From NCBI RefSeq assembly GCF_000717055.1, contig NZ_JNXI01000020.1, forward strand, positions 124,001 to 188,000: a DNA stretch of 64,000 bases. The letters are read 5' to 3'. Positions 1-64,000 of the stretch are shown one piece after another (positions within the stretch are counted from its first letter, which is position 1; every line of letters starts with the position of its first letter). The position numbers and the translations under genes were made by a program. Source of the DNA: Streptomyces iakyrus. GTDB lineage: Bacteria; Actinomycetota; Actinomycetes; Streptomycetales; Streptomycetaceae. A model generated the notes under the pieces. That model saw nothing but the letters and a program-made list of their open reading frames with translations, was not told where the DNA came from and did not search any database.

Positions 1-658
1 CCCAGCCCTCGCCCGCCGGGTCGCCGATCAGCTCGGAGCAGAAGCGGTTCACGTCGTCGTAGTTGCCCTCGATGCCGACGAGCTCGCCGCCGTAGACCGC
101 GGCCATGACGACCTTGCCCTGCTCCAGGTCGTGCGGGATGAACACGCAGGAGCGGAAGCCGGCGCGGGCCGCGGCGGCACCCACCGCACCGGCGAGGTTG
201 CCGGTGGAGGAGCAGGAGAGCGTGGTGAAGCCGAAGGCGCGGGCGGCCTCCAGGGCCTGGGCGACGACGCGGTCCTTGAAGGAGTGCGTCGGGTTGCCGG
301 AGTCGTCCTTGACGAACAGCTTGCCGGCGTCGACGCCCAGCTCGCGCGCGAGGTTGTCGGCCTTGACGAGCTTGGTCCAGCCGGGGTTGATGTTGGGCTT
401 GTCCGCCACGTCGGCCGGGACGGGCAGCAGCGGGGCGTAGCGCCAGATGTTCGCGGGGCCCGCTTCGATCCGCTTGCGGAGTTCCTCGGTGTCGTAGGCC
501 GAGAAGTCGTAGGCGATCTCCAGCGGGCCGAAACACTCCTCGCAGGCGAAGACCGGTCCGAGGGGTACGCGGTGACCGCACTCGCGGCAGCTCAGCGCGG
601 CAGCGGGACCGAGGTCTACGGTGGAGTCAGTGGTGCTTGCAACAGTCTGCACAGCCAT
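1..658 (-). CDS. thrC: Threonine synthase, N-terminal part (gene runs off the window start)
   Basis: The reverse strand from the ATG at 658 encodes a PLP-dependent enzyme that converts O-phosphohomoserine to threonine. The reading frame opens with a small Cys motif (LSCRECG), and further in has the PLP-lysine motif NPTHSFKDR and the phosphate-binding run SCSSTGNLAGAVGA, typical of the actinobacterial threonine synthase family. About 219 residues are present and the C-terminal half lies outside the window. The gene is preceded by a SAM-I riboswitch, so its leader should sense the methionine/SAM branch that competes for the same homoserine-derived precursor. The fold assignment is seen in sequence; the regulatory logic is inferred. 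Confidence 0.95.
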   Translation of the reverse strand, partial: MAVQTVASTTDSTVDLGPAAALSCRECGHRVPLGPVFACEECFGPLEIAYDFSAYDTEELRKRIEAGPANIWRYAPLLPVPADVADKPNINPGWTKLVKADNLARELGVDAGKLFVKDDSGNPTHSFKDRVVAQALEAARAFGFTTLSCSSTGNLAGAVGAAAARAGFRSCVFIPHDLEQGKVVMAAVYGGELVGIEGNYDDVNRFCSELIGDPAGEGW

Positions 659-678
659 GTGAGGCGAGGCCCTTTCTC

Positions 679-831
679 CTCATCTTCCTCACGACGCATC
701 TCGCCGTGAGACGGATTTGGCACCTTCCCGAGCCGGGAGCCTCGCGCACGAGGTCGACAGTGACCTACGAGTACCGACTGGAGGGTTGCCGGGGCTTCAT
801 CGGGCCGTTTCCCTCTGCCCCTCTGGATGAG
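679..831 (-). promoter_or_regulatory. SAM-I (S-box) riboswitch upstream of thrC
   Basis: Read on the minus strand this leader shows the conserved S-box landmarks in order: P1 5' strand CTCATC (831-826), AGAGGGGCAGAGGGA, the GGCCC..GATGAAGCCCCGGCAACC segment, the GGTGCCAAATCC segment, then GAGGAAGATGAG closing P1 (684-679). The aptamer ends about 20 nt from the thrC ATG, with a purine-rich stretch immediately after P1, so translational control by ribosome-site sequestration looks more likely than termination. SAM-I riboswitches normally turn off methionine genes; control of threonine synthase is an inference from position. Confidence 0.93.
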
Positions 832-988
832 CTGTATGTGGTTGTAGGCGGCGGGTGACCCCGGACATGCGATGGTCATCCGCCTTGTTCAAGACTGTAA
901 CCGACGACCAGGACAGTTGAGATAGTCGTCCGAACCGCGAGATGGATCACACCCCGTCCCGCCGAGAGTACGCAGAGGAGCCGCCACG

Positions 989-1933
989 GTGCTGGAAGAA
1001 GTCGAGCGCTGGCTGAGCACCCGTTCCTGGTCAGCGAACGAACGCCCCCTCCACCAGATGCTCGCCGCGAAGCAGCGCACGGGCCAGACGGTCAGCGTCG
1101 TGCTGCCCGCCCTCAACGAGGAGGCAACGGTCGGCGACATCGTCGCCGTCATCCGCCATGACCTGATGCGGCAGGTTCCGCTCGTCGACGAACTGGTCGT
1201 CGTCGACTCCGGCTCGACCGACCGTACGTCCGAGGTGGCCGCTGCCGCGGGCGCGCGGGTGGTGCACCGGGACGCGATACTCCCGCGCCTGCCCGCCGTG
1301 CCCGGCAAGGGCGAGGTGCTGTGGCGCTCGCTGCTCGTCACCCGCGGGGACATCGTCTGTTTCGTCGACGCGGACCTCAGGGACTTCTCGTCCGACTTCG
1401 TCTCCGGGATCGTGGGCCCGCTGCTCACGGACCCGGACGTGGAGCTGGTGAAGGCCATGTACGACCGGCCGCTCTCCGGTGCCGCCGGGCAGGGCGGCCG
1501 GGTCACCGAGCTGATGGCGCGCCCGCTGCTCAACATGCACTGGCCGCAGCTGGCCGGCTTCGTCCAGCCGCTCGGCGGCGAGTACGCGGCCCGCCGCTCC
1601 CTGCTGGAGCAGCTGCCGTTCCCCGTCGGGTACGGCGTGGAGCTGGGGATGCTGGTCGACGCCCTGCACCTGGCGGGCCTGGACGCCCTCGCCCAGGTGG
1701 ACGTCGGGGTGCGCAAACACCGGCACCAGGACGGGCAGGCGCTGGGCCGGATGGCCGCCGCGATCTACCGCACGGCCCAGCTGCGGCTGGCCCGCGGGCA
1801 TCTGATCCGGCCGTCCCTGACCCAGTTCGAGCGGGGGGAGGACGGCTTCGAGCCGCGCACCTACTCCGTGGACACCGAGGAGCGTCCGCCGATGGTGGAC
1901 ATCGCCGAGTACCAGGCGCGGAGAGCGGCCTGA
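989..1933 (+). CDS. gpgS: Glucosyl-3-phosphoglycerate synthase
   Basis: A 314-aa family-2-like glycosyltransferase (GT81). The GT-A nucleotide-sugar fold is visible from PALNE (residues 40-44) and the metal-binding DAD motif at 127-129 in FVDADLRDF. The family transfers glucose from an NDP-glucose to 3-phosphoglycerate; in actinomycetes the product feeds methylglucose lipopolysaccharides or acts as a compatible solute. The GTG start at 989 has AGAGGAG about 10 nt upstream. It lies just before otsA and otsB on the same strand, so several sugar-donor pathways cluster here. Confidence 0.9.
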   Translation: MLEEVERWLSTRSWSANERPLHQMLAAKQRTGQTVSVVLPALNEEATVGDIVAVIRHDLMRQVPLVDELVVVDSGSTDRTSEVAAAAGARVVHRDAILPRLPAVPGKGEVLWRSLLVTRGDIVCFVDADLRDFSSDFVSGIVGPLLTDPDVELVKAMYDRPLSGAAGQGGRVTELMARPLLNMHWPQLAGFVQPLGGEYAARRSLLEQLPFPVGYGVELGMLVDALHLAGLDALAQVDVGVRKHRHQDGQALGRMAAAIYRTAQLRLARGHLIRPSLTQFERGEDGFEPRTYSVDTEERPPMVDIAEYQARRAA

Positions 1934-2006
1934 CCGGGGCCGTTTTCGGCCGGACCCGACAGATCCGCACGTTTGAGCGTTTGGGGGCCGGGCTAGGTTG
2001 AGGCTT

Positions 2007-3395
2007 ATGGCTTCAACGTACGGTGCTGCGCAGGTGCTGGTGGCCTCCAACCGGGGTCCGGTCTCCTACACGGTGGGTGAGGACGGTTCGCTGGACGCCA
2101 AACGGGGCGGCGGCGGGCTGGTCTCCGGCCTCTCCGCGATCGGCTCGGACGCGGACGCGCTGTGGGTGTGCTCGGCGCTGTCCGACGGCGACCGGGAAGC
2201 GGTCCGGCGTGGGGTCGGCGAGGATGGCGTGCGGATGCTGGACATCCCGGCCGACGTGCACGCCGACGCGTACAACGGCATCGCCAACTCGGTCCTGTGG
2301 TTCGTGCACCACATGCTCTACCAGACGCCCCTGGAGCCGGTCTTCGACGCGGAGTTCCGACGGCAGTGGGCGTCCTACGAGGCGTACAACCGGGCGTTCG
2401 CCGAGGCGCTGGCCGAGGAGGCGGCGCAGGGCGCGGCGGTGGTGGTGCAGGACTACCACCTCACGCTGGTGCCGGGCATGCTGCGCGAGCTGCGGCCCGA
2501 CCTGCGCATCGGGCACTTCTCGCACACGCCGTGGGCGCCGCCCGAGTACTTCCGGATGCTGCCGGACGACGTGGCCGGGCAGGTGCTGCGCGGCATGCTC
2601 GGCGCGGACCGCCTCGGCTTCCTCACCGAGCGCTGGGCGGAGGCGTTCACCGCGTGCGCCGAGCGGTTCGCAGGCGGGCTCGGCGGCACCCGGGTCGGGG
2701 TGCACGGCCTGGGCGCCGACGCCGACTTCCTGCGCAAGCGGGCGCACGAGCCGGACGTCGAGGAGCGGATGGCAGCGCTGCGGCAGGAGATCGGCGAGGG
2801 CCGCCGCACCATCGTGCGGGTCGACCGCACCGAGCTGTCGAAGAACATCGTGCGCGGCCTGCTGGCCTACCGCCGGCTGCTGGAGACCCACGCCGAGTGG
2901 CGCGAGCAGGTGGTGCACGTCGCCTTCGCCTACCCCTCGCGGCAGGACCTCGCGGTGTACCGGGACTACACGGCCGAGGTGCAGCGGGTCGCCGACGAGA
3001 TCAACGCCGCGTACGGCACGCCGGGCTGGACGCCGGTCGTGCTGCACGTCAAGGACGACTTCGCCCGCTCGCTGGCCGCGTACCGGCTGGCCGACGTGGC
3101 CCTGGTCAACCCCATCCGCGACGGCATGAACCTCGTCGCCAAGGAGGTCCCGGTCGTCTCCGACGCGGGCTGCGCGCTCGTCCTGTCGCGGGAGGCCGGG
3201 GCGCACGAGGAGCTGGGCGAGGACGCGATCACGGTGAACCCCTACGACGTGACGGGCACGGCCGCGGCCCTGCACGAGGCGCTGTCGATGCGCCCGGAGG
3301 AACGCGCCGAGCGCAGCAAGCGCCTGGCAGCGGCGGCGACGGCACTGCCGCCGGCGCAGTGGTTCGTGGACCAGCTCGACGCGTTGAGGGGCTGA
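2007..3395 (+). CDS. otsA: Trehalose-6-phosphate synthase
   Basis: GT20 family, 462 aa from the ATG at 2007 (an in-frame TTG at 1998 is an alternative start). It joins UDP- or GDP/ADP-glucose to glucose-6-phosphate. Near the N-terminus are VASNRGPVSY and the GGGGLVSGL loop; later the conserved VVQDYHL, HTPWAPPEYFRMLP and NPIRDGMNLVAKE blocks are all present. The length is normal for the family. otsB follows after only 6 nt, so the two steps of trehalose synthesis are probably co-transcribed. Confidence 0.96.
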   Translation: MASTYGAAQVLVASNRGPVSYTVGEDGSLDAKRGGGGLVSGLSAIGSDADALWVCSALSDGDREAVRRGVGEDGVRMLDIPADVHADAYNGIANSVLWFVHHMLYQTPLEPVFDAEFRRQWASYEAYNRAFAEALAEEAAQGAAVVVQDYHLTLVPGMLRELRPDLRIGHFSHTPWAPPEYFRMLPDDVAGQVLRGMLGADRLGFLTERWAEAFTACAERFAGGLGGTRVGVHGLGADADFLRKRAHEPDVEERMAALRQEIGEGRRTIVRVDRTELSKNIVRGLLAYRRLLETHAEWREQVVHVAFAYPSRQDLAVYRDYTAEVQRVADEINAAYGTPGWTPVVLHVKDDFARSLAAYRLADVALVNPIRDGMNLVAKEVPVVSDAGCALVLSREAGAHEELGEDAITVNPYDVTGTAAALHEALSMRPEERAERSKRLAAAATALPPAQWFVDQLDALRG

Positions 3396-3401
3396 ACGGC
3401 G

Positions 3402-4229
3402 ATGACCGCGAACGCGTTGCCCGCGCCTGTCACGAAGGCCGGGCAGGAGGGGCTCGCCGCCCTGCTCGCCGACCCCGGCAAGGCGCTTGTCGCCCTGGAC
3501 TTCGACGGAACGCTCGCGCCGATCGTCGCCGACCCGGAGCTGGCCCGGGCCCACCCGGAGGCGCTGGGCGCCCTGGTGGCGCTCGCCCCGAAGGTCGCCG
3601 CCGTCGCGGTGATCACCGGCCGGCCGGCCGAGGTCGCCGTACGCAACGGCGGCTTCGCGGGCGTGCCGGGTCTGGAGCACCTCGTCGTCCTCGGGCACTA
3701 CGGCGCCGAGCGGTGGGACGCCCGCAGCGGCGAGGTCACCGCCCCCGACCCGCACCCGGGCGTCGACGCCGTGCGCGCCGAGCTGCCCGGGCTGCTCGAA
3801 GGGAGCGGGACCTGGGTCGAGGACAAGGGCCGGGCGGTGGCCGTGCACACCCGCCGGGCCGCCGACCCGCAGGCCGCCTTCGAGGCCCTGCGCGAGCCGC
3901 TCACCGGCCTGGCGACCCGGCACGGCCTGATCGTCGAGCCCGGCCGCATGGTCCTCGAACTGCGCCCGCCCGGCATGGACAAGGGCGTCGCCCTGACCGG
4001 CTTCGCCCGGGAGATCGGCGCCGGATCCGTCCTCTACGGCGGCGACGACCTGGGCGACCTGCCCGCGTACTCCGCCGTCGACACCCTCCGCATGTCCGGC
4101 ACCCCGGGCCTGCTGGTGTGCAGCGGCAGCGACGAGGTGAGCGAGCTCAGCGAACGGGCGGACGTGGTGGTGGACGGCCCGGAGGGTGTCGTACGGCTGC
4201 TGGCCGCGCTGGCGAACCGGATCGGCTGA
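3402..4229 (+). CDS. otsB: Trehalose-6-phosphate phosphatase
   Basis: A 275-aa HAD-superfamily phosphatase. The nucleophile motif DFDGT is at residues 33-37 (ALDFDGTLAPI), ITGRP follows as the second motif, and YGGDDLGDLPAY near residue 210 is the acidic metal-binding motif. It dephosphorylates trehalose-6-phosphate made by OtsA, whose gene ends 6 nt upstream. The stop at 4229 is followed by a member of a dispersed repeat family rather than by a recognisable terminator. Confidence 0.95.
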   Translation: MTANALPAPVTKAGQEGLAALLADPGKALVALDFDGTLAPIVADPELARAHPEALGALVALAPKVAAVAVITGRPAEVAVRNGGFAGVPGLEHLVVLGHYGAERWDARSGEVTAPDPHPGVDAVRAELPGLLEGSGTWVEDKGRAVAVHTRRAADPQAAFEALREPLTGLATRHGLIVEPGRMVLELRPPGMDKGVALTGFAREIGAGSVLYGGDDLGDLPAYSAVDTLRMSGTPGLLVCSGSDEVSELSERADVVVDGPEGVVRLLAALANRIG

Positions 4230-4240
4230 AGGGCAACGTC

Positions 4241-4335
4241 CCTCAGGGGCGCGGGGCAGCATCGATATGCGGCTCCGCCGCGGGGCGCGAGCAACCACAA
4301 CGGGCCCGCGGCCCGCGACGGCCGGGAATCCCCAC
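4241..4335 (+). repeat. Dispersed Streptomyces-type intergenic repeat, copy R1 (long form)
   Basis: The sequence begins CTCAGGGGCGCGGGG, passes through a CGATATGCGGCTCCGCCGC segment and ends GGCCGGGAATCCCCACT. Its start matches copies at 6961, 15014 and (reversed) 47941 in this window. Its end (GGGAATCCCCACT) resembles the end of the 6961 copy (GGGGACCCCCACT). It fills the otsB/DUF3263 convergent gap. Confidence 0.7.
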
Positions 4336-4605
4336 TCACCGCTCGGACCGACGCCGCTCCCGAACACGCCGCAACCGATTCACCGTCACCGGATCATGCT
4401 GCAACGCCCGTGCATCATCCAGCAGCGCGTTGAGGAGCTGGTAGTAGCGCACAGGAGCGAGCCCCAGCTCCTCCCGTATGGCCCGCTCCTTCACGCCGGG
4501 CCCGGAGAAGCCCCGGCGTTCGAGCGCGAGAATGTCCCGCTCCCGGCGCCCGAGCCCCTGCTCACCCGTGTCCTCGTCCATACCCGGCACCGTAACGCCC
4601 CCCAC
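4336..4605 (-). CDS. DUF3263 family protein
   Basis: A small soluble protein (89 aa from GTG 4605, or 81 aa from ATG 4581). The pattern RERDILALERRGFSGPGVKERAIREELG followed by LAPVRYYQLLNALLDD and an Arg-rich tail resembles a short sigma-region-4-like helix-turn-helix, which is how the DUF3263 family reads. It is common in actinomycetes and has no defined function. It is convergent to otsB and sits 16 nt downstream of the sugar-binding lipoprotein gene on the same strand. Neither start has a strong ribosome site. Confidence 0.75.
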   Translation of the reverse strand: MGGVTVPGMDEDTGEQGLGRRERDILALERRGFSGPGVKERAIREELGLAPVRYYQLLNALLDDARALQHDPVTVNRLRRVRERRRSER

Positions 4606-4621
4606 CGACAGCCCAGCGGAG

Positions 4622-5890
4622 CTACTCCGCGCTCTCCGCCCGGCCCGCCGCCGCCTGGAGGTGGCCGAGGACGCCCGAAGGGCTGCCGCCGGGCGCGACG
4701 GCCTTGCCGATCTGCTGCTTGACCCGGGCGCTGACGTCGGCCCAGGAGGTCTTGCCGACCGGGTACAGCTCGGAGGTCAGCAGCTCCTCCAGGAACGGCC
4801 TGAGGTGCCGGTCCTCGTCGGAGGCGGCCATGGTGGTGGACGCGGAGGAGGTGACCGGCAACAGGTCGTACTCGCGGGAGAAGGCCAGCACGTTCTTCTC
4901 GCTGTAGACGAAGTCGAGGAAGTCGCCCACCTGGTCGCGGTGGCCGTTCTCGCGGAAGGCCGTCATCCAGTCGGCCACACCGAGCGTGGACTTGCTCGGG
5001 CCTCCCTTGCCCGGCATGGGCACCATGCCGTACTTCACGCCCTTGCTCTCGGCGATCTTCATCAGCGAGGGGTGGCCGTTGAGCATGCCGACCTGGCCCT
5101 TGGCGAAGGCGGCGAACGCGGCGGCCCGGTTCAGCTCGCCCGGCGCGACCGGCCCGGTCAGGTCCTTGCCGACCAGGTCGTTCTTCAGCCACGAGAAGGT
5201 GTCGATGTTCTCCGGGGAGTCGATGCCGTAGCTGTCGACGCTGTCGGTGTAGCCGCCCCCGCCGCTGAGCATCCACTGCATCGTCTCGGCCTGCGCCTCC
5301 TCCGGGCCGAGCGGCAGCGCGTACGGATACGTCACGCCCTCGGCCTTGAGCGCCTCGGCGTTCTCGGCCAGGTCGTCCCAGGACTCGGGCGCTGTGATGC
5401 CGGCCTTGGCGAAGAGGGTCTTGTTGTAGAAGAGGACGCGCGTGGAGGCGGCGAACGGCATCCCGTACTGCACGCCCTTCACCTGGCCCGCGGAGGCCAG
5501 CTGCCCGACAAAGTCGGCCTGCACGGGTATGGAGAGCAGTTCGTCGGCCTTGTAGAGCTGGTTCTTGGCCGCGTAGTCGGCGTAGGCGCCGATCTGCGCC
5601 ATGTCCGGCGGGTCACCGGCGGCGACCATCTCCCTGACCTCGCGGTCGACGTCGTTCCAGGAGTAGACGCTGACGTCGATCGTGACACCGGGGTGGTCGG
5701 CCTCGTACTCCTCGGCGAGCTTGTCCCAGTACTTCTTCGAGCTGTTGGCCGCGCTGTCGCCGTAGTCGGCGGCGACCAGCTTGAGCGTCACGTCCCCCGA
5801 GCCGCCCGTCATGCCGCAGCCGCCGAGCACCGCCGTCATGCCCAGTGCGGACACCGCCGCGATCGTTCCTGCCATTCGCCGCCGCTGCAC
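4622..5890 (-). CDS. Extracellular sugar-binding lipoprotein (ABC transporter substrate-binding protein)
   Basis: A 422-aa family-1 solute-binding protein. It has a lipoprotein signal (AVLGGCG, Cys about residue 25), then the alternating alpha/beta fold with characteristic DPPDMAQIG and AGITAPESWDDL segments. No permease genes are adjacent, so it must work with a transporter encoded elsewhere; MsiK, encoded at 45316, is the usual shared ATPase. It is divergent from nagK-nagA across two DasR-like sites, which suggests an aminosugar or chitin-derived ligand (inference). The GTG start at 5890 has GGGGAAG upstream. Confidence 0.88.
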   Translation of the reverse strand: MQRRRMAGTIAAVSALGMTAVLGGCGMTGGSGDVTLKLVAADYGDSAANSSKKYWDKLAEEYEADHPGVTIDVSVYSWNDVDREVREMVAAGDPPDMAQIGAYADYAAKNQLYKADELLSIPVQADFVGQLASAGQVKGVQYGMPFAASTRVLFYNKTLFAKAGITAPESWDDLAENAEALKAEGVTYPYALPLGPEEAQAETMQWMLSGGGGYTDSVDSYGIDSPENIDTFSWLKNDLVGKDLTGPVAPGELNRAAAFAAFAKGQVGMLNGHPSLMKIAESKGVKYGMVPMPGKGGPSKSTLGVADWMTAFRENGHRDQVGDFLDFVYSEKNVLAFSREYDLLPVTSSASTTMAASDEDRHLRPFLEELLTSELYPVGKTSWADVSARVKQQIGKAVAPGGSPSGVLGHLQAAAGRAESAE

Positions 5891-5946
5891 CGCTGTTCTT
5901 CCCCAACCCTGGCGTCGCCGCCTCTGAAACTTTTCGATATTCGGAA

Positions 5947-5962
5947 TAAGGTCTACACCACG
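5947..5962. promoter_or_regulatory. DasR-type operator (dre), weaker copy
   Basis: TAAGGTCTACACCACG matches 11 of 16 positions of the dre consensus ACTGGTCTAGACCACT, including the GGTCTA.ACCAC core. It lies two bases upstream of the stronger copy in the nagK/lipoprotein divergent promoter region. Confidence 0.55.
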
Positions 5963-5964
5963 TG

Positions 5965-5980
5965 AGTGGACTAGACCTCT
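5965..5980. promoter_or_regulatory. DasR-type operator (dre), strong copy
   Basis: AGTGGACTAGACCTCT matches 13 of 16 positions of the dre consensus ACTGGTCTAGACCACT. It lies 28 nt before the nagK GTG. DasR is the GntR-family repressor of GlcNAc genes and is released by glucosamine-6-phosphate; the nagKA operon is an established target in S. coelicolor. Confidence 0.75.
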
Positions 5981-6007
5981 TGCGGGTCACCGGGTCACAC
6001 TGTTTCC

Positions 6008-6949
6008 GTGAGACATGTCATCGCCCTCGACGTGGGCGGCACCGGAATGAAGGCCGCCCTGGCCGGGCCCGGGGGCGAGGTGCTGCACCGGGCCCGCCGG
6101 GCCACCGGACGCGCCCAGGGGCCGGACGCCGTCGTCGCGGGCATCCTCGACTTCGCCGCCGAGCTGCACGCCTACGGCGCCGAGCACTTCGGCACGCCCG
6201 CGTCCGCCGCCGGTGTGGCCGTCCCCGGCATCGTCGACGAGACGGACGGCGTCGCCGTCTACGCCGCCAACCTCGGCTGGCGCGACGTCCCGCTGCGCGC
6301 CCTGCTGTCCGAGCGGCTCGGCGTTCCGGTCGCCCTCGGCCACGACGTGCGCACCGGCGGCCTCGCCGAGGGCCGGGTCGGCGCCGGCCGGGGCGCGGAC
6401 CGGTTCCTGTTCGTGGCCCTGGGCACCGGCATCGCGGGCGCCATCGGCGTCGACGGCCGGGTGGAGGCGGGCGCGCACGGCTTCGCGGGCGAGATCGGCC
6501 ACATCGTCGTACGCCCCGGCGGGTCCCCCTGTCCGTGCGGGCAGCACGGCTGCCTGGAGCGCTTCGCCTCGGCGGCGGCCGTGAGCGAGGCCTGGGCCGC
6601 GGCCTCCGGCGACCCGGACGCGGACGCGGCGGACTGCGCGAAGGCGGTGGACTCCGGCGACCCGAAGGCCCGGGCGGTCTGGCAGCAGGCGGTCGACGCC
6701 CTCGCCGACGGCCTGGTCACCGCTCTGACGTTGCTGGACCCCCGCACTCTGATCATCGGCGGCGGCTTGGCGGAGGCGGGGGAAACCCTGTTCACGCCGC
6801 TCAGGCAAGCGATCCACGGCCGCCTCACCTTCCAGAAACAGCCGACACTCGTCCCGGCGGCGCTGGGGGACAGCGCCGGTTGCCTGGGGGCGGGCCTGCT
6901 GGCCTGGGACCTTCTGGCATCGACCGACCGTATGGAGGTAACGCCCTGA
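6008..6949 (+). CDS. nagK: ROK-family N-acetylglucosamine kinase
   Basis: A 313-aa ROK sugar kinase. It has the N-terminal phosphate motif DVGGTGMK, ALGTGIAGAI, and the zinc-binding CPCGQHGCLE that marks the family. Immediate translational coupling (ATGA) to a GlcNAc-6-phosphate deacetylase gene and DasR-like sites upstream make GlcNAc the likely substrate; from sequence alone glucose or mannose would also be possible. The start is the GTG at 6008. Confidence 0.88.
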   Translation: MRHVIALDVGGTGMKAALAGPGGEVLHRARRATGRAQGPDAVVAGILDFAAELHAYGAEHFGTPASAAGVAVPGIVDETDGVAVYAANLGWRDVPLRALLSERLGVPVALGHDVRTGGLAEGRVGAGRGADRFLFVALGTGIAGAIGVDGRVEAGAHGFAGEIGHIVVRPGGSPCPCGQHGCLERFASAAAVSEAWAAASGDPDADAADCAKAVDSGDPKARAVWQQAVDALADGLVTALTLLDPRTLIIGGGLAEAGETLFTPLRQAIHGRLTFQKQPTLVPAALGDSAGCLGAGLLAWDLLASTDRMEVTP

Positions 6950-8160
6950 TGACGGATGCCCCAGGGGCGCGGGGAACTGCGCGACCAGCCACGACGCACC
7001 CGCACTCCGCCACATCGGGGACCCCCACTGTGCTCACCGGCGCGACAGTGGTCCTCCCGACCGGAACCGTCGAAAACGGCCAGGTAGCCATCGACGGCAC
7101 CCGCATCGCCCGGGCCGCCCCGGAAAACGCCCAGGTCATCGACGTAACAGACCACTACGTGATCCCCGGCTTCGTCGACCTGCACAACCACGGCGGCGGC
7201 GGAGCCTCCTTCACCTCCGGCTCGGTCGACGACATCCTCAAGGGCATCCACACCCACCGCCTGCACGGCACGACCACCCTGGTCGCCTCCACCGTCACCG
7301 GCGACATGGACTCCCTCACCCACCGCGCCGGCCTGCTGAGCGAACTCGCCGAGCAGGGCGAGATCGCCGGCGTCCACTTCGAGGGCCCGTTCATCTCCCC
7401 CTGCCGCAAGGGAGCCCACTCCGAGGCCCTCCTGCGCGACCCCCACCCCGCGGAGGTCCGCAAGCTGATCGACGCGGCCCGGGGCCGGGCGAAGATGCTC
7501 ACGCTGGCCGCCGAGCTCCCCGGCGGCCTCGACTCCGTACGCCTCCTCGCCGACCACGGCGTGATCGCGGCGATCGGCCACACGGACGCCACGTACGAGC
7601 AGACGGTCGAGGCCATCGACGCGGGCGCCACGGTCGCCACCCACCTCTTCAACGCGATGCCCCCGCTCGGCCACCGCTCCCCCGGCCCGATCGCGGCTCT
7701 CCTGGAGGACGACCGGGTCACCGTCGAGCTGATCAACGATGGCACGCACCTGCACCCCGCCGCGCTGCAACTGGCGTTCCACCACGCGGGAGCGGACCGG
7801 GTCGCGTTCATCACGGACGCGATGGACGCGGCCGGTTTCGGCGACGGACGCTACTGGCTGGGTCCGCTGGAGGTGGAGGTCGCGGACGGCGTGGCCCGGC
7901 TGGTGGAGGACGGCACGATCGCCGGCTCGACCCTCACGCTGGACCGCGCCTTCAAGCGGGCGGTCACGGTCGACGGCCTGTCCGTCGAGGACGCGGTGAC
8001 GGCCCTGTCCGCCACCCCGGCCCGGCTGCTCGGCATGGCCGGCACGATCGGTTCACTGGAGCCCGGGAAGGACGCGGACCTGCTGATCCTGGACTCCGCG
8101 TACGAGCTGAAGGGCGTGATGCGCCGGGGTGAATGGGTGGTCGGTCCCCAACTGGGCTGA
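6949..8160 (+). CDS. nagA: N-acetylglucosamine-6-phosphate deacetylase with a repeat-derived N-terminal extension
   Basis: Amidohydrolase fold: metal ligands HNH at about residues 79-81 in FVDLHNHGGGG, HFEGPFISP, GHTDATYE, HLFNAMPP and ITDAMDAAG. It removes acetate from GlcNAc-6-phosphate, giving glucosamine-6-phosphate. The ATG at 6949 overlaps the nagK stop, but the first 27 codons lie almost wholly in a dispersed repeat (6961-7028). The conserved protein begins at an in-frame GTG at 7030 (VLTGATVVLP). Either start may be used; translational coupling favours the first, conservation the second. Confidence 0.93.
   Translation: MTDAPGARGTARPATTHPHSATSGTPTVLTGATVVLPTGTVENGQVAIDGTRIARAAPENAQVIDVTDHYVIPGFVDLHNHGGGGASFTSGSVDDILKGIHTHRLHGTTTLVASTVTGDMDSLTHRAGLLSELAEQGEIAGVHFEGPFISPCRKGAHSEALLRDPHPAEVRKLIDAARGRAKMLTLAAELPGGLDSVRLLADHGVIAAIGHTDATYEQTVEAIDAGATVATHLFNAMPPLGHRSPGPIAALLEDDRVTVELINDGTHLHPAALQLAFHHAGADRVAFITDAMDAAGFGDGRYWLGPLEVEVADGVARLVEDGTIAGSTLTLDRAFKRAVTVDGLSVEDAVTALSATPARLLGMAGTIGSLEPGKDADLLILDSAYELKGVMRRGEWVVGPQLG
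6961..7028 (+). repeat. Dispersed repeat copy R2, inside the nagA 5' coding region
   Basis: AGGGGCGCGGGGAACTGCG then CGACCAGCCACGACGCACCCGCA, ending CACATCGGGGACCCCCACT. The front part recurs at 15014 and, reversed, at 47941; the end resembles the R1 end at 4325-4335. It lies in frame at the nagK/nagA junction and is read as codons of nagA if the coupled ATG is used. Confidence 0.75.
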
Positions 8161-8174
8161 TCCATCCCCCAGTC

Positions 8175-8220
8175 GAGAGACGGTGGCCGACTCCAGGACT
8201 GGGCCGACCGCCGTCTCTTT
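8175..8220 (+). terminator. Terminator-like hairpin after nagA
   Basis: AGAGACGG at 8176-8183 pairs with CCGTCTCT at 8211-8218, with further pairing inside the loop, followed by TT. It stands between nagA and the PfkB kinase gene. Confidence 0.6.
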
Positions 8221-8280
8221 GGCATGATCGGGCTACCTGCACGTTCACGTCGGCAAGCACATCGGGGGAGGTCGGCCCAG

Positions 8281-9210
8281 GTGATCCTCACGGTCACGCT
8301 GAACACCGCTCTCGACATCACCTACCGCGTACGGTCCCTCAGGCCGCACGCCTCGCATCGCGTCTCCGAGGTGACGGAACGCCCGGGCGGCAAGGGCGTC
8401 AACGTGGCCCGGGTGCTCGCGGCCCTCGGGCACGAGGTGACGGTGACGGGGTTCACGGGCGGGGCGACGGGCCGGGTGGTGCAGGAGAAGCTCGCGGCGG
8501 TACCGGGCGTGGTGGACGCGCTGGTCCCGCTCTCGGGCGCGACCCGCCGCACGGTCGCCGTGGTCGACGAGCGGACCGGCGACACGACGCAGCTGAACGA
8601 ACCGGGCCCGACGGTCACACCCACGGAGTGGTCCGCCTTCCAGGAGGCGTACGAGGACCTGCTTCCCTCCGCCTCAGCGGTGGCCCTGTGCGGCAGCCTG
8701 CCGCCGGGCGTCCCGGTGGGCGCGTACGCGGGCCTGATCCGCACGGCCCGCTCCTTCGGCCTCCCGGTCCTCCTCGACACCAGCGGCGAACCCCTGCGCC
8801 GGGGCGTCGCGGCCCGCCCCGACATCATCAAGCCGAACGCCGACGAACTGGCGGAGCTCACCGGCTCCCACGACCCCCTGCGAGCCACCCAGGACGCCCG
8901 CCGCCGGGGCGCGGGCGCGGTGGTCGCGTCCCTCGGCCCCGAGGGCCTCCTCGCCGCCACCCGAGAGGGCCGCTGGCGAGCCACCCCGCCGACGCCGACC
9001 CGAGGCAACCCGACGGGCGCGGGCGACGCGGTGGTGGCGGGCCTGCTGTCGGGCTTGGTGGAACACCTCCCCTGGCCGGCCCGCCTGACCCGGGCCATAG
9101 CCCTGTCGACGGCGACGGTGCTGGCACCGGTGGCGGGGGAGTTCGACCGGGGGGTGTACGAGGAGCTGCTGGGACAGGTGTCAGTGACCAGCACGCCGTC
9201 GGCAGCGTAG
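8281..9210 (+). CDS. PfkB-family sugar kinase (1-phosphofructokinase-like)
   Basis: A 309-aa ribokinase-fold enzyme. It opens with ILTVTLNTALDITY, has GGKGVNVARVLAALG, and ends with the anion-hole/catalytic motif NPTGAGDAVVAG, typical of the LacC/FruK branch. The real start is the GTG at 8281, preceded by GGGGGAGG; an upstream ATG at 8224 in the same frame gives a non-conserved extension. The neighbouring nag genes suggest an amino-sugar or tagatose/fructose phosphate, but the substrate cannot be decided from sequence. Confidence 0.85.
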   Translation: MILTVTLNTALDITYRVRSLRPHASHRVSEVTERPGGKGVNVARVLAALGHEVTVTGFTGGATGRVVQEKLAAVPGVVDALVPLSGATRRTVAVVDERTGDTTQLNEPGPTVTPTEWSAFQEAYEDLLPSASAVALCGSLPPGVPVGAYAGLIRTARSFGLPVLLDTSGEPLRRGVAARPDIIKPNADELAELTGSHDPLRATQDARRRGAGAVVASLGPEGLLAATREGRWRATPPTPTRGNPTGAGDAVVAGLLSGLVEHLPWPARLTRAIALSTATVLAPVAGEFDRGVYEELLGQVSVTSTPSAA

Positions 9211-9341
9211 GAGCTGTACGTTCTCGCCGAGTATGCCTGCCAGGCTGTTTGGCCGAAAAGCGCCCCTCCCCCTTATCTCGATGATTGGGTGATCATTTGT
9301 TCGGTGCATGACCGGCACCGAAAGATGTAAGGGGACTTCGT

Positions 9342-9698
9342 ATGAGCATGCTCAAGAAAAGCCTGATGACCGGGGCTGTCGTCGGTGCACTGCTGTCCGG
9401 TGCTTTCGCCACACCGGCTGCGGCGGCCGATCCCAAGACCTGCCCGCAAGGGAAGGTCTGCGGATGGTCGGGGAAAAATAGGACTGGGACCAGGACCGTC
9501 CTGTCTGTCACGCCTGGCTGCCAGCCCTTCAAGACTGCGCGGTCCGTCTCGAACCAGACGTCCTATCGCATCGAATTCTGGCACATCACCCCAGGCACCG
9601 GATGCGGAGTCGGCAGCAAGCTGGTCACTCTGAAGCCACACACCTACTCGGACGACACCCGTGGCACCGTTACCGGCATTGCGATCTACGGAGGTTAG
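9342..9698 (+). CDS. Secreted peptidase inhibitor family I36-like protein
   Basis: A 118-aa exported protein with a clear Sec signal (KKSLMTGAVVGALLSGAFATPAAA, cleavage about residue 29). The mature part has four cysteines (CPQGKVC, GCQPF, GTGCG) and a beta-rich pattern beginning with VCGWSG and ending in TGIAIYGG, resembling the Streptomyces metalloproteinase-inhibitor type I36 proteins. The assignment is by pattern only; crystallin-fold secreted proteins look similar. The ATG has AAGGGGA 8 nt upstream. Confidence 0.65.
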   Translation: MSMLKKSLMTGAVVGALLSGAFATPAAAADPKTCPQGKVCGWSGKNRTGTRTVLSVTPGCQPFKTARSVSNQTSYRIEFWHITPGTGCGVGSKLVTLKPHTYSDDTRGTVTGIAIYGG

Positions 9699-9724
9699 TG
9701 CCGCGCAGCCGGAGCCTCACGAGG

Positions 9725-9752
9725 ACGGTCCGCCGATGTACCGGCGGGCCGT
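9725..9752. terminator. Bidirectional hairpin between convergent genes
   Basis: ACGGTCCGCCG (9725-9735) pairs with CGGCGGGCCGT (9742-9752), one G-T pair. It separates the convergent I36-type and CBM-type genes. Confidence 0.65.
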
Positions 9753-9767
9753 TCCGCTGTCAGAGCC

Positions 9768-10700
9768 CTACTGCACCCAGAGCTGGTCGAGGACTGCGTC
9801 ACACTGATTGCCCTCGTTGCACTCGAGCTCGATCGTGTTGGTGCCCTTGGTCAGGGTGACCGGAGCCCAAGAGGTCTGCCAGCCCTTCTCCCAGTCGCCC
9901 TTCGGTGAATTGATGAAGTTCTTCAGCCCCATGGGCTGGGTGTTCGCCTTGCCGTTCACCAGCAGCGTCGCATTGGCGTCGACTCCAGGAACGCTGTAGC
10001 GGGCGTAGAGCCGGTAGTCGCCGGCCTCCTCGATGCCGTTGACCGTCCAAGTCACCTTGGCTCCGACATGGTTGAAGCCCGTCACATAGACGCCGCCGTC
10101 GGCCTTCGCGCCCTTGAACTCGGACGCCGTCGTCATGCCGGGGCTGAGCCGCAGGGCCTTCGCGTCGGTCTTCGGGAGATCCTGCTTGGCCGCTCCGCCC
10201 TTGCTCGCCGACGGGCTCGGCTTCGACTCCTCGGACTGGGTCGGGGTCGTGCCCGGCTTGTCGGACGCGTCGTCCTTGTCCTTGTCGCCGCCCAGCATGG
10301 CCACGCCGATGCCGATGACGACCGCGGCGACCACCGCGATCGCGCCGATCAGCAGACCCTTGGTATTGGGGCCGCGGCCACCCCGGCCGCCGCCGCCCGC
10401 CGGGGTCGCGTGATGCGCGGTCTGCGCACCGCCCGGCAGCGTCTCCGGCGCCGCATAGTGCGCGTTCGGCTGGCTGTAAGAAGCCTGCTGCGGGACCTGG
10501 CCGTACGGCGCGGTCTGGGCGCTCTGCGGCTGCTGGCCGTACTGGCGCGTGCCGACCGCGCGCACCCGGTTGACCGAGTTCGGGTAGCCGTAGCCGCCGC
10601 CGGACGGCGGCTGGGCCCCGTTGGCCTGCCCGTCGGCGTAAAGATAGCCGAACGGGTCGTCGTCCTCGGGCGTGCTCGCGCCGTTGTTGCCGGGCGTCAT
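9768..10700 (-). CDS. Membrane-anchored protein with CBM6/35-like carbohydrate-binding domain
   Basis: 310 aa. The first ~115 residues are Gln/Gly/Tyr/Pro-rich and low complexity, then one TM helix (GLLIGAIAVVAAVVIGIGVAML), a Ser/Lys/Pro linker, and a C-terminal beta-sandwich ending with GTNTIELECNEGNQCDAVLDQLWVQ, the usual edge strand of CBM35-type domains. The likely topology is cytoplasmic N-terminus and exposed sugar-binding domain. There is no catalytic domain. Its ligand is unknown. Confidence 0.75.
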   Translation of the reverse strand: MTPGNNGASTPEDDDPFGYLYADGQANGAQPPSGGGYGYPNSVNRVRAVGTRQYGQQPQSAQTAPYGQVPQQASYSQPNAHYAAPETLPGGAQTAHHATPAGGGGRGGRGPNTKGLLIGAIAVVAAVVIGIGVAMLGGDKDKDDASDKPGTTPTQSEESKPSPSASKGGAAKQDLPKTDAKALRLSPGMTTASEFKGAKADGGVYVTGFNHVGAKVTWTVNGIEEAGDYRLYARYSVPGVDANATLLVNGKANTQPMGLKNFINSPKGDWEKGWQTSWAPVTLTKGTNTIELECNEGNQCDAVLDQLWVQ

Positions 10701-10817
10701 CCCTTGGTCTCCTCAGTCAGGTGCGGTGCATGCGGTACACGGGTGAGTAAGCGAGCCTACCCGCTCCCAGAGACCCAAACGGGTGACTCAGACCGCATCA
10801 ACTCGCTGACCAGGGCT

Positions 10818-12333
10818 TCACCCGGCGCGTCTGTGTTGTTTGGGACGAGATCGTTTCTCGACGTACATCCGCTCGTCAGCGGATTTCAACACTTCGTCCG
10901 CCGTCATTCCACAGTGTGCCCATCCGATGCCGAAGCTGGCGCCCACCCGGACGGCCCGCCCCTCGGCACGGATGGGCTGGATGATCTCGTTGCGGAGCCG
11001 GACCGCGAGGTCCTGCGCGTCGGCGCGGCCGAGCCCGTCGGCCAGGATGACGAATTCGTCACCCCCGAGCCGGGCGACCGTGTCCCCGTCGCGCACCCCG
11101 TTGCTCAGCCGCCGGGCGACCTCGATGAGAACCGCGTCACCCGCGTTGTGCCCGAACCGGTCGTTGATCGACTTGAACCCGTCGAGGTCGCAGAAGAGCA
11201 CCGCGAGCCCCTTGGTGCCGTCGTCGTGGTCCCCGTCCGGGGCGACGGTGTGCACGTGGTGGTCGTAGGCGTCGTACGGCTCGGCGCCCTGCCGGAAGTC
11301 GAAGCCGGGCCCGACCACGTCGAAGGCCGGATGGCCGTAGGCCGCGTCGACGGACTCCACGGCGGTGTGCGGGGATGACGCGCGTTGACAGAGCCGGGCG
11401 GACAGCCGGGAGCGCAGCTCCGCGGAGTTCGGCAGGCCGGTGAGCGAGTCGTGCGAGGCGCGGTGGGCGAGCTGGAGCTCGCGGCGCTTGCGCTCCTCGA
11501 TGTCCTCGACGTGGGTGAGGAGGAAGCGGGGCCCGTCGGCGGCGTCCGCGACCACGCTGTTGCGCAGGCTGACCCAGACGTACGTGCCGTCACGGCGGCC
11601 GAGGCGGAGCTCCGCGCGCCCGCCCTCCGCCGAGGTGCGCAGCAGGGTGCCTATGTCCTCGGGGTGGACGAGGTCGGAGAACGAGTAGCGGCGCATCGCG
11701 GAGGCGGGGCGGCCCAGCAGCCGGCACAGCGCGTCGTTGGTGCGCAGGATCCGGCCGTGCTGGTCGCCGCCCATCTCGGCGATGGCCATGCCGGAGGGTG
11801 CGTACTCGAAGGCCTGCCTGAAGCTTTCCTCGCTCGCCCGCAGGGCCTGCTGCTCGCGCTCCAGCCGGACCAGGGCGCGCTGCATGTTGGCGCGCAGCCG
11901 GGCGTTGCTGATGGCGATGGCGGCCTGGAAGGCGTACATCTGGAGCGCCTCGCGGCCCCAGGCGCCGGGCCGGCGGCCGTTGCGCGGCCGGTCCACGGAG
12001 AGCACGCCGATCAGCTCGCCGCACGTACCGCTGCCCTTCGGGGCGGGCGCGTACATGGGGGCGAAGAGGCGGTCGGCCGGGTGCCACTCGTCCTCGAAGC
12101 GGGGGGCGGGGCCGTCGGTGTACCACTGCGGGACGTCGTCGTCGTCGAGGACCCAGGCCGTCCGGCCGTACGAGGTTCACGCACGCCAGCTCGTACCCGA
12201 GGGCCGCCACGACGCCCTCCGCGACGGTCTGCAGTGTGTCCGCCAGGCTGCGGGCCGTGTTCATGTCGGCCATGACCTGGTGCAGTTGTCGCAGGGACGC
12301 AAGACGGACGTAGGGTTCCGACTCGGTCTCCAT
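10818..12333 (-). pseudogene. cdgB: GAF-PAS-GGDEF diguanylate cyclase (CdgB type), frameshifted by an internal deletion
   Basis: The frame from ATG 12333 (METESEPYVRLASLRQLHQVM) reads the GAF start through GYELACVNLVRPDG, then goes out of frame. A second frame takes over with VLDDDDVPQWYTDG and runs through the rest of the GAF, a PAS domain (FRQAFEYAPSGMAIAEM) and a complete GGDEF domain (CDLDGFKSIND, RLGGDEFVIL). Compared with the paralogue at 62714-64000, which keeps the missing piece, 143 nt are absent at the junction near 12157. An intact version would make c-di-GMP, the BldD ligand controlling development. The 3' ORF from ATG 12056 could still give a PAS-GGDEF fragment. An assembly error must be excluded. 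Confidence 0.85.
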
Positions 12334-12461
12334 GCTCGCCCTCCCCCCGAGTACTCGCAGCGATTCAAGGGTCTCGTCGGCGTATCGTCCTGGCAGCTTC
12401 CCAGCCACTGAATCACAGCGCGCTGCTCACTCGGTACACAGGGTCAACAATTCCTGCCCCT

Positions 12462-12477
12462 TGTGACTCAAGTCACA
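12462..12477. promoter_or_regulatory. CRP-type palindrome between the GGDEF gene and the flavin reductase gene
   Basis: TGTGACTCAAGTCACA is an exact TGTGA-N6-TCACA dyad, the form bound by CRP/FNR-family regulators. It lies in the 337-bp divergent gap, 129 nt upstream of the GGDEF start. Confidence 0.5.
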
Positions 12478-12670
12478 GGCAAACCTGAACAATTGAGTGG
12501 AGTTTCTGCGTTCTTCACGTGCGGCTACCGATCGCAAACTTTGTCAGGTTGCGCACATGTTTTTCCTTCGGCCCTCCCGGAGGGCCGCGCGGGTCCGTCG
12601 GGAGTCCTAGGACCGTGATCGGGCGGGAGTCCGATGCGGGGCGCACGGGGCGGAGATTAGCGTTTCCGGC

Positions 12671-13255
12671 GTGCCGAACACTCCCGCCGCCACGTCCGCG
12701 ATCATTCCGTCGCCCGCCTCCGGGCATGCTGAGGGGGTGAGCAACGACGAGTTCCGCGCCGCCATGTCCCGGCTGGCCTCGGGTGTGGTCCTGGTGACCG
12801 CGCAGGAGCCCTCGCTCGACCCGGACGACCCCTCGGCGCCGGATGTCGAGGACGTGGGCATGACGGCCACGGCCTTCATGTCGGTGTCCCTGGACCCGCC
12901 CCTGGTGCTGGTGAGCCTGCGCAACGGCTCCCGCATGGACGAACTGCTGGAGGAGCAGGAGCTGTGGGCGGTCTCGGTCCTCTCCGAGAGCCAGCGGCAC
13001 ATCGCGGGCCGTTTCGCGATGAAGGGCCGGCTCAGCGACCGGCTGCTGTTCGCCGACATCCCGTACACCCGCGGCGAGTACACCGACGCCCCGCTGGTCG
13101 GCGGCGCCCTGGCCGTCCTGGAGTGCCGCACCGAGCAGCGCGTCCCGGCGGGCGACCACACGCTGGTCATCGGCCGGGTTCTGACGGCCCGGGTGCCGAG
13201 CGCGGAGGGCGGACCGCTGGCCTACTTCCGGGGCCGGTACCGGCAGTTGGGCTGA
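12671..13255 (+). CDS. Flavin reductase-like domain protein
   Basis: 194 aa, FMN-binding split-barrel of the NADH:FMN oxidoreductase type. Landmarks are FRAAMSRLASGVVLVTA, GMTATAFMSVSLDPPLVLVSL, FAVSVLSE-type AVSVLSESQRHIAGRF and the terminal PLAYFRGRYRQLG. Such proteins supply reduced flavin to monooxygenases or act as flavin-dependent enzymes. No oxygenase partner is adjacent. The first 22 residues from GTG 12671 are not conserved-looking; an in-frame GTG at 12737 would start directly at SNDEFRAAM. Confidence 0.85.
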   Translation: MPNTPAATSAIIPSPASGHAEGVSNDEFRAAMSRLASGVVLVTAQEPSLDPDDPSAPDVEDVGMTATAFMSVSLDPPLVLVSLRNGSRMDELLEEQELWAVSVLSESQRHIAGRFAMKGRLSDRLLFADIPYTRGEYTDAPLVGGALAVLECRTEQRVPAGDHTLVIGRVLTARVPSAEGGPLAYFRGRYRQLG

Positions 13256-13301
13256 GGAAACCCGCTGGCCCGGGCGCGTACGGCCCGCCTAGGGTGCGCG
13301 C

Positions 13302-13784
13302 AGGACCACGACCGGCACGCACCTCGCGGAGATCACGCCCGGAAACCTGGACGCCGCCCTCGGCATCCGCGTCCGCCCCGAACAGGAGTTCGCGGTCGCC
13401 CCGGTCGTGAAGTCGCTCGCCGAGGCCTACGTCCATCCCGGCATCGCCTGGCCCCGCCTGATCCTCGACGGCGACCGCCCGGTCGGCTTCCTGATGGCCT
13501 GCCTCGGCATCGACTGGTACGGGGACGGCAGCGAGATCCGTTCGGGCCTGTGGCGGCTGAACATCGCGGCCGGTGAGCAGGGCAGGGGGTACGGCCGGTT
13601 CGCCGTCGAGTCGGTGGCCGAGGAACTGCGCCGACGCGGCACCGAGAAGTTCTACGTGACCTGGCACCCGGGCCCGGCCGGCCCCGAGGGCTTCTACCTG
13701 GGCCTCGGCTTCCGCCCGGACGGCGAGAACAGCGGCGGACAGACGGTCGGGGTCCTGGACCTGGCCCAAGGGCTCTCCGGCTAG
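13302..13784 (+). pseudogene. GNAT acetyltransferase whose expected start codon is AGG
   Basis: The frame encodes a plausible complete N-terminus (TTGTHLAEITPGNLDAALGI) followed by the GNAT core, with acetyl-CoA loop EQGRGYGRFAVESV and GFYLGLGFRPDG. No ATG, GTG or TTG precedes that N-terminus before an in-frame TAG at about 13290; the codon at the expected start, 13302-13304, is AGG. The first usable start is the GTG at 13407, which removes strand 1 and helix 1. The gene is either inactivated by a start-codon change or expressed as a shortened 125-aa protein. Confidence 0.65.
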
Positions 13785-14218
13785 CCCCAGTCCCGCGCGG
13801 AGCGCCCCCGCTTCGTCTCCGAGCGCTGCTTCTTCTCCCGCAGCCGACGTTCGTTGATGCCCCGGGGGATGCGGGTGGGCTTGCGGGGCCGGGGCGGGGG
13901 TGCGGTGGCCTCGGCCAGGAGCGCGGTGAGGCGGACGGCCGCGGCCTCGCGGTTGCGCCACTGGGAGCGGTGCTCGGAGGACCGTACGGTGACGACCCCG
14001 TCGACCAGGCGCCCGGCCAGCCGCTCCAGGGCCCGCTCCTTCCACACCGCCGGCAGCGCCTCGGTCTTCGCGAGGTCGAAACTCAGCTCGACCTTGGAGT
14101 CGCTGGTGTTGACGTGCTGCCCGCCCGGTCCGGACGACCGCGAGAAACGCCACATGAGCTCGGCCTCGGGCAGGGAGACGGAGCCGCGGATGACGTGGGG
14201 ACCAGACATGCCCCCCAT
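13781..14218 (-). CDS. arfB: Peptidyl-tRNA hydrolase ArfB-type (class I release-factor domain)
   Basis: 145 aa with the peptidyl-tRNA hydrolysis motif SSGPGGQHVNT and a basic C-terminal tail (RINERR..REKKQRSETKRGRSARDWG) of the kind that occupies the mRNA channel in stalled ribosomes. It lacks the codon-recognition domain of RF1/RF2. It rescues ribosomes on non-stop mRNA. It is convergent with the GNAT gene, overlapping its stop by 4 nt. Confidence 0.85.
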   Translation of the reverse strand: MGGMSGPHVIRGSVSLPEAELMWRFSRSSGPGGQHVNTSDSKVELSFDLAKTEALPAVWKERALERLAGRLVDGVVTVRSSEHRSQWRNREAAAVRLTALLAEATAPPPRPRKPTRIPRGINERRLREKKQRSETKRGRSARDWG

Positions 14219-14378
14219 GTTCCCGCTCCTGTCCCGTCCACGTCACCCGAATAATCGCGGGTAAAGAAAGTAAAGGAGCTGGAACCTCGCGTACCCCTCT
14301 CCACGTTCATGGGGGTAGCTGTAGCTTCGGTGCCGCAGCTTCTTTGCCGCACGTAAACGAGGGAAGGGACTCCCAACA

Positions 14379-14954
14379 ATGGCTGTAAGCCTGTCCAAGG
14401 GTGGCAACGTCTCGCTCACCAAGGAGGCTCCGGGCCTGACCGACGTCACCGTGGGCCTCGGCTGGGACGTCCGCACCACCACCGGCACGGACTTCGACCT
14501 CGACGCCTCCGCGATCGCGGTCAACACGCAGGGCAAGGTCTACTCGGACGCCCACTTCGTCTTCTTCAACAACAAGCAGACGCCGGACAACACGATCGTC
14601 CACACCGGCGACAACCGCACGGGCGAGGGCGCCGGCGACGACGAGGCGATCAACGTCAACCTCGCCGCCCTCCCGGCCGACATCGACAAGATCGTCTTCC
14701 CGGTCTCGATCTACGACGCGGAGAACCGCTCGCAGAACTTCGGCCAGGTCCGCAACGCCTACATCCGCATCGTCAACCAGGCCGGCGGCGCGGAGATCGC
14801 CCGCTACGACCTGTCGGAGGACGCGGCCACGGAGACGGCCATGGTCTTCGGCGAGCTCTACCGCAACGGCGCGGAGTGGAAGTTCCGCGCGGTCGGCCAG
14901 GGCTACGCCTCGGGCCTGGTCGGCATCGCCCAGGACTTCGGCGTGAACGTCTGA
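14379..14954 (+). CDS. terD: TerD-family protein
   Basis: 191 aa, typical TerD length. It shows [52 protein letters not shown] and the end [10 protein letters not shown]. The acidic DxD and DN..GEG..DDE groups bind calcium. In Streptomyces such proteins affect development and stress response, not only tellurite tolerance. It is a single gene with AGGGA upstream and a hairpin directly downstream. Confidence 0.93.
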
Positions 14955-14977
14955 CGAACGCCTGAGCGTTTCGCAGG

Positions 14978-15010
14978 GAGCCCCCGGGTCGACGACCGGC
15001 CCGGGGGCTC
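14978..15010 (+). terminator. Terminator hairpin after terD
   Basis: GAGCCCCCGG (14978-14987) pairs with CCGGGGGCTC (15001-15010), loop 13 nt. Confidence 0.75.
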
Positions 15011-15013
15011 CGC

Positions 15014-15060
15014 CCTGAGGGGCGCGGGGAACTGCGCGACAAGCCACACCCCACCCGCAC
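15014..15060 (+). repeat. Dispersed repeat copy R3
   Basis: CCTGAGGGGCGCGGGGAACT then GCGCGACAAGCCACACCCCACCCGCAC, almost identical to the front half of R2 at 6961 and the reverse of R4 at 47941. It lies in non-coding DNA after the terD terminator. Confidence 0.75.
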
Positions 15061-15124
15061 CGGACAGAACACCCGAGCCCCTACGGCGCATCGAAGCCCC
15101 CTCCACCAGGGATATGTCTCCCCC

Positions 15125-15637
15125 ATGATCCTCGACCCCCTGCCCGCAGGTCCTCCGTCCGATTCCCTGCTGGCGGAGCTGACCGCCCTCTACGCCTCCA
15201 ACTCCGCGTTCCACCGCATCACCGGCGACTTCCCCGACCCGGAGGAGATCCGCCCCGAGCAGGTGGCCGCCGCGCTGGCCGAGGAGCGGGAGCTGCCCGG
15301 CACCGAGATCCTGCTCGCCCGCGACTCCGGCCGTCTGACCGGCATCGCCGTCACCCTCGCCCACCACCCCGACCCCGCCGACCCGGACCCCTGGATCGGC
15401 CTGCTGATGGTCGACGCGGGGCTGCACGGCCAGGGCCACGGCCGCCGCCTGGCCGCCCTCGTGGAGGACCGCTTCCGCGCGGCCGGCCGCGCTGCCGCCC
15501 GCCTGGCCGTCCTCGCGAACAACCCGAGGGCCCTGGCCTTCTGGACCGCCCTGGGCTACGAGGTCCTCGACCACCGCGAGGACCGGGGCATGGGGCGCCC
15601 CTGCACCGTCCTCCGCAAAGCACTGACCACGCCGTGA
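15125..15637 (+). CDS. GNAT-family N-acetyltransferase
   Basis: 170 aa. Motif A is GLLMVDAGLHGQGHGRRLAALV (acetyl-CoA pyrophosphate loop GQGHGR), followed by NNPRALAFWTALGYEV, the usual GNAT C-terminal motif. The substrate is unknown. The gene ends 4 nt before the convergent M1 peptidase gene. Confidence 0.85.
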   Translation: MILDPLPAGPPSDSLLAELTALYASNSAFHRITGDFPDPEEIRPEQVAAALAEERELPGTEILLARDSGRLTGIAVTLAHHPDPADPDPWIGLLMVDAGLHGQGHGRRLAALVEDRFRAAGRAAARLAVLANNPRALAFWTALGYEVLDHREDRGMGRPCTVLRKALTTP

Positions 15638-15641
15638 GGCC

Positions 15642-17132
15642 TCAGGGCCGCTCCGGCTTTCCCTCCCCGTACAGCCAGTCCTCCCAGACCCCCGACAAGT
15701 CCGCCCCGGGCGCCTGCTTCTCGGCGTAGGCCTTGAAGTCGGCGGTGTCGGCGTTGCCGTACCGGTACTCGGCCGCCCACCCCTTGAGGATCGAGAAGAA
15801 CCGGGCGTCCCCTACCGCCTGCCGCACCTTCTGCAGCACCATCGCCCCCCGGAAGTACACCGGCGGGTCGGAGATCCGCCCGGCGCTCGGCGGGTCGGCC
15901 GGCGGGAACTCCCAGATCTCCTCCCCTTCCTCCTCCGTGGCGAAGTGCTCACCGGAGTACAGCGCGTCGAACGTCTGCTGCGCGCTGTCCCCGCCGTGGT
16001 CCTCCTCCCACAGCCACTCCGCATACGTCGCGAAGCCCTCGTTGAGCCACATGTCCCGCCAGCTCTCCGGCGAGACCGAGTCGCCGTACCACTGGTGGGC
16101 GAGCTCGTGGACGAGGAGTGTGATGTCGGGCGCCCCGGGGAACACCGGCCGGCTCTGGGTCTCCAGCGCGTAGCCGACGGACGCGGCGCTGTCGACGATC
16201 GCGCCCGCGGAGGAGAAGGGGTACGGCCCGAACCGCCGCTCGGCCCACCGCAGCACCTCGGGCAGCCGCCCGAGCACGGGCCGGCTCGCCGCCGCCTCGG
16301 CCGGGTCGACAGCCGTGTACAGGGGCAGGTCCCCGGCTCGGGAGCGGCTGATGTCGAAGCGGCCGATCGCGAGGGTGGCGAGGTAGCTCGCCATCGGCTC
16401 CCCGCTGTGCCACACGAACGTCGTACGGCCCCGCACGGTCCGCTCGCTGCGCAACTCCCCGTTGGAGACGGCCCGTAGCCCCTGGGGCACGGTCACCGCG
16501 AGGTCGTAGGCCGCCTTGTCGGAGGGGTGGTGGCTGCCGGGGAACCACGCCATCGACCCCGTCGGCTCGCCCAGCGCGAGCGCCCCGTCCGTGGTGCGCA
16601 GCCAGCCCTCCTGGGAGCCGTCCGGGTCCGTGACGGTCTCGGGTGCGCCCGCGTAGCGGACCGTCACGCTGAACGTCGCGTCCCGGTCGAGGTCCTCCCG
16701 CGGGCGGACGGTGAGCTCCTGCCCGGCGCGGTTCCAGCGGGCTGTCGCGCCGTCGACGGTGATCTTCTCCACCTCCATGCCGAGCAGGTCGAGGTTGAAG
16801 GCGGAGAGGTCCTTGGTCGCGCGGGCGGTGAGGGTGGCCGTGCCGGTGAGGTGGTGGTCGGCGGGGTCGTAGGCGAGGCGCAGTCCGTAGTGGGAGACGT
16901 CGTAGCCGCCGTTGCCGGCCTTCGGGAAGAACGGGTCGCGGACGCCGGAGCCGCCCGGGGTGCCGTGCACTCCGCCGCCGCACGCGGTGAGCAGGAGCGC
17001 GGAGGCGAGCAGGGCGGATACGGGCAGCACGGGGGCGGGCAGGGTGGCTGTGGACAGGATGGGGGCGGACAGGGTGGGGACAAGACGTACAGATCGGGCC
17101 ACGGACGTGATCCTACGGGCGCGTGACACCAT
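15642..17132 (-). CDS. M1-family zinc metallopeptidase lipoprotein
   Basis: About 496 aa from ATG 17132. It has a lipoprotein signal (LLASALLLTACGGG), an N-terminal beta-saddle domain, then the gluzincin site HELAHQWYGDSV with the downstream zinc ligand in WLNEGFATYAEW. GAMVL-type substrate loops (RGAMVLQKVRQAVG) are present. It lacks the long C-terminal helical domain of classical aminopeptidase N, consistent with the short surface-attached M1 proteins of actinomycetes. A GTG at 17150 is an alternative start. Its 5' end overlaps the divergent start region of the next gene. Confidence 0.9.
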   Translation of the reverse strand: MVSRARRITSVARSVRLVPTLSAPILSTATLPAPVLPVSALLASALLLTACGGGVHGTPGGSGVRDPFFPKAGNGGYDVSHYGLRLAYDPADHHLTGTATLTARATKDLSAFNLDLLGMEVEKITVDGATARWNRAGQELTVRPREDLDRDATFSVTVRYAGAPETVTDPDGSQEGWLRTTDGALALGEPTGSMAWFPGSHHPSDKAAYDLAVTVPQGLRAVSNGELRSERTVRGRTTFVWHSGEPMASYLATLAIGRFDISRSRAGDLPLYTAVDPAEAAASRPVLGRLPEVLRWAERRFGPYPFSSAGAIVDSAASVGYALETQSRPVFPGAPDITLLVHELAHQWYGDSVSPESWRDMWLNEGFATYAEWLWEEDHGGDSAQQTFDALYSGEHFATEEEGEEIWEFPPADPPSAGRISDPPVYFRGAMVLQKVRQAVGDARFFSILKGWAAEYRYGNADTADFKAYAEKQAPGADLSGVWEDWLYGEGKPERP

Positions 17133-17139
17133 CACCTCC

Positions 17140-17640
17140 GTGCTCGACATCGGCTACGCCCTCTCCAACCGCTTCCCCGACCCGCCGCAGACCGACTACC
17201 GCCACGCGGACGTCCGGGCCCTGCGGCATGACCTGTTCTGCGGCGACGTCTACCTGGCGGACACCAAGACGGACCACGAGGTGTCCACAGCCTGGGGATG
17301 GGTGCCGGTGCTCGACTTCGCGTGGGCGCTCTGCGACATCGTGGAGCGAATCGACCGGGACCCGGCGGGCTCACGGGCCTCCCGGCCGCAGCGGGCGGAA
17401 CTGGACTTCACCGAGTCGACGGACCGGATGCTGTTCGAGCGCCGCTTCGGCTGGGTGGACATCGAGGCCGACTGGATGCGCGCGGAGGAGCCCGCGCTCA
17501 CCGTCTCCCACAGCGAACTGCGCCGCGAGGCAAGGGACTTCCTGCACGACCTGATCGCCGACCTCACCGACCTCCACGACGACCTCGCGGACAACCCGGC
17601 GATCTGGACCCTCCAGGCCCGCTTCCCCCGCCTGCCCTGA
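17140..17640 (+). CDS. Conserved hypothetical protein (166 aa)
   Basis: A soluble protein rich in aromatic and acidic residues: DIGYALSNRFPDPPQTDYRHAD, WGWVPVLDFAWALCDIVERI, and a helical C-terminus. I recognise no catalytic motif. The start is uncertain: GTG 17140 is chosen because conserved-looking sequence begins there; GTG 17107 in the same frame would overlap the M1 gene start. It is divergent from the peptidase gene with essentially no intergenic space. Confidence 0.6.
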   Translation: MLDIGYALSNRFPDPPQTDYRHADVRALRHDLFCGDVYLADTKTDHEVSTAWGWVPVLDFAWALCDIVERIDRDPAGSRASRPQRAELDFTESTDRMLFERRFGWVDIEADWMRAEEPALTVSHSELRREARDFLHDLIADLTDLHDDLADNPAIWTLQARFPRLP

Positions 17641-17661
17641 ACGCCCCTGACGCCGCCCTGG

Positions 17662-18339
17662 TCAGCCCTCCACCCGGATCCCCCACTGCGCGGCCAGCAC
17701 CGGCGCCAGGTCCAGCAGCTGCGCCGTGCTGATCACCGCCCCCGACAGGCGGTCCAGCCCGCGGCTGATCTCCAGGGAAGCGGCGCCGCGCAGGTCGACG
17801 TCCGTCAGGGTCGCCGCATGGAAGTCGGCGCCCTTCAGCGCGCAGTCCACGAACTCCACGCGCTCCAGGCGGGCGCCGCCGAAGTCCGGCTCGACCAGGA
17901 CGCAGCCCTCGAAGACGACGTCTCTGAGCCGGGCCGTGCGCAGGTTCAGATAGTCGATCTTGCCGCCGCGGACCAGCACCCGCTCCAGCACCGCCCCGTG
18001 CAGCTGCGGTCCGCCGAGCCGGGCATCGGTCAGCTCCACGTCGCGCAGGGTCGCCTCGGCGAGGTCGGTGCCGACGCCGCGGACGCCGGTGAAGACGGAG
18101 TCCAGGACGCGGGCGTGCCGCAGCCGGGTCTCGTCCAGCGCGCAGCCCGTCAACGCGCAGTCCATGAAACGGGCGCCCGAGCCGTCCTGCCCGGTGAAGC
18201 CGGCCTCCCGGAAATCCAGCCCGTCGTAGTCCCCGTCCGGCTCCAGCTCGCCGCCCCCGTACGGCTCCAGCACCGGCAGCCGCACCTCCGGTCGCCGCGC
18301 GCCCTTCACACCCGTACCGCCCGCCGCTCTCCTCGCCAT
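17662..18339 (-). CDS. Pentapeptide-repeat protein
   Basis: 225 aa from ATG 18339. From about residue 40 the sequence is a run of five-residue units with hydrophobic centres (LDFREAGFTG, ARFMDCALTG, ADFHAATLTD, VDLRGAASL), which fold as a right-handed quadrilateral beta helix. The end after LSGAVISTAQLLDLAPVLA is helical. Some family members mimic DNA and inhibit gyrase; this one cannot be placed functionally. Confidence 0.85.
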   Translation of the reverse strand: MARRAAGGTGVKGARRPEVRLPVLEPYGGGELEPDGDYDGLDFREAGFTGQDGSGARFMDCALTGCALDETRLRHARVLDSVFTGVRGVGTDLAEATLRDVELTDARLGGPQLHGAVLERVLVRGGKIDYLNLRTARLRDVVFEGCVLVEPDFGGARLERVEFVDCALKGADFHAATLTDVDLRGAASLEISRGLDRLSGAVISTAQLLDLAPVLAAQWGIRVEG

Positions 18340-18477
18340 GCGCCCATGCTGCACCCCACCACCGACAACCGGCGCTGACCTGCCCTGACCTGCTCGGACA
18401 CCGGCGATGTCACATTCCGGCGCCCTCGATCGGTCGTACTCCCAGAAGGCGGCCCCGACCCGAGGGAGATCCAAGTC

Positions 18478-19638
18478 ATGCACCGCATCACCGTCATCGG
18501 CGGCGGCTTCGCCGGACTGACCGCGGCCATCACCGCTGCCGAGGCTGGCGCCAGGGTCACCGTCCACGAGGCCCACCACACGCTCGGCGGCCGGGCCCGC
18601 ACCGCCGATGGCCCGTACCGCACCAACGAGGGCCCGCACGCCCTCTACAACGGCGGCCCGCACTGGGCCTGGCTCAGGCAGCGCGACCTCATCGGGCCGC
18701 TCGCCCCGCTGCCGCCCCTGGAAGCGGCCCGGCTCCGGCTCCGGCACCAGGGCGTGCTGCGCCGCACCCCGCCCTTCGCGATGCTGAAGCTGCTGCGCCG
18801 GACAGGCCGGCAGGCACCCGTCGACGCCGACTTCCTGACCTGGGCGACGGGCATCGCGGGCGAGGAGGGGGCCAGGGCCGCCGCCCACTACTCGGCGGTC
18901 GCCCTGTTCCACCACGATCCCGGATCGCTGTCGGCCGCGTTCGTGCAGGAGCGGCTGCGCCGCGCCACCAAGCTGCCGCCCGAGGCGCACTACCCGCGCG
19001 GCGGCTGGGCGAGCCTCATCGACCGGATGGCCGCCCACGCCTGGAACCTTGGCGTCCGGATGGAGACGCTGTCCCGCGTCGACACGCTCCCCACCGACAC
19101 GCCGGTCGTCGTCGCCACCTCCCTCGACGCCGCCCGCCGCCTGCTCGGCGACGACTCCCTGACCTGGCCGAGCGGCCGCACCGCCCTCGTCGACCTGGCC
19201 GTCCGCACCCGGCGCGGCGACGCCTTCGCGGTCTCCGACCTGGACGCACCCGGCTGGCTGGAACGGTTCACGGCCCAGGACCGCAGTCTCGCCCCGGCCG
19301 GCGAGCAGTTGATCCAGGGTCAGATCCCCATCGCCCCGCATGAGTCGAAGGCCGACGGCACAGCCCGCGCCGAGCAGTTGCTCGACCTGGGCTTCCCCGG
19401 CTGGCGCGAACGGCTCACCTGGCGGCGCGACTCGGTGGCGAACGGCCGTACGGGCGCGGTCGACCTCCCCGGCACCAGCTGGCGCGACCGGCCGGCCGTG
19501 GACCGGGGCGACGGGGTCTACCTCGCCGGTGACCAGGTCGCTGCCCCCGGTGTGCTGTCGGAGGTGTCCTTCAACAGCGCCCTGACGGCGGTCTCCCTGG
19601 CCCTCGGCCGGCACGAGCTTGACCTCAAGCAAGCTTGA
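18478..19638 (+). CDS. FAD-dependent oxidoreductase (amine-oxidase/phytoene-desaturase-like)
   Basis: 386 aa. The N-terminal Rossmann motif is ITVIGGGFAGLTAAITAAEAG followed by the E of VHEAHHTLGGRART. The C-terminus has the second FAD motif GDGVYLAGDQVAAPGVLSEVSFNSA. It resembles the NAD(P)-binding amine-oxidase-like group. The substrate is unknown. Its stop codon lies within the SoxR-like box of the next gene. Confidence 0.8.
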   Translation: MHRITVIGGGFAGLTAAITAAEAGARVTVHEAHHTLGGRARTADGPYRTNEGPHALYNGGPHWAWLRQRDLIGPLAPLPPLEAARLRLRHQGVLRRTPPFAMLKLLRRTGRQAPVDADFLTWATGIAGEEGARAAAHYSAVALFHHDPGSLSAAFVQERLRRATKLPPEAHYPRGGWASLIDRMAAHAWNLGVRMETLSRVDTLPTDTPVVVATSLDAARRLLGDDSLTWPSGRTALVDLAVRTRRGDAFAVSDLDAPGWLERFTAQDRSLAPAGEQLIQGQIPIAPHESKADGTARAEQLLDLGFPGWRERLTWRRDSVANGRTGAVDLPGTSWRDRPAVDRGDGVYLAGDQVAAPGVLSEVSFNSALTAVSLALGRHELDLKQA

Positions 19639-19640
19639 GG
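19623..19640. promoter_or_regulatory. SoxR box
   Basis: CCTCAAGCAAGCTTGAGG has perfect 8-bp arms; with flanking A/T the dyad reaches 9 bp each side. It matches the SoxR box form CCTCAAG-N4-CTTGAGG and lies 43 nt before the quinone reductase ATG. In S. coelicolor SoxR, activated by redox-cycling pigments such as actinorhodin, controls a homologous oxidoreductase gene (SCO4266). Confidence 0.85.
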
Positions 19641-19682
19641 TTGAACACTGGTCGCACCGAACGCCCCTCCAGAGGAGTCGCC

Positions 19683-20666
19683 ATGCACGCCATCCGCCTG
19701 CACGCCTTCGGCCCGGCCGAGAACCTCAGCTACGAGCGGGTCGAGGACCCCCTGCCGGGCCCGGGGCAGGTCCGGATCGCCGTACGGGCGGCGGGCGTCC
19801 ACCTCCTGGACGCCGCCCTGCGCGAGGGCATGGCGGGTGGCCCGGCGGCCGAGCCGACGCCGCTGCCGACCATCCCCGGCCGCGAGGTCGCCGGTGTCGT
19901 CGAGTCCCTGGGCGAGGGCGTGGCCGAGGTGTGGCTTGGCAAGCAGGTCGTCGCCCACCTCGGCTTCGTCCCGGGCGGCTACGCGGAACTGGCCGTCACC
20001 GAGGTCGAGCGCCTGCACGAGATCCCCGGAAACCTGGACTTCGCCGAGGCCGTCGCCATGATCGGCACGGGCCGTACGGCGATGGGGATCCTCCAGTTCG
20101 CCGACCTCGGCCCCGACTCCGTGGTCGTCGTCCCGGCCGCCGCCGGAGGCCTCGGCACCCTCCTCGTGCAGTACGCCAAGAACGCCGGCGCGACCGTCGT
20201 GGGCCTCGCGGGCGGGCCGGAGAAGACCGCCAGGGTGCAGGCGGGCGGCGCCGACCTCGCCGTCGACTACAAGGACCCCGCCTGGCCCGCGAAGGTCCGC
20301 GCGCACCTCGGCGGCCGGACCGCGACCGTCGTCTTCGACGGCGTCGGCGGCGACGTCGCCCGCGAGGCCGTCGCCCTCCTCGGCCCGGGCGGCAAGCACA
20401 TCGTCTTCGGCTGGTCCGGCGAGGGCATCCAGGGCGGCGGCCCCTACCTCGTCGACGGCGTCTCCGAGGAGGTCCTCGGCCCGGTGATGCTGGGGAAGGC
20501 CGGCGGACCCGACCCCGTCCGCACCCTGGAACTGCGCGCCCTCACCGAGGCCGCGTCCGGACGGCTCACCCCGGCCGTCCAGCGCTTCCCGCTGAGCGAG
20601 GCGGCGGCGGCGCACCGGGCGCTGGAGACCCGGGGCACGACCGGAAAGGTGGTCCTGGAGCCCTGA
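19683..20666 (+). CDS. Zinc-binding-dehydrogenase-type NADPH:quinone oxidoreductase (SoxR target)
   Basis: 327 aa, medium-chain dehydrogenase fold of the quinone reductase branch. It has the start MHAIRLHAFGPAENLSYERV, the nucleotide-binding PAAAGGLGTLLVQYAKNAGA and a terminal HRALETRGTTGKVVLEP. No structural zinc cysteines are visible. The ATG is preceded by AGAGGAG. The SoxR box upstream points to handling of redox-active quinones or the cell's own pigments. Confidence 0.88.
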   Translation: MHAIRLHAFGPAENLSYERVEDPLPGPGQVRIAVRAAGVHLLDAALREGMAGGPAAEPTPLPTIPGREVAGVVESLGEGVAEVWLGKQVVAHLGFVPGGYAELAVTEVERLHEIPGNLDFAEAVAMIGTGRTAMGILQFADLGPDSVVVVPAAAGGLGTLLVQYAKNAGATVVGLAGGPEKTARVQAGGADLAVDYKDPAWPAKVRAHLGGRTATVVFDGVGGDVAREAVALLGPGGKHIVFGWSGEGIQGGGPYLVDGVSEEVLGPVMLGKAGGPDPVRTLELRALTEAASGRLTPAVQRFPLSEAAAAHRALETRGTTGKVVLEP

Positions 20667-20712
20667 CCGGCCCCGACAAAATCGCCTGCCCAGCCCGGGG
20701 CGCCCGGCTACC

Positions 20713-21639
20713 GTGCCGAGAGTGATCGACATTCCCCGGGAACTGGCGGCAGCACAGGAGAAGTTCAACGGAGAGGCGGGCCGCGCCTTCATCGCCGGAC
20801 TACCGGAGCAGTCGGCCCGCTTCCTCGACCACTGGGGCCTGAAGCCCGACGGCCCTCCGATGCACGGCGTTTCCGCCCTGGTCGTGCCGGTCGTCCGGAC
20901 CGCCGACGGCACCCCCGCGGTCCTCAAGCTCCAGATCCTCGACGAGGAGAGCGCGGGCGAACCGGTCGCGCTGCGCGCCTGGAACGGCGACGGAGCCGTC
21001 CGCCTCCTCGACCACGACGAGCCCACCGGCACGATGCTGCTGGAACGCCTCGACGAGACCCGCATGCTGTCCCACGTGCCGGACGTTCACGAGGCCGTGG
21101 TCACCATCGCCGAACTCCTGTCCCACCTCACGTCCTTCCCGGCCCCGCCCGGCATGCGCCGCCTCGGCGACATCGCCCGCGGCATGCTCGACCGGACCCC
21201 CTGGGCCCTGGCCCGCATCCCCGACCCGGAGGCGCGCGGCCTGATCGCTGACTGCGCGGCCGCCGTCCGCGAGGTCGTCGACCAACCGGGCGACCGCCTC
21301 CTCCACTGGGACCTCCACGACGAGAACGTCCTCGCCTCCGGCCGCGCCCCCTGGCTCGCGATCGACCCCAAGCCCCTCGCCGGCGACCCCGGCTTCGAAC
21401 TGTGGCCCGCCCTCGACAACCGCTACGACCCCGACGACATCCTCTGGCGCTTCGACGCCATGACCGACATCCTCACCCTGGACCGCCCCCGAGCCCACGC
21501 CTGGACCCTCGCCCGCCTCCTCCAGAACACCCTGTGGGACATCGAGGACGGCCGCCCCGTCGACGACGCCCAGCTGGAGATCGCCCGGCGGCTGCGCGAC
21601 CGGATGCAAGTCTCTGCCTTCACTCCCCGGAGCGAATGA
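20713..21639 (+). CDS. Aminoglycoside 6-phosphotransferase-like kinase
   Basis: 308 aa, APH(6)/hydroxyurea kinase group. The catalytic loop is LLHWDLHDENVLAS and the metal aspartate is in AIDPKPLAGDPGFELWP. These enzymes phosphorylate streptomycin-like cyclitols, but chromosomal copies in Streptomyces often have no known substrate. Start is GTG 20713 or 20722. The 3' end overlaps the convergent membrane gene by 20 bp, which marks the boundary with accessory DNA. Confidence 0.8.
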   Translation: MPRVIDIPRELAAAQEKFNGEAGRAFIAGLPEQSARFLDHWGLKPDGPPMHGVSALVVPVVRTADGTPAVLKLQILDEESAGEPVALRAWNGDGAVRLLDHDEPTGTMLLERLDETRMLSHVPDVHEAVVTIAELLSHLTSFPAPPGMRRLGDIARGMLDRTPWALARIPDPEARGLIADCAAAVREVVDQPGDRLLHWDLHDENVLASGRAPWLAIDPKPLAGDPGFELWPALDNRYDPDDILWRFDAMTDILTLDRPRAHAWTLARLLQNTLWDIEDGRPVDDAQLEIARRLRDRMQVSAFTPRSE

Positions 21640-23095
21640 GCAATGCACTCATTGACGTCTCGGAATAGGTTTCAACCGTTCCTACGCCGTACCTGTACCG
21701 TTCTCTCCGCCATTCCGCCTGCGCTCCTGCCGAGCCGAACAGGGCATCTTCATATGCCGCTATTGTCTTTCTCTTGAGATCGAGGGATGAAATGTAGTGA
21801 CTGTAAGTGGCCTCCGGACCCCAGAAAGCCGTCACATACCGCGGCCTGCGCGTCACGTTGATCAGGTTGTTATTGTGGTGAACGCGCCCGTGATAGACGA
21901 CGTACGGCCCGTAATCCCGGCACTCATTCAGAGGGCAGTAGAATTCCCCCTCATACTCCCCCCAGGAGAATCTGGAGATGGAGAATTCTTCATCAATCCT
22001 CCCTCGGTCTTTCCTCATGATGTCGATGGAAAGCGAGGCCTTCAACGTGTCGTACTTGCTTCGCCTGGGAATCCTGATTACCGTACTCTTGGCATATTGC
22101 TCTCCTTTTTCGAGCCAGGCTCCAGGGTAATAGAAGGGCCCTGAACCTACTGTTGCATCCTCGTCATTACTGGCATGCCGTTGAGCTTCGGCGGTATCGC
22201 CGCGATCCTCTGTAGCAGCTGCCCACTGATCCAACCCTTCACCGCTGGCGGAGTAGCTGACCGACGACCCCAGGACCGTGTAATCACTGTTGAGGATGTA
22301 TACAGGAATCCCCCCATCGTTCTTTGCATGCAACCTTAGCGGAACGTGAATATATTGAGGGTCTGGACTCTTTTGCGGTGTCCCAAATTCCACCTTGAGT
22401 GTGATATTGATGGGTGCGGACGTAGGTTGATACATGGTCGAGTAGGCCAGGCTTACCGCCGTAAGGAGTGCCGTTACGGCCACCCCAGCCGCAAACCTCG
22501 TCGGATGGGGCACTTCTTTCCACGGCTTTTCGCGAACAAGCAAGCAAAGCGCCCAGAGGGACCAAAAAGAGAGTGGAATAAATGCCAGCAGATAGGGCGT
22601 GTATTCCCTCTCTTCGAGCCACATGATCAAAAGCAGAATGCTGGACGCCAGAGTAACTAATGTGCCGACCAGGACGACTGTCCCCGACGGCCTGAACTCC
22701 CGCCTGCCCCAATAGTCATACACTGCAAGCACCGCCCCAACCAGCAATAAGCCGGCCAGGATGAAAATGGCTCCTACGATTCGCTGCGCAAAAGTGAGCG
22801 CCCGGAGAGCATCCGGCCAGCCGATACTCAGATGCAAGATCGCAGAGCCGAGCATTCCCCCTATCATCAGTGCGAGGATCGTGCGCCGTCTCCATGGGCA
22901 GTCGGGCCAGGTCTCCTTGTCACCTCCGCGCCAGTAGAACGATGTGTCATCCAATTCCGCATAGCCGAGGCGGTCGAGAATCTTCCGCAGGTCACGAAGT
23001 GACCAGGCGCTGCCGACCACCTCGCCGCCGATTGTGATCTTGCGTAGACCGCGGCCATCAGGCGGACCCACGGTCACCCATGGCTGCATACTCAT
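21620..23095 (-). CDS. Low-GC hypothetical membrane protein
   Basis: 491 aa from ATG 23095 (MSMQPWVTV). A short soluble N-terminus (about 75 residues, with LRDLRKILDRLGYAELDD) is followed by roughly five TM helices between residues 85 and 240 and then a ~250-residue extracytoplasmic or soluble C-terminal domain with no recognised motif. Base composition is visibly more AT-rich than the core genes. It lies between the APH-like gene and the left att copy, next to an integrase 3' remnant, so it is probably cargo of an older integrated element. I do not recognise the family. Confidence 0.7.
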   Translation of the reverse strand: MSMQPWVTVGPPDGRGLRKITIGGEVVGSAWSLRDLRKILDRLGYAELDDTSFYWRGGDKETWPDCPWRRRTILALMIGGMLGSAILHLSIGWPDALRALTFAQRIVGAIFILAGLLLVGAVLAVYDYWGRREFRPSGTVVLVGTLVTLASSILLLIMWLEEREYTPYLLAFIPLSFWSLWALCLLVREKPWKEVPHPTRFAAGVAVTALLTAVSLAYSTMYQPTSAPINITLKVEFGTPQKSPDPQYIHVPLRLHAKNDGGIPVYILNSDYTVLGSSVSYSASGEGLDQWAAATEDRGDTAEAQRHASNDEDATVGSGPFYYPGAWLEKGEQYAKSTVIRIPRRSKYDTLKASLSIDIMRKDRGRIDEEFSISRFSWGEYEGEFYCPLNECRDYGPYVVYHGRVHHNNNLINVTRRPRYVTAFWGPEATYSHYISSLDLKRKTIAAYEDALFGSAGAQAEWRRERYRYGVGTVETYSETSMSALLIRSGE

Positions 23096-23211
23096 AGGGC
23101 AAAGCTGAAACCTGGGTAAGCGATGCGCACGGGGGGCTACTCCGTTCAGGGTTCCGGCCCACAGCAGCGTGCCGAGCGACGCGCCCTTGATCAATCCTCA
23201 GACGCCCTGTA

Positions 23212-23270
23212 CCGCCGCCGTATCCGCTGACGACAAAACCCCAGGTCAGAGCACATCTGACCTGGGGTTT
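23212..23270 (+). pseudogene. Integrase 3'-tail remnant with its terminator
   Basis: CGCCGCCGTATCCGCTGACG followed by a hairpin (CCCCAGGTCAGA..TCTGACCTGGGG) closely matches 43382-43440, where it is the last codons of int (RIR stop) plus its terminator. Here no int gene is attached. It sits immediately left of the tRNA-Thr fragment, as expected if an earlier related element once occupied this site. Confidence 0.7.
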
Positions 23271-23319
23271 CACCAGAGCCCCCTGTCGGATTCGAACCGA
23301 CGACCTACGCATTACAAGT
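23271..23319. repeat. Left attachment site: 49-bp copy of the tRNA-Thr 3' part
   Basis: These 49 bases are identical to 43441-43489. They cover the tRNA 3' flank, acceptor strand, T arm and anticodon region but not the 5' half, so this is a truncated tRNA, not a gene. Together with the intact tRNA at the other end it brackets the element. Confidence 0.93.
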
Positions 23320-23562
23320 TGTCGGATCTTGGTCCAGATGTGTCCGGGGGCATCCACCAAACAGGTTCACCCCTGCTCGGAAAGGGGTGATGGAATCCGG
23401 CACACAACGATGGACGACGGCGGATCGGACGTGAGTGAGACTGCAAATGAGACCGGGCCTCGACCTTGTACCCGGCCTCCTTACCCTCCAGACTGGTCGC
23501 TGAAGGTTTGACTCTTACCAGTGCCGCGGGCAGCACCAACCCTGCGATCCTATCGCCACAGT

Positions 23563-24750
23563 TCACTTCCTAGCATCGCCTGAATCTCCATTGGTTCCGT
23601 TGTCGATTATGCTAATAAACAACGGATCACCCCTAAGGTCGTCCCAAACCTCATCCTCGCGAGCCATGCGGCGGTACTTTTCTGGACTCGCGGAAACGGC
23701 AGTTGCTAGCAACGTGAGCGCCTCACGCACCCTGCCCCTTCTTTTTTCGTTACAGGCGAGATTATAGATTGCCGGCGTATATGTGGGGTCTAGCGCAATC
23801 GCTTTGCGATAGAGCTTGTCCGCTCTGTCATAATCCCCCATGTACTTTCCGCGAAGCACTCCAGCGTAGGTCAATGGGACAGGATCCTCCGGCCGCATTT
23901 CTGCGGCCTTCAGGTAGGCGTCTTCCGCCTCCACATACTTACCTGCACGCTTAAGCTCATACGCAAGGATGCAGTATGCGTCCGCGTCTAGACGACCGCC
24001 TGCGCCTTCGAGAGTCTGGACTCTCGCCTTAAGTTCCGATACGGCGCGCCGATCGTCTTCCGATACAGGACGCCGATCTTCGTCCTTCGTCTCCTCATCG
24101 TCAACCTTGTCGCGCTCGGCTTTGCTACCGTGCGAGATGGACCTGATCGCGTCCTGCAGCTCAGCTTTCTCTTGACGCATGGATGCTTCAGCGGAGCTGA
24201 GCGCTTGAGCCATTCGAAGCCTCGTAAGCAAGTAGCCAATCAGAAATCCGCCGATGACGTTATAGAGCACAAGCCCAATCGCAAATATCTCACTACTTGC
24301 GACATCCCCCAAGGCGGGCTTAAGCCATTCACCCAATGACTCCATGCCGCTCGGTATCCTAATGAGCTGTATCAACCCGACGCCGACTAGGATCTTGGTG
24401 AGCCAATCAGATATCTGCTCCAGATTTGTATTTGAGCGGTAGACCGGCCACGGATGCTCAGCGTCAATTTTCCCTGCGGCTTGCATGATGATTTCGCGAC
24501 GCGAGATGGACTCAACATCTTCGAGGGTTCGCGGGAGCCCGAAAAGAAAACCCAGAAGCAGGCCCAAAGCGAAGGCTGAAGCGCCAGTAAGTACAGTCAC
24601 TCCCAAGACAGACCAAGCTTTGGTCCATGGGAACTGAAAGAGGTAAGCGATAACCGCTACGGAATAAATAGCGACCGCGGCGGCCGACCACATCTTGATC
24701 TCGCGGGCGGCATCGACATTCGCGGCGCTCACTCTACGTGATCGCTTCAT
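23563..24750 (-). CDS. Low-GC membrane protein with coiled coil and C-terminal TPR repeats
   Basis: 395 aa from ATG 24750 (MKRSRRVSAANVDAA); an in-frame ATG at 24777 is possible. There are about four TM helices between residues 20 and 200 (AVAIYSVAVIAYLF, FALGLLLGFLFGLP, ILVGVGLIQLI, LVLYNVIGGFLIGYLL). A charged coiled coil follows, then three TPR-like units (YVEAEDAYLKAAEMRPEDP, YDRADKLYRKAIALDPTYT, REALTLLATAVSASPE). It probably scaffolds other proteins at the membrane. No enzyme motif is visible. It is flanked by att and an int relic, so it was acquired with an element. Confidence 0.75.
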   Translation of the reverse strand: MKRSRRVSAANVDAAREIKMWSAAAVAIYSVAVIAYLFQFPWTKAWSVLGVTVLTGASAFALGLLLGFLFGLPRTLEDVESISRREIIMQAAGKIDAEHPWPVYRSNTNLEQISDWLTKILVGVGLIQLIRIPSGMESLGEWLKPALGDVASSEIFAIGLVLYNVIGGFLIGYLLTRLRMAQALSSAEASMRQEKAELQDAIRSISHGSKAERDKVDDEETKDEDRRPVSEDDRRAVSELKARVQTLEGAGGRLDADAYCILAYELKRAGKYVEAEDAYLKAAEMRPEDPVPLTYAGVLRGKYMGDYDRADKLYRKAIALDPTYTPAIYNLACNEKRRGRVREALTLLATAVSASPEKYRRMAREDEVWDDLRGDPLFISIIDNGTNGDSGDARK

Positions 24751-24944
24751 GATTCCATGGTTACTCCAGAACGCCATACATGCATCTGGGGCCCCCTCGT
24801 GGTGGCCCAGTGGATGGATGGACACGTACCTCACCACGCCGCGGATGAAGCTCGTCCTCGTTCCCTCGATGGCTACTGGTCCAGCCCGCAGCAACATCAT
24901 CCCGGGGGCCTCGAACGGAAACGCCTGAACGGATTTACAGGGCC

Positions 24945-25037
24945 GGCGAGGGGCGCGCCGCCCCGCCCCACGTGCTCAAGGTCCACCGCATACTGTCGCG
25001 CGCCGTGAACATCGCCTACCGCTGTCAGGCCCATTAG
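24945..25037 (+). pseudogene. Internal fragment of a tyrosine integrase
   Basis: The frame 24969-25037 reads HVLKVHRILSRAVNIAYR and then stops, matching HVVKVHRILSRALKIAHR of the intact integrase in 15 of 18 positions; the DNA matches too. Neither the N-terminal nor the catalytic part is present. It is a relic of another element. Confidence 0.75.
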
Positions 25038-25066
25038 GGGTTGTCTGATCTTGGTCGGGGGTGTCC
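25036..25066. repeat. Second element-left-end-like sequence
   Basis: TTGTCTGATCTTGGTC matches TTGTCGGATCTTGGTC, which directly follows the left att copy (23319-23334), and GTGTCC follows in both. The bases just before it (CATTAGGGG) resemble the att end (CATTACAAG). Confidence 0.5.
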
Positions 25067-25315
25067 ACCGCCGGAACTCAGTCACGTAATCGCTGTTCAG
25101 CAAGGGCGCCCGGCTCTCCCCAACGTCAGTGGACTCCGCTGGAGCCCGACCTCGTTGAGACCACAAGCGAGATGGAGTCTGCGGAAGCGTTTCCGCCTCA
25201 TCTGGGCCTTGAGCAGGGCAGGTTCCGTCGAACCCCTTGAACGTGTGACGAGATGCTGCATGATTGTGTGGTCGCACCATCACTTGGCGTAGCGCACAAC
25301 GAGGCGAGGAGAGTC

Positions 25316-26140
25316 TTGAACCAGCCTGCCGTGCCACGGTTCGCGCCTGAAGAGGTCGCTAAGCAGCTAGGCGCGGAGGCATCGTTCCTCGGCGCCGGCG
25401 CCTTCGGCGACACATGGAAGGTAGGCGGTGAGGCAGTCAAGATCATCTGTACCGATGACTACTCCATGGCTCGGCTGGAACGGGAAGTCGAGGGACTTCG
25501 ACGCGTCAGCTCACCGCACGTCGTCGCCTTCCGCGGCCCCATCACTGTCCAACTTGGCGGTAAAGCCAGGCCAGGGTTGCGGTTCGAGTACATCGCCGGT
25601 GGGGACCTTGAGGGGCGGATAGCTGATGGCAAGCTGTTGCCACCCGAGCATGCAGAGGAGTTCCTCAGGGGACTTCTAGTTGGAGTTCAGGCCCTACACA
25701 AGGCTGCCACTATCCACCGCGACATCAAGCCCGCGAATATCGCATTGCGTAACGGTAGGTGGTCTGACCCAGTCATTTTGGATCTTGGCCTTGCTAAGCA
25801 GATCGACGCGAGCACTATCACCATCTACCCCGGGCATATTGGAACGTTTCCCTACATGGCGCCCGAGCAACTCATCGGACAGCGAGCACGAAAAGCAGCC
25901 GATCTGTGGGCTATCGGGGTAACGGTAAGGCACGCCCTGACGGGAAATCACCCCTTCTATAAGATCGAAAACAAGTACACTGTCGACGAGGCGTACACGT
26001 GCCTGACTAAGGGGCCACAGCCGCTATCCAGCAACTGCCCAAAAAGCGTCTCGGCAATTCTTGATCGACTCACGTCGGTGGTGGAGCACGAGCGAGGAAG
26101 CGTTTCAAGTAATCTGATACGCCTGAGCCGCGATTATTAA
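25316..26140 (+). CDS. Soluble Ser/Thr protein kinase (cargo)
   Basis: 274 aa from the TTG at 25316, which has GAGGAG a few bases upstream; an ATG at 25253 in frame is an alternative. All kinase motifs are present: Gly loop LGAGAFGDTW, catalytic lysine AVKII (residue ~42), HRDIKPAN (~134-141), DLG in place of DFG (ILDLGLAKQ) and APEQ. There is no TM or PASTA sensor region, unlike housekeeping Pkn kinases; the C-terminus ends soon after the kinase domain. The next gene starts 13 nt later with its own GGGGGA site, so the pair is one operon. The partner is a possible substrate (inference). Confidence 0.88.
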   Translation: MNQPAVPRFAPEEVAKQLGAEASFLGAGAFGDTWKVGGEAVKIICTDDYSMARLEREVEGLRRVSSPHVVAFRGPITVQLGGKARPGLRFEYIAGGDLEGRIADGKLLPPEHAEEFLRGLLVGVQALHKAATIHRDIKPANIALRNGRWSDPVILDLGLAKQIDASTITIYPGHIGTFPYMAPEQLIGQRARKAADLWAIGVTVRHALTGNHPFYKIENKYTVDEAYTCLTKGPQPLSSNCPKSVSAILDRLTSVVEHERGSVSSNLIRLSRDY

Positions 26141-26153
26141 TTGGGGGATTGAG

Positions 26154-27575
26154 ATGCATCAGGACGAGCCCGATCCGATGCCTGAGGAGGACCTGGATTG
26201 GTCAACCGGCGTGGAGGATGAACTCGACTGGCCCGTGGTAGACGAGGAAAAGCTACAAAACGCGGCACTCAATGCCTACCTAGACGCAGAAGACGAATAT
26301 GTGCCCCTGCCCAGCGAGGATGGCTTCCTCATACTGAGTGGCGATAATGCTGGCAGCGTAGTCACCGCTCCGCCAGCGGGATCAGTGGCGAGTAGAAGCG
26401 GTAACGCGCCGCCCAGGATCGAACGCGATGAGGCGCTAGCGGGGTCGCGACCCATTTACCTCGTTCAGCGGGGAGGCAGGTATCACAGGTTCATACCTCG
26501 TGTTCTCGTCGGCCTTCACGCATCCTACGGAGACAGCTTGGCTCTGGGGGCAATTGCTAACCTCCCATCAGCCAATTCGCAAGCTCACCGTGATTTCTTC
26601 GCTCTTTCTCCAGTCTCAGCGCTTCGGATTGCAGACCCCCGCTGCTACCTCCTCGATACAGACATTCTGAGGTTACCAAAAGAACCGATCAAGGCTCGCG
26701 GATACAAGAACGCCCCGTACCTCGCGCACGCCGAAACATCTGGTTGGGTACAGCGCGTGCTCGACGCTCAAAGAGCTTCCGGCGCCAATCTCCTCCTGAC
26801 CCCAGGAAGGGCGCTCGACCCTGACGATCCTCAAAAATCTCTGGACAGAACTTACGAGCAAGGCGACGACGTCCTTTCTCATCTTGACCGCTGCGAACGC
26901 GTCGCTCTAAATCTCACGCTGCCAGCACGCTGGCTTTCGAGCCCTGCGCTCAGAAACCGCCTCCTGGACCAAATCATGGACCAGGATCAATTTGACACCC
27001 TGTACGTCCGCGTGCAGTGGGCTCAGGGTAAGGCGTTCATTCCCCCAGACGACGCCGAGCTACTTGCAGGAATCAAGAAGCTTGCAAACCTGTGCGCGGA
27101 TGAGGAGAGGTGTCTTCTCCTGCCGCAGACTGGTTTGACTGGCTGGTATTCCCTTGCCCACGGAGCTGCTGGGTTTGGACTTGGCGTCAGCGGAGCCGAT
27201 CAGGCGTTTGCCGAATACGTATTCCGCGCCGGTGCGAAGGGCGCGATTGAACGGTACTTCGAGAGGCAGCTTCTCCACACTCTCGATAGGAACACGCATA
27301 ACGTACTGGCCAGGACGCCTGGCTATACACGGTGCACATGCCCATACTGCCCTGCGCTCTTCGCAAACGAGCCATGGTCTCACGAACTTTCCGCTCTCCA
27401 CTACTTACACAGCATGGGGGAACTCACAGCTAAGGTGCACCGAGACTCGGCCCGCAATGGAAGGCACGCCGCTCTTAGAAGAATTGTTGCAGCCGCCCAG
27501 AGATTCTCGACTGGTCTGCCCCTCAGTGCGGAACAGTCTCCAAAGCATTTGGACGCCTGGGGTCAGGCCCTGTAG
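26154..27575 (+). CDS. TIM-barrel-like zinc protein resembling tRNA-guanine transglycosylases (cargo, unknown function)
   Basis: 473 aa. The first ~100 residues are acidic and low complexity, a typical kinase-substrate-like tail. The middle alternates strands and helices (FDTLYVRVQW, RCLLLPQTGLTGWYSLAH, GFGLGVSGADQAF). Near the end is C394-x-C396-x2-C399 followed by H429 in an amphipathic helix (SALHYLHSMGELTAKVH), the same layout as the zinc site of TGT and DpdA-type base-exchange enzymes. I see no certain catalytic Asp, so the TGT link is tentative. Two TTA codons (26673, 27405) imply bldA-dependent translation. Its 3' end overlaps the convergent nuclease-like gene by 53 bp. Confidence 0.6.
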   Translation: MHQDEPDPMPEEDLDWSTGVEDELDWPVVDEEKLQNAALNAYLDAEDEYVPLPSEDGFLILSGDNAGSVVTAPPAGSVASRSGNAPPRIERDEALAGSRPIYLVQRGGRYHRFIPRVLVGLHASYGDSLALGAIANLPSANSQAHRDFFALSPVSALRIADPRCYLLDTDILRLPKEPIKARGYKNAPYLAHAETSGWVQRVLDAQRASGANLLLTPGRALDPDDPQKSLDRTYEQGDDVLSHLDRCERVALNLTLPARWLSSPALRNRLLDQIMDQDQFDTLYVRVQWAQGKAFIPPDDAELLAGIKKLANLCADEERCLLLPQTGLTGWYSLAHGAAGFGLGVSGADQAFAEYVFRAGAKGAIERYFERQLLHTLDRNTHNVLARTPGYTRCTCPYCPALFANEPWSHELSALHYLHSMGELTAKVHRDSARNGRHAALRRIVAAAQRFSTGLPLSAEQSPKHLDAWGQAL

Positions 27576-28311
27576 AAGTGGTTAGGTCACTTCCAAACAC
27601 GTGATGGATGGGGCCGCTCACCTTGCCACGCATGCATAGCTCAGCGGCTCTCTCCACGAGCAGCTCCCTGTAAACACTCCCCCCCTGGCCTCTATCCGGC
27701 TTCGGAGGAACCAGCGGCTTGAGCCCGGTCTTCTGGTCTAGAGATGCAAGCCCAATTCCGGCGATCGAGAACCAGTCACGATGTGCGAGAGCCGGAGCGG
27801 ACAACTCAGCGTCCAGCACTAGCCAGGCCTCATCGGCCGCTAGGCCGTGGCGAAGGGTTTGGTGATACCCTCCTCGCCAATCGCGAATTTTTGCTTCGAT
27901 GGTGCAGATTCGAGTAGCCAGGCTACGGAATCGGCTCACTGCCCTCCACTGCCCCCTCGAACGCTTCTCTACGTGTCCCGAGCGAGCAAGCCGGGGGAGG
28001 ACGGCAGAGGAAATATGCCCAGGGCTCAAATGGGTCTGCTTGGCGATCTGAGAGGGAGACAGGGTCTCACCCAGTCTCTTTTGCAGGGAAAATAGGACAC
28101 TCATGTCAGCAAGGTCCAGGATCAAACCTTGTGATCGCAGACGCCGGCGACGGACCGCCTCTTCATCGAAACATACGAGGACAACGTCAGGGACACCCGA
28201 GGTTGACTGAACCTCGAAAAACACCCTGCTTCTGGCGCCAATCAACTTGGATGCATGCTTAACAATCGGTTCGAGCATGTCAGCTTCTCTCACAAATTGC
28301 GCTTTTGGCAT
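27523..28311 (-). CDS. PD-(D/E)XK nuclease-like protein with an internal winged helix (cargo)
   Basis: 262 aa. Two halves of a nuclease core, E33..PD42 (FFEVQSTSGVPDVVLV) and E139-A-K141 (TIEAKIRDWRGGYHQTLRHGL) followed by ADEAWLVLD, are separated by a MarR-like winged helix at about 83-122 (LSPSQIAKQTHLSPGHISSAVLPRLARSGHVEK). The arrangement suggests a DNA-binding endonuclease or a nuclease-fold regulator. ATG 28311 has GAGGGAG 8 nt upstream. It is convergent with and overlaps the TGT-like gene, which makes co-inheritance as a unit likely. The catalytic reading is by motif only. Confidence 0.6.
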   Translation of the reverse strand: MPKAQFVREADMLEPIVKHASKLIGARSRVFFEVQSTSGVPDVVLVCFDEEAVRRRRLRSQGLILDLADMSVLFSLQKRLGETLSPSQIAKQTHLSPGHISSAVLPRLARSGHVEKRSRGQWRAVSRFRSLATRICTIEAKIRDWRGGYHQTLRHGLAADEAWLVLDAELSAPALAHRDWFSIAGIGLASLDQKTGLKPLVPPKPDRGQGGSVYRELLVERAAELCMRGKVSGPIHHVFGSDLTTSTGPDPRRPNALETVPH

Positions 28312-28508
28312 GAGCGCGGCTCCCTCGACTCGAACCTCGGAACATACACGAGCAATAGAAGTCTAGCGGACATTCTGGCGTCCTCGATGACGGAGCGACT
28401 AAATCGATGTCGTTGCATCTGCCTTGAGCGTCGACCTGCAAATTGCACGTCCGATTTTTCGACCTACCATCCGAGAGATCACCGACATGGCTCCTTCTCA
28501 GTCGCCAG

Positions 28509-28534
28509 TTGACAGACTGGTCTGTCTCTAGGAT
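28509..28534 (+). promoter_or_regulatory. Promoter-like elements with a 7-bp dyad operator
   Basis: GACAGAC-TG-GTCTGTC (28511-28526) is a perfect dyad. It overlaps TTGACA (28509-28514) and is followed by TAGGAT (28529-28534), with a short 14-nt spacing. It lies in the 439-bp gap between the nuclease-like gene and the GntR gene; the rest of the gap shows nothing else I can identify. Confidence 0.45.
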
Positions 28535-28750
28535 CGCCTCCTTCTTTACAGTCGCCCTATCCAGCTCCAAAGCACTCCGCCCAGCGGAAGCGCCAGGCCG
28601 GTTCTTCGCTCGACAAACGACCGACGGCTAGAGCCAGTGCCTGGCCCTTGATCCACTACTCAGGCTGGATGGCGACGTGACGCACTCTGCAAGGATTGCT
28701 CCTCATGGGAGTCTTGTGGGTGACGACGGGCGCACGGAGAGGGAGAGCGA

Positions 28751-29212
28751 GTGTCGCAGCAGGCCAACCCTCGGGGGACCTTCCTGAAGATTGCCGACTC
28801 GGTGAAGCAGCAGATCGAGGCCGACCCTGACATGACGGAGCTTCCGTCTTTGGCTGAAGTGATGCACGCCTACCAGGTCTCGCGAGGAGTCGCCCTCCGC
28901 GCGTTCAGCGTGCTGCGGCTGGAAGGTATGGCCGAACCATCGCCAGGTGAGCGGTGGCGCGTTGTGCGCGCAGGTGCGCGAGTCGACCGGCGACCGCTCG
29001 ATCAGCGGATCGCTGACATCATCACGGCTGAGGGGCTCAAGGTGGGGGAAGCGTTCCCGAGCGCTTCCGTGCTCGCCGAGCGGTTCGGCGTATCACGTCC
29101 GACAGTGGCCAAAGCACTGGAGAAGTTGGAAACCGCCGGCGTGCTGGCGGGGGGCGGACAGGGCAAGGTGCGGACCGTCCGCACCTTGCCGACGCGAGAG
29201 GAGAGTTCGTAG
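28751..29212 (+). CDS. GntR-type regulator with two winged helices (KorSA-like)
   Basis: 153 aa. The C-terminal half is a clear GntR helix-turn-helix (IIT..LKVGEAFPSASVLAERFGVSRPTVAKALEKLETAGVLAGGG). The N-terminal half repeats the pattern in weaker form (IADSVKQQIEADP..LPSLAEVMHAYQVSRGVALRAFSVLRLEGM). There is no effector-binding domain. Such proteins repress transfer functions in AICEs (KorSA of pSAM2). GTG start with GAGAGGGAGA upstream. The HD gene starts 1 nt after its stop. Confidence 0.82.
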   Translation: MSQQANPRGTFLKIADSVKQQIEADPDMTELPSLAEVMHAYQVSRGVALRAFSVLRLEGMAEPSPGERWRVVRAGARVDRRPLDQRIADIITAEGLKVGEAFPSASVLAERFGVSRPTVAKALEKLETAGVLAGGGQGKVRTVRTLPTREESS

Positions 29213-29213
29213 C

Positions 29214-29771
29214 TTGCCGAAGTTGACGGAGTGGGCCTATCCCTTGGCTGAGTCCCTGCTCGCCGAGCCGCTGCCGCGGCGATGGAAGCACTGCCTCGGT
29301 GTCGCCGACAGAGCCCGCACAATCGCGCTCGTTCTAGACCAGGACGCGGATCTGCTGGAGGCTGCCGCAGTCCTGCATGACATCGGCTACGCGCCGGACC
29401 TGGCCAAGACGGGCTTTCACCCGCTCGACGGCGCGCGCTACCTCCGAGACGTGGCCGGCGCCGACAAACGGATCATCAACCTCGTCGCCCACCACTCCTG
29501 CGCCTGGATGGAGGCGGAAGCGCGCGGCATGCGCGAGGAGCTGGAGAGCGAGTTCCCACGCGAGAGCGCGCACCTGAACGACGCGCTCTGCTACTGCGAC
29601 ATGAACACCACACCGGACGGCACGTCCACGACCCCGATCGACCGGATCAACGAGATCGCCGGACGGTACGGGCCGGACAGCCTGATCGGGCAGTTCATCC
29701 GCCGGGCCGAACCGGAAATCCTGGCCTGCACGTCCCGCGTGCTCGAACGGGTCGCCGCCGCCAAGCGTTAG
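29214..29771 (+). CDS. HD-domain phosphohydrolase
   Basis: 185 aa from the TTG at 29214, preceded by GAGAGGAGAG. The HD motif is in AAAVLHDIGYAP, with further metal ligands HPLDGARYLR and LVAHHSCAW. HD proteins hydrolyse phosphate esters of nucleotides or act on nucleotide signals; here the substrate is unknown. It pairs with the GntR regulator, as is common in AICE regulatory blocks, and overlaps the convergent NUDIX gene by 4 bp. Confidence 0.82.
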   Translation: MPKLTEWAYPLAESLLAEPLPRRWKHCLGVADRARTIALVLDQDADLLEAAAVLHDIGYAPDLAKTGFHPLDGARYLRDVAGADKRIINLVAHHSCAWMEAEARGMREELESEFPRESAHLNDALCYCDMNTTPDGTSTTPIDRINEIAGRYGPDSLIGQFIRRAEPEILACTSRVLERVAAAKR

Positions 29772-30241
29772 CCGATGTAGGGAGTCGTGCGCGCCCGGTC
29801 CATGGCGTGCTCGATCCGGAGCCGCATCGTGGGGTGCACGTCCAACGTCGTCAGGTCCGCTGGGTCGACCCAGCGGACCTGAGTCGTCTCGTTGCTCGTC
29901 CGGAGTTCACCGCCAATCGGCCGCGCGCGGAAGCAAATGCTGAACTGTTGACGGACCTCGCCGTCGTCGTACTGCATCACGTGCCCGGGGTCCGTGTAGA
30001 TCCCGGACATGTTGACGACTTCCGCCTTGATCCCGGTCTCTTCCCAGACCTCGCGGACAACGGTGTCGCTGATCGACTCCCCCACGTCGTGACCACCGCC
30101 GGGCAGTGCCCAGCGCCCGTTGTCGGAACGCTGAATCATCAGCACCTGTCCCGCGTCGTTCTGTACGAACGCGACGACGGACGGCACGACCGAGTTGGCC
30201 GGCGGGGCGTCCGGGTCGTGCAGGTAGTCGATACGTCCCAT
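29768..30241 (-). CDS. NUDIX hydrolase (Pif-like position)
   Basis: 157 aa from ATG 30241, with GGAG 10 nt upstream. The complete Nudix box is present: G-H-D-V-G-E-S-ISDTVVREVWEETGI. It begins 2 nt after the XRE gene stop, so it is translated from the same message. In pSAM2 the Nudix protein Pif blocks transfer between cells that already carry the element; the same role is possible here but is an inference from position and fold. Confidence 0.85.
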   Translation of the reverse strand: MGRIDYLHDPDAPPANSVVPSVVAFVQNDAGQVLMIQRSDNGRWALPGGGHDVGESISDTVVREVWEETGIKAEVVNMSGIYTDPGHVMQYDDGEVRQQFSICFRARPIGGELRTSNETTQVRWVDPADLTTLDVHPTMRLRIEHAMDRARTTPYIG

Positions 30242-30243
30242 GG

Positions 30244-31008
30244 TCAAGCTCCCGTGATGTCGCGTTCGGTTACCGGCCTGGCGCCTTCCCAGGTCTGCTG
30301 AACGCTATTGGCGAAGGTGTCGAACAGACCACCTCCGGGGAGTCGCCGCAGGTGGAACACGGGCGCCATGTAGGCGCCGATGCCGTACACGTGCGTGTTG
30401 GCCAACATCTCGTCATCGGCGCGGTAGATCGAGTTGTAGAGCACCGTGTCGTGCAGGCGGAAGGCAATCTCGGGGTGGCTGGTGAACAGCGGCCGGTAGT
30501 TCACCAGCGCATTGCGGATCTTGCCATCCATGATGCGGTGACCTTCGTCGATGCCGCGTCGGACAACGGCTTCACACTCTGGATCGCCCATGAGCACGCG
30601 GATACGGACCCCACTCTCGGCCTTCTGCTTCAGCGTCGAGAAGAAGAGCGGGTCCTCCGCCAGGTAGATGCCGGCGTACACAAGGATGTCGATGCGCTCC
30701 GTGGCCCGCTCGCACATCTGGCGCCAGAGGGCTGACGGCACGACGTGCCGGTGGGGGTAGACGGCCGCGATCTCGGCTTTGGTCAGATCCGCTGCGCTTT
30801 CGACAGCACGGCTGTCATCCCACAGCGTCGTCACGTCGACGTTCAGCGCCGCCGCCGTTGCGTACTGGTGACGCCGGTACGGGACTTTGCCCTGCGTGAT
30901 CCAGCGTTCGATCGTCTTCGGGATGACGCCGATCTCTTCGGCGAGGCTCTGCACGGTCATGCCGCGTGCGAGGAGGGCGGACCGTAAACGTTCATTCGAC
31001 ATCTGCAC
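30244..31008 (-). CDS. XRE regulator with a PLD-like C-terminal domain
   Basis: 254 aa. The N-terminal helix-turn-helix is MTVQSLAEEIGVIPKTIERWITQGKVP. From about residue 90 a phospholipase-D-like alpha/beta region follows (RIDILVYAGIYLAEDPLFFSTLKQKAESGVRIRVLMGDP) without intact HKD motifs, so it is probably a sensor rather than an enzyme. It is divergent from the transfer operon and followed by the NUDIX gene. Confidence 0.8.
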   Translation of the reverse strand: MQMSNERLRSALLARGMTVQSLAEEIGVIPKTIERWITQGKVPYRRHQYATAAALNVDVTTLWDDSRAVESAADLTKAEIAAVYPHRHVVPSALWRQMCERATERIDILVYAGIYLAEDPLFFSTLKQKAESGVRIRVLMGDPECEAVVRRGIDEGHRIMDGKIRNALVNYRPLFTSHPEIAFRLHDTVLYNSIYRADDEMLANTHVYGIGAYMAPVFHLRRLPGGGLFDTFANSVQQTWEGARPVTERDITGA

Positions 31009-31013
31009 CCCCG

Positions 31014-31050
31014 TAGGGACTTCTAGGGACTTCTTGACCGTAGCTAGAAG
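31014..31050 (-). promoter_or_regulatory. Probable XRE operator: tandem repeat plus inverted half-site
   Basis: TAGGGACTTC occurs twice in tandem (31014-31023, 31024-31033), and CTAGAAG (31044-31050) is the inverse of the CTTCTAG formed at the junction. It lies directly in front of the XRE gene start. Confidence 0.55.
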
Positions 31051-31156
31051 GCCGACAGCTGTCTACGTGCGAGGTAACCAACTCCCCTGACCAGCAGCGA
31101 TTCTGAATGTGCGCCAAGAAGTGCCGGCGCGAAACCAGGAGGTTCCGTCGGCGTAC

Positions 31157-31196
31157 TTGACGGACCCTCATGCGGAACCTGTAAAACAGGTACCGC
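31157..31196 (+). promoter_or_regulatory. Promoter with a long palindromic operator, transfer operon side
   Basis: TTGACG (31157-31162) is followed 17 nt later by TGTAAA (31180-31185). Over the second hexamer lies a dyad of the form GCGG-N-ACCTGT-N3-ACAGGT-N-CCGC (31172-31196). The place and symmetry suggest that the element's GntR or XRE regulator controls the plus-strand operon here. The remaining ~500 bp to the first gene hold no convincing ORF; GC-rich hairpins near 31646-31676 are the only other structure seen. Confidence 0.5.
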
Positions 31197-31712
31197 AACG
31201 GCCGAGTGCACCACCTCGGTCGGAACGCGGCTTCATGCCGCATGCGCAGAAGGCGGGGACGCTGCAATCCCGCTGAAGGCCAGGCAGAACAGGGTTTCGG
31301 CCCGTACTGGCGAGGTGGCCCGGCGACCGCGAGCAACGGCCGGAGGGTGGGGACGTGGTCCCCCTTGCAGTGCTTTACCCCTGCTGACCCCGACAGACAG
31401 GCATTCCAGTGCATCGACGAAGACTTTGGGCGCCGCCGTGACGGATCGGCCGGCGGGTGCCAGCACGTCATCCAGGTCCGCGAGCGGAAGGCACGCTCGC
31501 GGCCGAACCGGTCCGCTCCCTTCCTGTCCTCGCAGCGGCTAACGCTGCGGCCGGTTGCCTCCCTCGCCCGTCCGGGCCCGCGTACCGCGCGGGCGCCGTA
31601 CGGGCGGGGCGCGGGGAGCCGAGACGTTTCCGGCTTCAACGGCAAGCGGCCCCCGGGGTGCCACCCGGGAGCCGCGTTCGGGCCGTTCCACACTTCGAGA
31701 GGAACACGACCC

Positions 31713-31979
31713 ATGAAGATTCTCCCCCTTCACATGCTGTCCGACATCGACGCGAGCGAGCAGGACCGCGAGCCGACGGACGCGGAGCTGGACGCCATCG
31801 ACGCCGAGATGCCGCTGATCCGCGCGGAGGTCGAGGAGCTGGACGTTCAGATCAGCCTCATGGACCGGCCGGTGACCGAGCTGGACGCGCGACGGCTGCG
31901 CCGGGCCCGCCGCAAGGTGCTGGCCACGCGTCGCGAGCTCACGAACCAGACCCGCACGGTGACGGAGGTGGGGGCGTGA
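31713..31979 (+). CDS. DUF6284-type small protein
   Basis: 88 aa from ATG 31713, with GAGAGGAAC upstream. It is an acidic then basic two-helix protein (DREPTDAELDAIDAEMPLIRAEVEELDVQISLM..RRLRRARRKVLATRRELTNQ), likely a coiled coil. It is the first gene of the transfer operon, as in many Streptomyces AICEs. The function is unknown. An upstream extension in the same frame exists but has no protein-like character. Confidence 0.72.
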   Translation: MKILPLHMLSDIDASEQDREPTDAELDAIDAEMPLIRAEVEELDVQISLMDRPVTELDARRLRRARRKVLATRRELTNQTRTVTEVGA

Positions 31980-32305
31980 GCGAGGACCTGACGCTGGACG
32001 GCCTGGCCGTGCCGCTGCGGGCGCTGCGCCTGCTGGCCGTGGACTTCAGCCACCTTCCCGCGCCGGACGTGCATGTGTCCCCCGTCTTCCCGGACCGGCT
32101 GGAGCTGAGCTTCCACCGCGGCCTGCCGGACTTCGAGGTCTGGCGGGAGGCGCTGGGCATCTCCCCGGGCGCGGTGGTCTACCGCGAGCAGGGCGACGGC
32201 CGAACGCGCGTGCTGAAGGCGTCCGCCGACTTCGCGGGATCCGTGCTGGAGTTGACCGGCTACAGCAATGCATGCGCCCCGGAGCCCATTGGGGGCGCGG
32301 CGTGA
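31976..32305 (+). CDS. AICE hypothetical protein (109 aa)
   Basis: GTG 31976 overlaps the preceding stop by 4 nt. The protein is a compact alpha/beta sequence (LRLLAVDFSHLPAPDVHVSPVFPDRLELSFHRGL, VVYREQGDGRTRVLKASADF) with no motif I can name. Tight coupling to both neighbours shows it is expressed with the transfer operon. Confidence 0.65.
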   Translation: MSEDLTLDGLAVPLRALRLLAVDFSHLPAPDVHVSPVFPDRLELSFHRGLPDFEVWREALGISPGAVVYREQGDGRTRVLKASADFAGSVLELTGYSNACAPEPIGGAA

Positions 32306-32832
32306 TCCGCATTGTGACCACCGGCCGTCTGCGTCGGCTGGAGCGGGAGACCGAGCAGGCACGCATCCGCGCCCGGGACACGCAGGCGCAGGCGGATGCC
32401 GCCTGGGGCCGCCATGTGCGGGAGCTCTTCGCTGTCACCAATCGCGCGGAGCGGGCGGAGGCTGCCACGGCCGAGGTGGGCGAGCTCCTGGCCGGCGCGG
32501 TGGCGGAGCTGTCTGCCGCGCAGCAGGAACTGCTGCTGAAGGACATCGAGATCCGCCGGCTGCGGGAGCAGTTGGAGGGCGAGTCGATGGAGGGGCGGTC
32601 GCTGACGGTGCTGTTGCACTACGGCGAGCCGCACACCATCTACGCCTGCCGCGAGGACGCTTACGCCGATACCGCCACCCACGGCGCCGATCCGGACCGG
32701 TGGGTGCCCTCGGGTGAACGCCCGGCGTCCGCGTCCATGTGGCGGTGTGAGGCGTTCATCTACAACGCCGCCTCCAATGGGTTCCGCCGCGCTCACATGC
32801 CCGACCGCAAGCCGATCGAGGGGGCAGCGTGA
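32302..32832 (+). CDS. AICE hypothetical coiled-coil protein
   Basis: 176 aa from GTG 32302, overlapping the previous stop. The first ~90 residues form a heptad-rich coiled coil (LRRLERETEQARIRARDTQAQADAAW, LLLKDIEIRRLREQLEGE); the C-terminal half is a small globular domain with LTVLLHYGEPHTIYACREDAYAD. I know no function for it. It sits before the DUF2637 gene and overlaps it by 4 nt. Confidence 0.65.
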   Translation: MIRIVTTGRLRRLERETEQARIRARDTQAQADAAWGRHVRELFAVTNRAERAEAATAEVGELLAGAVAELSAAQQELLLKDIEIRRLREQLEGESMEGRSLTVLLHYGEPHTIYACREDAYADTATHGADPDRWVPSGERPASASMWRCEAFIYNAASNGFRRAHMPDRKPIEGAA

Positions 32833-33839
32833 ACAGTGTTCAGACGCGTTCAGCGGAGCGCGCCCTGTCGGGCGGTACGTGGCTGATCGTGTGTGGGGCG
32901 ATGCTGTACTCGATCCTCACCGTGACGCCGCTGATGGCCAAGCACACGGCCGAGAAATGGGACTGGACGGCCCCGATCCTGCCTCTGGTTGTGGACGCGG
33001 CGGTGGTCATCGTGGTCAAGCTCGATGACGTGCTGGCCCGCCTGGGCGGCAACGCCGGACGCTGGCCCATCACCCTGCGTTGGATGACGGGCTTGATGAC
33101 CCTCGCCCTCAACACCGCTGACTCCGCACTGAAGAAAGACCTGGTGGGCGTGGCCGTCCACTCGGTTGCTCCGCTGCTGCTGATCGTCACGGCAGAGACC
33201 AGCCTGGCCTACCGGCGGGCGATCGCCGCCGCCGTGGCGGCCCTGGAAGCTGAGCAGAAAGCCGAGCGGGAACGGCGGGAGCGGGTGGCCCGGGAACGGG
33301 CCGAGCAGGCCCGCGCGGAGGCGCGGGAGGAGCGTGAGCACGCCTCGATGTTGGCGCGTGAACAGCGTGAACATGAAGCCCGCTTGGCCCGTGAGCAGGC
33401 GGAGCGGGAGGAGCGGCAGCGGCGCGAGGAGCGTGAGGCCCGGGAGCGGGCTGAGGCTGCCGAGCGGGAGGCTCGTGAACGCCGTGAACGCGAGCGTGAA
33501 CAGCGTGAACAAGAGCGGCTGCGGCTTGAACAGCAGGCCCGGGGGCGGGCCGAGGCCGAGCAGCGCGAGCGCGCCGAGAAGGCGGAGCGTGAACGCCGTG
33601 AACGCGAGGAGCGGGCCGAGCGTGAACGCGCCGCGCTGCTGGAGCGCGGCCCGGCTGAGGACAAGCTGCCGGAGGTCGAGGCGCGCCGGATCGTGGCCGC
33701 TGCCTTCGAGTCGGGCCTGTCGGTGCGCCAGGCGGCGGAGCTGTGCGGCTGGTCGGTCGGCTGGGTCTCCCAGCGCTACGCCGAGCACCGCGCCCCCGCC
33801 GCCGGTGGTCGCGCTGAACTCGCCATCGCGGGTCAGTGA
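32829..33839 (+). CDS. DUF2637 membrane protein with long charged coiled coil (Spd-like)
   Basis: 336 aa. Four TM helices occupy about residues 15-120 (WLIVCGAMLYSILTVTPLM, ILPLVVDAAVVIVVKL, WMTGLMTLALNTAD, SVAPLLLIVTAE). Then ~160 residues of nearly uninterrupted Arg/Glu coiled coil, and a C-terminal helix-turn-helix-like region (SGLSVRQAAELCGWSVGWVSQRYAEH). DUF2637 proteins are typical of Streptomyces plasmids and AICEs and are thought to help spread between mycelial compartments. The coil is encoded with clustered CGTGAAC heptamers. Confidence 0.78.
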   Translation: MNSVQTRSAERALSGGTWLIVCGAMLYSILTVTPLMAKHTAEKWDWTAPILPLVVDAAVVIVVKLDDVLARLGGNAGRWPITLRWMTGLMTLALNTADSALKKDLVGVAVHSVAPLLLIVTAETSLAYRRAIAAAVAALEAEQKAERERRERVARERAEQARAEAREEREHASMLAREQREHEARLAREQAEREERQRREEREARERAEAAEREARERREREREQREQERLRLEQQARGRAEAEQRERAEKAERERREREERAERERAALLERGPAEDKLPEVEARRIVAAAFESGLSVRQAAELCGWSVGWVSQRYAEHRAPAAGGRAELAIAGQ

Positions 33840-34178
33840 TGGGTGCCCTTCCCGTCTACCGGTGGCGCCTGGCGTCGGACGGGTTAGCCACGCGCCGCCA
33901 GCTGCGCGCCCTCGGGCTGCGGCCCGGTGGACAGGACGTGGCAGCGCAAGTGGAGCGTCCCCGGCGCCGTCGTGACCCGCTGGTCGCCTACCTCTACCGC
34001 ATAGACACGGCGAAGCCGGTTCGGCCGATGACGCCCGCGAAGTGGGCGGCCCTGGCCAAGGCCAACGCCGCCCGCCGTATCTGCCCCGAGTGCCGGCGGG
34101 ATGCCGGATACGTCATCCCGCCGGCACTCGGCATGTGCACCCCCGGGCGCCTATCCCGACGAACAGCGCGCCGCATAA
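33836..34178 (+). pseudogene. RRQRL-type zinc-binding protein, apparent +1 frameshift near the 3' end
   Basis: From GTG 33836 or ATG 33839 the frame shows a RRQL motif (LATRRQLRALGLRPGGQ), RDPLVAYLYRIDTAKP and a Cys pair ICPECRRDAGYVIPPALGMC. After CTPG at about 34148 this frame runs on to 34258 with non-protein-like sequence. The +1 frame gives AYPDEQRAA and stops at 34178, the compact ending expected for these short AICE proteins. One extra base near the CCCCCGGGC run would explain it, either a real mutation or a sequencing error. Confidence 0.55.
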
Positions 34179-34254
34179 GCCCTGTTGGCGGGCCCGGCCA
34201 TACGCCTCCTACAGCCCTGGCCGGGCCCTACTCCCGTGAAGGAGTGCTCACAGC

Positions 34255-35850
34255 ATGACGGAACTCAGCACCGAGCCGGTAGCCGTCGAGGCTCCCGCGC
34301 CCGCACCGCCCCCTCCCTCACCTGCACCAACGGAGCAGGCTCCGGCTCCGGTTGTGGCCGAGGTGGAGCACACACCCGGCGGCTGGCCGGTCGTGCCGCT
34401 CGCTCTGTCCGGGGCGAACAGCACCGTGGGCATGGTCGCCACCGCCGCCCTGGCCGGCGGCCCGATCGCCGCGATGGTGGCCGCGACCGGCGCCGCCGTC
34501 CTCGGCACCGTCGCCGCCACCCGCAGCCGCAAGGCCGACCCGCGCAAGGAAGCCCGGAGGGCAGCGGCCCGTACCGCCGGCCGGTCCGCTGCCCGCAGCG
34601 CGGGTCTGCGCCGCGGCGGTGCGGGAGCGCCCGGCAGCCGCGCTGGGGGCCGATCGTCTGCTGCTCGTGGTGGCCGATCGGGCAGCGGGTCCGGCCAGCA
34701 CCGCCGCGGAGCGGGCACGAGTGCCCGGCACGGCAGCACCGCCACGGCCGGGAAGACCCGCAGCAAGGCCGGTCAGGGCTCGTCCAAGCGCGCGGCCGGC
34801 GCCCTGGGTAAGGCGGCGGGCCGGGTAGGACAGGTCAAGGCTCTGCGGAGCGCGCAGCAGGCCACGGCCGGATCCCGCGCCGGACAGCGTGCACAGACCA
34901 CCGCCGCCCGCCGCGCGGTCGCCGACGCTCGCCGCAACGCCAAGGCCCGCACCACCGGCGGCGGCAAGGACGCCCTGTCCCGCGCCGGGCGAAAGGGTGC
35001 TCTGGCGGGCCGGATGCTCGGGGGCACCGCGCGTAAGGCCCGCGCCGCGCGGGACGCTGCGGTCGCCAAGAGCCGCGCCAAGCGGGACGCCAAGACGGCC
35101 GGCACGGTCGCGGCCAAGCGGGCAGCGGTCCGCAAAGCCCCGGCCCGCCGGGCGGCCCGGGAGGCTTTGCGCCGCTCTGCGGCCCGCTTCCACGGCCGTC
35201 GCCTGCTCGCCGCCCTGCTCGCCCTGCCGGTTGGTCTGCTCGGGCTGGTCACCAGCCCGATCGGTCGGAAGCTCAACCTGCCCTGGCTGATCCACCCCGG
35301 CCGGCGCCTATACCGGCGGCTGGCCGGTGTCTCTGCCGAGCAGCGGGCCGCGCGGGATGAGGCCATCCGCCAGGAGCAGGCCGAGCAGGAAGCCGCCGCC
35401 GACGCGGAGGCGGCAAAGGACGGCGCGGACGGCATCGCGGACAGCGTCGAGCGGCCCGCGTCCACCGTTCCCACCAGCACAAACGACCCGAGTGAAGGAG
35501 CGCACGTGTCCGGTTTCCGGTTCGAAGAGGCCGCTGCCGAAATGGAGCAGGCCGCCAACTCCTACGACCCCGACAACGCCATGGAGATCCTCGCCATGGT
35601 CGAGGGCCTGCCCGCCGCACTCACGAGCGTGGCGAACGTGATGAAGATCCTCGCGGAGCGCTCCGACTCGGAGTTCCCGCTGGAGAAGGCGGTTGCCGAC
35701 GGCTTCAACGACATCTTCGGCGCCCTCATGGCCGCCGTCGCGGTCGCGGAGGACATGGGCCCGCTGTTCCGCGAGGTGCACGAGCAGGACATCGCCCGGC
35801 ACGAGGACCCCCGCAACGGCACCGAGGCCGAGAAGGGCTGGAACGTCTGA
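34255..35850 (+). CDS. Basic Ala/Arg/Gly-rich membrane-associated AICE protein
   Basis: 531 aa. Pro/Ala-rich N-terminus; two TM stretches near residues 45-90 (STVGMVATAALAGGPIAAMVAATGAAVLGTV); ~200 highly basic low-complexity residues; a third hydrophobic segment (LLAALLALPVGLLGLVTSP); and a C-terminal globular domain (FRFEEAAAEMEQAANSYDPDNAMEILAMVEGLPAALTSVANVMKILAER). The basic region could bind DNA. It ends 1 nt before the TraB-type gene, so a role at the transfer pore is likely. No enzyme motif is visible. Confidence 0.68.
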   Translation: MTELSTEPVAVEAPAPAPPPPSPAPTEQAPAPVVAEVEHTPGGWPVVPLALSGANSTVGMVATAALAGGPIAAMVAATGAAVLGTVAATRSRKADPRKEARRAAARTAGRSAARSAGLRRGGAGAPGSRAGGRSSAARGGRSGSGSGQHRRGAGTSARHGSTATAGKTRSKAGQGSSKRAAGALGKAAGRVGQVKALRSAQQATAGSRAGQRAQTTAARRAVADARRNAKARTTGGGKDALSRAGRKGALAGRMLGGTARKARAARDAAVAKSRAKRDAKTAGTVAAKRAAVRKAPARRAAREALRRSAARFHGRRLLAALLALPVGLLGLVTSPIGRKLNLPWLIHPGRRLYRRLAGVSAEQRAARDEAIRQEQAEQEAAADAEAAKDGADGIADSVERPASTVPTSTNDPSEGAHVSGFRFEEAAAEMEQAANSYDPDNAMEILAMVEGLPAALTSVANVMKILAERSDSEFPLEKAVADGFNDIFGALMAAVAVAEDMGPLFREVHEQDIARHEDPRNGTEAEKGWNV

Positions 35851-35851
35851 C

Positions 35852-37966
35852 ATGAGCAGCACCGCCACCGCCAAACAGCAGGGCAGTGGGCCGGTGCTGG
35901 ACTGGGCGGCCGGTCACGGACCCGTGACCGGCGCCCTGTCCGCCACCACCGGAGCCTTCGCCGTCGCCACCACCGGCGCCGCCACCGCCATGCCCCCCGG
36001 TTGGGCCCTGGCCGTCGGCGCCGCCGGCGCCCTCGGACACACCATCGTCGGCCTGCGCGTGCGCAACGCCCGCCGCACCCTGGCCACCCGCGCCGCCTCC
36101 TGGCTCGTGGGCGCCGGATGGACCACATGGGCCATGACCCACGGCCCCCTGACCTGGGCCGCCCTCGGCTCCCTCGCCACGATCGGCGTCGGCATCGGCG
36201 CCGCCGCCCGCTCCACCGCGCTGTTCGAAGAGGCCCGGGAGGAAGAGGCCATCACGGCGGAGCAGCGGCAGATCGCCGCCGAGCTGTCCGCCGACCGGCG
36301 GGCGATCGCTGCGGAGTGGGTGGAGCGCATCCAGCGGGTGTGCTCGATCACCGTGCGCGTGGTCGGAGTCGAACAGTGGGCCACCGGCGCCGGATACTCC
36401 ATCGACGCCGAACTCCCGGCCGGTGGCGCCACCTGGAGCAAGATTGCCGCCGAGTCCGCCCGCCTGTCCGCGGACGCTCGGCTGCCGCACGGCTGCACCG
36501 CCACCGCCTCCCCCGGCATCCACCAGGGACGCGTCATCATCGACGTGACCACAGTCAACGTGCTGGAGCAGGAGCGCACCTACCCCGCCGACTACGGGCC
36601 GCTGTCCGTTCACACCGGCATCCCGTGGGGGTATCGGACCAACGCCGAGCAGATCCTGGCCTACCTGCGCGAGCAGTGCGCGCTGATCGTCGGTCCGACC
36701 GGATCGGGCAAGACGAACATGGTCCACTCGATCCTCGCCGGGTTCGCCCGCGCCGACGACATCCTGACCTGGGTCATCGACCTCAACGCCGGATCGGCCG
36801 GCCTGCCCTGGGTGCTCCCCGCCCTCAACGGCGAGATCAGCACCCCGGACGGCAAGCCAGTCCGGCCCGGCATTGACTGGCTCGCCGGGACGTACGACGA
36901 GGCCATGACCATGCTGGACACCGCCGTGCGCGTGGCCAAGCAGCGCAAGATGGGCTACCAGGACGTCCTGGCCAAGGCCAACACCGATCTGCTGCCCATC
37001 AGCGCCAAGATCCCGCAGATCATGCTGGTCATCGACGAGGGCGCGGAAATCCTGGCCAGCCCGGACCGCCAAGTGCGCAAGCTCGGAGAGAAGATCCTGG
37101 AAGTGATCCGGATCGCCCGCGCCATGGGCATCCGCACCGTCCTCACCGCCCTGGGCGCCACCGGGAGCGTGCTGAGCAACCTCATGATCCGGCGGGAAGC
37201 CAAGGTCAGGGTTGCCCTGACCGGCGGTGAGACCGAGGGCATGGACTTGTCGAAGATGTTCCCCGGCTCCCGCGGACTGCGCGTCGACCAAGCCCCGCAC
37301 AAGGGCGCCGGATTCATGGGCACCCCGGAGTCCCCAGCCGCGCTGTTCAAAGCCTGGCGGATCCTGCCCAACCAGATCCGGGAGATCATCGCCGCCACCT
37401 CAGAGCGGCACCCCACCCTCGACGCGGTGTCCGCCAAGGCCGCCGGGCCCGCCTACACGCGCCGCTGGGATTCAGAGCGCATCGCGTGGATGCGCGACCA
37501 GATCGACGGCGATGCCGGCAGCACCACCGACACGGCGGGAGCGGGGCTGAAGCTGTCTGCCCTGAGCGACCAGGAGCAGGTGCCGCTCTCGCCGGAAAAC
37601 GAGATGCTGCGCAAGTTCCGGGAGCAGATCGACGCACAGTTCGGCACCGCCCCCGAACCGCAGAGTCCCGCAGGGAGTCACGGGACGCCGTCCACTGGCG
37701 GGTTGAACCTGTCGGCGCTGCGGAGCGAGCAGGACAACCCGGCGCAGCAGGCCGCCCTGGCGCTGCTGCTCGCGGCCGGACGGGAGGGCACCGGAGCTTC
37801 CGCGATCGCCCGCGCACTCGCCGACGAACACGGCACGTCCCGTCAGACGGTCGTCGGCTGGCTGCGCGACTGGGTGAAGGACGGCACCGCCGTCCGCCTC
37901 GGAGAGGGCACCAAAGCCCGCTACGTCCACCGCCACCACGCCCCCGACCAGCCCTCCGAGGACTGA
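35852..37966 (+). CDS. TraB/TraSA-type FtsK/SpoIIIE DNA translocase
   Basis: 704 aa from ATG 35852. Hydrophobic helices lie within residues 25-125 (membrane anchor). Walker A GPTGSGKT is at 281-288 and Walker B IMLVIDEGAEI at about 390-400. The C-terminus (ALALLLAAGREGTGASAIARALADEHGTSRQTVVGWLRDWVKDG) is a winged helix equivalent to the FtsK gamma domain, which in TraB reads 8-bp clt repeats. It drives double-stranded DNA transfer between hyphae. A GACAAG repeat cluster begins immediately after its stop. Confidence 0.92.
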   Translation: MSSTATAKQQGSGPVLDWAAGHGPVTGALSATTGAFAVATTGAATAMPPGWALAVGAAGALGHTIVGLRVRNARRTLATRAASWLVGAGWTTWAMTHGPLTWAALGSLATIGVGIGAAARSTALFEEAREEEAITAEQRQIAAELSADRRAIAAEWVERIQRVCSITVRVVGVEQWATGAGYSIDAELPAGGATWSKIAAESARLSADARLPHGCTATASPGIHQGRVIIDVTTVNVLEQERTYPADYGPLSVHTGIPWGYRTNAEQILAYLREQCALIVGPTGSGKTNMVHSILAGFARADDILTWVIDLNAGSAGLPWVLPALNGEISTPDGKPVRPGIDWLAGTYDEAMTMLDTAVRVAKQRKMGYQDVLAKANTDLLPISAKIPQIMLVIDEGAEILASPDRQVRKLGEKILEVIRIARAMGIRTVLTALGATGSVLSNLMIRREAKVRVALTGGETEGMDLSKMFPGSRGLRVDQAPHKGAGFMGTPESPAALFKAWRILPNQIREIIAATSERHPTLDAVSAKAAGPAYTRRWDSERIAWMRDQIDGDAGSTTDTAGAGLKLSALSDQEQVPLSPENEMLRKFREQIDAQFGTAPEPQSPAGSHGTPSTGGLNLSALRSEQDNPAQQAALALLLAAGREGTGASAIARALADEHGTSRQTVVGWLRDWVKDGTAVRLGEGTKARYVHRHHAPDQPSED

Positions 37967-37969
37967 TCA

Positions 37970-38127
37970 CTTGTCGCTTGTCGCCCTCGCCGGAACACAT
38001 GCCGCCGTGCCGTGTCTGAGAGCGCGGAAACAGCTTGTGACCTGCAAGGCGACAAGCGACAAGACAAGACAAGCGACAAGCCAGACGACAAGCACGCGAC
38101 AAGGGAGACGACAAGCAACGCGACAAG
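37970..38127. repeat. GACAAG repeat cluster, candidate clt (TraB recognition sequences)
   Basis: GACAAG starts at 38051, 38058, 38063, 38068, 38075, 38087, 38098, 38110 and 38122, mostly as CGACAAGC; two inverted copies (CTTGTC) are at 37970 and 37977. Spacing is 5-7 bp in the first half and 11-12 bp, about one helical turn, in the second. The cluster fills the gap between the translocase gene and the next small membrane gene. In Streptomyces plasmids the clt locus recognised by TraB is such a run of short direct repeats. Confidence 0.7.
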
Positions 38128-38199
38128 CACGCGCCCACCCGCACGGGCCCGCACCACCGGATGGTGCGGGCCCGCGGCTCATCCAAGAGGAGTCCCGCA

Positions 38200-38508
38200 A
38201 TGGCCCACCGGACCCCGCCGGGGAACATCGCCCCGCACATACCCGCCGACGACTGGCAGCGCGCACAGGCCACCGGACAGCCCATCGTCATCGTCGTTCA
38301 CGACGCCCCGCCGAACGGCATTCCGTGGCGCCGCATCCTGATCCCCTTCGCCATCGCCGGGGCGACCGTCGCCGGTGGCTGGGGACTGGTCGCCGCCCTG
38401 TGCTTCCTGCTCGACGCAGCCGCCCACACCGCCACCGTCATCGCCGGAGTCGCCGGACCCGTCGGCATCGGCGGCATCACCCTGCGCCTGACCCGCGGCA
38501 AGCACTGA
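38200..38508 (+). CDS. Small AICE membrane protein (Spd-like)
   Basis: 102 aa from ATG 38200, with AAGAGGAG upstream. A short soluble start is followed by two TM helices (ILIPFAIAGATVAGGWGLVAALCFLL and TATVIAGVAGPVGIGGITL). Small two-helix proteins next to traB are usual in Streptomyces conjugation loci and are assigned to intramycelial spread by position. Confidence 0.68.
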   Translation: MAHRTPPGNIAPHIPADDWQRAQATGQPIVIVVHDAPPNGIPWRRILIPFAIAGATVAGGWGLVAALCFLLDAAAHTATVIAGVAGPVGIGGITLRLTRGKH

Positions 38509-38520
38509 CAAGGAGACCAA

Positions 38521-38811
38521 ATGCGACTGCGCATCCAGCGCGCCACGTGGCCGCGCAACGCGCTGATCCTGACCGACACGCCCCGCCCAGACTGCCCCGA
38601 GTGCGACGGCGTGGGCGGCACCGAGCACCACTACGGCGACCACGACACCGGCGAGTACGCGGGCACCAACTGGGAGCCCTGCCCCTGCTGGAACGAGGAC
38701 CGCCGCTGGTTCCTGCTGCCCATCCCCCGCCGCCCCCGCTGGCTGTACCGGCACCGGCAGGACCCCGACCCGTGGGCGCCCAACGGATACAGCGACGAAC
38801 CGCCCTTCTAG
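38521..38811 (+). CDS. AICE hypothetical protein with DnaJ-like Cys pairs
   Basis: 96 aa; AAGGAGA lies 5 nt before the ATG. CPECDGVGG (CxxCxGxG) and CPCW form one zinc-binding pair set, like half of a DnaJ zinc finger, then a basic tail rich in Trp and Arg. The function is unknown. It belongs to the operon running into the PrimPol gene. Confidence 0.65.
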   Translation: MRLRIQRATWPRNALILTDTPRPDCPECDGVGGTEHHYGDHDTGEYAGTNWEPCPCWNEDRRWFLLPIPRRPRWLYRHRQDPDPWAPNGYSDEPPF

Positions 38812-38819
38812 CTACGCCA

Positions 38820-38864
38820 AGGACGGCCCCCGCATCTCGCCAAAGAACCGGGGCCGCCCTTGCC
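38820..38864 (+). terminator. Imperfect hairpin before the PrimPol gene
   Basis: AAGGACGGCCCC (near 38820) can pair imperfectly with GGGGCCGCCCTT (near 38850-38861). It could attenuate transcription into the replication genes. Confidence 0.45.
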
Positions 38865-38901
38865 CACCTGCCATCCAACTGACCTGTGGAGGTCTCCCAG
38901 C

Positions 38902-39789
38902 ATGACGCAACCGACCCTGATCCGGCGAGGGCGCGGCGATACGAGCGCACTGCCCGAAGCCCTGCGGACCGCGCTGCCACTGGCCGCTACCGGTGTGCCG
39001 GTGCTACCCCTGCGCGCGGGGAAGATGCCGTTCGGCAACTGCCCCGACTGCAGGGATGGCGGCTGTGGGGACCGACCCAACATGAAGGCGGCGGGTCCCT
39101 GCCAGTGCCCGGTTCCATGTCACGGCTGGGCCGCCGCCACCACCGATCCGGCCGTGCTCACCTCCCCGGCCTGGATGGCTGCATGGCGACGGGCCGCTTG
39201 CGTCGCCTACCATCCCGGCGGCGCCGAACTGACCGTGGTGGACCTGGACGACGCGGAAGCCGTCGCATGGGCCCGCACCGCCCTGCCTGTCACCCGGACC
39301 GTGGAGACGACGCGTGGTGAGCACTGGATCTACCGGGGCGCGATGTCGTCGCACAACGCGGTGCGGCCCGGCGTCGACATCAAGTCGACCATGTCCTACG
39401 CCCGCTACCTCGGCCCTGGCACCGGGACCATGACCGCCCTGCCGGACACCGTCCGCGTGCTCGCCGTGAAGGAGGCCTCCCCGGCCGTGCCGGCGCCGCA
39501 CGGCCTCACCGTCCCCGCACCGACCGGGGAAGTGGCGTGCCCCCATCGCACGCCCGCCTACCTGGAGCGCGGAATCGCCATGGCGGTCCAGCGCATCACC
39601 GAGGCCCGCAGCGCGGTCCACGCCACCGTCTACCGCACCTTCCTCGCCGTGCTCTCGACGCATGGCCGGTGCGGCTGCCTCACCGACGCGCACGTGGCGC
39701 GGCTGTTCGCCGCCGCGCAGGGCAAGGGCGAGACCCTCCGGCACTGCACGGACGCGTGGACCAACGCCCGCACCAGGTTGGGACTGTGA
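38902..39789 (+). CDS. Bifunctional DNA primase/polymerase (PrimPol)
   Basis: 295 aa from ATG 38902, with GGAGGT 8 nt upstream. It opens like other PrimPols (ALPLAATGVPVLPLRAGKMP), with a Cys-rich insert (CPDCRDGGCG, CQCPVPCHGW) and the ATTDPAVL segment. Metal-binding acidic residues are in TVVDLDD, and the catalytic-region histidine in GEHWIYRG. In AICEs of the RepPP type a PrimPol and helicase start replication; here the ATPase is a separate downstream gene. Its first bases include a TGACGCA, the unit of the array at 41456. Confidence 0.82.
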   Translation: MTQPTLIRRGRGDTSALPEALRTALPLAATGVPVLPLRAGKMPFGNCPDCRDGGCGDRPNMKAAGPCQCPVPCHGWAAATTDPAVLTSPAWMAAWRRAACVAYHPGGAELTVVDLDDAEAVAWARTALPVTRTVETTRGEHWIYRGAMSSHNAVRPGVDIKSTMSYARYLGPGTGTMTALPDTVRVLAVKEASPAVPAPHGLTVPAPTGEVACPHRTPAYLERGIAMAVQRITEARSAVHATVYRTFLAVLSTHGRCGCLTDAHVARLFAAAQGKGETLRHCTDAWTNARTRLGL

Positions 39790-39791
39790 GC

Positions 39792-41267
39792 ATGTCCGAC
39801 GACGACAAGACCCCGGCCCGCGAGGTCATCACCGACTACGCACAGGCCCACTTCCGGTACTTCCGCACCGCCGACGGCACCGTCTACGCGCAGAAGAACG
39901 GCCACCCCGTGGCCCGCCCGATCCGCTCGCAGGGCACGACGGGCAGCCACCGCCAGGAACTCATGGTCGGTCTCTACCGCGACGGACTGGGCGTGTTCAA
40001 CGGAACCGCCCTCAAGGAGGCACTGGACTTGATCGAGGCCCTGGCGCTGACCGAAGACGTGCAGCCCGTCCACATCCGCGTGGCGCCCGGGTTCGACGGG
40101 GCGACGTGGCTGGACCTGGGCCGCACCGACGGCCAGTCCGTCCGTATCCACCCCACCGGCTGGGACATTGCCATCCCCGACCCGCGGGAAGTGTGCTGGC
40201 GCCGGACACAGCTCACGGGCGAACTGCCCCTGCCGGTCAAGGACACCGACGGCAAGGGCATCGATCTCCTTCTCCGGCTATGCAACTTCGCCGGCGCCGA
40301 GACCGAGTGCCTGGCCATCGCCTGGCTGATCGGCTGTCTCGGGCCGTCCGTGCCCGTCCCGGCACCGTTCCTGACCGGTCCGCAGGGCGCCGGCAAGTCC
40401 ACGGGCGGGCGGATGCTCGTGCGGATCATCGAGGGCATGAGCGGCGACCTGCGCCGCGCCCCGAAGGACGAGGAGAACCTGATCGCGGCCGTGGCCGCCG
40501 GATGGGTCACCGCCCTGGACAACCTCTCCCACATGACCCCGGACCTGTCGGACGCGATGTGCTGCATCGTCACCGGCGCCGAGAACGTCAAACGCGCTCT
40601 CTACACCGACGGAGACGTGGTCCGCGCCCGCTACCGCCGCCCCATGCTCCTGACCGGCATCGACGTCGGCGTTATCCGGCCCGACCTCGCCGAACGCCTC
40701 CTGCCCCTGCGCTTGGAGCGCCCGCGCGTCCGGCGCACGGAGGCGGAGCTGTGGGCGGAGTACGCCGAGGCTCTGCCGGTCATTCTCGGTTCCCTGCTCG
40801 ACCTCACGGTCAAGGTCCGCGCGGCTGAGGCGGAGACCCCGACCGATCTGCGGATGGCGGACTTCGCGCATCTGTGCGCGCAGCTCGACGCCGCGACCGG
40901 CCTGGGCGCCCTCGCTGCCTACCGGCGCAGCCTCGACGACCTCAACGACGACGTGATCGAGGGCGACTTGCTCGCGCAGACCGTCCTCAAGCACGCCGAG
41001 ACCATCGAGCCGGGCGGCGCGCAGCGGATGACCTCCACGGAGTGGCTGCACTGCCTAAGCCGCCTCTACAGCGGCGACGACATGCGTCCGCTGCCCAAGG
41101 GGTGGCCGACCACCGGCAAGGTCCTCTCCGACCGGCTCAAGCGCCTCCAGCCCACGGTTGCCGCCCGGGGTGTCCTGATCGAATCGGGCCGCACCAGCGA
41201 GGGCCGCTACCTCGAAATGACCCACCTGCAGGCGCCGCCGCCCCACGAGGAGAAGCGGATGTTCTGA
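39792..41267 (+). CDS. P-loop ATPase of the replication module (primase-associated helicase-like)
   Basis: 491 aa from ATG 39792, 2 nt after the PrimPol stop. Walker A GPQGAGKS is at 196-203, an acidic Walker-B-like VTALDNLSHM follows, and later comes an arginine-rich LRLERPRVRRTEAELW segment, as in plasmid/phage helicase ends of primase-helicase proteins. Its coupling to the PrimPol suggests the two act together as initiator. It is shorter than fused RepPP proteins, so this element has a split arrangement. Confidence 0.75.
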   Translation: MSDDDKTPAREVITDYAQAHFRYFRTADGTVYAQKNGHPVARPIRSQGTTGSHRQELMVGLYRDGLGVFNGTALKEALDLIEALALTEDVQPVHIRVAPGFDGATWLDLGRTDGQSVRIHPTGWDIAIPDPREVCWRRTQLTGELPLPVKDTDGKGIDLLLRLCNFAGAETECLAIAWLIGCLGPSVPVPAPFLTGPQGAGKSTGGRMLVRIIEGMSGDLRRAPKDEENLIAAVAAGWVTALDNLSHMTPDLSDAMCCIVTGAENVKRALYTDGDVVRARYRRPMLLTGIDVGVIRPDLAERLLPLRLERPRVRRTEAELWAEYAEALPVILGSLLDLTVKVRAAEAETPTDLRMADFAHLCAQLDAATGLGALAAYRRSLDDLNDDVIEGDLLAQTVLKHAETIEPGGAQRMTSTEWLHCLSRLYSGDDMRPLPKGWPTTGKVLSDRLKRLQPTVAARGVLIESGRTSEGRYLEMTHLQAPPPHEEKRMF

Positions 41268-41295
41268 CCCCGCGCCCGCGTACCGTCCCCGGACA

Positions 41296-41345
41296 AGCAA
41301 GAAGAGCACCACCGGCCAGGCGTGCTCTTCTTGCTGTTCGGCGGC
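41296..41345 (+). terminator. Strong hairpin after the replication genes
   Basis: AGCAAGAAGAGCAC (41296-41309) pairs perfectly over 14 bp with GTGCTCTTCTTGCT (41332-41345), loop 22 nt, 29 nt after the ATPase stop. Confidence 0.78.
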
Positions 41346-41455
41346 GACAGCCGCCCTGCAAGGGACGCGCCGCGTAGCGGCTCGCTCTTCATGCTTGAAG
41401 CGGCACCGCACCGCAACAGACACCACCCCCTCTTTTGTCCCAAGGGGAGGAACCC

Positions 41456-41661
41456 TGCGTCATCTGCGTCATGCACGCAGAGAAACGGCCCCTGACCTGC
41501 GGCTAGGGGCATGACGCAGACGGCGGTGCCTGCGTCATCCTGCGTCATCTGCGTCACCCGATGACGCAGCCCATGACGCCTTGATGACGCACCCTCACAC
41601 CACTGCGTCACCCAAAGCCGCAGGTCAGCACCGCGGATGACGCTGATGACGCAATGACGCA
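41456..41661. repeat. TGACGCA iteron-like array, candidate replication origin
   Basis: Five TGACGCA copies (41512, 41562, 41585, 41647, 41655) and six inverted TGCGTCA copies (41456, 41465, 41531, 41541, 41550, 41604), plus near copies TGACGCC (41574) and TGACGCT (41638), occur within 206 bp between the replication genes and xis. Many neighbours are 8-10 bp apart. This is the structure expected of initiator-binding iterons; binding by the excisionase or a regulator is the alternative. Confidence 0.7.
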
Positions 41662-41736
41662 GAAATCCGCACTTCGGACAGACACGAGACCTGAGAGCGC
41701 CCAAGACCCCTCCGTCCCGTCTAGGAGGCATCCCGG

Positions 41737-41940
41737 ATGACCACGGCGACCGCCGCCCCCGTCGACCGACTCCTGTACAAGCCCGAGGAAGCTGCCGAAG
41801 CGCTCGCCATCGGCCGATCCACCATCTACGAGCTGATGGCCGAAGGCGCCCTGAAGTACATCAAGCTGGGCCGCACGCGCCGGATCCGGCGAACGGACCT
41901 CGAAGCCTACGTGGCGAGCCTCGCCCCCCTGCCCAACTGA
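41737..41940 (+). CDS. xis: Excisionase-type helix-turn-helix protein
   Basis: 67 aa. MerR-like excisionase fold: LLYKPEEAAEALAIGRSTIYELMAEGALKYIKLGRTRRIRRTDLEAYVASL. It is next to int and AICE-typical. It bends DNA at att for excision. The region upstream contains the TGACGCA array and an AGGAGG site 12 nt before the ATG. Confidence 0.88.
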   Translation: MTTATAAPVDRLLYKPEEAAEALAIGRSTIYELMAEGALKYIKLGRTRRIRRTDLEAYVASLAPLPN

Positions 41941-41955
41941 ACCAGCGCACGCCCC

Positions 41956-41988
41956 GAGGCGCCCCGAGCACTCCGCTCGGGGCGCCTC
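41956..41988 (+). terminator. 13-bp hairpin between xis and int
   Basis: GAGGCGCCCCGAG (41956-41968) pairs perfectly with CTCGGGGCGCCTC (41976-41988), loop 7 nt. It ends 8 nt before the int ribosome site, so it may terminate xis transcripts or mask int translation. Confidence 0.75.
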
Positions 41989-42004
41989 CCTCATGGAGGA
42001 GCAC

Positions 42005-43402
42005 ATGAGCCCCCGCAAGCCCAACATGGAATCGACTATCTACTTCGGTGCGGACGGCTGGTGGCACGGACGCGTCACGATGGGCGTGAAGAACGACGGC
42101 AGCCCCGACCGCCGGCACCGCCGCGCCAAGACCAAGGCGGAGGTTCGCCGCAAGGTCCGGGAGCTGGAGCGACTGCGCGACCAGGGCCGCGCGACCACCG
42201 CGGGGCGAAAGCCCACCGTCGCGCGGTGGATGGAGACCTACCTCACCGACATCGCGAGCCTGAAGCTCAAGCCACGCTCGCTCGATGACTACTGGTCGAA
42301 GACCCGGAACGACATCATCCCTGGCGTCGGCCAGCACCGCATCGACAAGTTGCAGCCCGAGCACCTGGAGCGGATGTACCGGGCCATGCTCGACGCCGGC
42401 CATGCTCCCTCGCACGTCGTGAAGGTGCACCGCATCCTGTCCCGGGCCCTGAAGATCGCCCACCGGCGTCGCATCATCGGCGAGAACGTGGCCACGCTCG
42501 TGGACCCGCCCAGCATCGATGAGATTGAGGCCAACCCCTTCACCAAGGAAGAGGCCAAGGCCTTCCTGGAGGCCGCGTCGAAGCGGCCCACGTTCATGCG
42601 GTGGATTGTCGGCGTCGGCATGGGGTTCCGGCAAGGCGAGACGCTCGGCCTGCGCTGGTCGTACGTTGACCTGGAGGCGGAGCTGTTCCGCCCCGAGTGG
42701 CAGTTGCAGCGCCTCACGTGGCGGCACGGATGCGAGGACACGCACGCCTGCGGGGCACGCCTCCACCGCTTCGAGCCGTGCCCTGCCGGATGCGCCCGGC
42801 ACAAGAGCTACAAGCGCGGCTGCCCGAAGCCGTGCCCCAAGACCTGCACGAGGCACGCGAGCGCCTGCCCCCAGCGAAAAGAGGGCGGGCTCGTCTTCAC
42901 CCGCCCGAAGACCAAGAAGAGCCGGAACGCCGTCCCGATCCCGCCTGTGTTCATCCCGTTCCTGCACGAGCACAAGGCCGGGCAAGAGGAGCTGCGGGCC
43001 GCCGCCGGCGAGCTGTGGCAGGAGCACGATGTCGTGTTCTCCCGGCCGGACGGACGCCCGCTCGACCCGCGCGCCGACTACGAGGAATTTAAGGAGCTGC
43101 TCAAGGAGGCCGGGATCGATGACCGCCGCCTCTACGACGGAAGCCGCCATACCGCCGGCACCATCCTCAACGAGCTGGGCGTGGACATGCCCACGATCAT
43201 GGAGATCCTCCGCCACACCCAGATCAGCCAGACCCGGCGATACGTGAAGGGCCGGTCCCACCTGTCCAAGGACGCCATGCGACGCATGGGCGAGTTTTTC
43301 GTGCCCGCGCCCTCGACCCCGGATCCGGGCCCCACTGAGACCAGAACTGAGACCGCCGACACCCGCGCGGCCCGCGCCCGGCGCCGACGCCGCATCCGCT
43401 GA
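42005..43402 (+). CDS. int: Tyrosine integrase of the AICE
   Basis: 465 aa from ATG 42005, with GGAGG 5 nt upstream (ATG 41993 is in frame but lies before that site). It has an N-terminal AP2-like arm-binding part, a core-binding domain (HLERMYRAMLDAGHAPSHVVKVHRILSRALK), and a catalytic domain with R209 in FRQGETLGLRW, SRHTAGTILNELG, LRHTQ and the Tyr at 413 in TRRYVKG. The HxxR histidine is Asp (YDGSRH), a variant I have seen in other actinobacterial integrases. A ten-Cys insert lies between the first Arg and the Lys region. It is directed at the tRNA-Thr 3' end 45 bp downstream. Confidence 0.94.
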   Translation: MSPRKPNMESTIYFGADGWWHGRVTMGVKNDGSPDRRHRRAKTKAEVRRKVRELERLRDQGRATTAGRKPTVARWMETYLTDIASLKLKPRSLDDYWSKTRNDIIPGVGQHRIDKLQPEHLERMYRAMLDAGHAPSHVVKVHRILSRALKIAHRRRIIGENVATLVDPPSIDEIEANPFTKEEAKAFLEAASKRPTFMRWIVGVGMGFRQGETLGLRWSYVDLEAELFRPEWQLQRLTWRHGCEDTHACGARLHRFEPCPAGCARHKSYKRGCPKPCPKTCTRHASACPQRKEGGLVFTRPKTKKSRNAVPIPPVFIPFLHEHKAGQEELRAAAGELWQEHDVVFSRPDGRPLDPRADYEEFKELLKEAGIDDRRLYDGSRHTAGTILNELGVDMPTIMEILRHTQISQTRRYVKGRSHLSKDAMRRMGEFFVPAPSTPDPGPTETRTETADTRAARARRRRRIR

Positions 43403-43407
43403 CGACG

Positions 43408-43440
43408 AAACCCCAGGTCAGAGACGTCCGACCTGGGGTT
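43408..43440 (+). terminator. int terminator
   Basis: AACCCCAGGTC..GACCTGGGGTT forms a hairpin just after the int stop. A near-identical one is at 23235-23270 beside the left att copy. Confidence 0.75.
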
Positions 43441-43489
43441 CACCAGAGCCCCCTGTCGGATTCGAACCGACGACCTACGCATTACAAGT
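43441..43489. repeat. Right attachment site, inside the intact tRNA-Thr
   Basis: The 49-bp core is identical to 23271-23319; here it continues into the tRNA 5' half, so integration regenerates a complete tRNA. Confidence 0.93.
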
Positions 43490-43520
43490 GCGTTGCTCTG
43501 GCCAGCTGAGCTAAGGAGGC
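43447..43520 (-). tRNA. tRNA-Thr (anticodon TGT)
   Basis: On the minus strand GCCTCCT (43520-43514) pairs with AGGGGGC (43454-43448) as acceptor stem. The D arm is TAGCTCAGCTGGCCAGAGCA. The anticodon stem-loop is ACGCA-CTTGTAA-TGCGT with anticodon TGT. The T arm is GTCGG-TTCGAAT-CCGAC. The discriminator is T and CCA is not encoded. It is the integration target of the AICE. Confidence 0.95.
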
Positions 43521-43577
43521 GGGTGCCGTGCGCCGGGTTGTCGTGCGCTAGGGCGGCACCACTGTACACAGAGCCCG

Positions 43578-44039
43578 TTACGCCGAGCCACGACGTTCCG
43601 TCCGGGCGGACTCCTCCGCCGGCTCGTAGGCGAAGCGGTACGCCACCGCCGTCTCACCGTGCCGTGCGGTGAAGTCGCCCCTCCCGGTGAGGCCGGTCAG
43701 CTCTCCGCTCCCCGACCCCGGCACCACCTCGAAGGTGCAGTGCACGGTGCCGTCCTCGCCGAAGAACCCCCTCTCCTCCACCGCGAAACTCCCCTCACGG
43801 CCGTCGACGCGGCCGGTGAGGAGTTCCATGCCGCTGAAGGAACCGGTCTTCGCGGTGACGTAGACGATCGAGTACTCGCAGGTCGTCCCGGCCGCCTCGA
43901 TGCCGCCCGTGAAGGTGTTCCGGACGGAGGCGTGGGCGAGGCGGGGGTTCGCGTCCTCGCCGGGGGCGATCACGCGTTCCTGCCAGTCGGCGAAGGTGAA
44001 GTGACCGGTGGTGGTGATGGTGCGGTTGGTGCCGGGCAT
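43578..44039 (-). CDS. DUF3224 domain protein
   Basis: 153 aa from ATG 44039. It is an allene-oxide-cyclase-like beta barrel by pattern (TITTTGHFTFADWQERVI, GGIEAAGTTCEYSIVYVTAKTGSFSGMELLTGRVDGREGSFAVEERGFF). The function is unknown. It is divergent from a WYL regulator across a perfect operator-like palindrome, so that regulator very likely controls it. Confidence 0.8.
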   Translation of the reverse strand: MPGTNRTITTTGHFTFADWQERVIAPGEDANPRLAHASVRNTFTGGIEAAGTTCEYSIVYVTAKTGSFSGMELLTGRVDGREGSFAVEERGFFGEDGTVHCTFEVVPGSGSGELTGLTGRGDFTARHGETAVAYRFAYEPAEESARTERRGSA

Positions 44040-44087
44040 GAGGTGGTCCTCTCGGTCGGGCTGACGGGCGAGACCAGTCTGGTCGCC

Positions 44088-44112
44088 GTACCTGACATCT
44101 CCTGTCAGGTAC
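44088..44112. promoter_or_regulatory. Perfect 10-bp-arm palindrome between DUF3224 and WYL genes
   Basis: GTACCTGACA (44088-44097) and TGTCAGGTAC (44103-44112) are exact reverse complements with a 5-nt spacer TCTCC. It lies 19 nt upstream of the regulator start and is most simply its operator. Confidence 0.75.
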
Positions 44113-44130
44113 GGGACGTACGCCGCGACA

Positions 44131-45129
44131 ATGGCCCTCATGCGCGCCGACCGGCTCCTCTCCCTGCTCCTGCTGCTCCAGAACCGCGGACGGATGACCG
44201 CACCCGAGCTCGCCGCCGAGCTGGAGGTGTCGGTACGGACGGTCTACCGGGACGTCGAGGCGCTGGGAGCGGCCGGTGTGCCGGTGTGCGCCGACCGGGG
44301 ACCCGCGGGCGGCTACCGGCTGGTCGAGGGGTACCGGACGCGGCTGACCGGTCTGACCGACGCCGAGGCCGGTTCGCTGTTCCTCGCCGGGATGCCCGGG
44401 CCGGCCCGGGATCTGGGTCTTGGGGCCGTCCTGGCCAGCGCCCAGCTGAAGGTCCAGGCGGCCCTGCCCGCCGAGCTGTCCGCGCAGGCGCGGCGCGTCC
44501 AGGAACGGTTCCACCTGGACGCCCCCGCCTGGTTCCGGGAGGCCGACCCGGTGCCGTGCCTGGAGGCCGTGGCGGCGGCCGTGTGGGAGCGGCGGACACT
44601 GCGGCTGCACTACCGGCGCTGGCGCGGCGAGGTGCGCCGGGAGGTGCGGCCGCTGGGGCTCGTCCTGAAGGGCGGCATCTGGTACCTGGTCGCCCTCGCG
44701 GAGGAGGCCGTACGGACCTACCGGGTGTCGCGCGTGCTGGACGCGGAGGAGACGGGGGACGTCTTCGAGCGGCCCGCGGGCTTCGACCTGGCCGCCTACT
44801 GGGCCGAGTCCTCCCGGCGTCTGGAGGCCGCCCTGCGGCAGGACACCGCCCGGCTGCGGATCTCGCCCCGCGCGCGGCGGCTGCTGCCGATGCAGTTCGG
44901 CACGGCGGGCGTACGGGCCCTGGACAGCGCGGGGCCGCCCGACGGGGACGGCTGGGTGGAAGTGGAGCTGACCGTGGAATCGGAGGCGGTCGCCGTGGGA
45001 GATCTGCTCCGGCTCGGCGCGGAGGCGGAGGTGCTCGGCCCTCCCGGGCTCCGGCAGGCCGTTGCCCGGGCGGTGGCGGCGCTGGCGGAACGGTACGGGG
45101 AGCCGTCGACCCGTGTCGACCAGTCGTGA
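44131..45129 (+). CDS. YafY/DeoR-type regulator with WYL domain
   Basis: 332 aa. The N-terminal winged helix is RLLSLLLLLQNRGRMTAPELAAELEVSVRTVYRDVEALGAAGVPV. The WYL ligand-sensing domain follows (LRLHYRRWRGEVRREVRPLGLVLKGGIWYLVAL, YRVSRVLDAE) and a WCX-type C-terminus. Such proteins respond to nucleic acids or small ligands. It probably controls itself and the divergent DUF3224 gene. Confidence 0.87.
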   Translation: MALMRADRLLSLLLLLQNRGRMTAPELAAELEVSVRTVYRDVEALGAAGVPVCADRGPAGGYRLVEGYRTRLTGLTDAEAGSLFLAGMPGPARDLGLGAVLASAQLKVQAALPAELSAQARRVQERFHLDAPAWFREADPVPCLEAVAAAVWERRTLRLHYRRWRGEVRREVRPLGLVLKGGIWYLVALAEEAVRTYRVSRVLDAEETGDVFERPAGFDLAAYWAESSRRLEAALRQDTARLRISPRARRLLPMQFGTAGVRALDSAGPPDGDGWVEVELTVESEAVAVGDLLRLGAEAEVLGPPGLRQAVARAVAALAERYGEPSTRVDQS

Positions 45130-45315
45130 CGTGCCGCTTCGAAAATTTCCGCGAAGTTCACAGGCCCGGAACTACTGACAGACGTGTGAACGCCAGGTAC
45201 CGTCCTGAGCCAGTTCACACGCGTGGACTACACCACAACGGAACACCCGTCGTGGCACCGCCTTCCTACTCGGATCGTCCGGCACGTTCCTGCCGGTAGA
45301 AGGGGTTCATTCACC

Positions 45316-46404
<1,089 letters not shown>

Positions 46405-46452
46405 TCAACCAGCAAACGCACAACCCCGGGTGAATCACCCAGGTTGACGAAG

Positions 46453-46482
46453 AGGGCCCCGCGGCGCGCTGCGGGGCCCTTT
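46453..46482 (+). terminator. msiK terminator
   Basis: AGGGCCCCGC (46453-46462) pairs with GCGGGGCCCT (46471-46480), then TT. Confidence 0.82.
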
Positions 46483-46622
46483 CCGTTGTCGACAAATACC
46501 CCGGCAGACCGGACGTTTCGAGCTGTGTGCGTCAACGCCCTACCCGGAAAGTGGCACTCTCTCATCCCCCGAACCGGTGACTCAATGTCTACAAACCATT
46601 ACCGGGCGCTACCCTCACACGC

Positions 46623-47072
46623 GTGAAGCACTCCATGAACCAACAGACGCGACGCGGCCGGGGCCCGGCCCGCCGGATCGGCCGCACCCTCGCTTTCGTC
46701 CTGCCCGTCGTCCTGGTGCTCTCCGGGACCCTCGCGGTCACCCGAGTCAACTGGTCGGGGAACTCCACCGACCCGGTGCTCACCGCCGCGGACACCTCCG
46801 TGGGCAGCCCGCGGGCCGCCAAGCGCGCCCCCCAGGACATCCTGCGCGACAAGCTGCTGACCGAGTTGCAGAAGGAGGACCCGGGCGTCGCCCTCACCCA
46901 CCTCCAGCAGGCCGTCAACGGCCGCCCGTCGCTGGCGAAGCACTGCGCGTCCATCGCCCGCGCCCTCGGCCAGGCCGCCGTCCGGGTCTACGGCCCGACC
47001 CGCGCCCAGTCGTACGCGCGCCCGGTGTGCGACACCGCCTTCGCCACCGGCGTCGCCGCCGCGCACAGCTGA
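46623..47072 (+). CDS. Hypothetical single-pass membrane or secreted protein
   Basis: 149 aa from GTG 46623 (ATG 46635 in frame). One hydrophobic segment follows a basic start (RRIGRTLAFVLPVVLVLSGTLAV); the outer part is helical with two cysteines (KHCASIARALG, ARPVCDTAFA). No family is recognised. Confidence 0.65.
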   Translation: MKHSMNQQTRRGRGPARRIGRTLAFVLPVVLVLSGTLAVTRVNWSGNSTDPVLTAADTSVGSPRAAKRAPQDILRDKLLTELQKEDPGVALTHLQQAVNGRPSLAKHCASIARALGQAAVRVYGPTRAQSYARPVCDTAFATGVAAAHS

Positions 47073-47171
47073 GCGCACCGCCCTGCCACCGGGTGGGAAG
47101 TCCCTGACGGCCGGCGCCGGAACGATCGTCGGCCGCGGTCACGGGCGGGACGCCACGTACAGTTCACTCTC

Positions 47172-47903
47172 ATGAGCGATCCGAGCGCCGCGTCCCGCCC
47201 CGTTCAAGCCGTCGTTCTGGCCGGTGGCCAGGGCTCCCGGCTGCGTCCGTACACCGACGACCGGCCCAAGCCGATGGTCGAGATCCCCGGGACGGGGACG
47301 CCGATCATCGGCCATCAGCTGTCCTGGCTCGCCGACGAGGGTGTGACGGACGTCGTGGTCTCCTGCGGCCACCTCGCCGAGGTCTTGCAGAAGTGGCTGG
47401 AGACGGCCGAGTTGCCGGTCTCCGTCACGACGGTCGTCGAGCCGGAGCCGCTCGGGCGCGGCGGCGGCCTCAAGTACGCCGCGGCGCATCTCCCCCACCC
47501 CGACCGGCCCTGGTACGCCACGAACGGGGACATCTGGACCCGGTTCTCGCTGCGGGACATGGCCGACTTCCACGCCGAGCGGGACGCCGTCGCGACGCTG
47601 GCGCTGGCGCGGCCCCGGCTGCCGTGGGGGGCGGTGCAGACCGACGGGTTCGGCCGGATCACCGACTTCATCGAGGCGCCGCCGTCGACCTTCGAGATCA
47701 ACGCCGGCGTGTACGTCTTCTCCCCCGAGTTCGCCGGGCTGCTGCCGCACCGGGGTGACCATGAGCGGACGACGTTTCCCCACCTGGCCCGTGAGCGGCG
47801 GCTGGCCGGGTTCACGATCCCTCAGGGGTCGTACTGGCGGGCCATCGACACGGCGAAGGACCTGACGGAGGCGGCGAAGGAGCTGGCCGCGTTGGGACGC
47901 TGA
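47172..47903 (+). CDS. Nucleotide-sugar pyrophosphorylase-like nucleotidyltransferase
   Basis: 243 aa. The N-terminal signature is AVVLAGGQGSRLRPYTDDRPKPMVEI, then NGDIWTRF (metal-binding D) and TFEINAGVYVFSPE. It is the short RfbA/GlmU-type catalytic domain without a hexapeptide tail. It likely makes an NDP-sugar; the sugar is undetermined. It ends at a repeat copy and a bidirectional terminator. Confidence 0.85.
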   Translation: MSDPSAASRPVQAVVLAGGQGSRLRPYTDDRPKPMVEIPGTGTPIIGHQLSWLADEGVTDVVVSCGHLAEVLQKWLETAELPVSVTTVVEPEPLGRGGGLKYAAAHLPHPDRPWYATNGDIWTRFSLRDMADFHAERDAVATLALARPRLPWGAVQTDGFGRITDFIEAPPSTFEINAGVYVFSPEFAGLLPHRGDHERTTFPHLARERRLAGFTIPQGSYWRAIDTAKDLTEAAKELAALGR

Positions 47904-47940
47904 GAGCTCGGCCGGTTGCTTCCCGTCGGCGACTGACCGC

Positions 47941-47979
47941 TCGTCGTGGCTTGTCGCGCAGTTCCCCGCGCCCCTTCAG
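47941..47979 (-). repeat. Dispersed repeat copy R4 (reverse orientation)
   Basis: Reading the minus strand, CTGAAGGGGCGCGGGGAACT then GCGCGACAAGCCACGACGA repeats the front of R2/R3. Confidence 0.75.
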
Positions 47980-48004
47980 AGGGGCGTCTCCCCGTACGCG
48001 CGAG

Positions 48005-48035
48005 AAGGCCCCGCATCTGCCTGATGCGGGGCCTT
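48005..48035. terminator. Bidirectional terminator
   Basis: AAGGCCCCGCATC (48005-48017) pairs perfectly with GATGCGGGGCCTT (48023-48035), loop 5 nt, between convergent genes. Confidence 0.85.
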
Positions 48036-48054
48036 GTGGCGTTCTGGCCGGGTG

Positions 48055-49755
48055 TCAGCCCAGGAGGCCGCCCACCAGGCCCGGGCGGCCCGTGGAGGAC
48101 GAACCGCCGTTGCCCGAGCCGCCCGTCGAGCCCGCGCCGCCCGTCGCCGTGCCGCCGGAGGTGGGGCCGGTCGTGGTGCTGGGGGCCTGGTTCTCCGGGG
48201 TGGACCGCTGGGGCGGGGCCTGGCCCGCGGTGCCCTGGGTCTGGCTGGGCGAGCCGCCGGTGACGGTGCCGGTGTCGCGGGTGGCGTCCGGCCGGGTCGT
48301 GGTGCCCGCGCTCGGGCTCGCGGAGCCGGCCGTGGCGCCCTGGGTGGGCGAGGAGGAGGCCGACGGAGTCCGCTTCTCCTTGCGCTTGTTGGGCTCGCCG
48401 GGGAGCGGGGAGCCGGGCAGTTCGTTGCGCGGGGCCTCGCCGGGGCCCGGGACGACGACCCGGTCGGCGTCGCGCACGGCACCGCCGAGCAGCGAGCCGA
48501 CGAGCAGGGTGACGCCGGTGGCGATGGCGGTGACGAGGGCGCCGCGGCGCAGCACGTAGCGGCGCAGGTCCCAGATGTCGGCGCGGGGGCCGAGACGGCG
48601 CCAGGCGCTGCCGGCCAGCCGGCCGTCGACGGAGTACACGGGGGCGCCGGCGATGATCAGCGGGGACCAGGCGGCGAGGTAGATGATGTCGGGCGTCTCG
48701 TAGGCGGGGACGCTCTTCCAGCTGACCGTGACCAGCAGCGCGGCCGACAGCAGGGCGCCCAGGCAGGCGGCGACGCGCTGCCAGCAGCCCAGCACCGTCA
48801 GGACGCCGACGATGACCTGGGCGAAGGCGATGACCAGGCCGGCGCCGACCGGGTGCTCCAGGGCGAACTGGCGCAGCGGCTCGGCGACTTCCCACGGGTG
48901 CAGCGTGTTGAGCCACTTGACCATGGAGCCGCGCTTGCCGCCTTCGAAGTAGACGGGGTCGCACAGCTTGCCCATGCCGGCATAGATCGAGATGAAGCCC
49001 AGGAAGACGCGCAGCGGGAGCAGGACGACGCCGAGGTTCATCCGGCGGCCCGGGTAGTAGGCGTGCCGGGCCGGGTCGTCGCCGTGCCGCTTGGCCCGGC
49101 GCCCGGTGTCGTCGTCCGCGCCGGGGGCGGACTCCTCGAACTCGCCGTCCTCGTAGGCCGGTTGGCCGTACGCCGGTTCGTCGTAGGCGCTGCCGACGGT
49201 GCGCATGGGCGGCAGCAGCCGGGTGCCGTCGGCGGGGTCGTGGGTGCGCTGGGGGCCGACGACCGGGGTCTCGACGGTCTGGGCGAGGTCGTCCCCGTAG
49301 CCGTCGCCGCCGTAGCCCGCGCCCTGGTACCCGGGTTCGTCGTAGCCCGGGCCCACCCGGGAGATGACCTGGGTGGCTCCGGTGTCGGAGGCGGGCTCGT
49401 CGGCGTGGCGGACACTCTCGTGCCGCACGGCCTGCAGGAGCCGGTGCGCGCCGGTGTCGTCGGGGGCGGATCTGCCGCTCCAGACGACGGGCCGGCGGCG
49501 GGCGGTGGCCCCGTCCGCCTCGCCCCCCATGCGGGGCATGCGGGCGGTGTCCTCGGTGGCGGTCATGTGCCGTGCGACCCGGGGGGACTGGACGCGACGC
49601 GTCGAAACGCCCAACTGCACGCGGAAACTCGCGTGATTGACGATGACCTGCGCCGGGTCGCTCGGCACCTTCACCATGCTCAGCGCGGGAGCGTCGTCGA
49701 GTCCCGACGAGCGGTCCCCCGTGGGTGTGCGGGGTGTTCTGGTGTCCACACTCAT
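48055..49755 (-). CDS. DoxX-family membrane protein with long disordered tails
   Basis: 566 aa. An acidic, low-complexity N-terminus of about 220 residues is followed by four TM helices of the DoxX fold (VVLLPLRVFLGFISIYAGMGKL, GLVIAFAQVIVGVLTVLGCW, LGALLSAALLVTVSW, IIYLAAWSPLIIAG), one more TM helix, and a Ser/Thr/Gly/Pro C-terminus. DoxX proteins take part in redox complexes at the membrane; the role here is unknown. Confidence 0.85.
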   Translation of the reverse strand: MSVDTRTPRTPTGDRSSGLDDAPALSMVKVPSDPAQVIVNHASFRVQLGVSTRRVQSPRVARHMTATEDTARMPRMGGEADGATARRRPVVWSGRSAPDDTGAHRLLQAVRHESVRHADEPASDTGATQVISRVGPGYDEPGYQGAGYGGDGYGDDLAQTVETPVVGPQRTHDPADGTRLLPPMRTVGSAYDEPAYGQPAYEDGEFEESAPGADDDTGRRAKRHGDDPARHAYYPGRRMNLGVVLLPLRVFLGFISIYAGMGKLCDPVYFEGGKRGSMVKWLNTLHPWEVAEPLRQFALEHPVGAGLVIAFAQVIVGVLTVLGCWQRVAACLGALLSAALLVTVSWKSVPAYETPDIIYLAAWSPLIIAGAPVYSVDGRLAGSAWRRLGPRADIWDLRRYVLRRGALVTAIATGVTLLVGSLLGGAVRDADRVVVPGPGEAPRNELPGSPLPGEPNKRKEKRTPSASSSPTQGATAGSASPSAGTTTRPDATRDTGTVTGGSPSQTQGTAGQAPPQRSTPENQAPSTTTGPTSGGTATGGAGSTGGSGNGGSSSTGRPGLVGGLLG

Positions 49756-49883
49756 CTAACCGAGTGACGTCGCGTTAGGACACTGCTTTGACCCGCCGGA
49801 TCTGTCCGGACCCCGTCAAGCTTGTCCTTGTCGCCCCGTTGACACCGGAATTACCCCGTACGGGTGAAGTTCCGGACGCCTGT

Positions 49884-50825
49884 TCAGCGGCGCCGGCGGG
49901 CCGCCTCGTACAGCACGATTCCCGCCGCCACACCGGCGTTGAGCGACTCGGCGCCGCCCGGCATCGGGATCCGCACCCGGACGTCACAGGTCTCGCCGAC
50001 CAGCCGGGACAGCCCCTTGCCCTCGCTGCCGACGACGATGACGACGGGGCCGTCCAGCGCCGGAAGCTCGCCGAGCTCGGCCTCGCCGTCGGCGGCCAGG
50101 CCGACGACCGTGATGCCGGCCTTCTTGTACGCCTCCAGGGCCCGCGTGAGGTTGGTGGCGCGGGCGACCGGGGTGCGGGCCGCCGTACCGGCGGACGTCT
50201 TCCAGGCACCGGCCGTCATACCGGCCGCGCGGCGCTCGGGGACGACCACGCCGTGACCGCCGAAGGCGGAGACGGAGCGGACGACCGCGCCGAGGTTGCG
50301 CGGGTCGGTGACGCCGTCGAGGGCGACGATCAGCGGGTCCACACCCTCGTCGTAGGCGGCGGACGCCAGGTCCTCGGGGTGGGCGTACTCGTACGGCGGG
50401 ACCTGGAGGACCATGCCCTGGTGGTTGAGGCCGTTGGTCATCCGGTCCAGCTCGGGCCGCGGGGCCTCCATGAGGTTGATCCCGCCGCGCTCGGCGGCGA
50501 CCTGGAGGGCCTCGCGAACCCGCTCGTCGTTGTCGATGAACTGCTGGACGTAGAGCGTGGACGCCGGGACGCCCTCGCGCAGCGCCTCCAGGACCGGGTT
50601 GCGCCCGACGACCAGCTCGGACGTGCCCTTGCCGCCCCGGCCGCGCACGGTGGGCCGGCGCACGGCCTGCTTGGCCTTGGCGTTGGCGACGCGGTTCTTC
50701 TTGTGCCCCTTGCGCATCTCGGCGGGCGGGGTGGGGCCCTTGCCTTCCAGGCCCCGGCGCCGCTGGCCGCCACTGCCGACCTGCGCGCCCTTCTTGCCGG
50801 ACATGCGGCGGTTGTTGGCTGCCAT
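49884..50825 (-). CDS. rlmB: 23S rRNA (guanosine-2'-O)-methyltransferase, RlmB type
   Basis: 313 aa. A basic N-terminal extension and an L30e-like substrate-binding domain ([23 protein letters not shown]) precede the SpoU knot: [54 protein letters not shown]. It methylates G2251 of 23S rRNA in the characterised family. It follows cysS on the same strand. Confidence 0.92.
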
Positions 50826-50932
50826 GACCTACCTGTCTCTGCTGTCGCCGTGAGGCGGTGAAGTGTGTACGTCTGTGCAGTGTGCCGCCCGGAGGCCCGG
50901 GCGGCACAGTCGGGCAGCCCGTGGGGCTTGTC

Positions 50933-52327
50933 TCAGCGCGGGCCGAGGCTCCATCGCGGCCCCTGCGGGCTGTCCTCGATGACCAGGCCGGACTGGCTCA
51001 GCTGGTCCCGGATGGCGTCCGCGGTGGGCCAGTCCTTGCGGGCCCGGGCGGCCTCGCGCTGGTCCAGCACCATGCGGACGAGCGTGTCGACCACGCCGTG
51101 CAGGTCGTCGCCGCGGTCGCCCTCCCCGGCCCACTGGGGGTCCAGCGGGTCGAGGCCGAGCACGCCGAGCATCGCGCGGACCTCGGCGAGCCGGGCCACG
51201 GCTGCTTCCTTGTCGTCGGCGGCGAGCGCGCTGTTGCCCTGCCGGACGGTGGTGTGCACCACGGCGAGTGCCTGCGGCACGCCCAGGTCGTCGTCCATGG
51301 CCTCGGCGAAGGCGAGTGGCACCTCGGCGGCGGGCTCGACGACGCCGGCCTTCTCGACCACGCGCTGCACGAAGCCCTCGATCCGCGCGAACGCCGACTC
51401 GGCCTCGCGCAGTGCCTCCTCGCTGTACTCGATCATCGAGCGATAGTGCGGGGTGCCGAGGTAGTAGCGCAGCACGATGGGCCGCCAGCGCTTGACCATC
51501 TCGCTGACCAGCACCGAGTTGCCGAGCGACTTGGACATCTTCTCGCCGCTCATGGTGACCCAGGCGTTGTGCACCCAGTACCGGGCGAACTCGTCGCCGT
51601 AGGCCTTGGCCTGGGCGATCTCGTTCTCGTGGTGCGGGAAGACCAGGTCGAGGCCGCCGCCGTGGATGTCGAAGGCGGTCCCGAGGTACTTGTGGGCCAT
51701 CGCCGAGCACTCCAGGTGCCAGCCGGGACGGCCGCGGCCCCAGGGCGTCTCCCAGTCGGGCTCGCCGGGCTTGGTCGCCTTCCACATGGCGAAGTCGCGC
51801 GGGTCGCGCTTGCCCGAGACGCCCTCGTCGGGCTGGCGCAGGTCGTCGATGTCCTGGTTGGACAGCGCCAGGTAGGCGGGGAAGGAGCGGACGTCGAAGT
51901 AGACGCTGCCGTCCGCGACGTAGGCGTGCCCCCGCTCGATCAGGCCGCGCATCATCTCGACCATCTCGGTGATGTGGCCGGTGGCGCGCGGCTCGTAGGT
52001 CGGGGGCAGGCAGCCGAGGGCGCGGTAGCCGTCGTTGAACGCCCGCTCGTTCTCGTAGCCGATGGCCCACCAAGGGCGGTTCTGGTCGGCCGACTTGGCG
52101 ATGATCTTGTCGTCGATGTCGGTGACGTTCCGCACGAACGTGACGTCGTAGCCGCGGTACTCGAACCAGCGGCGCATGATGTCGAAGTTCAGCCCGGAGC
52201 GGATGTGCCCGATGTGCGGGGCGGCCTGCACGGTGGCACCACACAGGTAGATCGAGACGCAACCCGGCTGGAGCGGGGAGAAGTCACGGATCTGCCGGGC
52301 GCTGGTGTCGTACAGGCGAATAGTCAC
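50933..52327 (-). CDS. cysS: Cysteinyl-tRNA synthetase
   Basis: 464 aa from GTG 52327 (an adjacent GTG at 52330 is also possible). The HIGH-type motif is in [17 protein letters not shown], the zinc/cysteine-site regions are present, and KMSKS is in [12 protein letters not shown]. MshC-type ligases share the N-terminus, but the full C-terminal anticodon-binding region ([25 protein letters not shown]) identifies CysS. It lies upstream of rlmB, the usual actinomycete order. Confidence 0.95.
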
Positions 52328-52426
52328 CACTCCAGGGTAGTGGGCCCCGGGGTGTGCATCAGGACCTTCCCCACGCGGCGCACATATTCGTGACATTGGC
52401 AACCGGTACGCCCCGAACGCTTGCCC

Positions 52427-52921
52427 TCAGCCCGTGCGCACCACCAGCGCCGTGGCCACCGCCATCAGCCCTTCGTCCCGGCCGGGGAAGCCGAGGCCGT
52501 CCGTCGTCGCGCCCGACACCGACACCGGGGCTCCGGCCGCCTCGGACAGGAGTTTCTGGGCCTCGTCCCGGCGCTTGCCGATCTTCGGGCGGGGGCCCAC
52601 CACCTGTACGGCGATGTTGCCGATCCGGAAGCCCGCCTCGCGCACGATGCGCGCGGCCTCCGTCAGGAGGGTGACCCCGGAGGCGCCCGACCACTCGGGG
52701 CGGCCCGTGCCGAAGTGCCGGCCCAGGTCGCCGAGGCCGGCGGCGGAGAAGAGGGCGTTGCAGGCGGCGTGGGCGACGACGTCCGCGTCACTGTGGCCGG
52801 CCAGGCCCGGACCCTCGCCCTCCCACTTCAGGCCGGCGCACCACAGCTCGCGGCCCTCCTCGAAGGCGTGGATGTCGGTGCCGATGCCGACCTGGGGCAG
52901 AACGGGCTGGTCAGAAGCCAT
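52427..52921 (-). CDS. ispF: 2-C-methyl-D-erythritol 2,4-cyclodiphosphate synthase
   Basis: 164 aa, normal length. Metal ligands are in GIGTDIHAF and [12 protein letters not shown]; the C-terminal [19 protein letters not shown] is conserved. It forms the cyclic diphosphate in the non-mevalonate isoprenoid pathway. Its start lies inside the end of ispD (11-bp overlap), giving translational coupling. Confidence 0.95.
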
Positions 52922-53675
52922 CGTTGAGCCTCCTGCGGGCCAGGACCGCCTCGGCGAGGACCAGGTCCAGGGGGCGGGTGACCTTGAAGGCCTCCTCGTG
53001 ACCGGGGACGGCCACGACCGTGAGGCCGAGCTGCTCGACCATGCCGGCGTCGTCGGTGACCTCGCCGGTGACCGTCTCGTGCGCCCGGACCAGCGTGGCC
53101 CGGTCGAAGCCCTGCGGGGTCTGCACCGCCCGCAGCAGGGCGCGCTCCGGCGTGGCGACGACCGGCTCCGGCTCGCCGGGGGTGCCGGCGGGCTCGACCT
53201 GTTTGACGGTGTCGGCCAGCGGCAGCGCCGGGACCACGGCCGGTGCGCCGTCGCGTACGGCCTCGATCACCGCGTCGACCGTGTCCACCGGCACCAGCGG
53301 CCGGGCCGCGTCGTGGACCAGCACGATGTCGTGGCCGGGCGGCAGCGCGTCGAGCCCGAGCCTCACGGACTCCTGGCGGCTCTGCCCGCCGGGGACGACG
53401 AGGAAGTCCGTCCGCTCGGGCAGCGCGTGCGCGTCGAGCAGGGACCTGACCTCGGCGGCACCGTCGGGCGGGGCCACGACGACGACCAGGGAGACGGCCC
53501 GGGAGGCGGCCATCGCACGGACCGCGTGGATCAGCATGGGGGTGCCACTCAGCGCGCGCAGCGCCTTGGGGGCGCCCGGGCCGAGCCGCACACCGCGGCC
53601 GGCGGCCGGGATCACGGCCGCCGTACGGGCCGCCGAGGGGGCGGCGGGCGGCGAGGGACGCGAATCGTCAGACAT
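52911..53675 (-). CDS. ispD: 2-C-methyl-D-erythritol 4-phosphate cytidylyltransferase
   Basis: 254 aa. The CTP-binding motif is [20 protein letters not shown], later [12 protein letters not shown] and [15 protein letters not shown]. It catalyses the step two before IspF in the same pathway. It starts a short operon with ispF; the ~300-bp gap to carD upstream shows no ORF or clear promoter I can name. Confidence 0.95.
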
Positions 53676-53971
53676 CGGTTCCTGTCAGGTTTGTGTGCTG
53701 GCCTGGCGTGGGTATGGCCTGGAGGAGTGCCGGGCGCGACGCGCTCGACCGGACCCTTCCGTGACGCTGGTCGAGCCGGCTGCCCGGGCCCGGCACGCCA
53801 AACACCGGGGCGTGAGTGATAACACAACCCGGGGCGGTGGCGCATCGGCGTCGGAGTACGAACTGAACATGCCGCAGCGCCCGGCGACAAAGAATTCGTC
53901 ATCGGGCACCGCGGCATTTCGATGTGCAGGCGCGCGCTTGATGCGCAGAGCGCTGTACGACCGGCTTCGCC

Positions 53972-54454
53972 TCAGGAGGCGAGGACCTCGTCGAGCAGGG
54001 CTTCGGCCTTGTCCTCGTTGGTGTTCTCCGCGAGGGCCAGCTCGCTCACCAGGATCTGGCGGGCCTTGGCGAGCATGCGCTTCTCACCGGCGGAGAGTCC
54101 ACGCTCGCGCTCACGACGCCACAGGTCACGCACCACTTCCGCGACCTTGATGACATCGCCCGAGGCGAGCTTCTCCAGGTTTGCCTTGTATCGACGGGAC
54201 CAGTTCGTGGGCTCCTCGGCGTACGGCGCGCGCAGCACCTCGAAGACCCGGTCCAGCCCGTCCTGACCGACCACATCACGCACGCCGACGAACTCCGCAT
54301 TGTCCGCTGGCACACGTACCGTCAGGTCGCCCTGGGCGACCTTCAGCACCAAGTAGGTCTTGTCCACGCCTTTGATCTGGCGAGTTTCGATGGCCTCGAT
54401 CAGCGCGGCCCCGTGATGGGGATAGACCACGGTGTCGCCAACCTTGAACGTCAT
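53972..54454 (-). CDS. carD: CarD-family RNA polymerase-binding regulator
   Basis: 160 aa. The Tudor-like RNAP-interaction domain is [39 protein letters not shown]; the DNA-binding helical part includes [32 protein letters not shown], with the Trp that wedges the promoter bubble. It stabilises open complexes at housekeeping promoters in actinobacteria. It is transcribed toward ispD and ispF. Confidence 0.95.
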
Positions 54455-54750
54455 GTGACAGGTACCCCTTCCGTGGCTATCCAGGGTAACACGGAAATCG
54501 CGGGTTCTGAATGGCGTTTTCGCAGGTCAGGGCGTATCTCGGGGCTTGACAACTCCGACAGGAACGTGCTTCGGACAGGGAGTGGAAGAAGGTATTCGCA
54601 GGTGGGAGCGGCTCTCCGGGCCGAGCGAAACGCGTACGGTACACGCATCCGGAGCATCCTCCAGAAGGACGAACATCCCTATATGTCCGGTTCCGTATGA
54701 TCGACTTCCGCTACTCCGTTCGGTGGCCCGAGCCGGGTTCCGGTCGAATC

Positions 54751-54798
54751 CGGAATTGATCACGGGGCGCACGGGCGGGCCGTCGGTGATCAATTCCG
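54751..54798. repeat. Long perfect inverted repeat in the carD/lipoprotein divergent gap
   Basis: CGGAATTGATCAC (54751-54763) and GTGATCAATTCCG (54786-54798) are exact 13-bp reverse complements with a 22-nt spacer. The gap (54455-55036) otherwise holds only a weak ORF at 54546-54857 that I do not believe. The arms are AT-rich against a GC-rich background, so an operator or a leader hairpin is more likely than a terminator. Confidence 0.6.
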
Positions 54799-55036
54799 AG
54801 GGGCCCCGCGCATTCCTTCACGGAAAATCCGTGCCACTGCCCGGGGCTCTAATGTGAATGCCGGACGAGCGCCACGCCAATGTGACGCGGCAGTCATGTG
54901 TGACTCAGGTGGACCCGGCGGTGCCGGGGGGTCGGGTGCGGCCGGACGAGGGCGGCTCGGTAACCTAAGGCCCGCTGACAGACACTTAGGGCGGCTTTAT
55001 CGGCCGCTCCGCTCGAGTCAAGGAGTTGCCGCCGCC

Positions 55037-55720
55037 GTGAGCAGCAGCCTTCGACGCGGTGCCCTCGCCGCCGCCGTCACCGCGTTCTCGATCGCCTCGC
55101 TCGCCGCGTGCGGCGCCGGCTCCAACGCCCAGACCCTGGAGATCAAGCCGGACAACGCTGCCACCAGCGTCGGCGACATCAAGATCCAGAACGCGGTCGT
55201 GATCACGCAGCCCGACCTCGAGTCGACCGGCCCGGCCGCGATCTCCGCGACCTTCTTCAACTCCGGCCGCACGGCCGAGACGCTGGAGTCCATCACCCTC
55301 CCGGGCACCGGCAAGACCGCCCAGCTGAAGCCCGCCAAGGGCGGCAGCCTCAGCATCCCGCCCGGCGGCTCGCTGGTCCTGGGCGGCCAGAACAACGCCA
55401 CGGCGATGCTGCCGAGCAGCCGCGAGGCGGTGCGGGACGGCAACGCGCAGAAGGTCACCTTCACCTTCAGCAAGACGGGTGCCGTGAGCCTGCGCGCGTT
55501 CGTCGTCCCCGCCGAGCACTACTTCAAGGAGTGGGGCCCGACGGAGGTTCCGGCCGCGCCGGGCGCCTCGTCCTCCCCGTCCAGTTCGCCGGCCGGTTCC
55601 CCCGCCGAGGGTGAGTCCGGCGCGCCGGAGAGCCCCGCGGGCGGCGAGACGCCCGGTGGCCACGGAGCGTCCGGGACGCCGACCGACGCGGCCTCGGCGA
55701 GCGCGAGCGCCGGGCACTGA
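55037..55720 (+). CDS. Lipoprotein, probable copper-chaperone-like or unknown beta-sandwich
   Basis: 227 aa from GTG 55037, with AAGGAG upstream. Lipobox SIASLAACGAG near residue 24. The core is a beta-sandwich (DIKIQNAVVITQPDLESTGPAAISATFFNSGRTAETLESITLP), and a long Ser/Pro/Gly/Ala tail follows from about residue 165. The pattern resembles PCu(A)C-type copper chaperones, but no Met/His copper ligands stand out, so the function is open. It is convergent with phoP. Confidence 0.75.
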   Translation: MSSSLRRGALAAAVTAFSIASLAACGAGSNAQTLEIKPDNAATSVGDIKIQNAVVITQPDLESTGPAAISATFFNSGRTAETLESITLPGTGKTAQLKPAKGGSLSIPPGGSLVLGGQNNATAMLPSSREAVRDGNAQKVTFTFSKTGAVSLRAFVVPAEHYFKEWGPTEVPAAPGASSSPSSSPAGSPAEGESGAPESPAGGETPGGHGASGTPTDAASASASAGH

Positions 55721-55740
55721 GCAGTCAGTCGCAGGACGCC

Positions 55741-55792
55741 GCACGACGAAGGGCGGGCCCTCTTTTCGGAGAGGGCCCGCCCTTCGTCGTGC
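55741..55792. terminator. 23-bp perfect bidirectional terminator
   Basis: The arms 55741-55763 and 55770-55792 are exact reverse complements around a 6-nt loop TTTCGG; the core is GGGCGGGCCCTCT. It isolates phoP from the convergent lipoprotein gene. Confidence 0.93.
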
Positions 55793-55809
55793 CGTCGTGC
55801 GCGGCCGGT

Positions 55810-56490
55810 CTACGGCTCGAACTTGTAGCCGAGGCCGCGGACCGTCACCAGGTAGCGCGGGGCGCCCGGGTCCGGCTCGATCTTGGCGCGCAGGCGCTTG
55901 ACGTGGACGTCGAGGGTCTTGGTGTCACCGACGTAGTCGGCGCCCCAGACCCGGTCGATCAGCTGCATGCGCGTGAGGACGCGGCCGGCGTTGCGCAGCA
56001 GCATCTCCAGCAGGTCGAACTCCTTCAGCGGCAGGTCGATCTTGGTGCCGCCGACGGTGACTACGTGCCGGTCGACGTCCATGCGGACCGGGCCGGCCTC
56101 CAGGGCCGCCGGCGTGACCTCCTCGGGCTCGCCTCTGCGGCGCAGCACGGCGCGGATGCGGGCGACCAGCTCGCGCGAGGAGAACGGCTTGGTGACGTAG
56201 TCGTCGGCTCCTATCTCCAGTCCGACGACCTTGTCGATCTCGCTGTCCTTGGCGGTCACCATGATGACGGGGACGTTGGAACGGCCGCGCAGCTGGCGGC
56301 AGACCTCGGTGCCCGGCAGGCCGGGCAGCATCAGGTCGAGGAGGACGAGGTCGGCGCCGTTGCGCTCGAACTCGTCGAGTCCGTCGGGCCCGGTGGTCGC
56401 GACCGCGACCTCGAAGCCCTCTTTGCGGAGCATGTACGACAGGGCGTCGGAGAAGGACTCCTCGTCCTCGACGACGAGCACACGGGTCAC
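55810..56490 (-). CDS. phoP: Phosphate-responsive OmpR-type response regulator
   Basis: 226 aa. Receiver: acidic VVEDEES, phospho-acceptor Asp in LVLLDLMLPG, Lys in YVTKPFS. A C-terminal winged helix contains LKEFDLLEMLLRNAGRVLTRMQLIDRVWG and DVHVKRLRAKIEPDPG. The position beside phoR and divergent phoU identifies PhoP, which binds PHO boxes and links phosphate limitation to antibiotic production in Streptomyces. Its ATG overlaps the phoR stop by 4 nt. Confidence 0.93.
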   Translation of the reverse strand: MTRVLVVEDEESFSDALSYMLRKEGFEVAVATTGPDGLDEFERNGADLVLLDLMLPGLPGTEVCRQLRGRSNVPVIMVTAKDSEIDKVVGLEIGADDYVTKPFSSRELVARIRAVLRRRGEPEEVTPAALEAGPVRMDVDRHVVTVGGTKIDLPLKEFDLLEMLLRNAGRVLTRMQLIDRVWGADYVGDTKTLDVHVKRLRAKIEPDPGAPRYLVTVRGLGYKFEP

Positions 56491-57830
56491 GGAAGGACCT
56501 CCGGGGCGGGAAGCGTTTCGTACGCGTTCGATTCGGGGGATTCAGGGGTGGACCGCCCGGCCTCCACGTCGAGGCCCGCGCCTCCTGCGCGTGTCTCTCG
56601 GGCGGGCTGCTGATGTGCGCGGTCGCGGGCCGCACCGGCCTCCGGCAGCCGCAGGGTGAAGGTGGAGCCCTGGCCTTCGGCGCTCCACACCGTGACCTCC
56701 CCGCCGTGCGAGGCGGCCACGTGCTTCACGATCGCCAGTCCCAGTCCCGTGCCGCCGGTGGCACGGGAGCGGGCCGGGTCGACACGGTAGAAGCGCTCGA
56801 AGATGCGCTCCTTGTCCTTGTCGGAGATGCCGATGCCCTGGTCGGTGACGGCGATCTCGATGTGGTCCCCGCCGGGCGCGTTCACGCTGCGGGCCGCTAT
56901 GCCGACGCGGGTGCGGGCGGGTGAGTAGTTGACGGCGTTCTCGACGAGGTTGCCGAGCGCGGCGGCGAGCTGGCCGCGGTTTCCCCAGACGCGCAGGTCT
57001 GCGGTGCCGCCCTCCCGTCGCCCGCCACCACCCTGATCGGGCCCTTCGGGCGCCCAGACATTCGAGGCCATGGTGATCTGCTTGGCGCCGGCCTGGTGTC
57101 GGCAGCGGTCGACGGCCTCGGCGACGAGCTCGTCGACCCGGACCGGTTCGGCGTCCTCCAGCGGGTCGTCGTTCTGCACCCGGGAGAGGTCGATGAGCTC
57201 CTGCACGAGGCTGGTGAGCCGGGTGGCCTCGATCTGCATGCGCCCGGCGAACCGCTCGACGGCCTCGGGGTCGTCGGAGGCGTCCATCACGGCCTCGGAG
57301 AGCAGCGAGAGGGCGCCGACGGGTGTCTTTAGCTCGTGGCTCACGTTCGCGACGAAGTCGCGCCGGACCGCCTCGATGCGGCGGGCCTCGGTCAGGTCCT
57401 CCACGAGGAGCAGCACCAGCCGGGAGCCGAGCGGCGCGACCCGCGCGGAGACGGCCAGGGCCTCTCCGCGTCCGGTGCCGCGCCGCGGCAGGTCCAGTTC
57501 GACCTGGCGTATCTCGCCGTCCCGCCGGGTGTCCCGGGCCATCTGCAGCATCGGCTCGACGGCGAGCTTGCCGCCGCGGACCAGGCCGAGGGCGTACGCC
57601 GCCGAGCTGGCCTTGACCACGGCGTCCGCTTCGTCGAGGACGACGGCGGACGACCTGAGGACCGACAGGACCGTGTCCACGCCCGGCGGGAGCACCGCGT
57701 CGGTGTGCAGGGAGCTACGGGTGGGGCGCTTCTGCTCGCGCTCACTCCAGCGGAACGCGAGCATGGCGATGACGCCGGTGAGCACTCCGGCGATCGCAGC
57801 CACTGCGGCGACCGCCGCGTTCACGTCCAT
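56487..57830 (-). CDS. phoR: Phosphate sensor histidine kinase
   Basis: 447 aa. One N-terminal TM helix (AAVAAVAAIAGVLTGVIAMLAF), a PAS-like region, a dimerisation helix with the phosphorylated His in RDFVANVSHELKTPVGALS, and the ATP-binding N (LVENAVNYSP), G1 (TDQGIGI), F (FERFYRVD) and G2 (TGLGLAIVKH) boxes. The C-terminal ~50 residues after TLRLPEAG are disordered. It phosphorylates PhoP. Confidence 0.93.
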   Translation of the reverse strand: MDVNAAVAAVAAIAGVLTGVIAMLAFRWSEREQKRPTRSSLHTDAVLPPGVDTVLSVLRSSAVVLDEADAVVKASSAAYALGLVRGGKLAVEPMLQMARDTRRDGEIRQVELDLPRRGTGRGEALAVSARVAPLGSRLVLLLVEDLTEARRIEAVRRDFVANVSHELKTPVGALSLLSEAVMDASDDPEAVERFAGRMQIEATRLTSLVQELIDLSRVQNDDPLEDAEPVRVDELVAEAVDRCRHQAGAKQITMASNVWAPEGPDQGGGGRREGGTADLRVWGNRGQLAAALGNLVENAVNYSPARTRVGIAARSVNAPGGDHIEIAVTDQGIGISDKDKERIFERFYRVDPARSRATGGTGLGLAIVKHVAASHGGEVTVWSAEGQGSTFTLRLPEAGAARDRAHQQPARETRAGGAGLDVEAGRSTPESPESNAYETLPAPEVLP

Positions 57831-57903
57831 GCACCCAGGTTAGGCATGGCTCGGGCACCCTCCACAGCCGTCGGGCTGCGAGCTCGAACACTCGTCGCCC
57901 AGA

Positions 57904-57936
57904 GTTCACCTTGGAGCCAGTATTGGTTCATTTGGG
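57904..57936 (+). promoter_or_regulatory. PHO box direct repeats between phoR and phoU
   Basis: GTTCACCTTGG (57904-57914) and GTTCATTTGGG (57926-57936) are conserved 11-bp PHO units, with a weaker unit AGCCAGTATTG between them. The spacing of exactly 22 bp fits three head-to-tail PhoP-binding units, in the place where the S. coelicolor phoU/phoRP promoters carry them. Confidence 0.88.
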
Positions 57937-58076
57937 ATGACGGAAACGGACGCGTTAGGGCCGGAACGTGGGAGCGTGGGGTTCGGACCGCTGGTAATAC
58001 GACGGTCGTACCGCCGGTTGTCCGGTGGGCCCCGGCCCTTGGACCCCCGACTGAGACGCACGAGAGGGAAAGCCTG

Positions 58077-58778
58077 ATGCGGGACGCGTACCACGAGGAA
58101 CTGGACTCGATCGGCGACGGTCTGGTGGAGATGGCCCGGCTGGTCGGGTCGGCGATCGGGCGCGCCACGACCGCCATGCTCGACTCCGACCTGAAGCTGG
58201 CCGAGAACGTCATCGAGGCCGACCAGCGGGTCGACGAGCTCCAGCACGAGCTGGAGGCCCGGGCCATAGCCCTGCTGGCGCGGCAGCAGCCGGTGGCGAC
58301 GGACCTGCGGATCGTCGTCACGTCGCTGCGGATGTCGGCCGACCTGGAGCGCTCGGGCGACCTCGCCCAGCACGTGGCGAAGCTCGCACGCCTGCGCTAC
58401 CCCGACCGCGCGGTCCCGAGCGACCTGCACGCCACCATCCTGGAGATGGGCCAGCTCGCGCAGCGCCTGATGGCGAAGGCCGCCGAGGTGATCATCACCA
58501 AGGACGTCGACCTGGCGCTCCAGCTGGAGCAGGACGACGACGAGATGGACCTGCTGCACCGCACGCTCTTCCAGCACCTGATGGACGACCGGTGGAAGCA
58601 CGGCATCGAGACGGCCGTGGACGTCACGCTGCTCGGCCGCTACTACGAGCGGTTCGCCGATCACGCGGTGTCGGTCGCCAAGCGCGTGGTGTACCTGGTG
58701 ACGGGCGAGCACGCGGACGAGCTCCAGACGGACGCTCAGCCGGAGATCCAGGCGGTTCCGGGGACGGAGAGCGCCTGA
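58077..58778 (+). CDS. phoU: Phosphate transport system regulator PhoU
   Basis: 233 aa. Two three-helix bundles with the acidic metal-binding patterns MLDSDLKLAENVIEADQRVDELQ, LERSGDLAQHVAKLAR and YYERFADHAVSVAKRVVYLVTG. It connects the Pst transporter with PhoR signalling. ATG 58077 has GAGAGGGAA upstream. Divergent from phoR-phoP across the PHO box. Confidence 0.94.
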   Translation: MRDAYHEELDSIGDGLVEMARLVGSAIGRATTAMLDSDLKLAENVIEADQRVDELQHELEARAIALLARQQPVATDLRIVVTSLRMSADLERSGDLAQHVAKLARLRYPDRAVPSDLHATILEMGQLAQRLMAKAAEVIITKDVDLALQLEQDDDEMDLLHRTLFQHLMDDRWKHGIETAVDVTLLGRYYERFADHAVSVAKRVVYLVTGEHADELQTDAQPEIQAVPGTESA

Positions 58779-58913
58779 CGGATCCGTCCCGGGGGTCGTG
58801 CCGGGTCGAGCCGAGGGGTCAGGGCCGGGCGCGCGGGCGCCTCAATGCGCCGTTGATGCGCCCAGCGGCATGGGCATCCAATGGGCACAGGCACCAGCCT
58901 CTAGGAGGGACCC

Positions 58914-59069
58914 ATGGCCGAATCCCCCAGCACGACGCCCGACCCCGCCCGGCAGCGCGAGACCGAACAGCCCGCCGAGATCAGGAGCCTGCCCCTGATC
59001 GCCGCGTGCGGCTGCGGCTCGGGCTGTGGCTGCGGGTGCCAGTCGGGCAGCCCCTGCCAGTGCGGCTGA
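58914..59069 (+). CDS. 51-aa Cys-rich small protein downstream of phoU
   Basis: The ATG at 58914 has a strong AGGAGGGA 4 nt upstream. The first ~30 residues are acidic and polar (MAESPSTTPDPARQRETEQP), then EIRSLPLIAACGCGSGCGCG followed by CQSGSPCQCG to the stop: seven cysteines in the last 20 residues. It is followed by a perfect 12-bp terminator hairpin, so it is a defined transcription unit. Metal binding (metallothionein-like) or a modified peptide precursor are both possible. It is too short for ordinary ORF thresholds. Confidence 0.72.
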   Translation: MAESPSTTPDPARQRETEQPAEIRSLPLIAACGCGSGCGCGCQSGSPCQCG

Positions 59070-59100
59070 CGCCGGCGCAGTGTCGTTCCGTACGTCCTTC

Positions 59101-59128
59101 AGGGCCCCGGCGGTCACGCCGGGGCCCT
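59101..59128 (+). terminator. Terminator after the Cys-rich ORF
   Basis: AGGGCCCCGGCG (59101-59112) pairs perfectly with CGCCGGGGCCCT (59117-59128) around a GTCA tetraloop. Confidence 0.85.
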
Positions 59129-59266
59129 GCTGCGTGGAGCCCGGGGTGTGGAGCCCGCCGGGGTCGCCCGGGTGGCTGTACGGGCGGAGCATGGGAGGGA
59201 GGCGAAGCGGCGCGGGCCGACGCCGTCGGGCGTTGCCGTCGCCGTTGCCGGAAGGAGGCGCCAGGC

Positions 59267-59518
59267 ATGCCCAAGTTCATGGATGTCCACAGAGGCATGA
59301 AGGGCATCACGGAGGAACAGCTGCGTGAAGCCCACAACGCGGACCTCGCGATAGAGAAGGACGAGCAGGTCCACTTCGAGATGGCCTGGGCGGACCCGGA
59401 GTCCGGCCATGTCTACTGCCTCTCCGAGGCCCCCTCGGCCGAAGCGGTCCAGCGCATTCACGAGCGCGCCGGGCACAAGGCGGACGAGGTGCACCCCGTG
59501 CCGTTGACGGTGCGGTGA
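59267..59518 (+). CDS. DUF4242 protein, SCO4226-type nickel-binding protein
   Basis: 83 aa; GGAAGGAGG precedes the ATG. The ferredoxin-like sequence MPKFMDVHRGMKGITEEQLR..HVYCLSEAPSAEAVQRIHERAGH carries His and Glu residues of the kind used for metal. The S. coelicolor homologue SCO4226 binds nickel. The neighbouring Cys-rich ORF makes a metal-handling pair conceivable. Confidence 0.8.
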   Translation: MPKFMDVHRGMKGITEEQLREAHNADLAIEKDEQVHFEMAWADPESGHVYCLSEAPSAEAVQRIHERAGHKADEVHPVPLTVR

Positions 59519-59536
59519 CCCGCCGTACGCGGTCCG

Positions 59537-60694
59537 TCAGCGGCGCCGGGCGGCGTTGAGGCGGGCCGCCTGCCGGGTCAGGTAGTCGCGTTCGGCGAGG
59601 TTGGGCGCCGTGCGGGCCGCCTCGGCGTACAGGCGGGCCGCCGTGTCCGGGTCACCGTCGCGCTCGTGGAGGTACGCCGCCACCGCCGCGTACCGGGGCA
59701 GTGAGTCGTCCAGTGCCGCGAGCGCCGCGAGTCCGGCGCGCGGTCCGTCGGCCTCGCCAAGGGCGACCGCGCGGTTGAGCCGGACGACCGGGCTGTCGGT
59801 CAGGCGGGCGAGTTCGTCGTACCACTCGACGATCTGCACCCAGTCGGTCTCCCCGGCGGTGGGCGCGTCGGCGTGGAGGGCCGCGACGGCGGCCTGCGCC
59901 TGGAACTCGCCCAGCCGGTCGCGGGCGAGGGCCGATTGGAGGATCCCGATGCCCTCGGCGATCATCCGCGTGTCCCACCGGCCGCGGTCCTGCTCGGCGA
60001 GCGGCACCAGGCTGCCGTCCGGCGCGGTGCGGGACGCCCGCCGCGCGTGGTGGAGCAGCATCAGCGCGAGCAGCCCCGCCACCTCGGGGTGGTCGATCGC
60101 GGCCGCGAGCTGCCGGGTGAGCCGGATGGCCTCGGCGGCGAGGTCGACGTCGCCGGAGTAGCCCTCGTTGAACACCAGGTAGAGCACGCGCAGCACGGTC
60201 GCGACGTCGCCGGGCCGGTCGAACCGCACGCCGGAGACGGTGCGCTTGGCCCGGCTGATGCGCTGGGCCATCGTCGCCTCGGGCACGAGGTAGGCCCGGG
60301 CGATCTGCCGGGTGGTGAGCCCGCCGACGGCGCGCAGGGTGAGCGCGACCGCCGACGACGGCGTCAGCGAGGGGTGGGCGCACAGGAAGTAGAGCTGGAG
60401 GGTGTCGTCCACGCCGGGCGCGGGCCCGGGCGTCGGTTCGTCCTCGACGAGGTCCTCACGCCGGCGGCGGGCGCTGTCCGCCCGCGCCTGGTCGAGGAAC
60501 TTGCGCCAGGCCACGGTGACCAGCCACCCCTTCGGGTCCCGGGGAGGGGCTGCCGGCCAGACGCGGAACGCCTCGACCAGGGCGTCCTGCACGGCGTCCT
60601 CGGCCGCCGCGAAGTCGGCTCCGCGGCGGACGAGGATCGTGAGCACGCCGGGCGTGAGGCTTCTGACGAGCGCCTCGTCCATCGGCTGGGTCAC
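59537..60694 (-). CDS. ECF42-type sigma factor with TPR-like C-terminal domain
   Basis: 385 aa from GTG 60694, which overlaps the YciI stop. Region 2 is AAEDAVQDALVEAFRVWP..PKGWLVTVAWRKFLDQAR, region 4 TLRAVGGLTTRQIARAYLVPEATMAQRISRAKR, then the long DUF6596/TPR-like extension (GYSGDVDLAAEAIRLTRQL..VVRLNRAVALGEADGPRAGLAAL). ECF42 factors lack an anti-sigma and are encoded beside YciI (DGPF) proteins, as here. Confidence 0.9.
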   Translation of the reverse strand: MTQPMDEALVRSLTPGVLTILVRRGADFAAAEDAVQDALVEAFRVWPAAPPRDPKGWLVTVAWRKFLDQARADSARRRREDLVEDEPTPGPAPGVDDTLQLYFLCAHPSLTPSSAVALTLRAVGGLTTRQIARAYLVPEATMAQRISRAKRTVSGVRFDRPGDVATVLRVLYLVFNEGYSGDVDLAAEAIRLTRQLAAAIDHPEVAGLLALMLLHHARRASRTAPDGSLVPLAEQDRGRWDTRMIAEGIGILQSALARDRLGEFQAQAAVAALHADAPTAGETDWVQIVEWYDELARLTDSPVVRLNRAVALGEADGPRAGLAALAALDDSLPRYAAVAAYLHERDGDPDTAARLYAEAARTAPNLAERDYLTRQAARLNAARRR

Positions 60695-61098
60695 TCCGTG
60701 ACGGTGGGATGGGCGGCCAGGAAGGGGCGCACCTCCAGCCACTCGTGGATCGGCTTGCCGCCCGCCCCGGGGGCGGCCGACAGTTCCCCGGCCAGCTCGA
60801 CGGCACGGTCGTACCCGTCGACGTCGATGATCATCCAGCCGGCGATGAGGTCCTTGGTCTCGGCGAACGGGCCGTCGGTGACCGGCGGGCGTCCCTCACC
60901 GTCGTACCGGACCCATGCCCCCTCGGGGGCGAGCGCCTGGCCGTCGACGAACTCGCCGGTCTTCTCCAGCCGGTCCGCGAAGTCGCGCATGAACTGCAGG
61001 TGCGCCGAGATCTCCTCGGGCGTCCACTGGTCCATGGGCACGTCGTTGACCGCTGCCGGGGCGCCGCGGTAGTGCTTCAGAAGCAGGTACTTGGCCAT
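60691..61098 (-). CDS. YciI-family (DGPF) protein, ECF42 partner
   Basis: 135 aa. The hallmark DGPFAETKDLIAGWMIIDVDGYDRAVELA identifies the DGPF subgroup. It is translationally coupled to the ECF42 gene (4-nt overlap). Characterised ECF42 factors activate the gene of their own DGPF partner. Confidence 0.9.
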   Translation of the reverse strand: MAKYLLLKHYRGAPAAVNDVPMDQWTPEEISAHLQFMRDFADRLEKTGEFVDGQALAPEGAWVRYDGEGRPPVTDGPFAETKDLIAGWMIIDVDGYDRAVELAGELSAAPGAGGKPIHEWLEVRPFLAAHPTVTE

Positions 61099-61209
61099 GG
61101 TGGCTCTCCTCGGTGCCGGTGCGACCCATCTTGGCCGCCTTCACCCCGGGGACGGAGCGGGGCACGGCTTTTCGACATCCTCGCCGAAGTTTTTTTGCGG
61201 CCCCGGTGA

Positions 61210-61848
61210 TCACTGCCCAACGCGGCCGTCGACCCGTTCGCGCAGGAGGTCGGCGTGGCCGCAGTGCCGTGCGTACTCCGCGATCTGCGCGACCAGGATG
61301 TCGCGGAGCTGGACCTGCCCGCCGGGTTCGGGGCCGTAGTCGGAGAAGCCGGTGTTGCGCGTGGAGAGGTCGGTGACGCCGGCCAGCCAGCGGTCCGTGC
61401 GCTCGCACTCGGCACGCCACTGCCGCCAGGCCTCTTCCACGACCGCCGGGTCGGCGACGGCACCGTTGAAGTCACCGTCCCGGTCCTCCTCCGTCCGGTA
61501 CAGCTTCGGCGCGTCCTCGCCGGCCATCACCCGGCGGATGTGCCGCTCGTCCTCCGTCAGGTGCCGCACCAGTCCGAGCAGCGACATCGTGGACGGCGGG
61601 CAGGACCGCCGGGCCATCTGCTCGGCGTCCAGGCCCGCGCACTTCATCTCGAAGGTGAGGCGGTAGTTGCGCAGGTAGTCGAGGAGGATGCCGCGCTCGT
61701 CGACCGGCTGGGTGTCGGTCTCGCGAGGGTCGTCGTCGGGGTCGACCCACATGTCGGGGTAGACGGTGGCCTTCGTCCAGCGCGTCGTGTCCGAGGTCGC
61801 TGACGCGGTGGATGCCGCTCGTTCGCCGGTGTGTTCGCCTGAGACCAT
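61210..61848 (-). CDS. DinB/DUF664 family protein
   Basis: 212 aa from ATG 61848 (ATG 61884 is in frame). Four-helix DinB fold: LLDYLRNYRLTFEMKCAGLDAEQMARRSCPPSTMSLLGLVRHLTEDERHIRRVMAGE, and IAEYARHCGHADLLRERVDG. Histidines at the ends of helices 2 and 4 (VRHL, RHCGH) form the usual metal site. Related proteins are thiol-dependent transferases, some using mycothiol. Specific substrate unknown. Confidence 0.85.
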   Translation of the reverse strand: MVSGEHTGERAASTASATSDTTRWTKATVYPDMWVDPDDDPRETDTQPVDERGILLDYLRNYRLTFEMKCAGLDAEQMARRSCPPSTMSLLGLVRHLTEDERHIRRVMAGEDAPKLYRTEEDRDGDFNGAVADPAVVEEAWRQWRAECERTDRWLAGVTDLSTRNTGFSDYGPEPGGQVQLRDILVAQIAEYARHCGHADLLRERVDGRVGQ

Positions 61849-61983
61849 GCGGGCATGGTGGACCGGGCAGCGCGCGGCCGCCACCGAATATCCCGGGGGC
61901 GGGCGGGGGCAGGAAGGCGGCGACCCCCGGGGCGGCCCAGCACTGACCCAGCCGCGATCGCGGCGCCGGGCTATGGTGCCGTC

Positions 61984-62535
61984 GTGACCGGCGCTGCGGG
62001 GCCTCCCCTCCTCTTCCTCGACGTCGACGGCCCGCTCCTCCCGTTCGGATCACCGTCCGTTCGGTCACCGACCGCTGCGGCCGGCTCTCCGGCCCGCCCC
62101 GATCGGGAGAACCCCCTGCTGGAGCGGCTCGACCCCGGGCTGGGCCCGCGTCTGCTGGCTCTCGACTGTCAGCTCGTCTGGGCGACGACCTGGATGGAGG
62201 AGGCGAACGAGGTCGTCTCTCCCCTCGTCGGACTGCCGCGACTGCCCGTGGTGGAGTGGCCGGCCCACGGCGCCGACCAGAGCCCGAACGGCCTGCACTG
62301 GAAGACCGGCCCCCTCGTCGAGTGGGCCGGCGGCCGGCCGTTCATCTGGGTCGACGACGAGATCGGCACGATGGATCACCTGTGGGTCGAGGCGAGTCAC
62401 CCCGGGCCGTCCCTGCTGCATCGCGTCGACCCGGCCGCGGGCCTCGTGGACGCCGACTTCCGCGCCCTCGCGGCCTGGCTCCGTCGACCGCCTGCCCCCT
62501 GTCCCCCCTCCGCTACGTCCGGTCCAACGCCGTGA
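61984..62535 (+). CDS. HAD-like hypothetical protein
   Basis: 183 aa from GTG 61984. It begins PLLFLDVDGPLLPFG, a HAD nucleophile motif DVDGPL, and later has LVWATTWMEEAN and PFIWVDDEIG, equivalent to motifs II and IV. This is the compact HAD group common in Streptomyces, probably a phosphatase. The C-terminal tail after LRRPPAP is low complexity and overlaps the stop end of the opposite small membrane gene. Confidence 0.72.
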   Translation: MTGAAGPPLLFLDVDGPLLPFGSPSVRSPTAAAGSPARPDRENPLLERLDPGLGPRLLALDCQLVWATTWMEEANEVVSPLVGLPRLPVVEWPAHGADQSPNGLHWKTGPLVEWAGGRPFIWVDDEIGTMDHLWVEASHPGPSLLHRVDPAAGLVDADFRALAAWLRRPPAPCPPSATSGPTP

Positions 62536-62713
62536 AGACGGCCAGGCACAGGGTGAGGCTGGCGGCGAACGCGATGCCGCAGCGGGACAGGGCCGCCGGC
62601 ACCGCGGCCCCCTCCCAGCGGGCGAGGGCGAAGGCGATCGCCGCGGCGACGAGGGAGAAGAGGACGGCCACCGCCAGCGCGAGCAGCAGCAACGCCGGGA
62701 AGGTGTGTTTCAT
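62513..62713 (-). CDS. Small two-helix membrane protein (66 aa)
   Basis: ATG 62713. KHTFPALLLLALAVAVLFSL-VAAAIAFALARW and IAFAASLTLCLAVFTAL give two TM helices. Its start abuts the GAF/GGDEF relic on the other strand. Unknown function. Confidence 0.6.
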   Translation of the reverse strand: MKHTFPALLLLALAVAVLFSLVAAAIAFALARWEGAAVPAALSRCGIAFAASLTLCLAVFTALDRT

Positions 62714-64000
62714 GGGGGCACCGCCTGGGTCGCGGCGGTCCTCCTGCGTCACGCCGCCGAGCGGGCCTTCCAGGACGCCGACCTGTCGGTCGCCGCCGAG
62801 TTCGCCACCCGCAGCGCGCTCGCCATCGACAAGAGTCACAACCTCCAGGCCGCGGTCCAGGGTCTGCATCTCGCCCGCAGTCTCGCGGACACTCTGCAGA
62901 TCGTCGCCGACGGAGTCGTCACCGGTCTCGGCTACGAGCTGGCGTGCGTCAACCTCGTCCGCCCGGACGGCGATCTCGTGGTCGCCTCCTTGGCGGGCGA
63001 CTCCGCCGCCGAGGCCCTCCTCACCGGCCGTGCCGGCTCGCGCGCGTCCTGGGACCGCAGGCTGAGCATGGGCGAGCACTGGGGCGACCTGGTGTTCATC
63101 CCGCACAGCGAGGGCTGGGTCCTCGACGACGACGACGTCCCGCAGTGGTACACCGACGGCCCCGCCCCCCGCTTCGAGGACGAGTGGCACCCGGCCGACC
63201 GCCTCTTGAGTACGCCTTCCAGGCCGCCATCGCGATCAGCAACGCGCGGCTGCGCACGAACATGCAGCGCGCCCTGGTCAGACTGGACAGGGAGCAGCAG
63301 ACGCTGCGGGCCAGTGAGGAGTCCTTCCGGCAGGCCTTCGAGTACGCGCCCAACGGCATGGCCATCGCCGAGCTGGGCGGTGACCAGAACGGCCGCATCC
63401 TCCGGACGAACGACGCGCTGTGCCGCATGCTGGGCCGCCCGGCCTCCGTCATGCGCCGCTACGCGTTCTCCGACTTCGTCCACCCCGAGGACATCGGCGT
63501 CCTGCTCCGCACCAGCGCCGAGGGCGGGCGCGCGGAACTGCGCCTCGGGCGCCGCGACGGGACGTTCCTGTGGGTGTCGATGCGCAACAGCGTCGTCGCG
63601 GACGAGGCCGACGGCCCCCGCTTCCTGCTCACGCACGTCGAGGACATCGAGGAGCGCAAACAGCGCGAGTTCGATCTCGCCCACCGCGCCTCGCACGACG
63701 CCCTCACCGGCCTGCCGAACCCCGCCGAGCTGCACGCCCGTATCGACGCCCGGCTCTGCGCACTCCGGGAGCACGGGTCCGACACCGCGGGAGGGGTCGC
63801 CGACCCCTTCCTCGGCCACGCCGACCCGGCCGCGACCATCCACACTCATGTCCGGGCCCCCGTGGGCGACGCCGACACCCACGGCCTGGCCGTGCTGTTC
63901 TTCGCCCTCCGCGACTTCAAGGCGATCAACACGCGCTTCGGGCACGACGCGGGGGACGGCGTCCTCGTCGAGGTCGCCCGACGGCTCGGTGAGGCCGTGC
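62714..64000 (+). pseudogene. Second GAF-PAS-GGDEF (CdgB-like) copy: start-less, deleted and catalytically degraded; runs off the window
   Basis: No start codon is available. The frame opens inside an unrelated GAF-like fragment (TAWVAAVLLRHAAERAFQDA) that joins at LARSLADT to a CdgB-type GAF. The GAF keeps the segment missing from the 12 kb copy (DLVVASLAGDSAAEALL to IPHSEG), but at about 63210, after ADRL, a net 124 nt are missing relative to that copy, shifting the frame. The PAS then continues (RQAFEYAPNGMAIAELGG). In the GGDEF domain the metal-binding CDLDGFK is changed to FALRDFK. The remainder is outside the window. Confidence 0.83.

Follow-up and report, generated by a model that had tools for sequence, protein, structure and literature searches.

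Three genes stand together in the window, the whole stretch of 64,000 nucleotides of Streptomyces iakyrus DNA that was analysed. These genes, and the features of the element around them, are:

25316..26140, plus strand: kinase gene; 274 aa, a single soluble Ser/Thr protein kinase domain, TTG start
26154..27575, plus strand: TGT-fold zinc protein gene; 473 aa, with an acidic N-terminal tail, a (beta/alpha)8 barrel and a C-terminal zinc site (C394, C396, C399, H416)
27523..28311, minus strand: PD-(D/E)XK-like protein gene; 262 aa, with a winged helix inserted at about residues 66-125 and E33, D42, E139, K141 and Q151 invariant
27523..27575, no strand: the 53 nt, by ORF coordinates, in which the zinc-protein and PD-(D/E)XK-like genes overlap tail to tail
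23269..23319, no strand: att-like 51-bp direct repeat, the end nearer the trio; identical to the copy at 43439-43489 that lies over the tRNA-Thr gene
43439..43489, no strand: att-like direct repeat, second 51-bp copy, which overlaps tRNA-Thr (43446-43520)
41993..43402, plus strand: tyrosine integrase of the element (PF00589, E 1.2e-15), adjoining tRNA-Thr

The kinase and zinc-protein genes share the plus strand with 13 nt between them, and the third gene is convergent. Re-calling the open reading frames returned the coordinates, the gap and the 53-nt overlap of an earlier note made from the letters alone. The kinase start, a TTG at 25316, agrees with relatives; the longest frame begins at 25253. 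The same note described the genes as low-GC cargo of an AICE. The composition is indeed low, 0.576-0.598 in the kilobases of the trio against 0.636-0.765 beyond the island at 22001-29000. The trio sits between the two 51-bp repeats and so inside the element; the repeat at 23269-23319 places the gene at 21620-23194 outside and the TPR gene at 23563-24900 inside. The AICE label is favoured by the integrase, the repeats at the tRNA end, and further element genes common to the window and four Streptomyces loci (L001, L003, L005 and L015). Because the window contains no FtsK_SpoIIIE match, and because the presumed transfer and replication ORFs (four of the ten scanned) have no Pfam row at 1e-5, this identity is considered likely and not more.

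The kinase is a bare domain (Pfam Pkinase, PF00069, E 4.4e-33, residues 24-264 of 274). What we take to be the glycine loop, the Lys, and the HRDIKPxN, DLG and (A/S)PE motifs are kept across 16 aligned kinases of class 1, the class with the zinc protein, so both profile and motifs agree with the soluble Ser/Thr kinase first proposed. PADLOC profiles of defence kinases match it well (Mad6 5.4e-37, PD-T4-6 3.6e-36); NCBIfam scores are far under cut-off (MAD6 87.1 of 460 bits, PglW 56 of 990 bits). Such kinase-domain similarity to Mad6 of MADS, PD-T4-6 and PglW of Pgl/BREX is expected between Ser/Thr kinases, whereas the two partner proteins of the trio match none of the partner families of these systems.

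Structure prediction of the 26154-27575 product gave a TIM barrel with a C-terminal zinc subdomain, which is the TGT fold. The TGT-like layout guessed from the sequence was therefore right as to fold. The guess erred in the zinc site: the His of the proposed C-x29-H is H429, kept in just 8 of 122 sequences, and the true ligand is H416 (C-x16-H), present in 122/122. These sequences comprise 115 of 120 listed zinc proteins (length 430-499) and seven from loci; alignment A1 holds 45 of the 120. H416 is aligned by profile onto the zinc-site His of TGT, and the zinc ligands match those of TGT. Profile similarity to TGT is limited to the zinc site, with a weak signal at strand 4. In particular, hhalign matched the zinc site alone (P 0.04, with larger profiles similar), and the PDB sequence search gave no match, so a sequence-level link to TGT is unsupported. 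At E<=10 the Pfam library returned neither PF01702 (TGT) nor PF23859 (DpdA), and the same library does detect PF23859 in L003. A housekeeping TGT is thus rejected at the family level for want of a PF01702 row; that the protein might belong to a known housekeeping family, which the earlier note named as evidence against novelty, is not borne out by profile, although the fold is that of the housekeeping enzyme. TGT, including the non-catalytic eukaryotic subunit QTRT2, shares the fold; the zinc protein differs in having no PF01702 row, in having no acid at the Asp280 position, and in the linkage of its gene to a kinase and a nuclease-like protein.

Positions 337-348, mapped by strand order onto the region of the TGT nucleophile Asp280, hold one acid in total across the 122 sequences; by comparison, Asp stands at the nucleophile in 15/15 aligned TGTs (those of 30 fetched loci that hold the exact motif sought by script). 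By this strand-order mapping the class-1 family seems to lack the acidic nucleophile and to have lost a key catalytic residue. D161, at the end of strand 3 in 122/122 sequences, lines up with TGT Asp102 by strand order only. The protein had been called a nucleic-acid-modifying-like enzyme; the fold stands, and the modifying role is doubtful since the nucleophile position in class 1 is not acidic. The tail is strongly acidic: in 115 sequences the first 45 residues average 32% D/E and 3% K/R. In L015 the start of the gene, with the tail region, looks altered. One protein of 596 aa (P0079) was rejected as a fusion and looks like a frame-shifted tail.

In the third protein, E33, D42, E139 and K141 are located where they had been predicted and, with Q151, are invariant across 31 aligned class-1 sequences (alignment A2 left out P0121-P0123 and loci L007, L008 and L011). 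Structure comparison of the predicted model indicates a PD-(D/E)XK-like fold with the winged helix embedded between the E-PD and ExK parts. The motifs thus fall within a nuclease-like fold, the point on which the original proposal had staked its nuclease. Foldseek alone found no match at E<=1e-3, and the nuclease core had no sequence-level match in the PDB. The closest known counterparts are PaqCI, a type IIS PD-(D/E)XK restriction endonuclease, and structure 3dnx, whose family assignment is presumptive; the third protein differs from them by the winged helix set between E-PD and ExK.

The trio is not confined to the window. Class 1 numbers 24 loci. A pattern scan of 84,980 species genomes contributed 17 of them; the others are the window, two plasmids, and four further genomes (G773 and G581, which share sequence with L005 and L015, were merged with them before the count). 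All three genes occur in the same order in 22 of the 24; a lack of the kinase and zinc-protein pair in other genomes, which the earlier note had named as refuting its proposal, is not what is observed. Included in the 22 are L011, where a contig end cuts the nuclease gene, and L015 despite its altered zinc-protein start. One exception is L013, which has a zinc protein and no recognisable kinase, and whose nuclease gene runs off the contig; the other is L017, with only a 66-residue remnant. The convergent overlap is found in 20 of the 22 loci and spans 4 to 101 nt (exactly 44 nt in seven); L016 and L020 have a gap in its place. The hosts are distant actinomycetes, among them Streptomyces, Streptacidiphilus, Sphaerisporangium, Planotetraspora, Nocardia, Rhodococcus, Arthrobacter, Microbacterium and Kineococcus. 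The trio is sparse all the same, being present in 3/394 class genomes and 5/392 genus genomes, with the window's own included in both. The genes are under purifying selection: four locus pairs, compared gene by gene (12 comparisons), gave dN/dS of 0.04-0.15, with dS saturated in one of the pairs. Mirror-tree correlations were 0.93, 0.92 and 0.84 over 16 loci (0/2000 shuffles); shared strain ancestry contributes to these values, which are not taken as proof.

A second class with an exchanged middle protein is new in the present analysis. The nuclease profile gave ten matches in the 394 class genomes: three in class 1, two at E ~2e-16 without a zinc protein (L075 and L076), and five weak. The weak matches L077 and L078 were excluded as lacking ExK. 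In all three class-2 loci read (L075, L076 and a Dietzia plasmid), a related kinase and nuclease accompany a different middle protein without a zinc site. In L075 and L076 the kinase is short, the gene of the 383-aa middle protein overlaps that of the kinase by 4 nt, and the nuclease gene, convergent with the middle gene, overlaps it by 18 nt; the Dietzia plasmid has the same class-2 trio. Against class-1 profiles the E-values (nine-sequence set) were 2e-19 to 4e-26 for the kinase and 2e-18 to 3e-19 for the nuclease, and the E-PD-ExK-Q signature is kept in the three class-2 nucleases. Kinase and nuclease are shared by both classes and so form the constant core, joined by an exchangeable middle protein. 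Chance neighbourhood is rejected by the 22/24 class-1 loci with the full trio together with the 3/3 class-2 loci. L075 and L076 come from hosts of different families and are 93% identical in the middle protein, 88% in the nuclease and 94% in the kinase; identity at this level suggests a recent transfer. When the class-2 middle protein was searched across the class, just these two were found (2/394).

The class-2 middle family comprises 65 proteins found, none with a Pfam domain; the middle protein has no zinc site, and PADLOC gave no row for it. D65, D225 and D244 are invariant in 28 sequences (alignment A4, consisting of 27 of the 65 proteins and the locus). The best PDB matches of A4, DHT03 repeat proteins, were discarded as unrelated. 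Homology of the two kinds of middle protein is suggested by gene position; their profiles share 235 colinear columns at P 0.04 (0.21-0.25 with larger profiles), which is not significant. The acidic tail cannot be a general feature, since it is not seen in class 2 and the region is altered in L015.

Besides integrative elements, the carriers include chromosomes, a linear plasmid of Kineococcus, the mobilizable Dietzia plasmid, and a conjugative plasmid of Arthrobacter in which the trio stands between a coupling-protein gene and a relaxase. A phage-borne cassette was rejected, neither middle protein being matched in phage records or in IMG/VR, where the search was pattern-based and distant copies could escape. 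The kinase, the TGT-fold zinc protein and the wHTH-PD-(D/E)XK-like protein are a conserved, mobile, co-inherited unit of actinomycetes. Carriage by integrative elements and plasmids would also suit a maintenance (addiction) module, in which the winged-helix nuclease is the toxin, the kinase and TGT-fold pair control it, and loss of the element is punished. The effector gene on the opposite strand with its tail-to-tail overlap fits that arrangement, as would an acidic tail able to mask a DNA-binding toxin. However, three genes and about 3 kb would be large for such a module, and no known antitoxin family reaches cut-off; the third protein gave the only antitoxin-related rows, AbiEi-type wHTH matches that are weak (E 0.08 and 0.038). 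Addiction is regarded as rather improbable.

Several loci have defence genes nearby. In L009 a Wadjet JetA starts 294 nt past the trio and is followed by JetC. The PADLOC candidate PDC-S39 is near the trio in L002, an HNH/SAVED-like gene in L010 and an adenine-methylase-like gene on the Dietzia plasmid; PDC-S73 lies about 6.6 kb away in L060, and L003 has a separate PF23859 DpdA-family gene at about 5.8 kb. PADLOC scans of single neighbour proteins gave no row for 5/10 in one set and 9/10 in another. Among the 25 families listed of 127 for 135 neighbour proteins, most are kinase models. The defence-gene neighbourhood of some loci is at most suggestive of a defence role.

The neighbours can also be read as a sign of regulation, with the wHTH protein acting mainly on transcription or transfer of the element or host, the kinase as input and the nuclease-like domain structural. 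GntR proteins make up 7/135 of the neighbours and NUDIX proteins 6/135, and the window, L001, L003, L005 and L015 have more of the element in common than the trio. The winged helix is the portion of the third protein with most structural matches, and sources label two relatives MarR or BadM/Rrf2 regulators. Against this, relatives of the window's GntR neighbour are found in 3/17 loci, so no shared regulon is evident, and the five invariant residues of the nuclease-like domain, kept also in class 2, are conserved as in catalytic PD-(D/E)XK enzymes. A purely regulatory module is accordingly thought unlikely, somewhat more so than addiction.

PADLOC (max_evalue 10) returned no row for the zinc protein and one AbiEi row for the nuclease (E 0.038). 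As the earlier note stated, no described system with this trio is known; none is contained in PADLOC, Pfam, NCBIfam or the literature searched (published papers, few of them subscription-only). TGT homologues are used by Dpd and have been proposed to act in a BREX-related system (PMC12839542). In Dpd, too, a TGT-fold protein is combined with nuclease function within a proposed defence unit; the trio differs in having no DpdA-family row and no DpdB/DpdC-type partner, and in having a kinase. The BREX-related system (Nucleic Acids Res. 2026, PMC12839542) has a TGT homologue within a proposed defence cassette. Its seven components are given as PglZ, DUF6079, STAND-NTPase, DUF4007, HerA/FtsK, GNAT and TGT; no kinase is among them, and the TGT fold alone is common to it and the trio. 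These two are the nearest relatives found in the literature searched, neither with the trio's gene set.

The TGT fold, its zinc site and these TGT homologues make a Dpd-like restriction-modification system conceivable: the TGT-fold protein would insert a modified base in DNA (or tRNA) and the nuclease would cut unmodified DNA. The class-2 middle protein keeps D244 near the putative last barrel strand, and 7/9 cassette genomes (seven class 1 and two class 2 genomes were considered) have some QueC-family match, which bears on preQ0 supply, above the Pfam cut-off. Only two of these matches are full length, five being partial and weak, and two genomes have none. Canonical TGT is missing from 8/9, and PF01702 is absent from the window's own genome; streptomycetes are reported to have no queuosine in tRNA (PMC9262613). 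With TGT lacking in 8/9 and QueC full length in 2/9, a 7-deazaguanine role is not backed by all genomes; supply by uptake is conceivable. The non-acidic nucleophile position of class 1, the want of any PF23859 or PF01702 row at E<=10, and a conserved unit without a dpdB/dpdC-type gene also weigh against base modification, which is the least probable of the readings set out here.

The trio is best read as a mobile three-gene conflict cassette of Actinomycetes, probably anti-phage or anti-plasmid, with a probability of roughly 0.5. Its folds, motifs, synteny, selection and mobility are established by the comparisons above; a defence role is our best guess, on the circumstantial evidence of mobile cargo, patchy distribution, a nuclease-like protein and defence genes beside some loci. 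Under the conflict reading, the TGT-fold protein may no longer carry out canonical base exchange, and its zinc-plus-barrel scaffold would bind some nucleic acid or nucleotide arising in the course of an invasion. The kinase would phosphorylate, and so set the state of, the TGT-fold protein or the nuclease, and the winged-helix nuclease would be the effector that cuts DNA. More speculatively, in class 1 the acidic N-terminal tail might restrain the DNA-binding nuclease. A bolder version is offered only tentatively: a new immune or element-conflict family of kinase, TGT-like barrel and convergent wHTH-PD-(D/E)XK nuclease, the middle protein being exchangeable (in class 1 it bears zinc and lacks the TGT nucleophile, in class 2 it has no zinc), where an ancestral base-exchange fold has been turned into a phospho-controlled sensor of nucleic acid or nucleotide that licenses the nuclease.

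Every fold in the trio is already known. If the cassette does serve defence, a kinase standing alone, a TGT-fold protein and a PD-(D/E)XK-like nuclease would be working together, a set absent from the libraries and literature searched, and the fold of queuosine insertion would have found a new use in which its usual nucleophile is missing. Since nature has swapped the middle component between the two classes, the division of labour can be tested. Should the function prove different, some 240 mostly unnamed proteins (179 + 65) would still acquire partners and a role open to test, and those of class 1 also a fold.

The integrative element that carries the trio (kinase, middle protein and convergent nuclease genes) has its ends at tRNA-Thr, where they are set by a 51-bp att-like repeat. 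The window gene at 21620-23194 lies just beyond the element end and is not part of it. A search of the window for an FtsK-type transfer gene gave no match. Cargo inside the element includes a TPR protein, for which none of the 17 class-1 loci of the pattern scan (those with a TGT-fold zinc protein) has a relative.

Window 23269-23319 and 43439-43489: att-like repeat, 51 bp, at tRNA-Thr
Window 23563-24900, minus strand: TPR protein with hydrophobic segments

In the streptomycete locus L003, a DpdA-family gene is separate from the class-1 trio, about 5.8 kb away; in Arthrobacter gallicola (L009), Wadjet genes directly adjoin the trio.

L003:17922-18839: DpdA-family gene (PF23859, E 9.2e-69)
L009:12297-17853: Wadjet genes JetA and JetC

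In S. fulvorobeus (L015), 267 nt separate the kinase from the start of the called zinc-protein ORF (region about 9982-10248), yet similarity in translation is seen from residue 3 on, so that the acidic tail region seems to be out of frame or altered.

Two proteins distantly related to the nuclease family are encoded in gene settings that differ from the trio, one of them with a DUF4326 gene as its neighbour.

L077:5528-6211: distant nuclease relative without the ExK motif
L078:7141-7812: likewise without ExK

Class-2 cassettes have a different, zinc-less middle protein, and none of the 65 relatives found for it contains a Pfam domain.

L075:6603-9385: class-2 cassette
L076:8652-11725: class-2 cassette
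L081:6168-8892: class-2 cassette

Copies of this cassette in two actinomycete families are 88-94% identical, which suggests its recent transfer.
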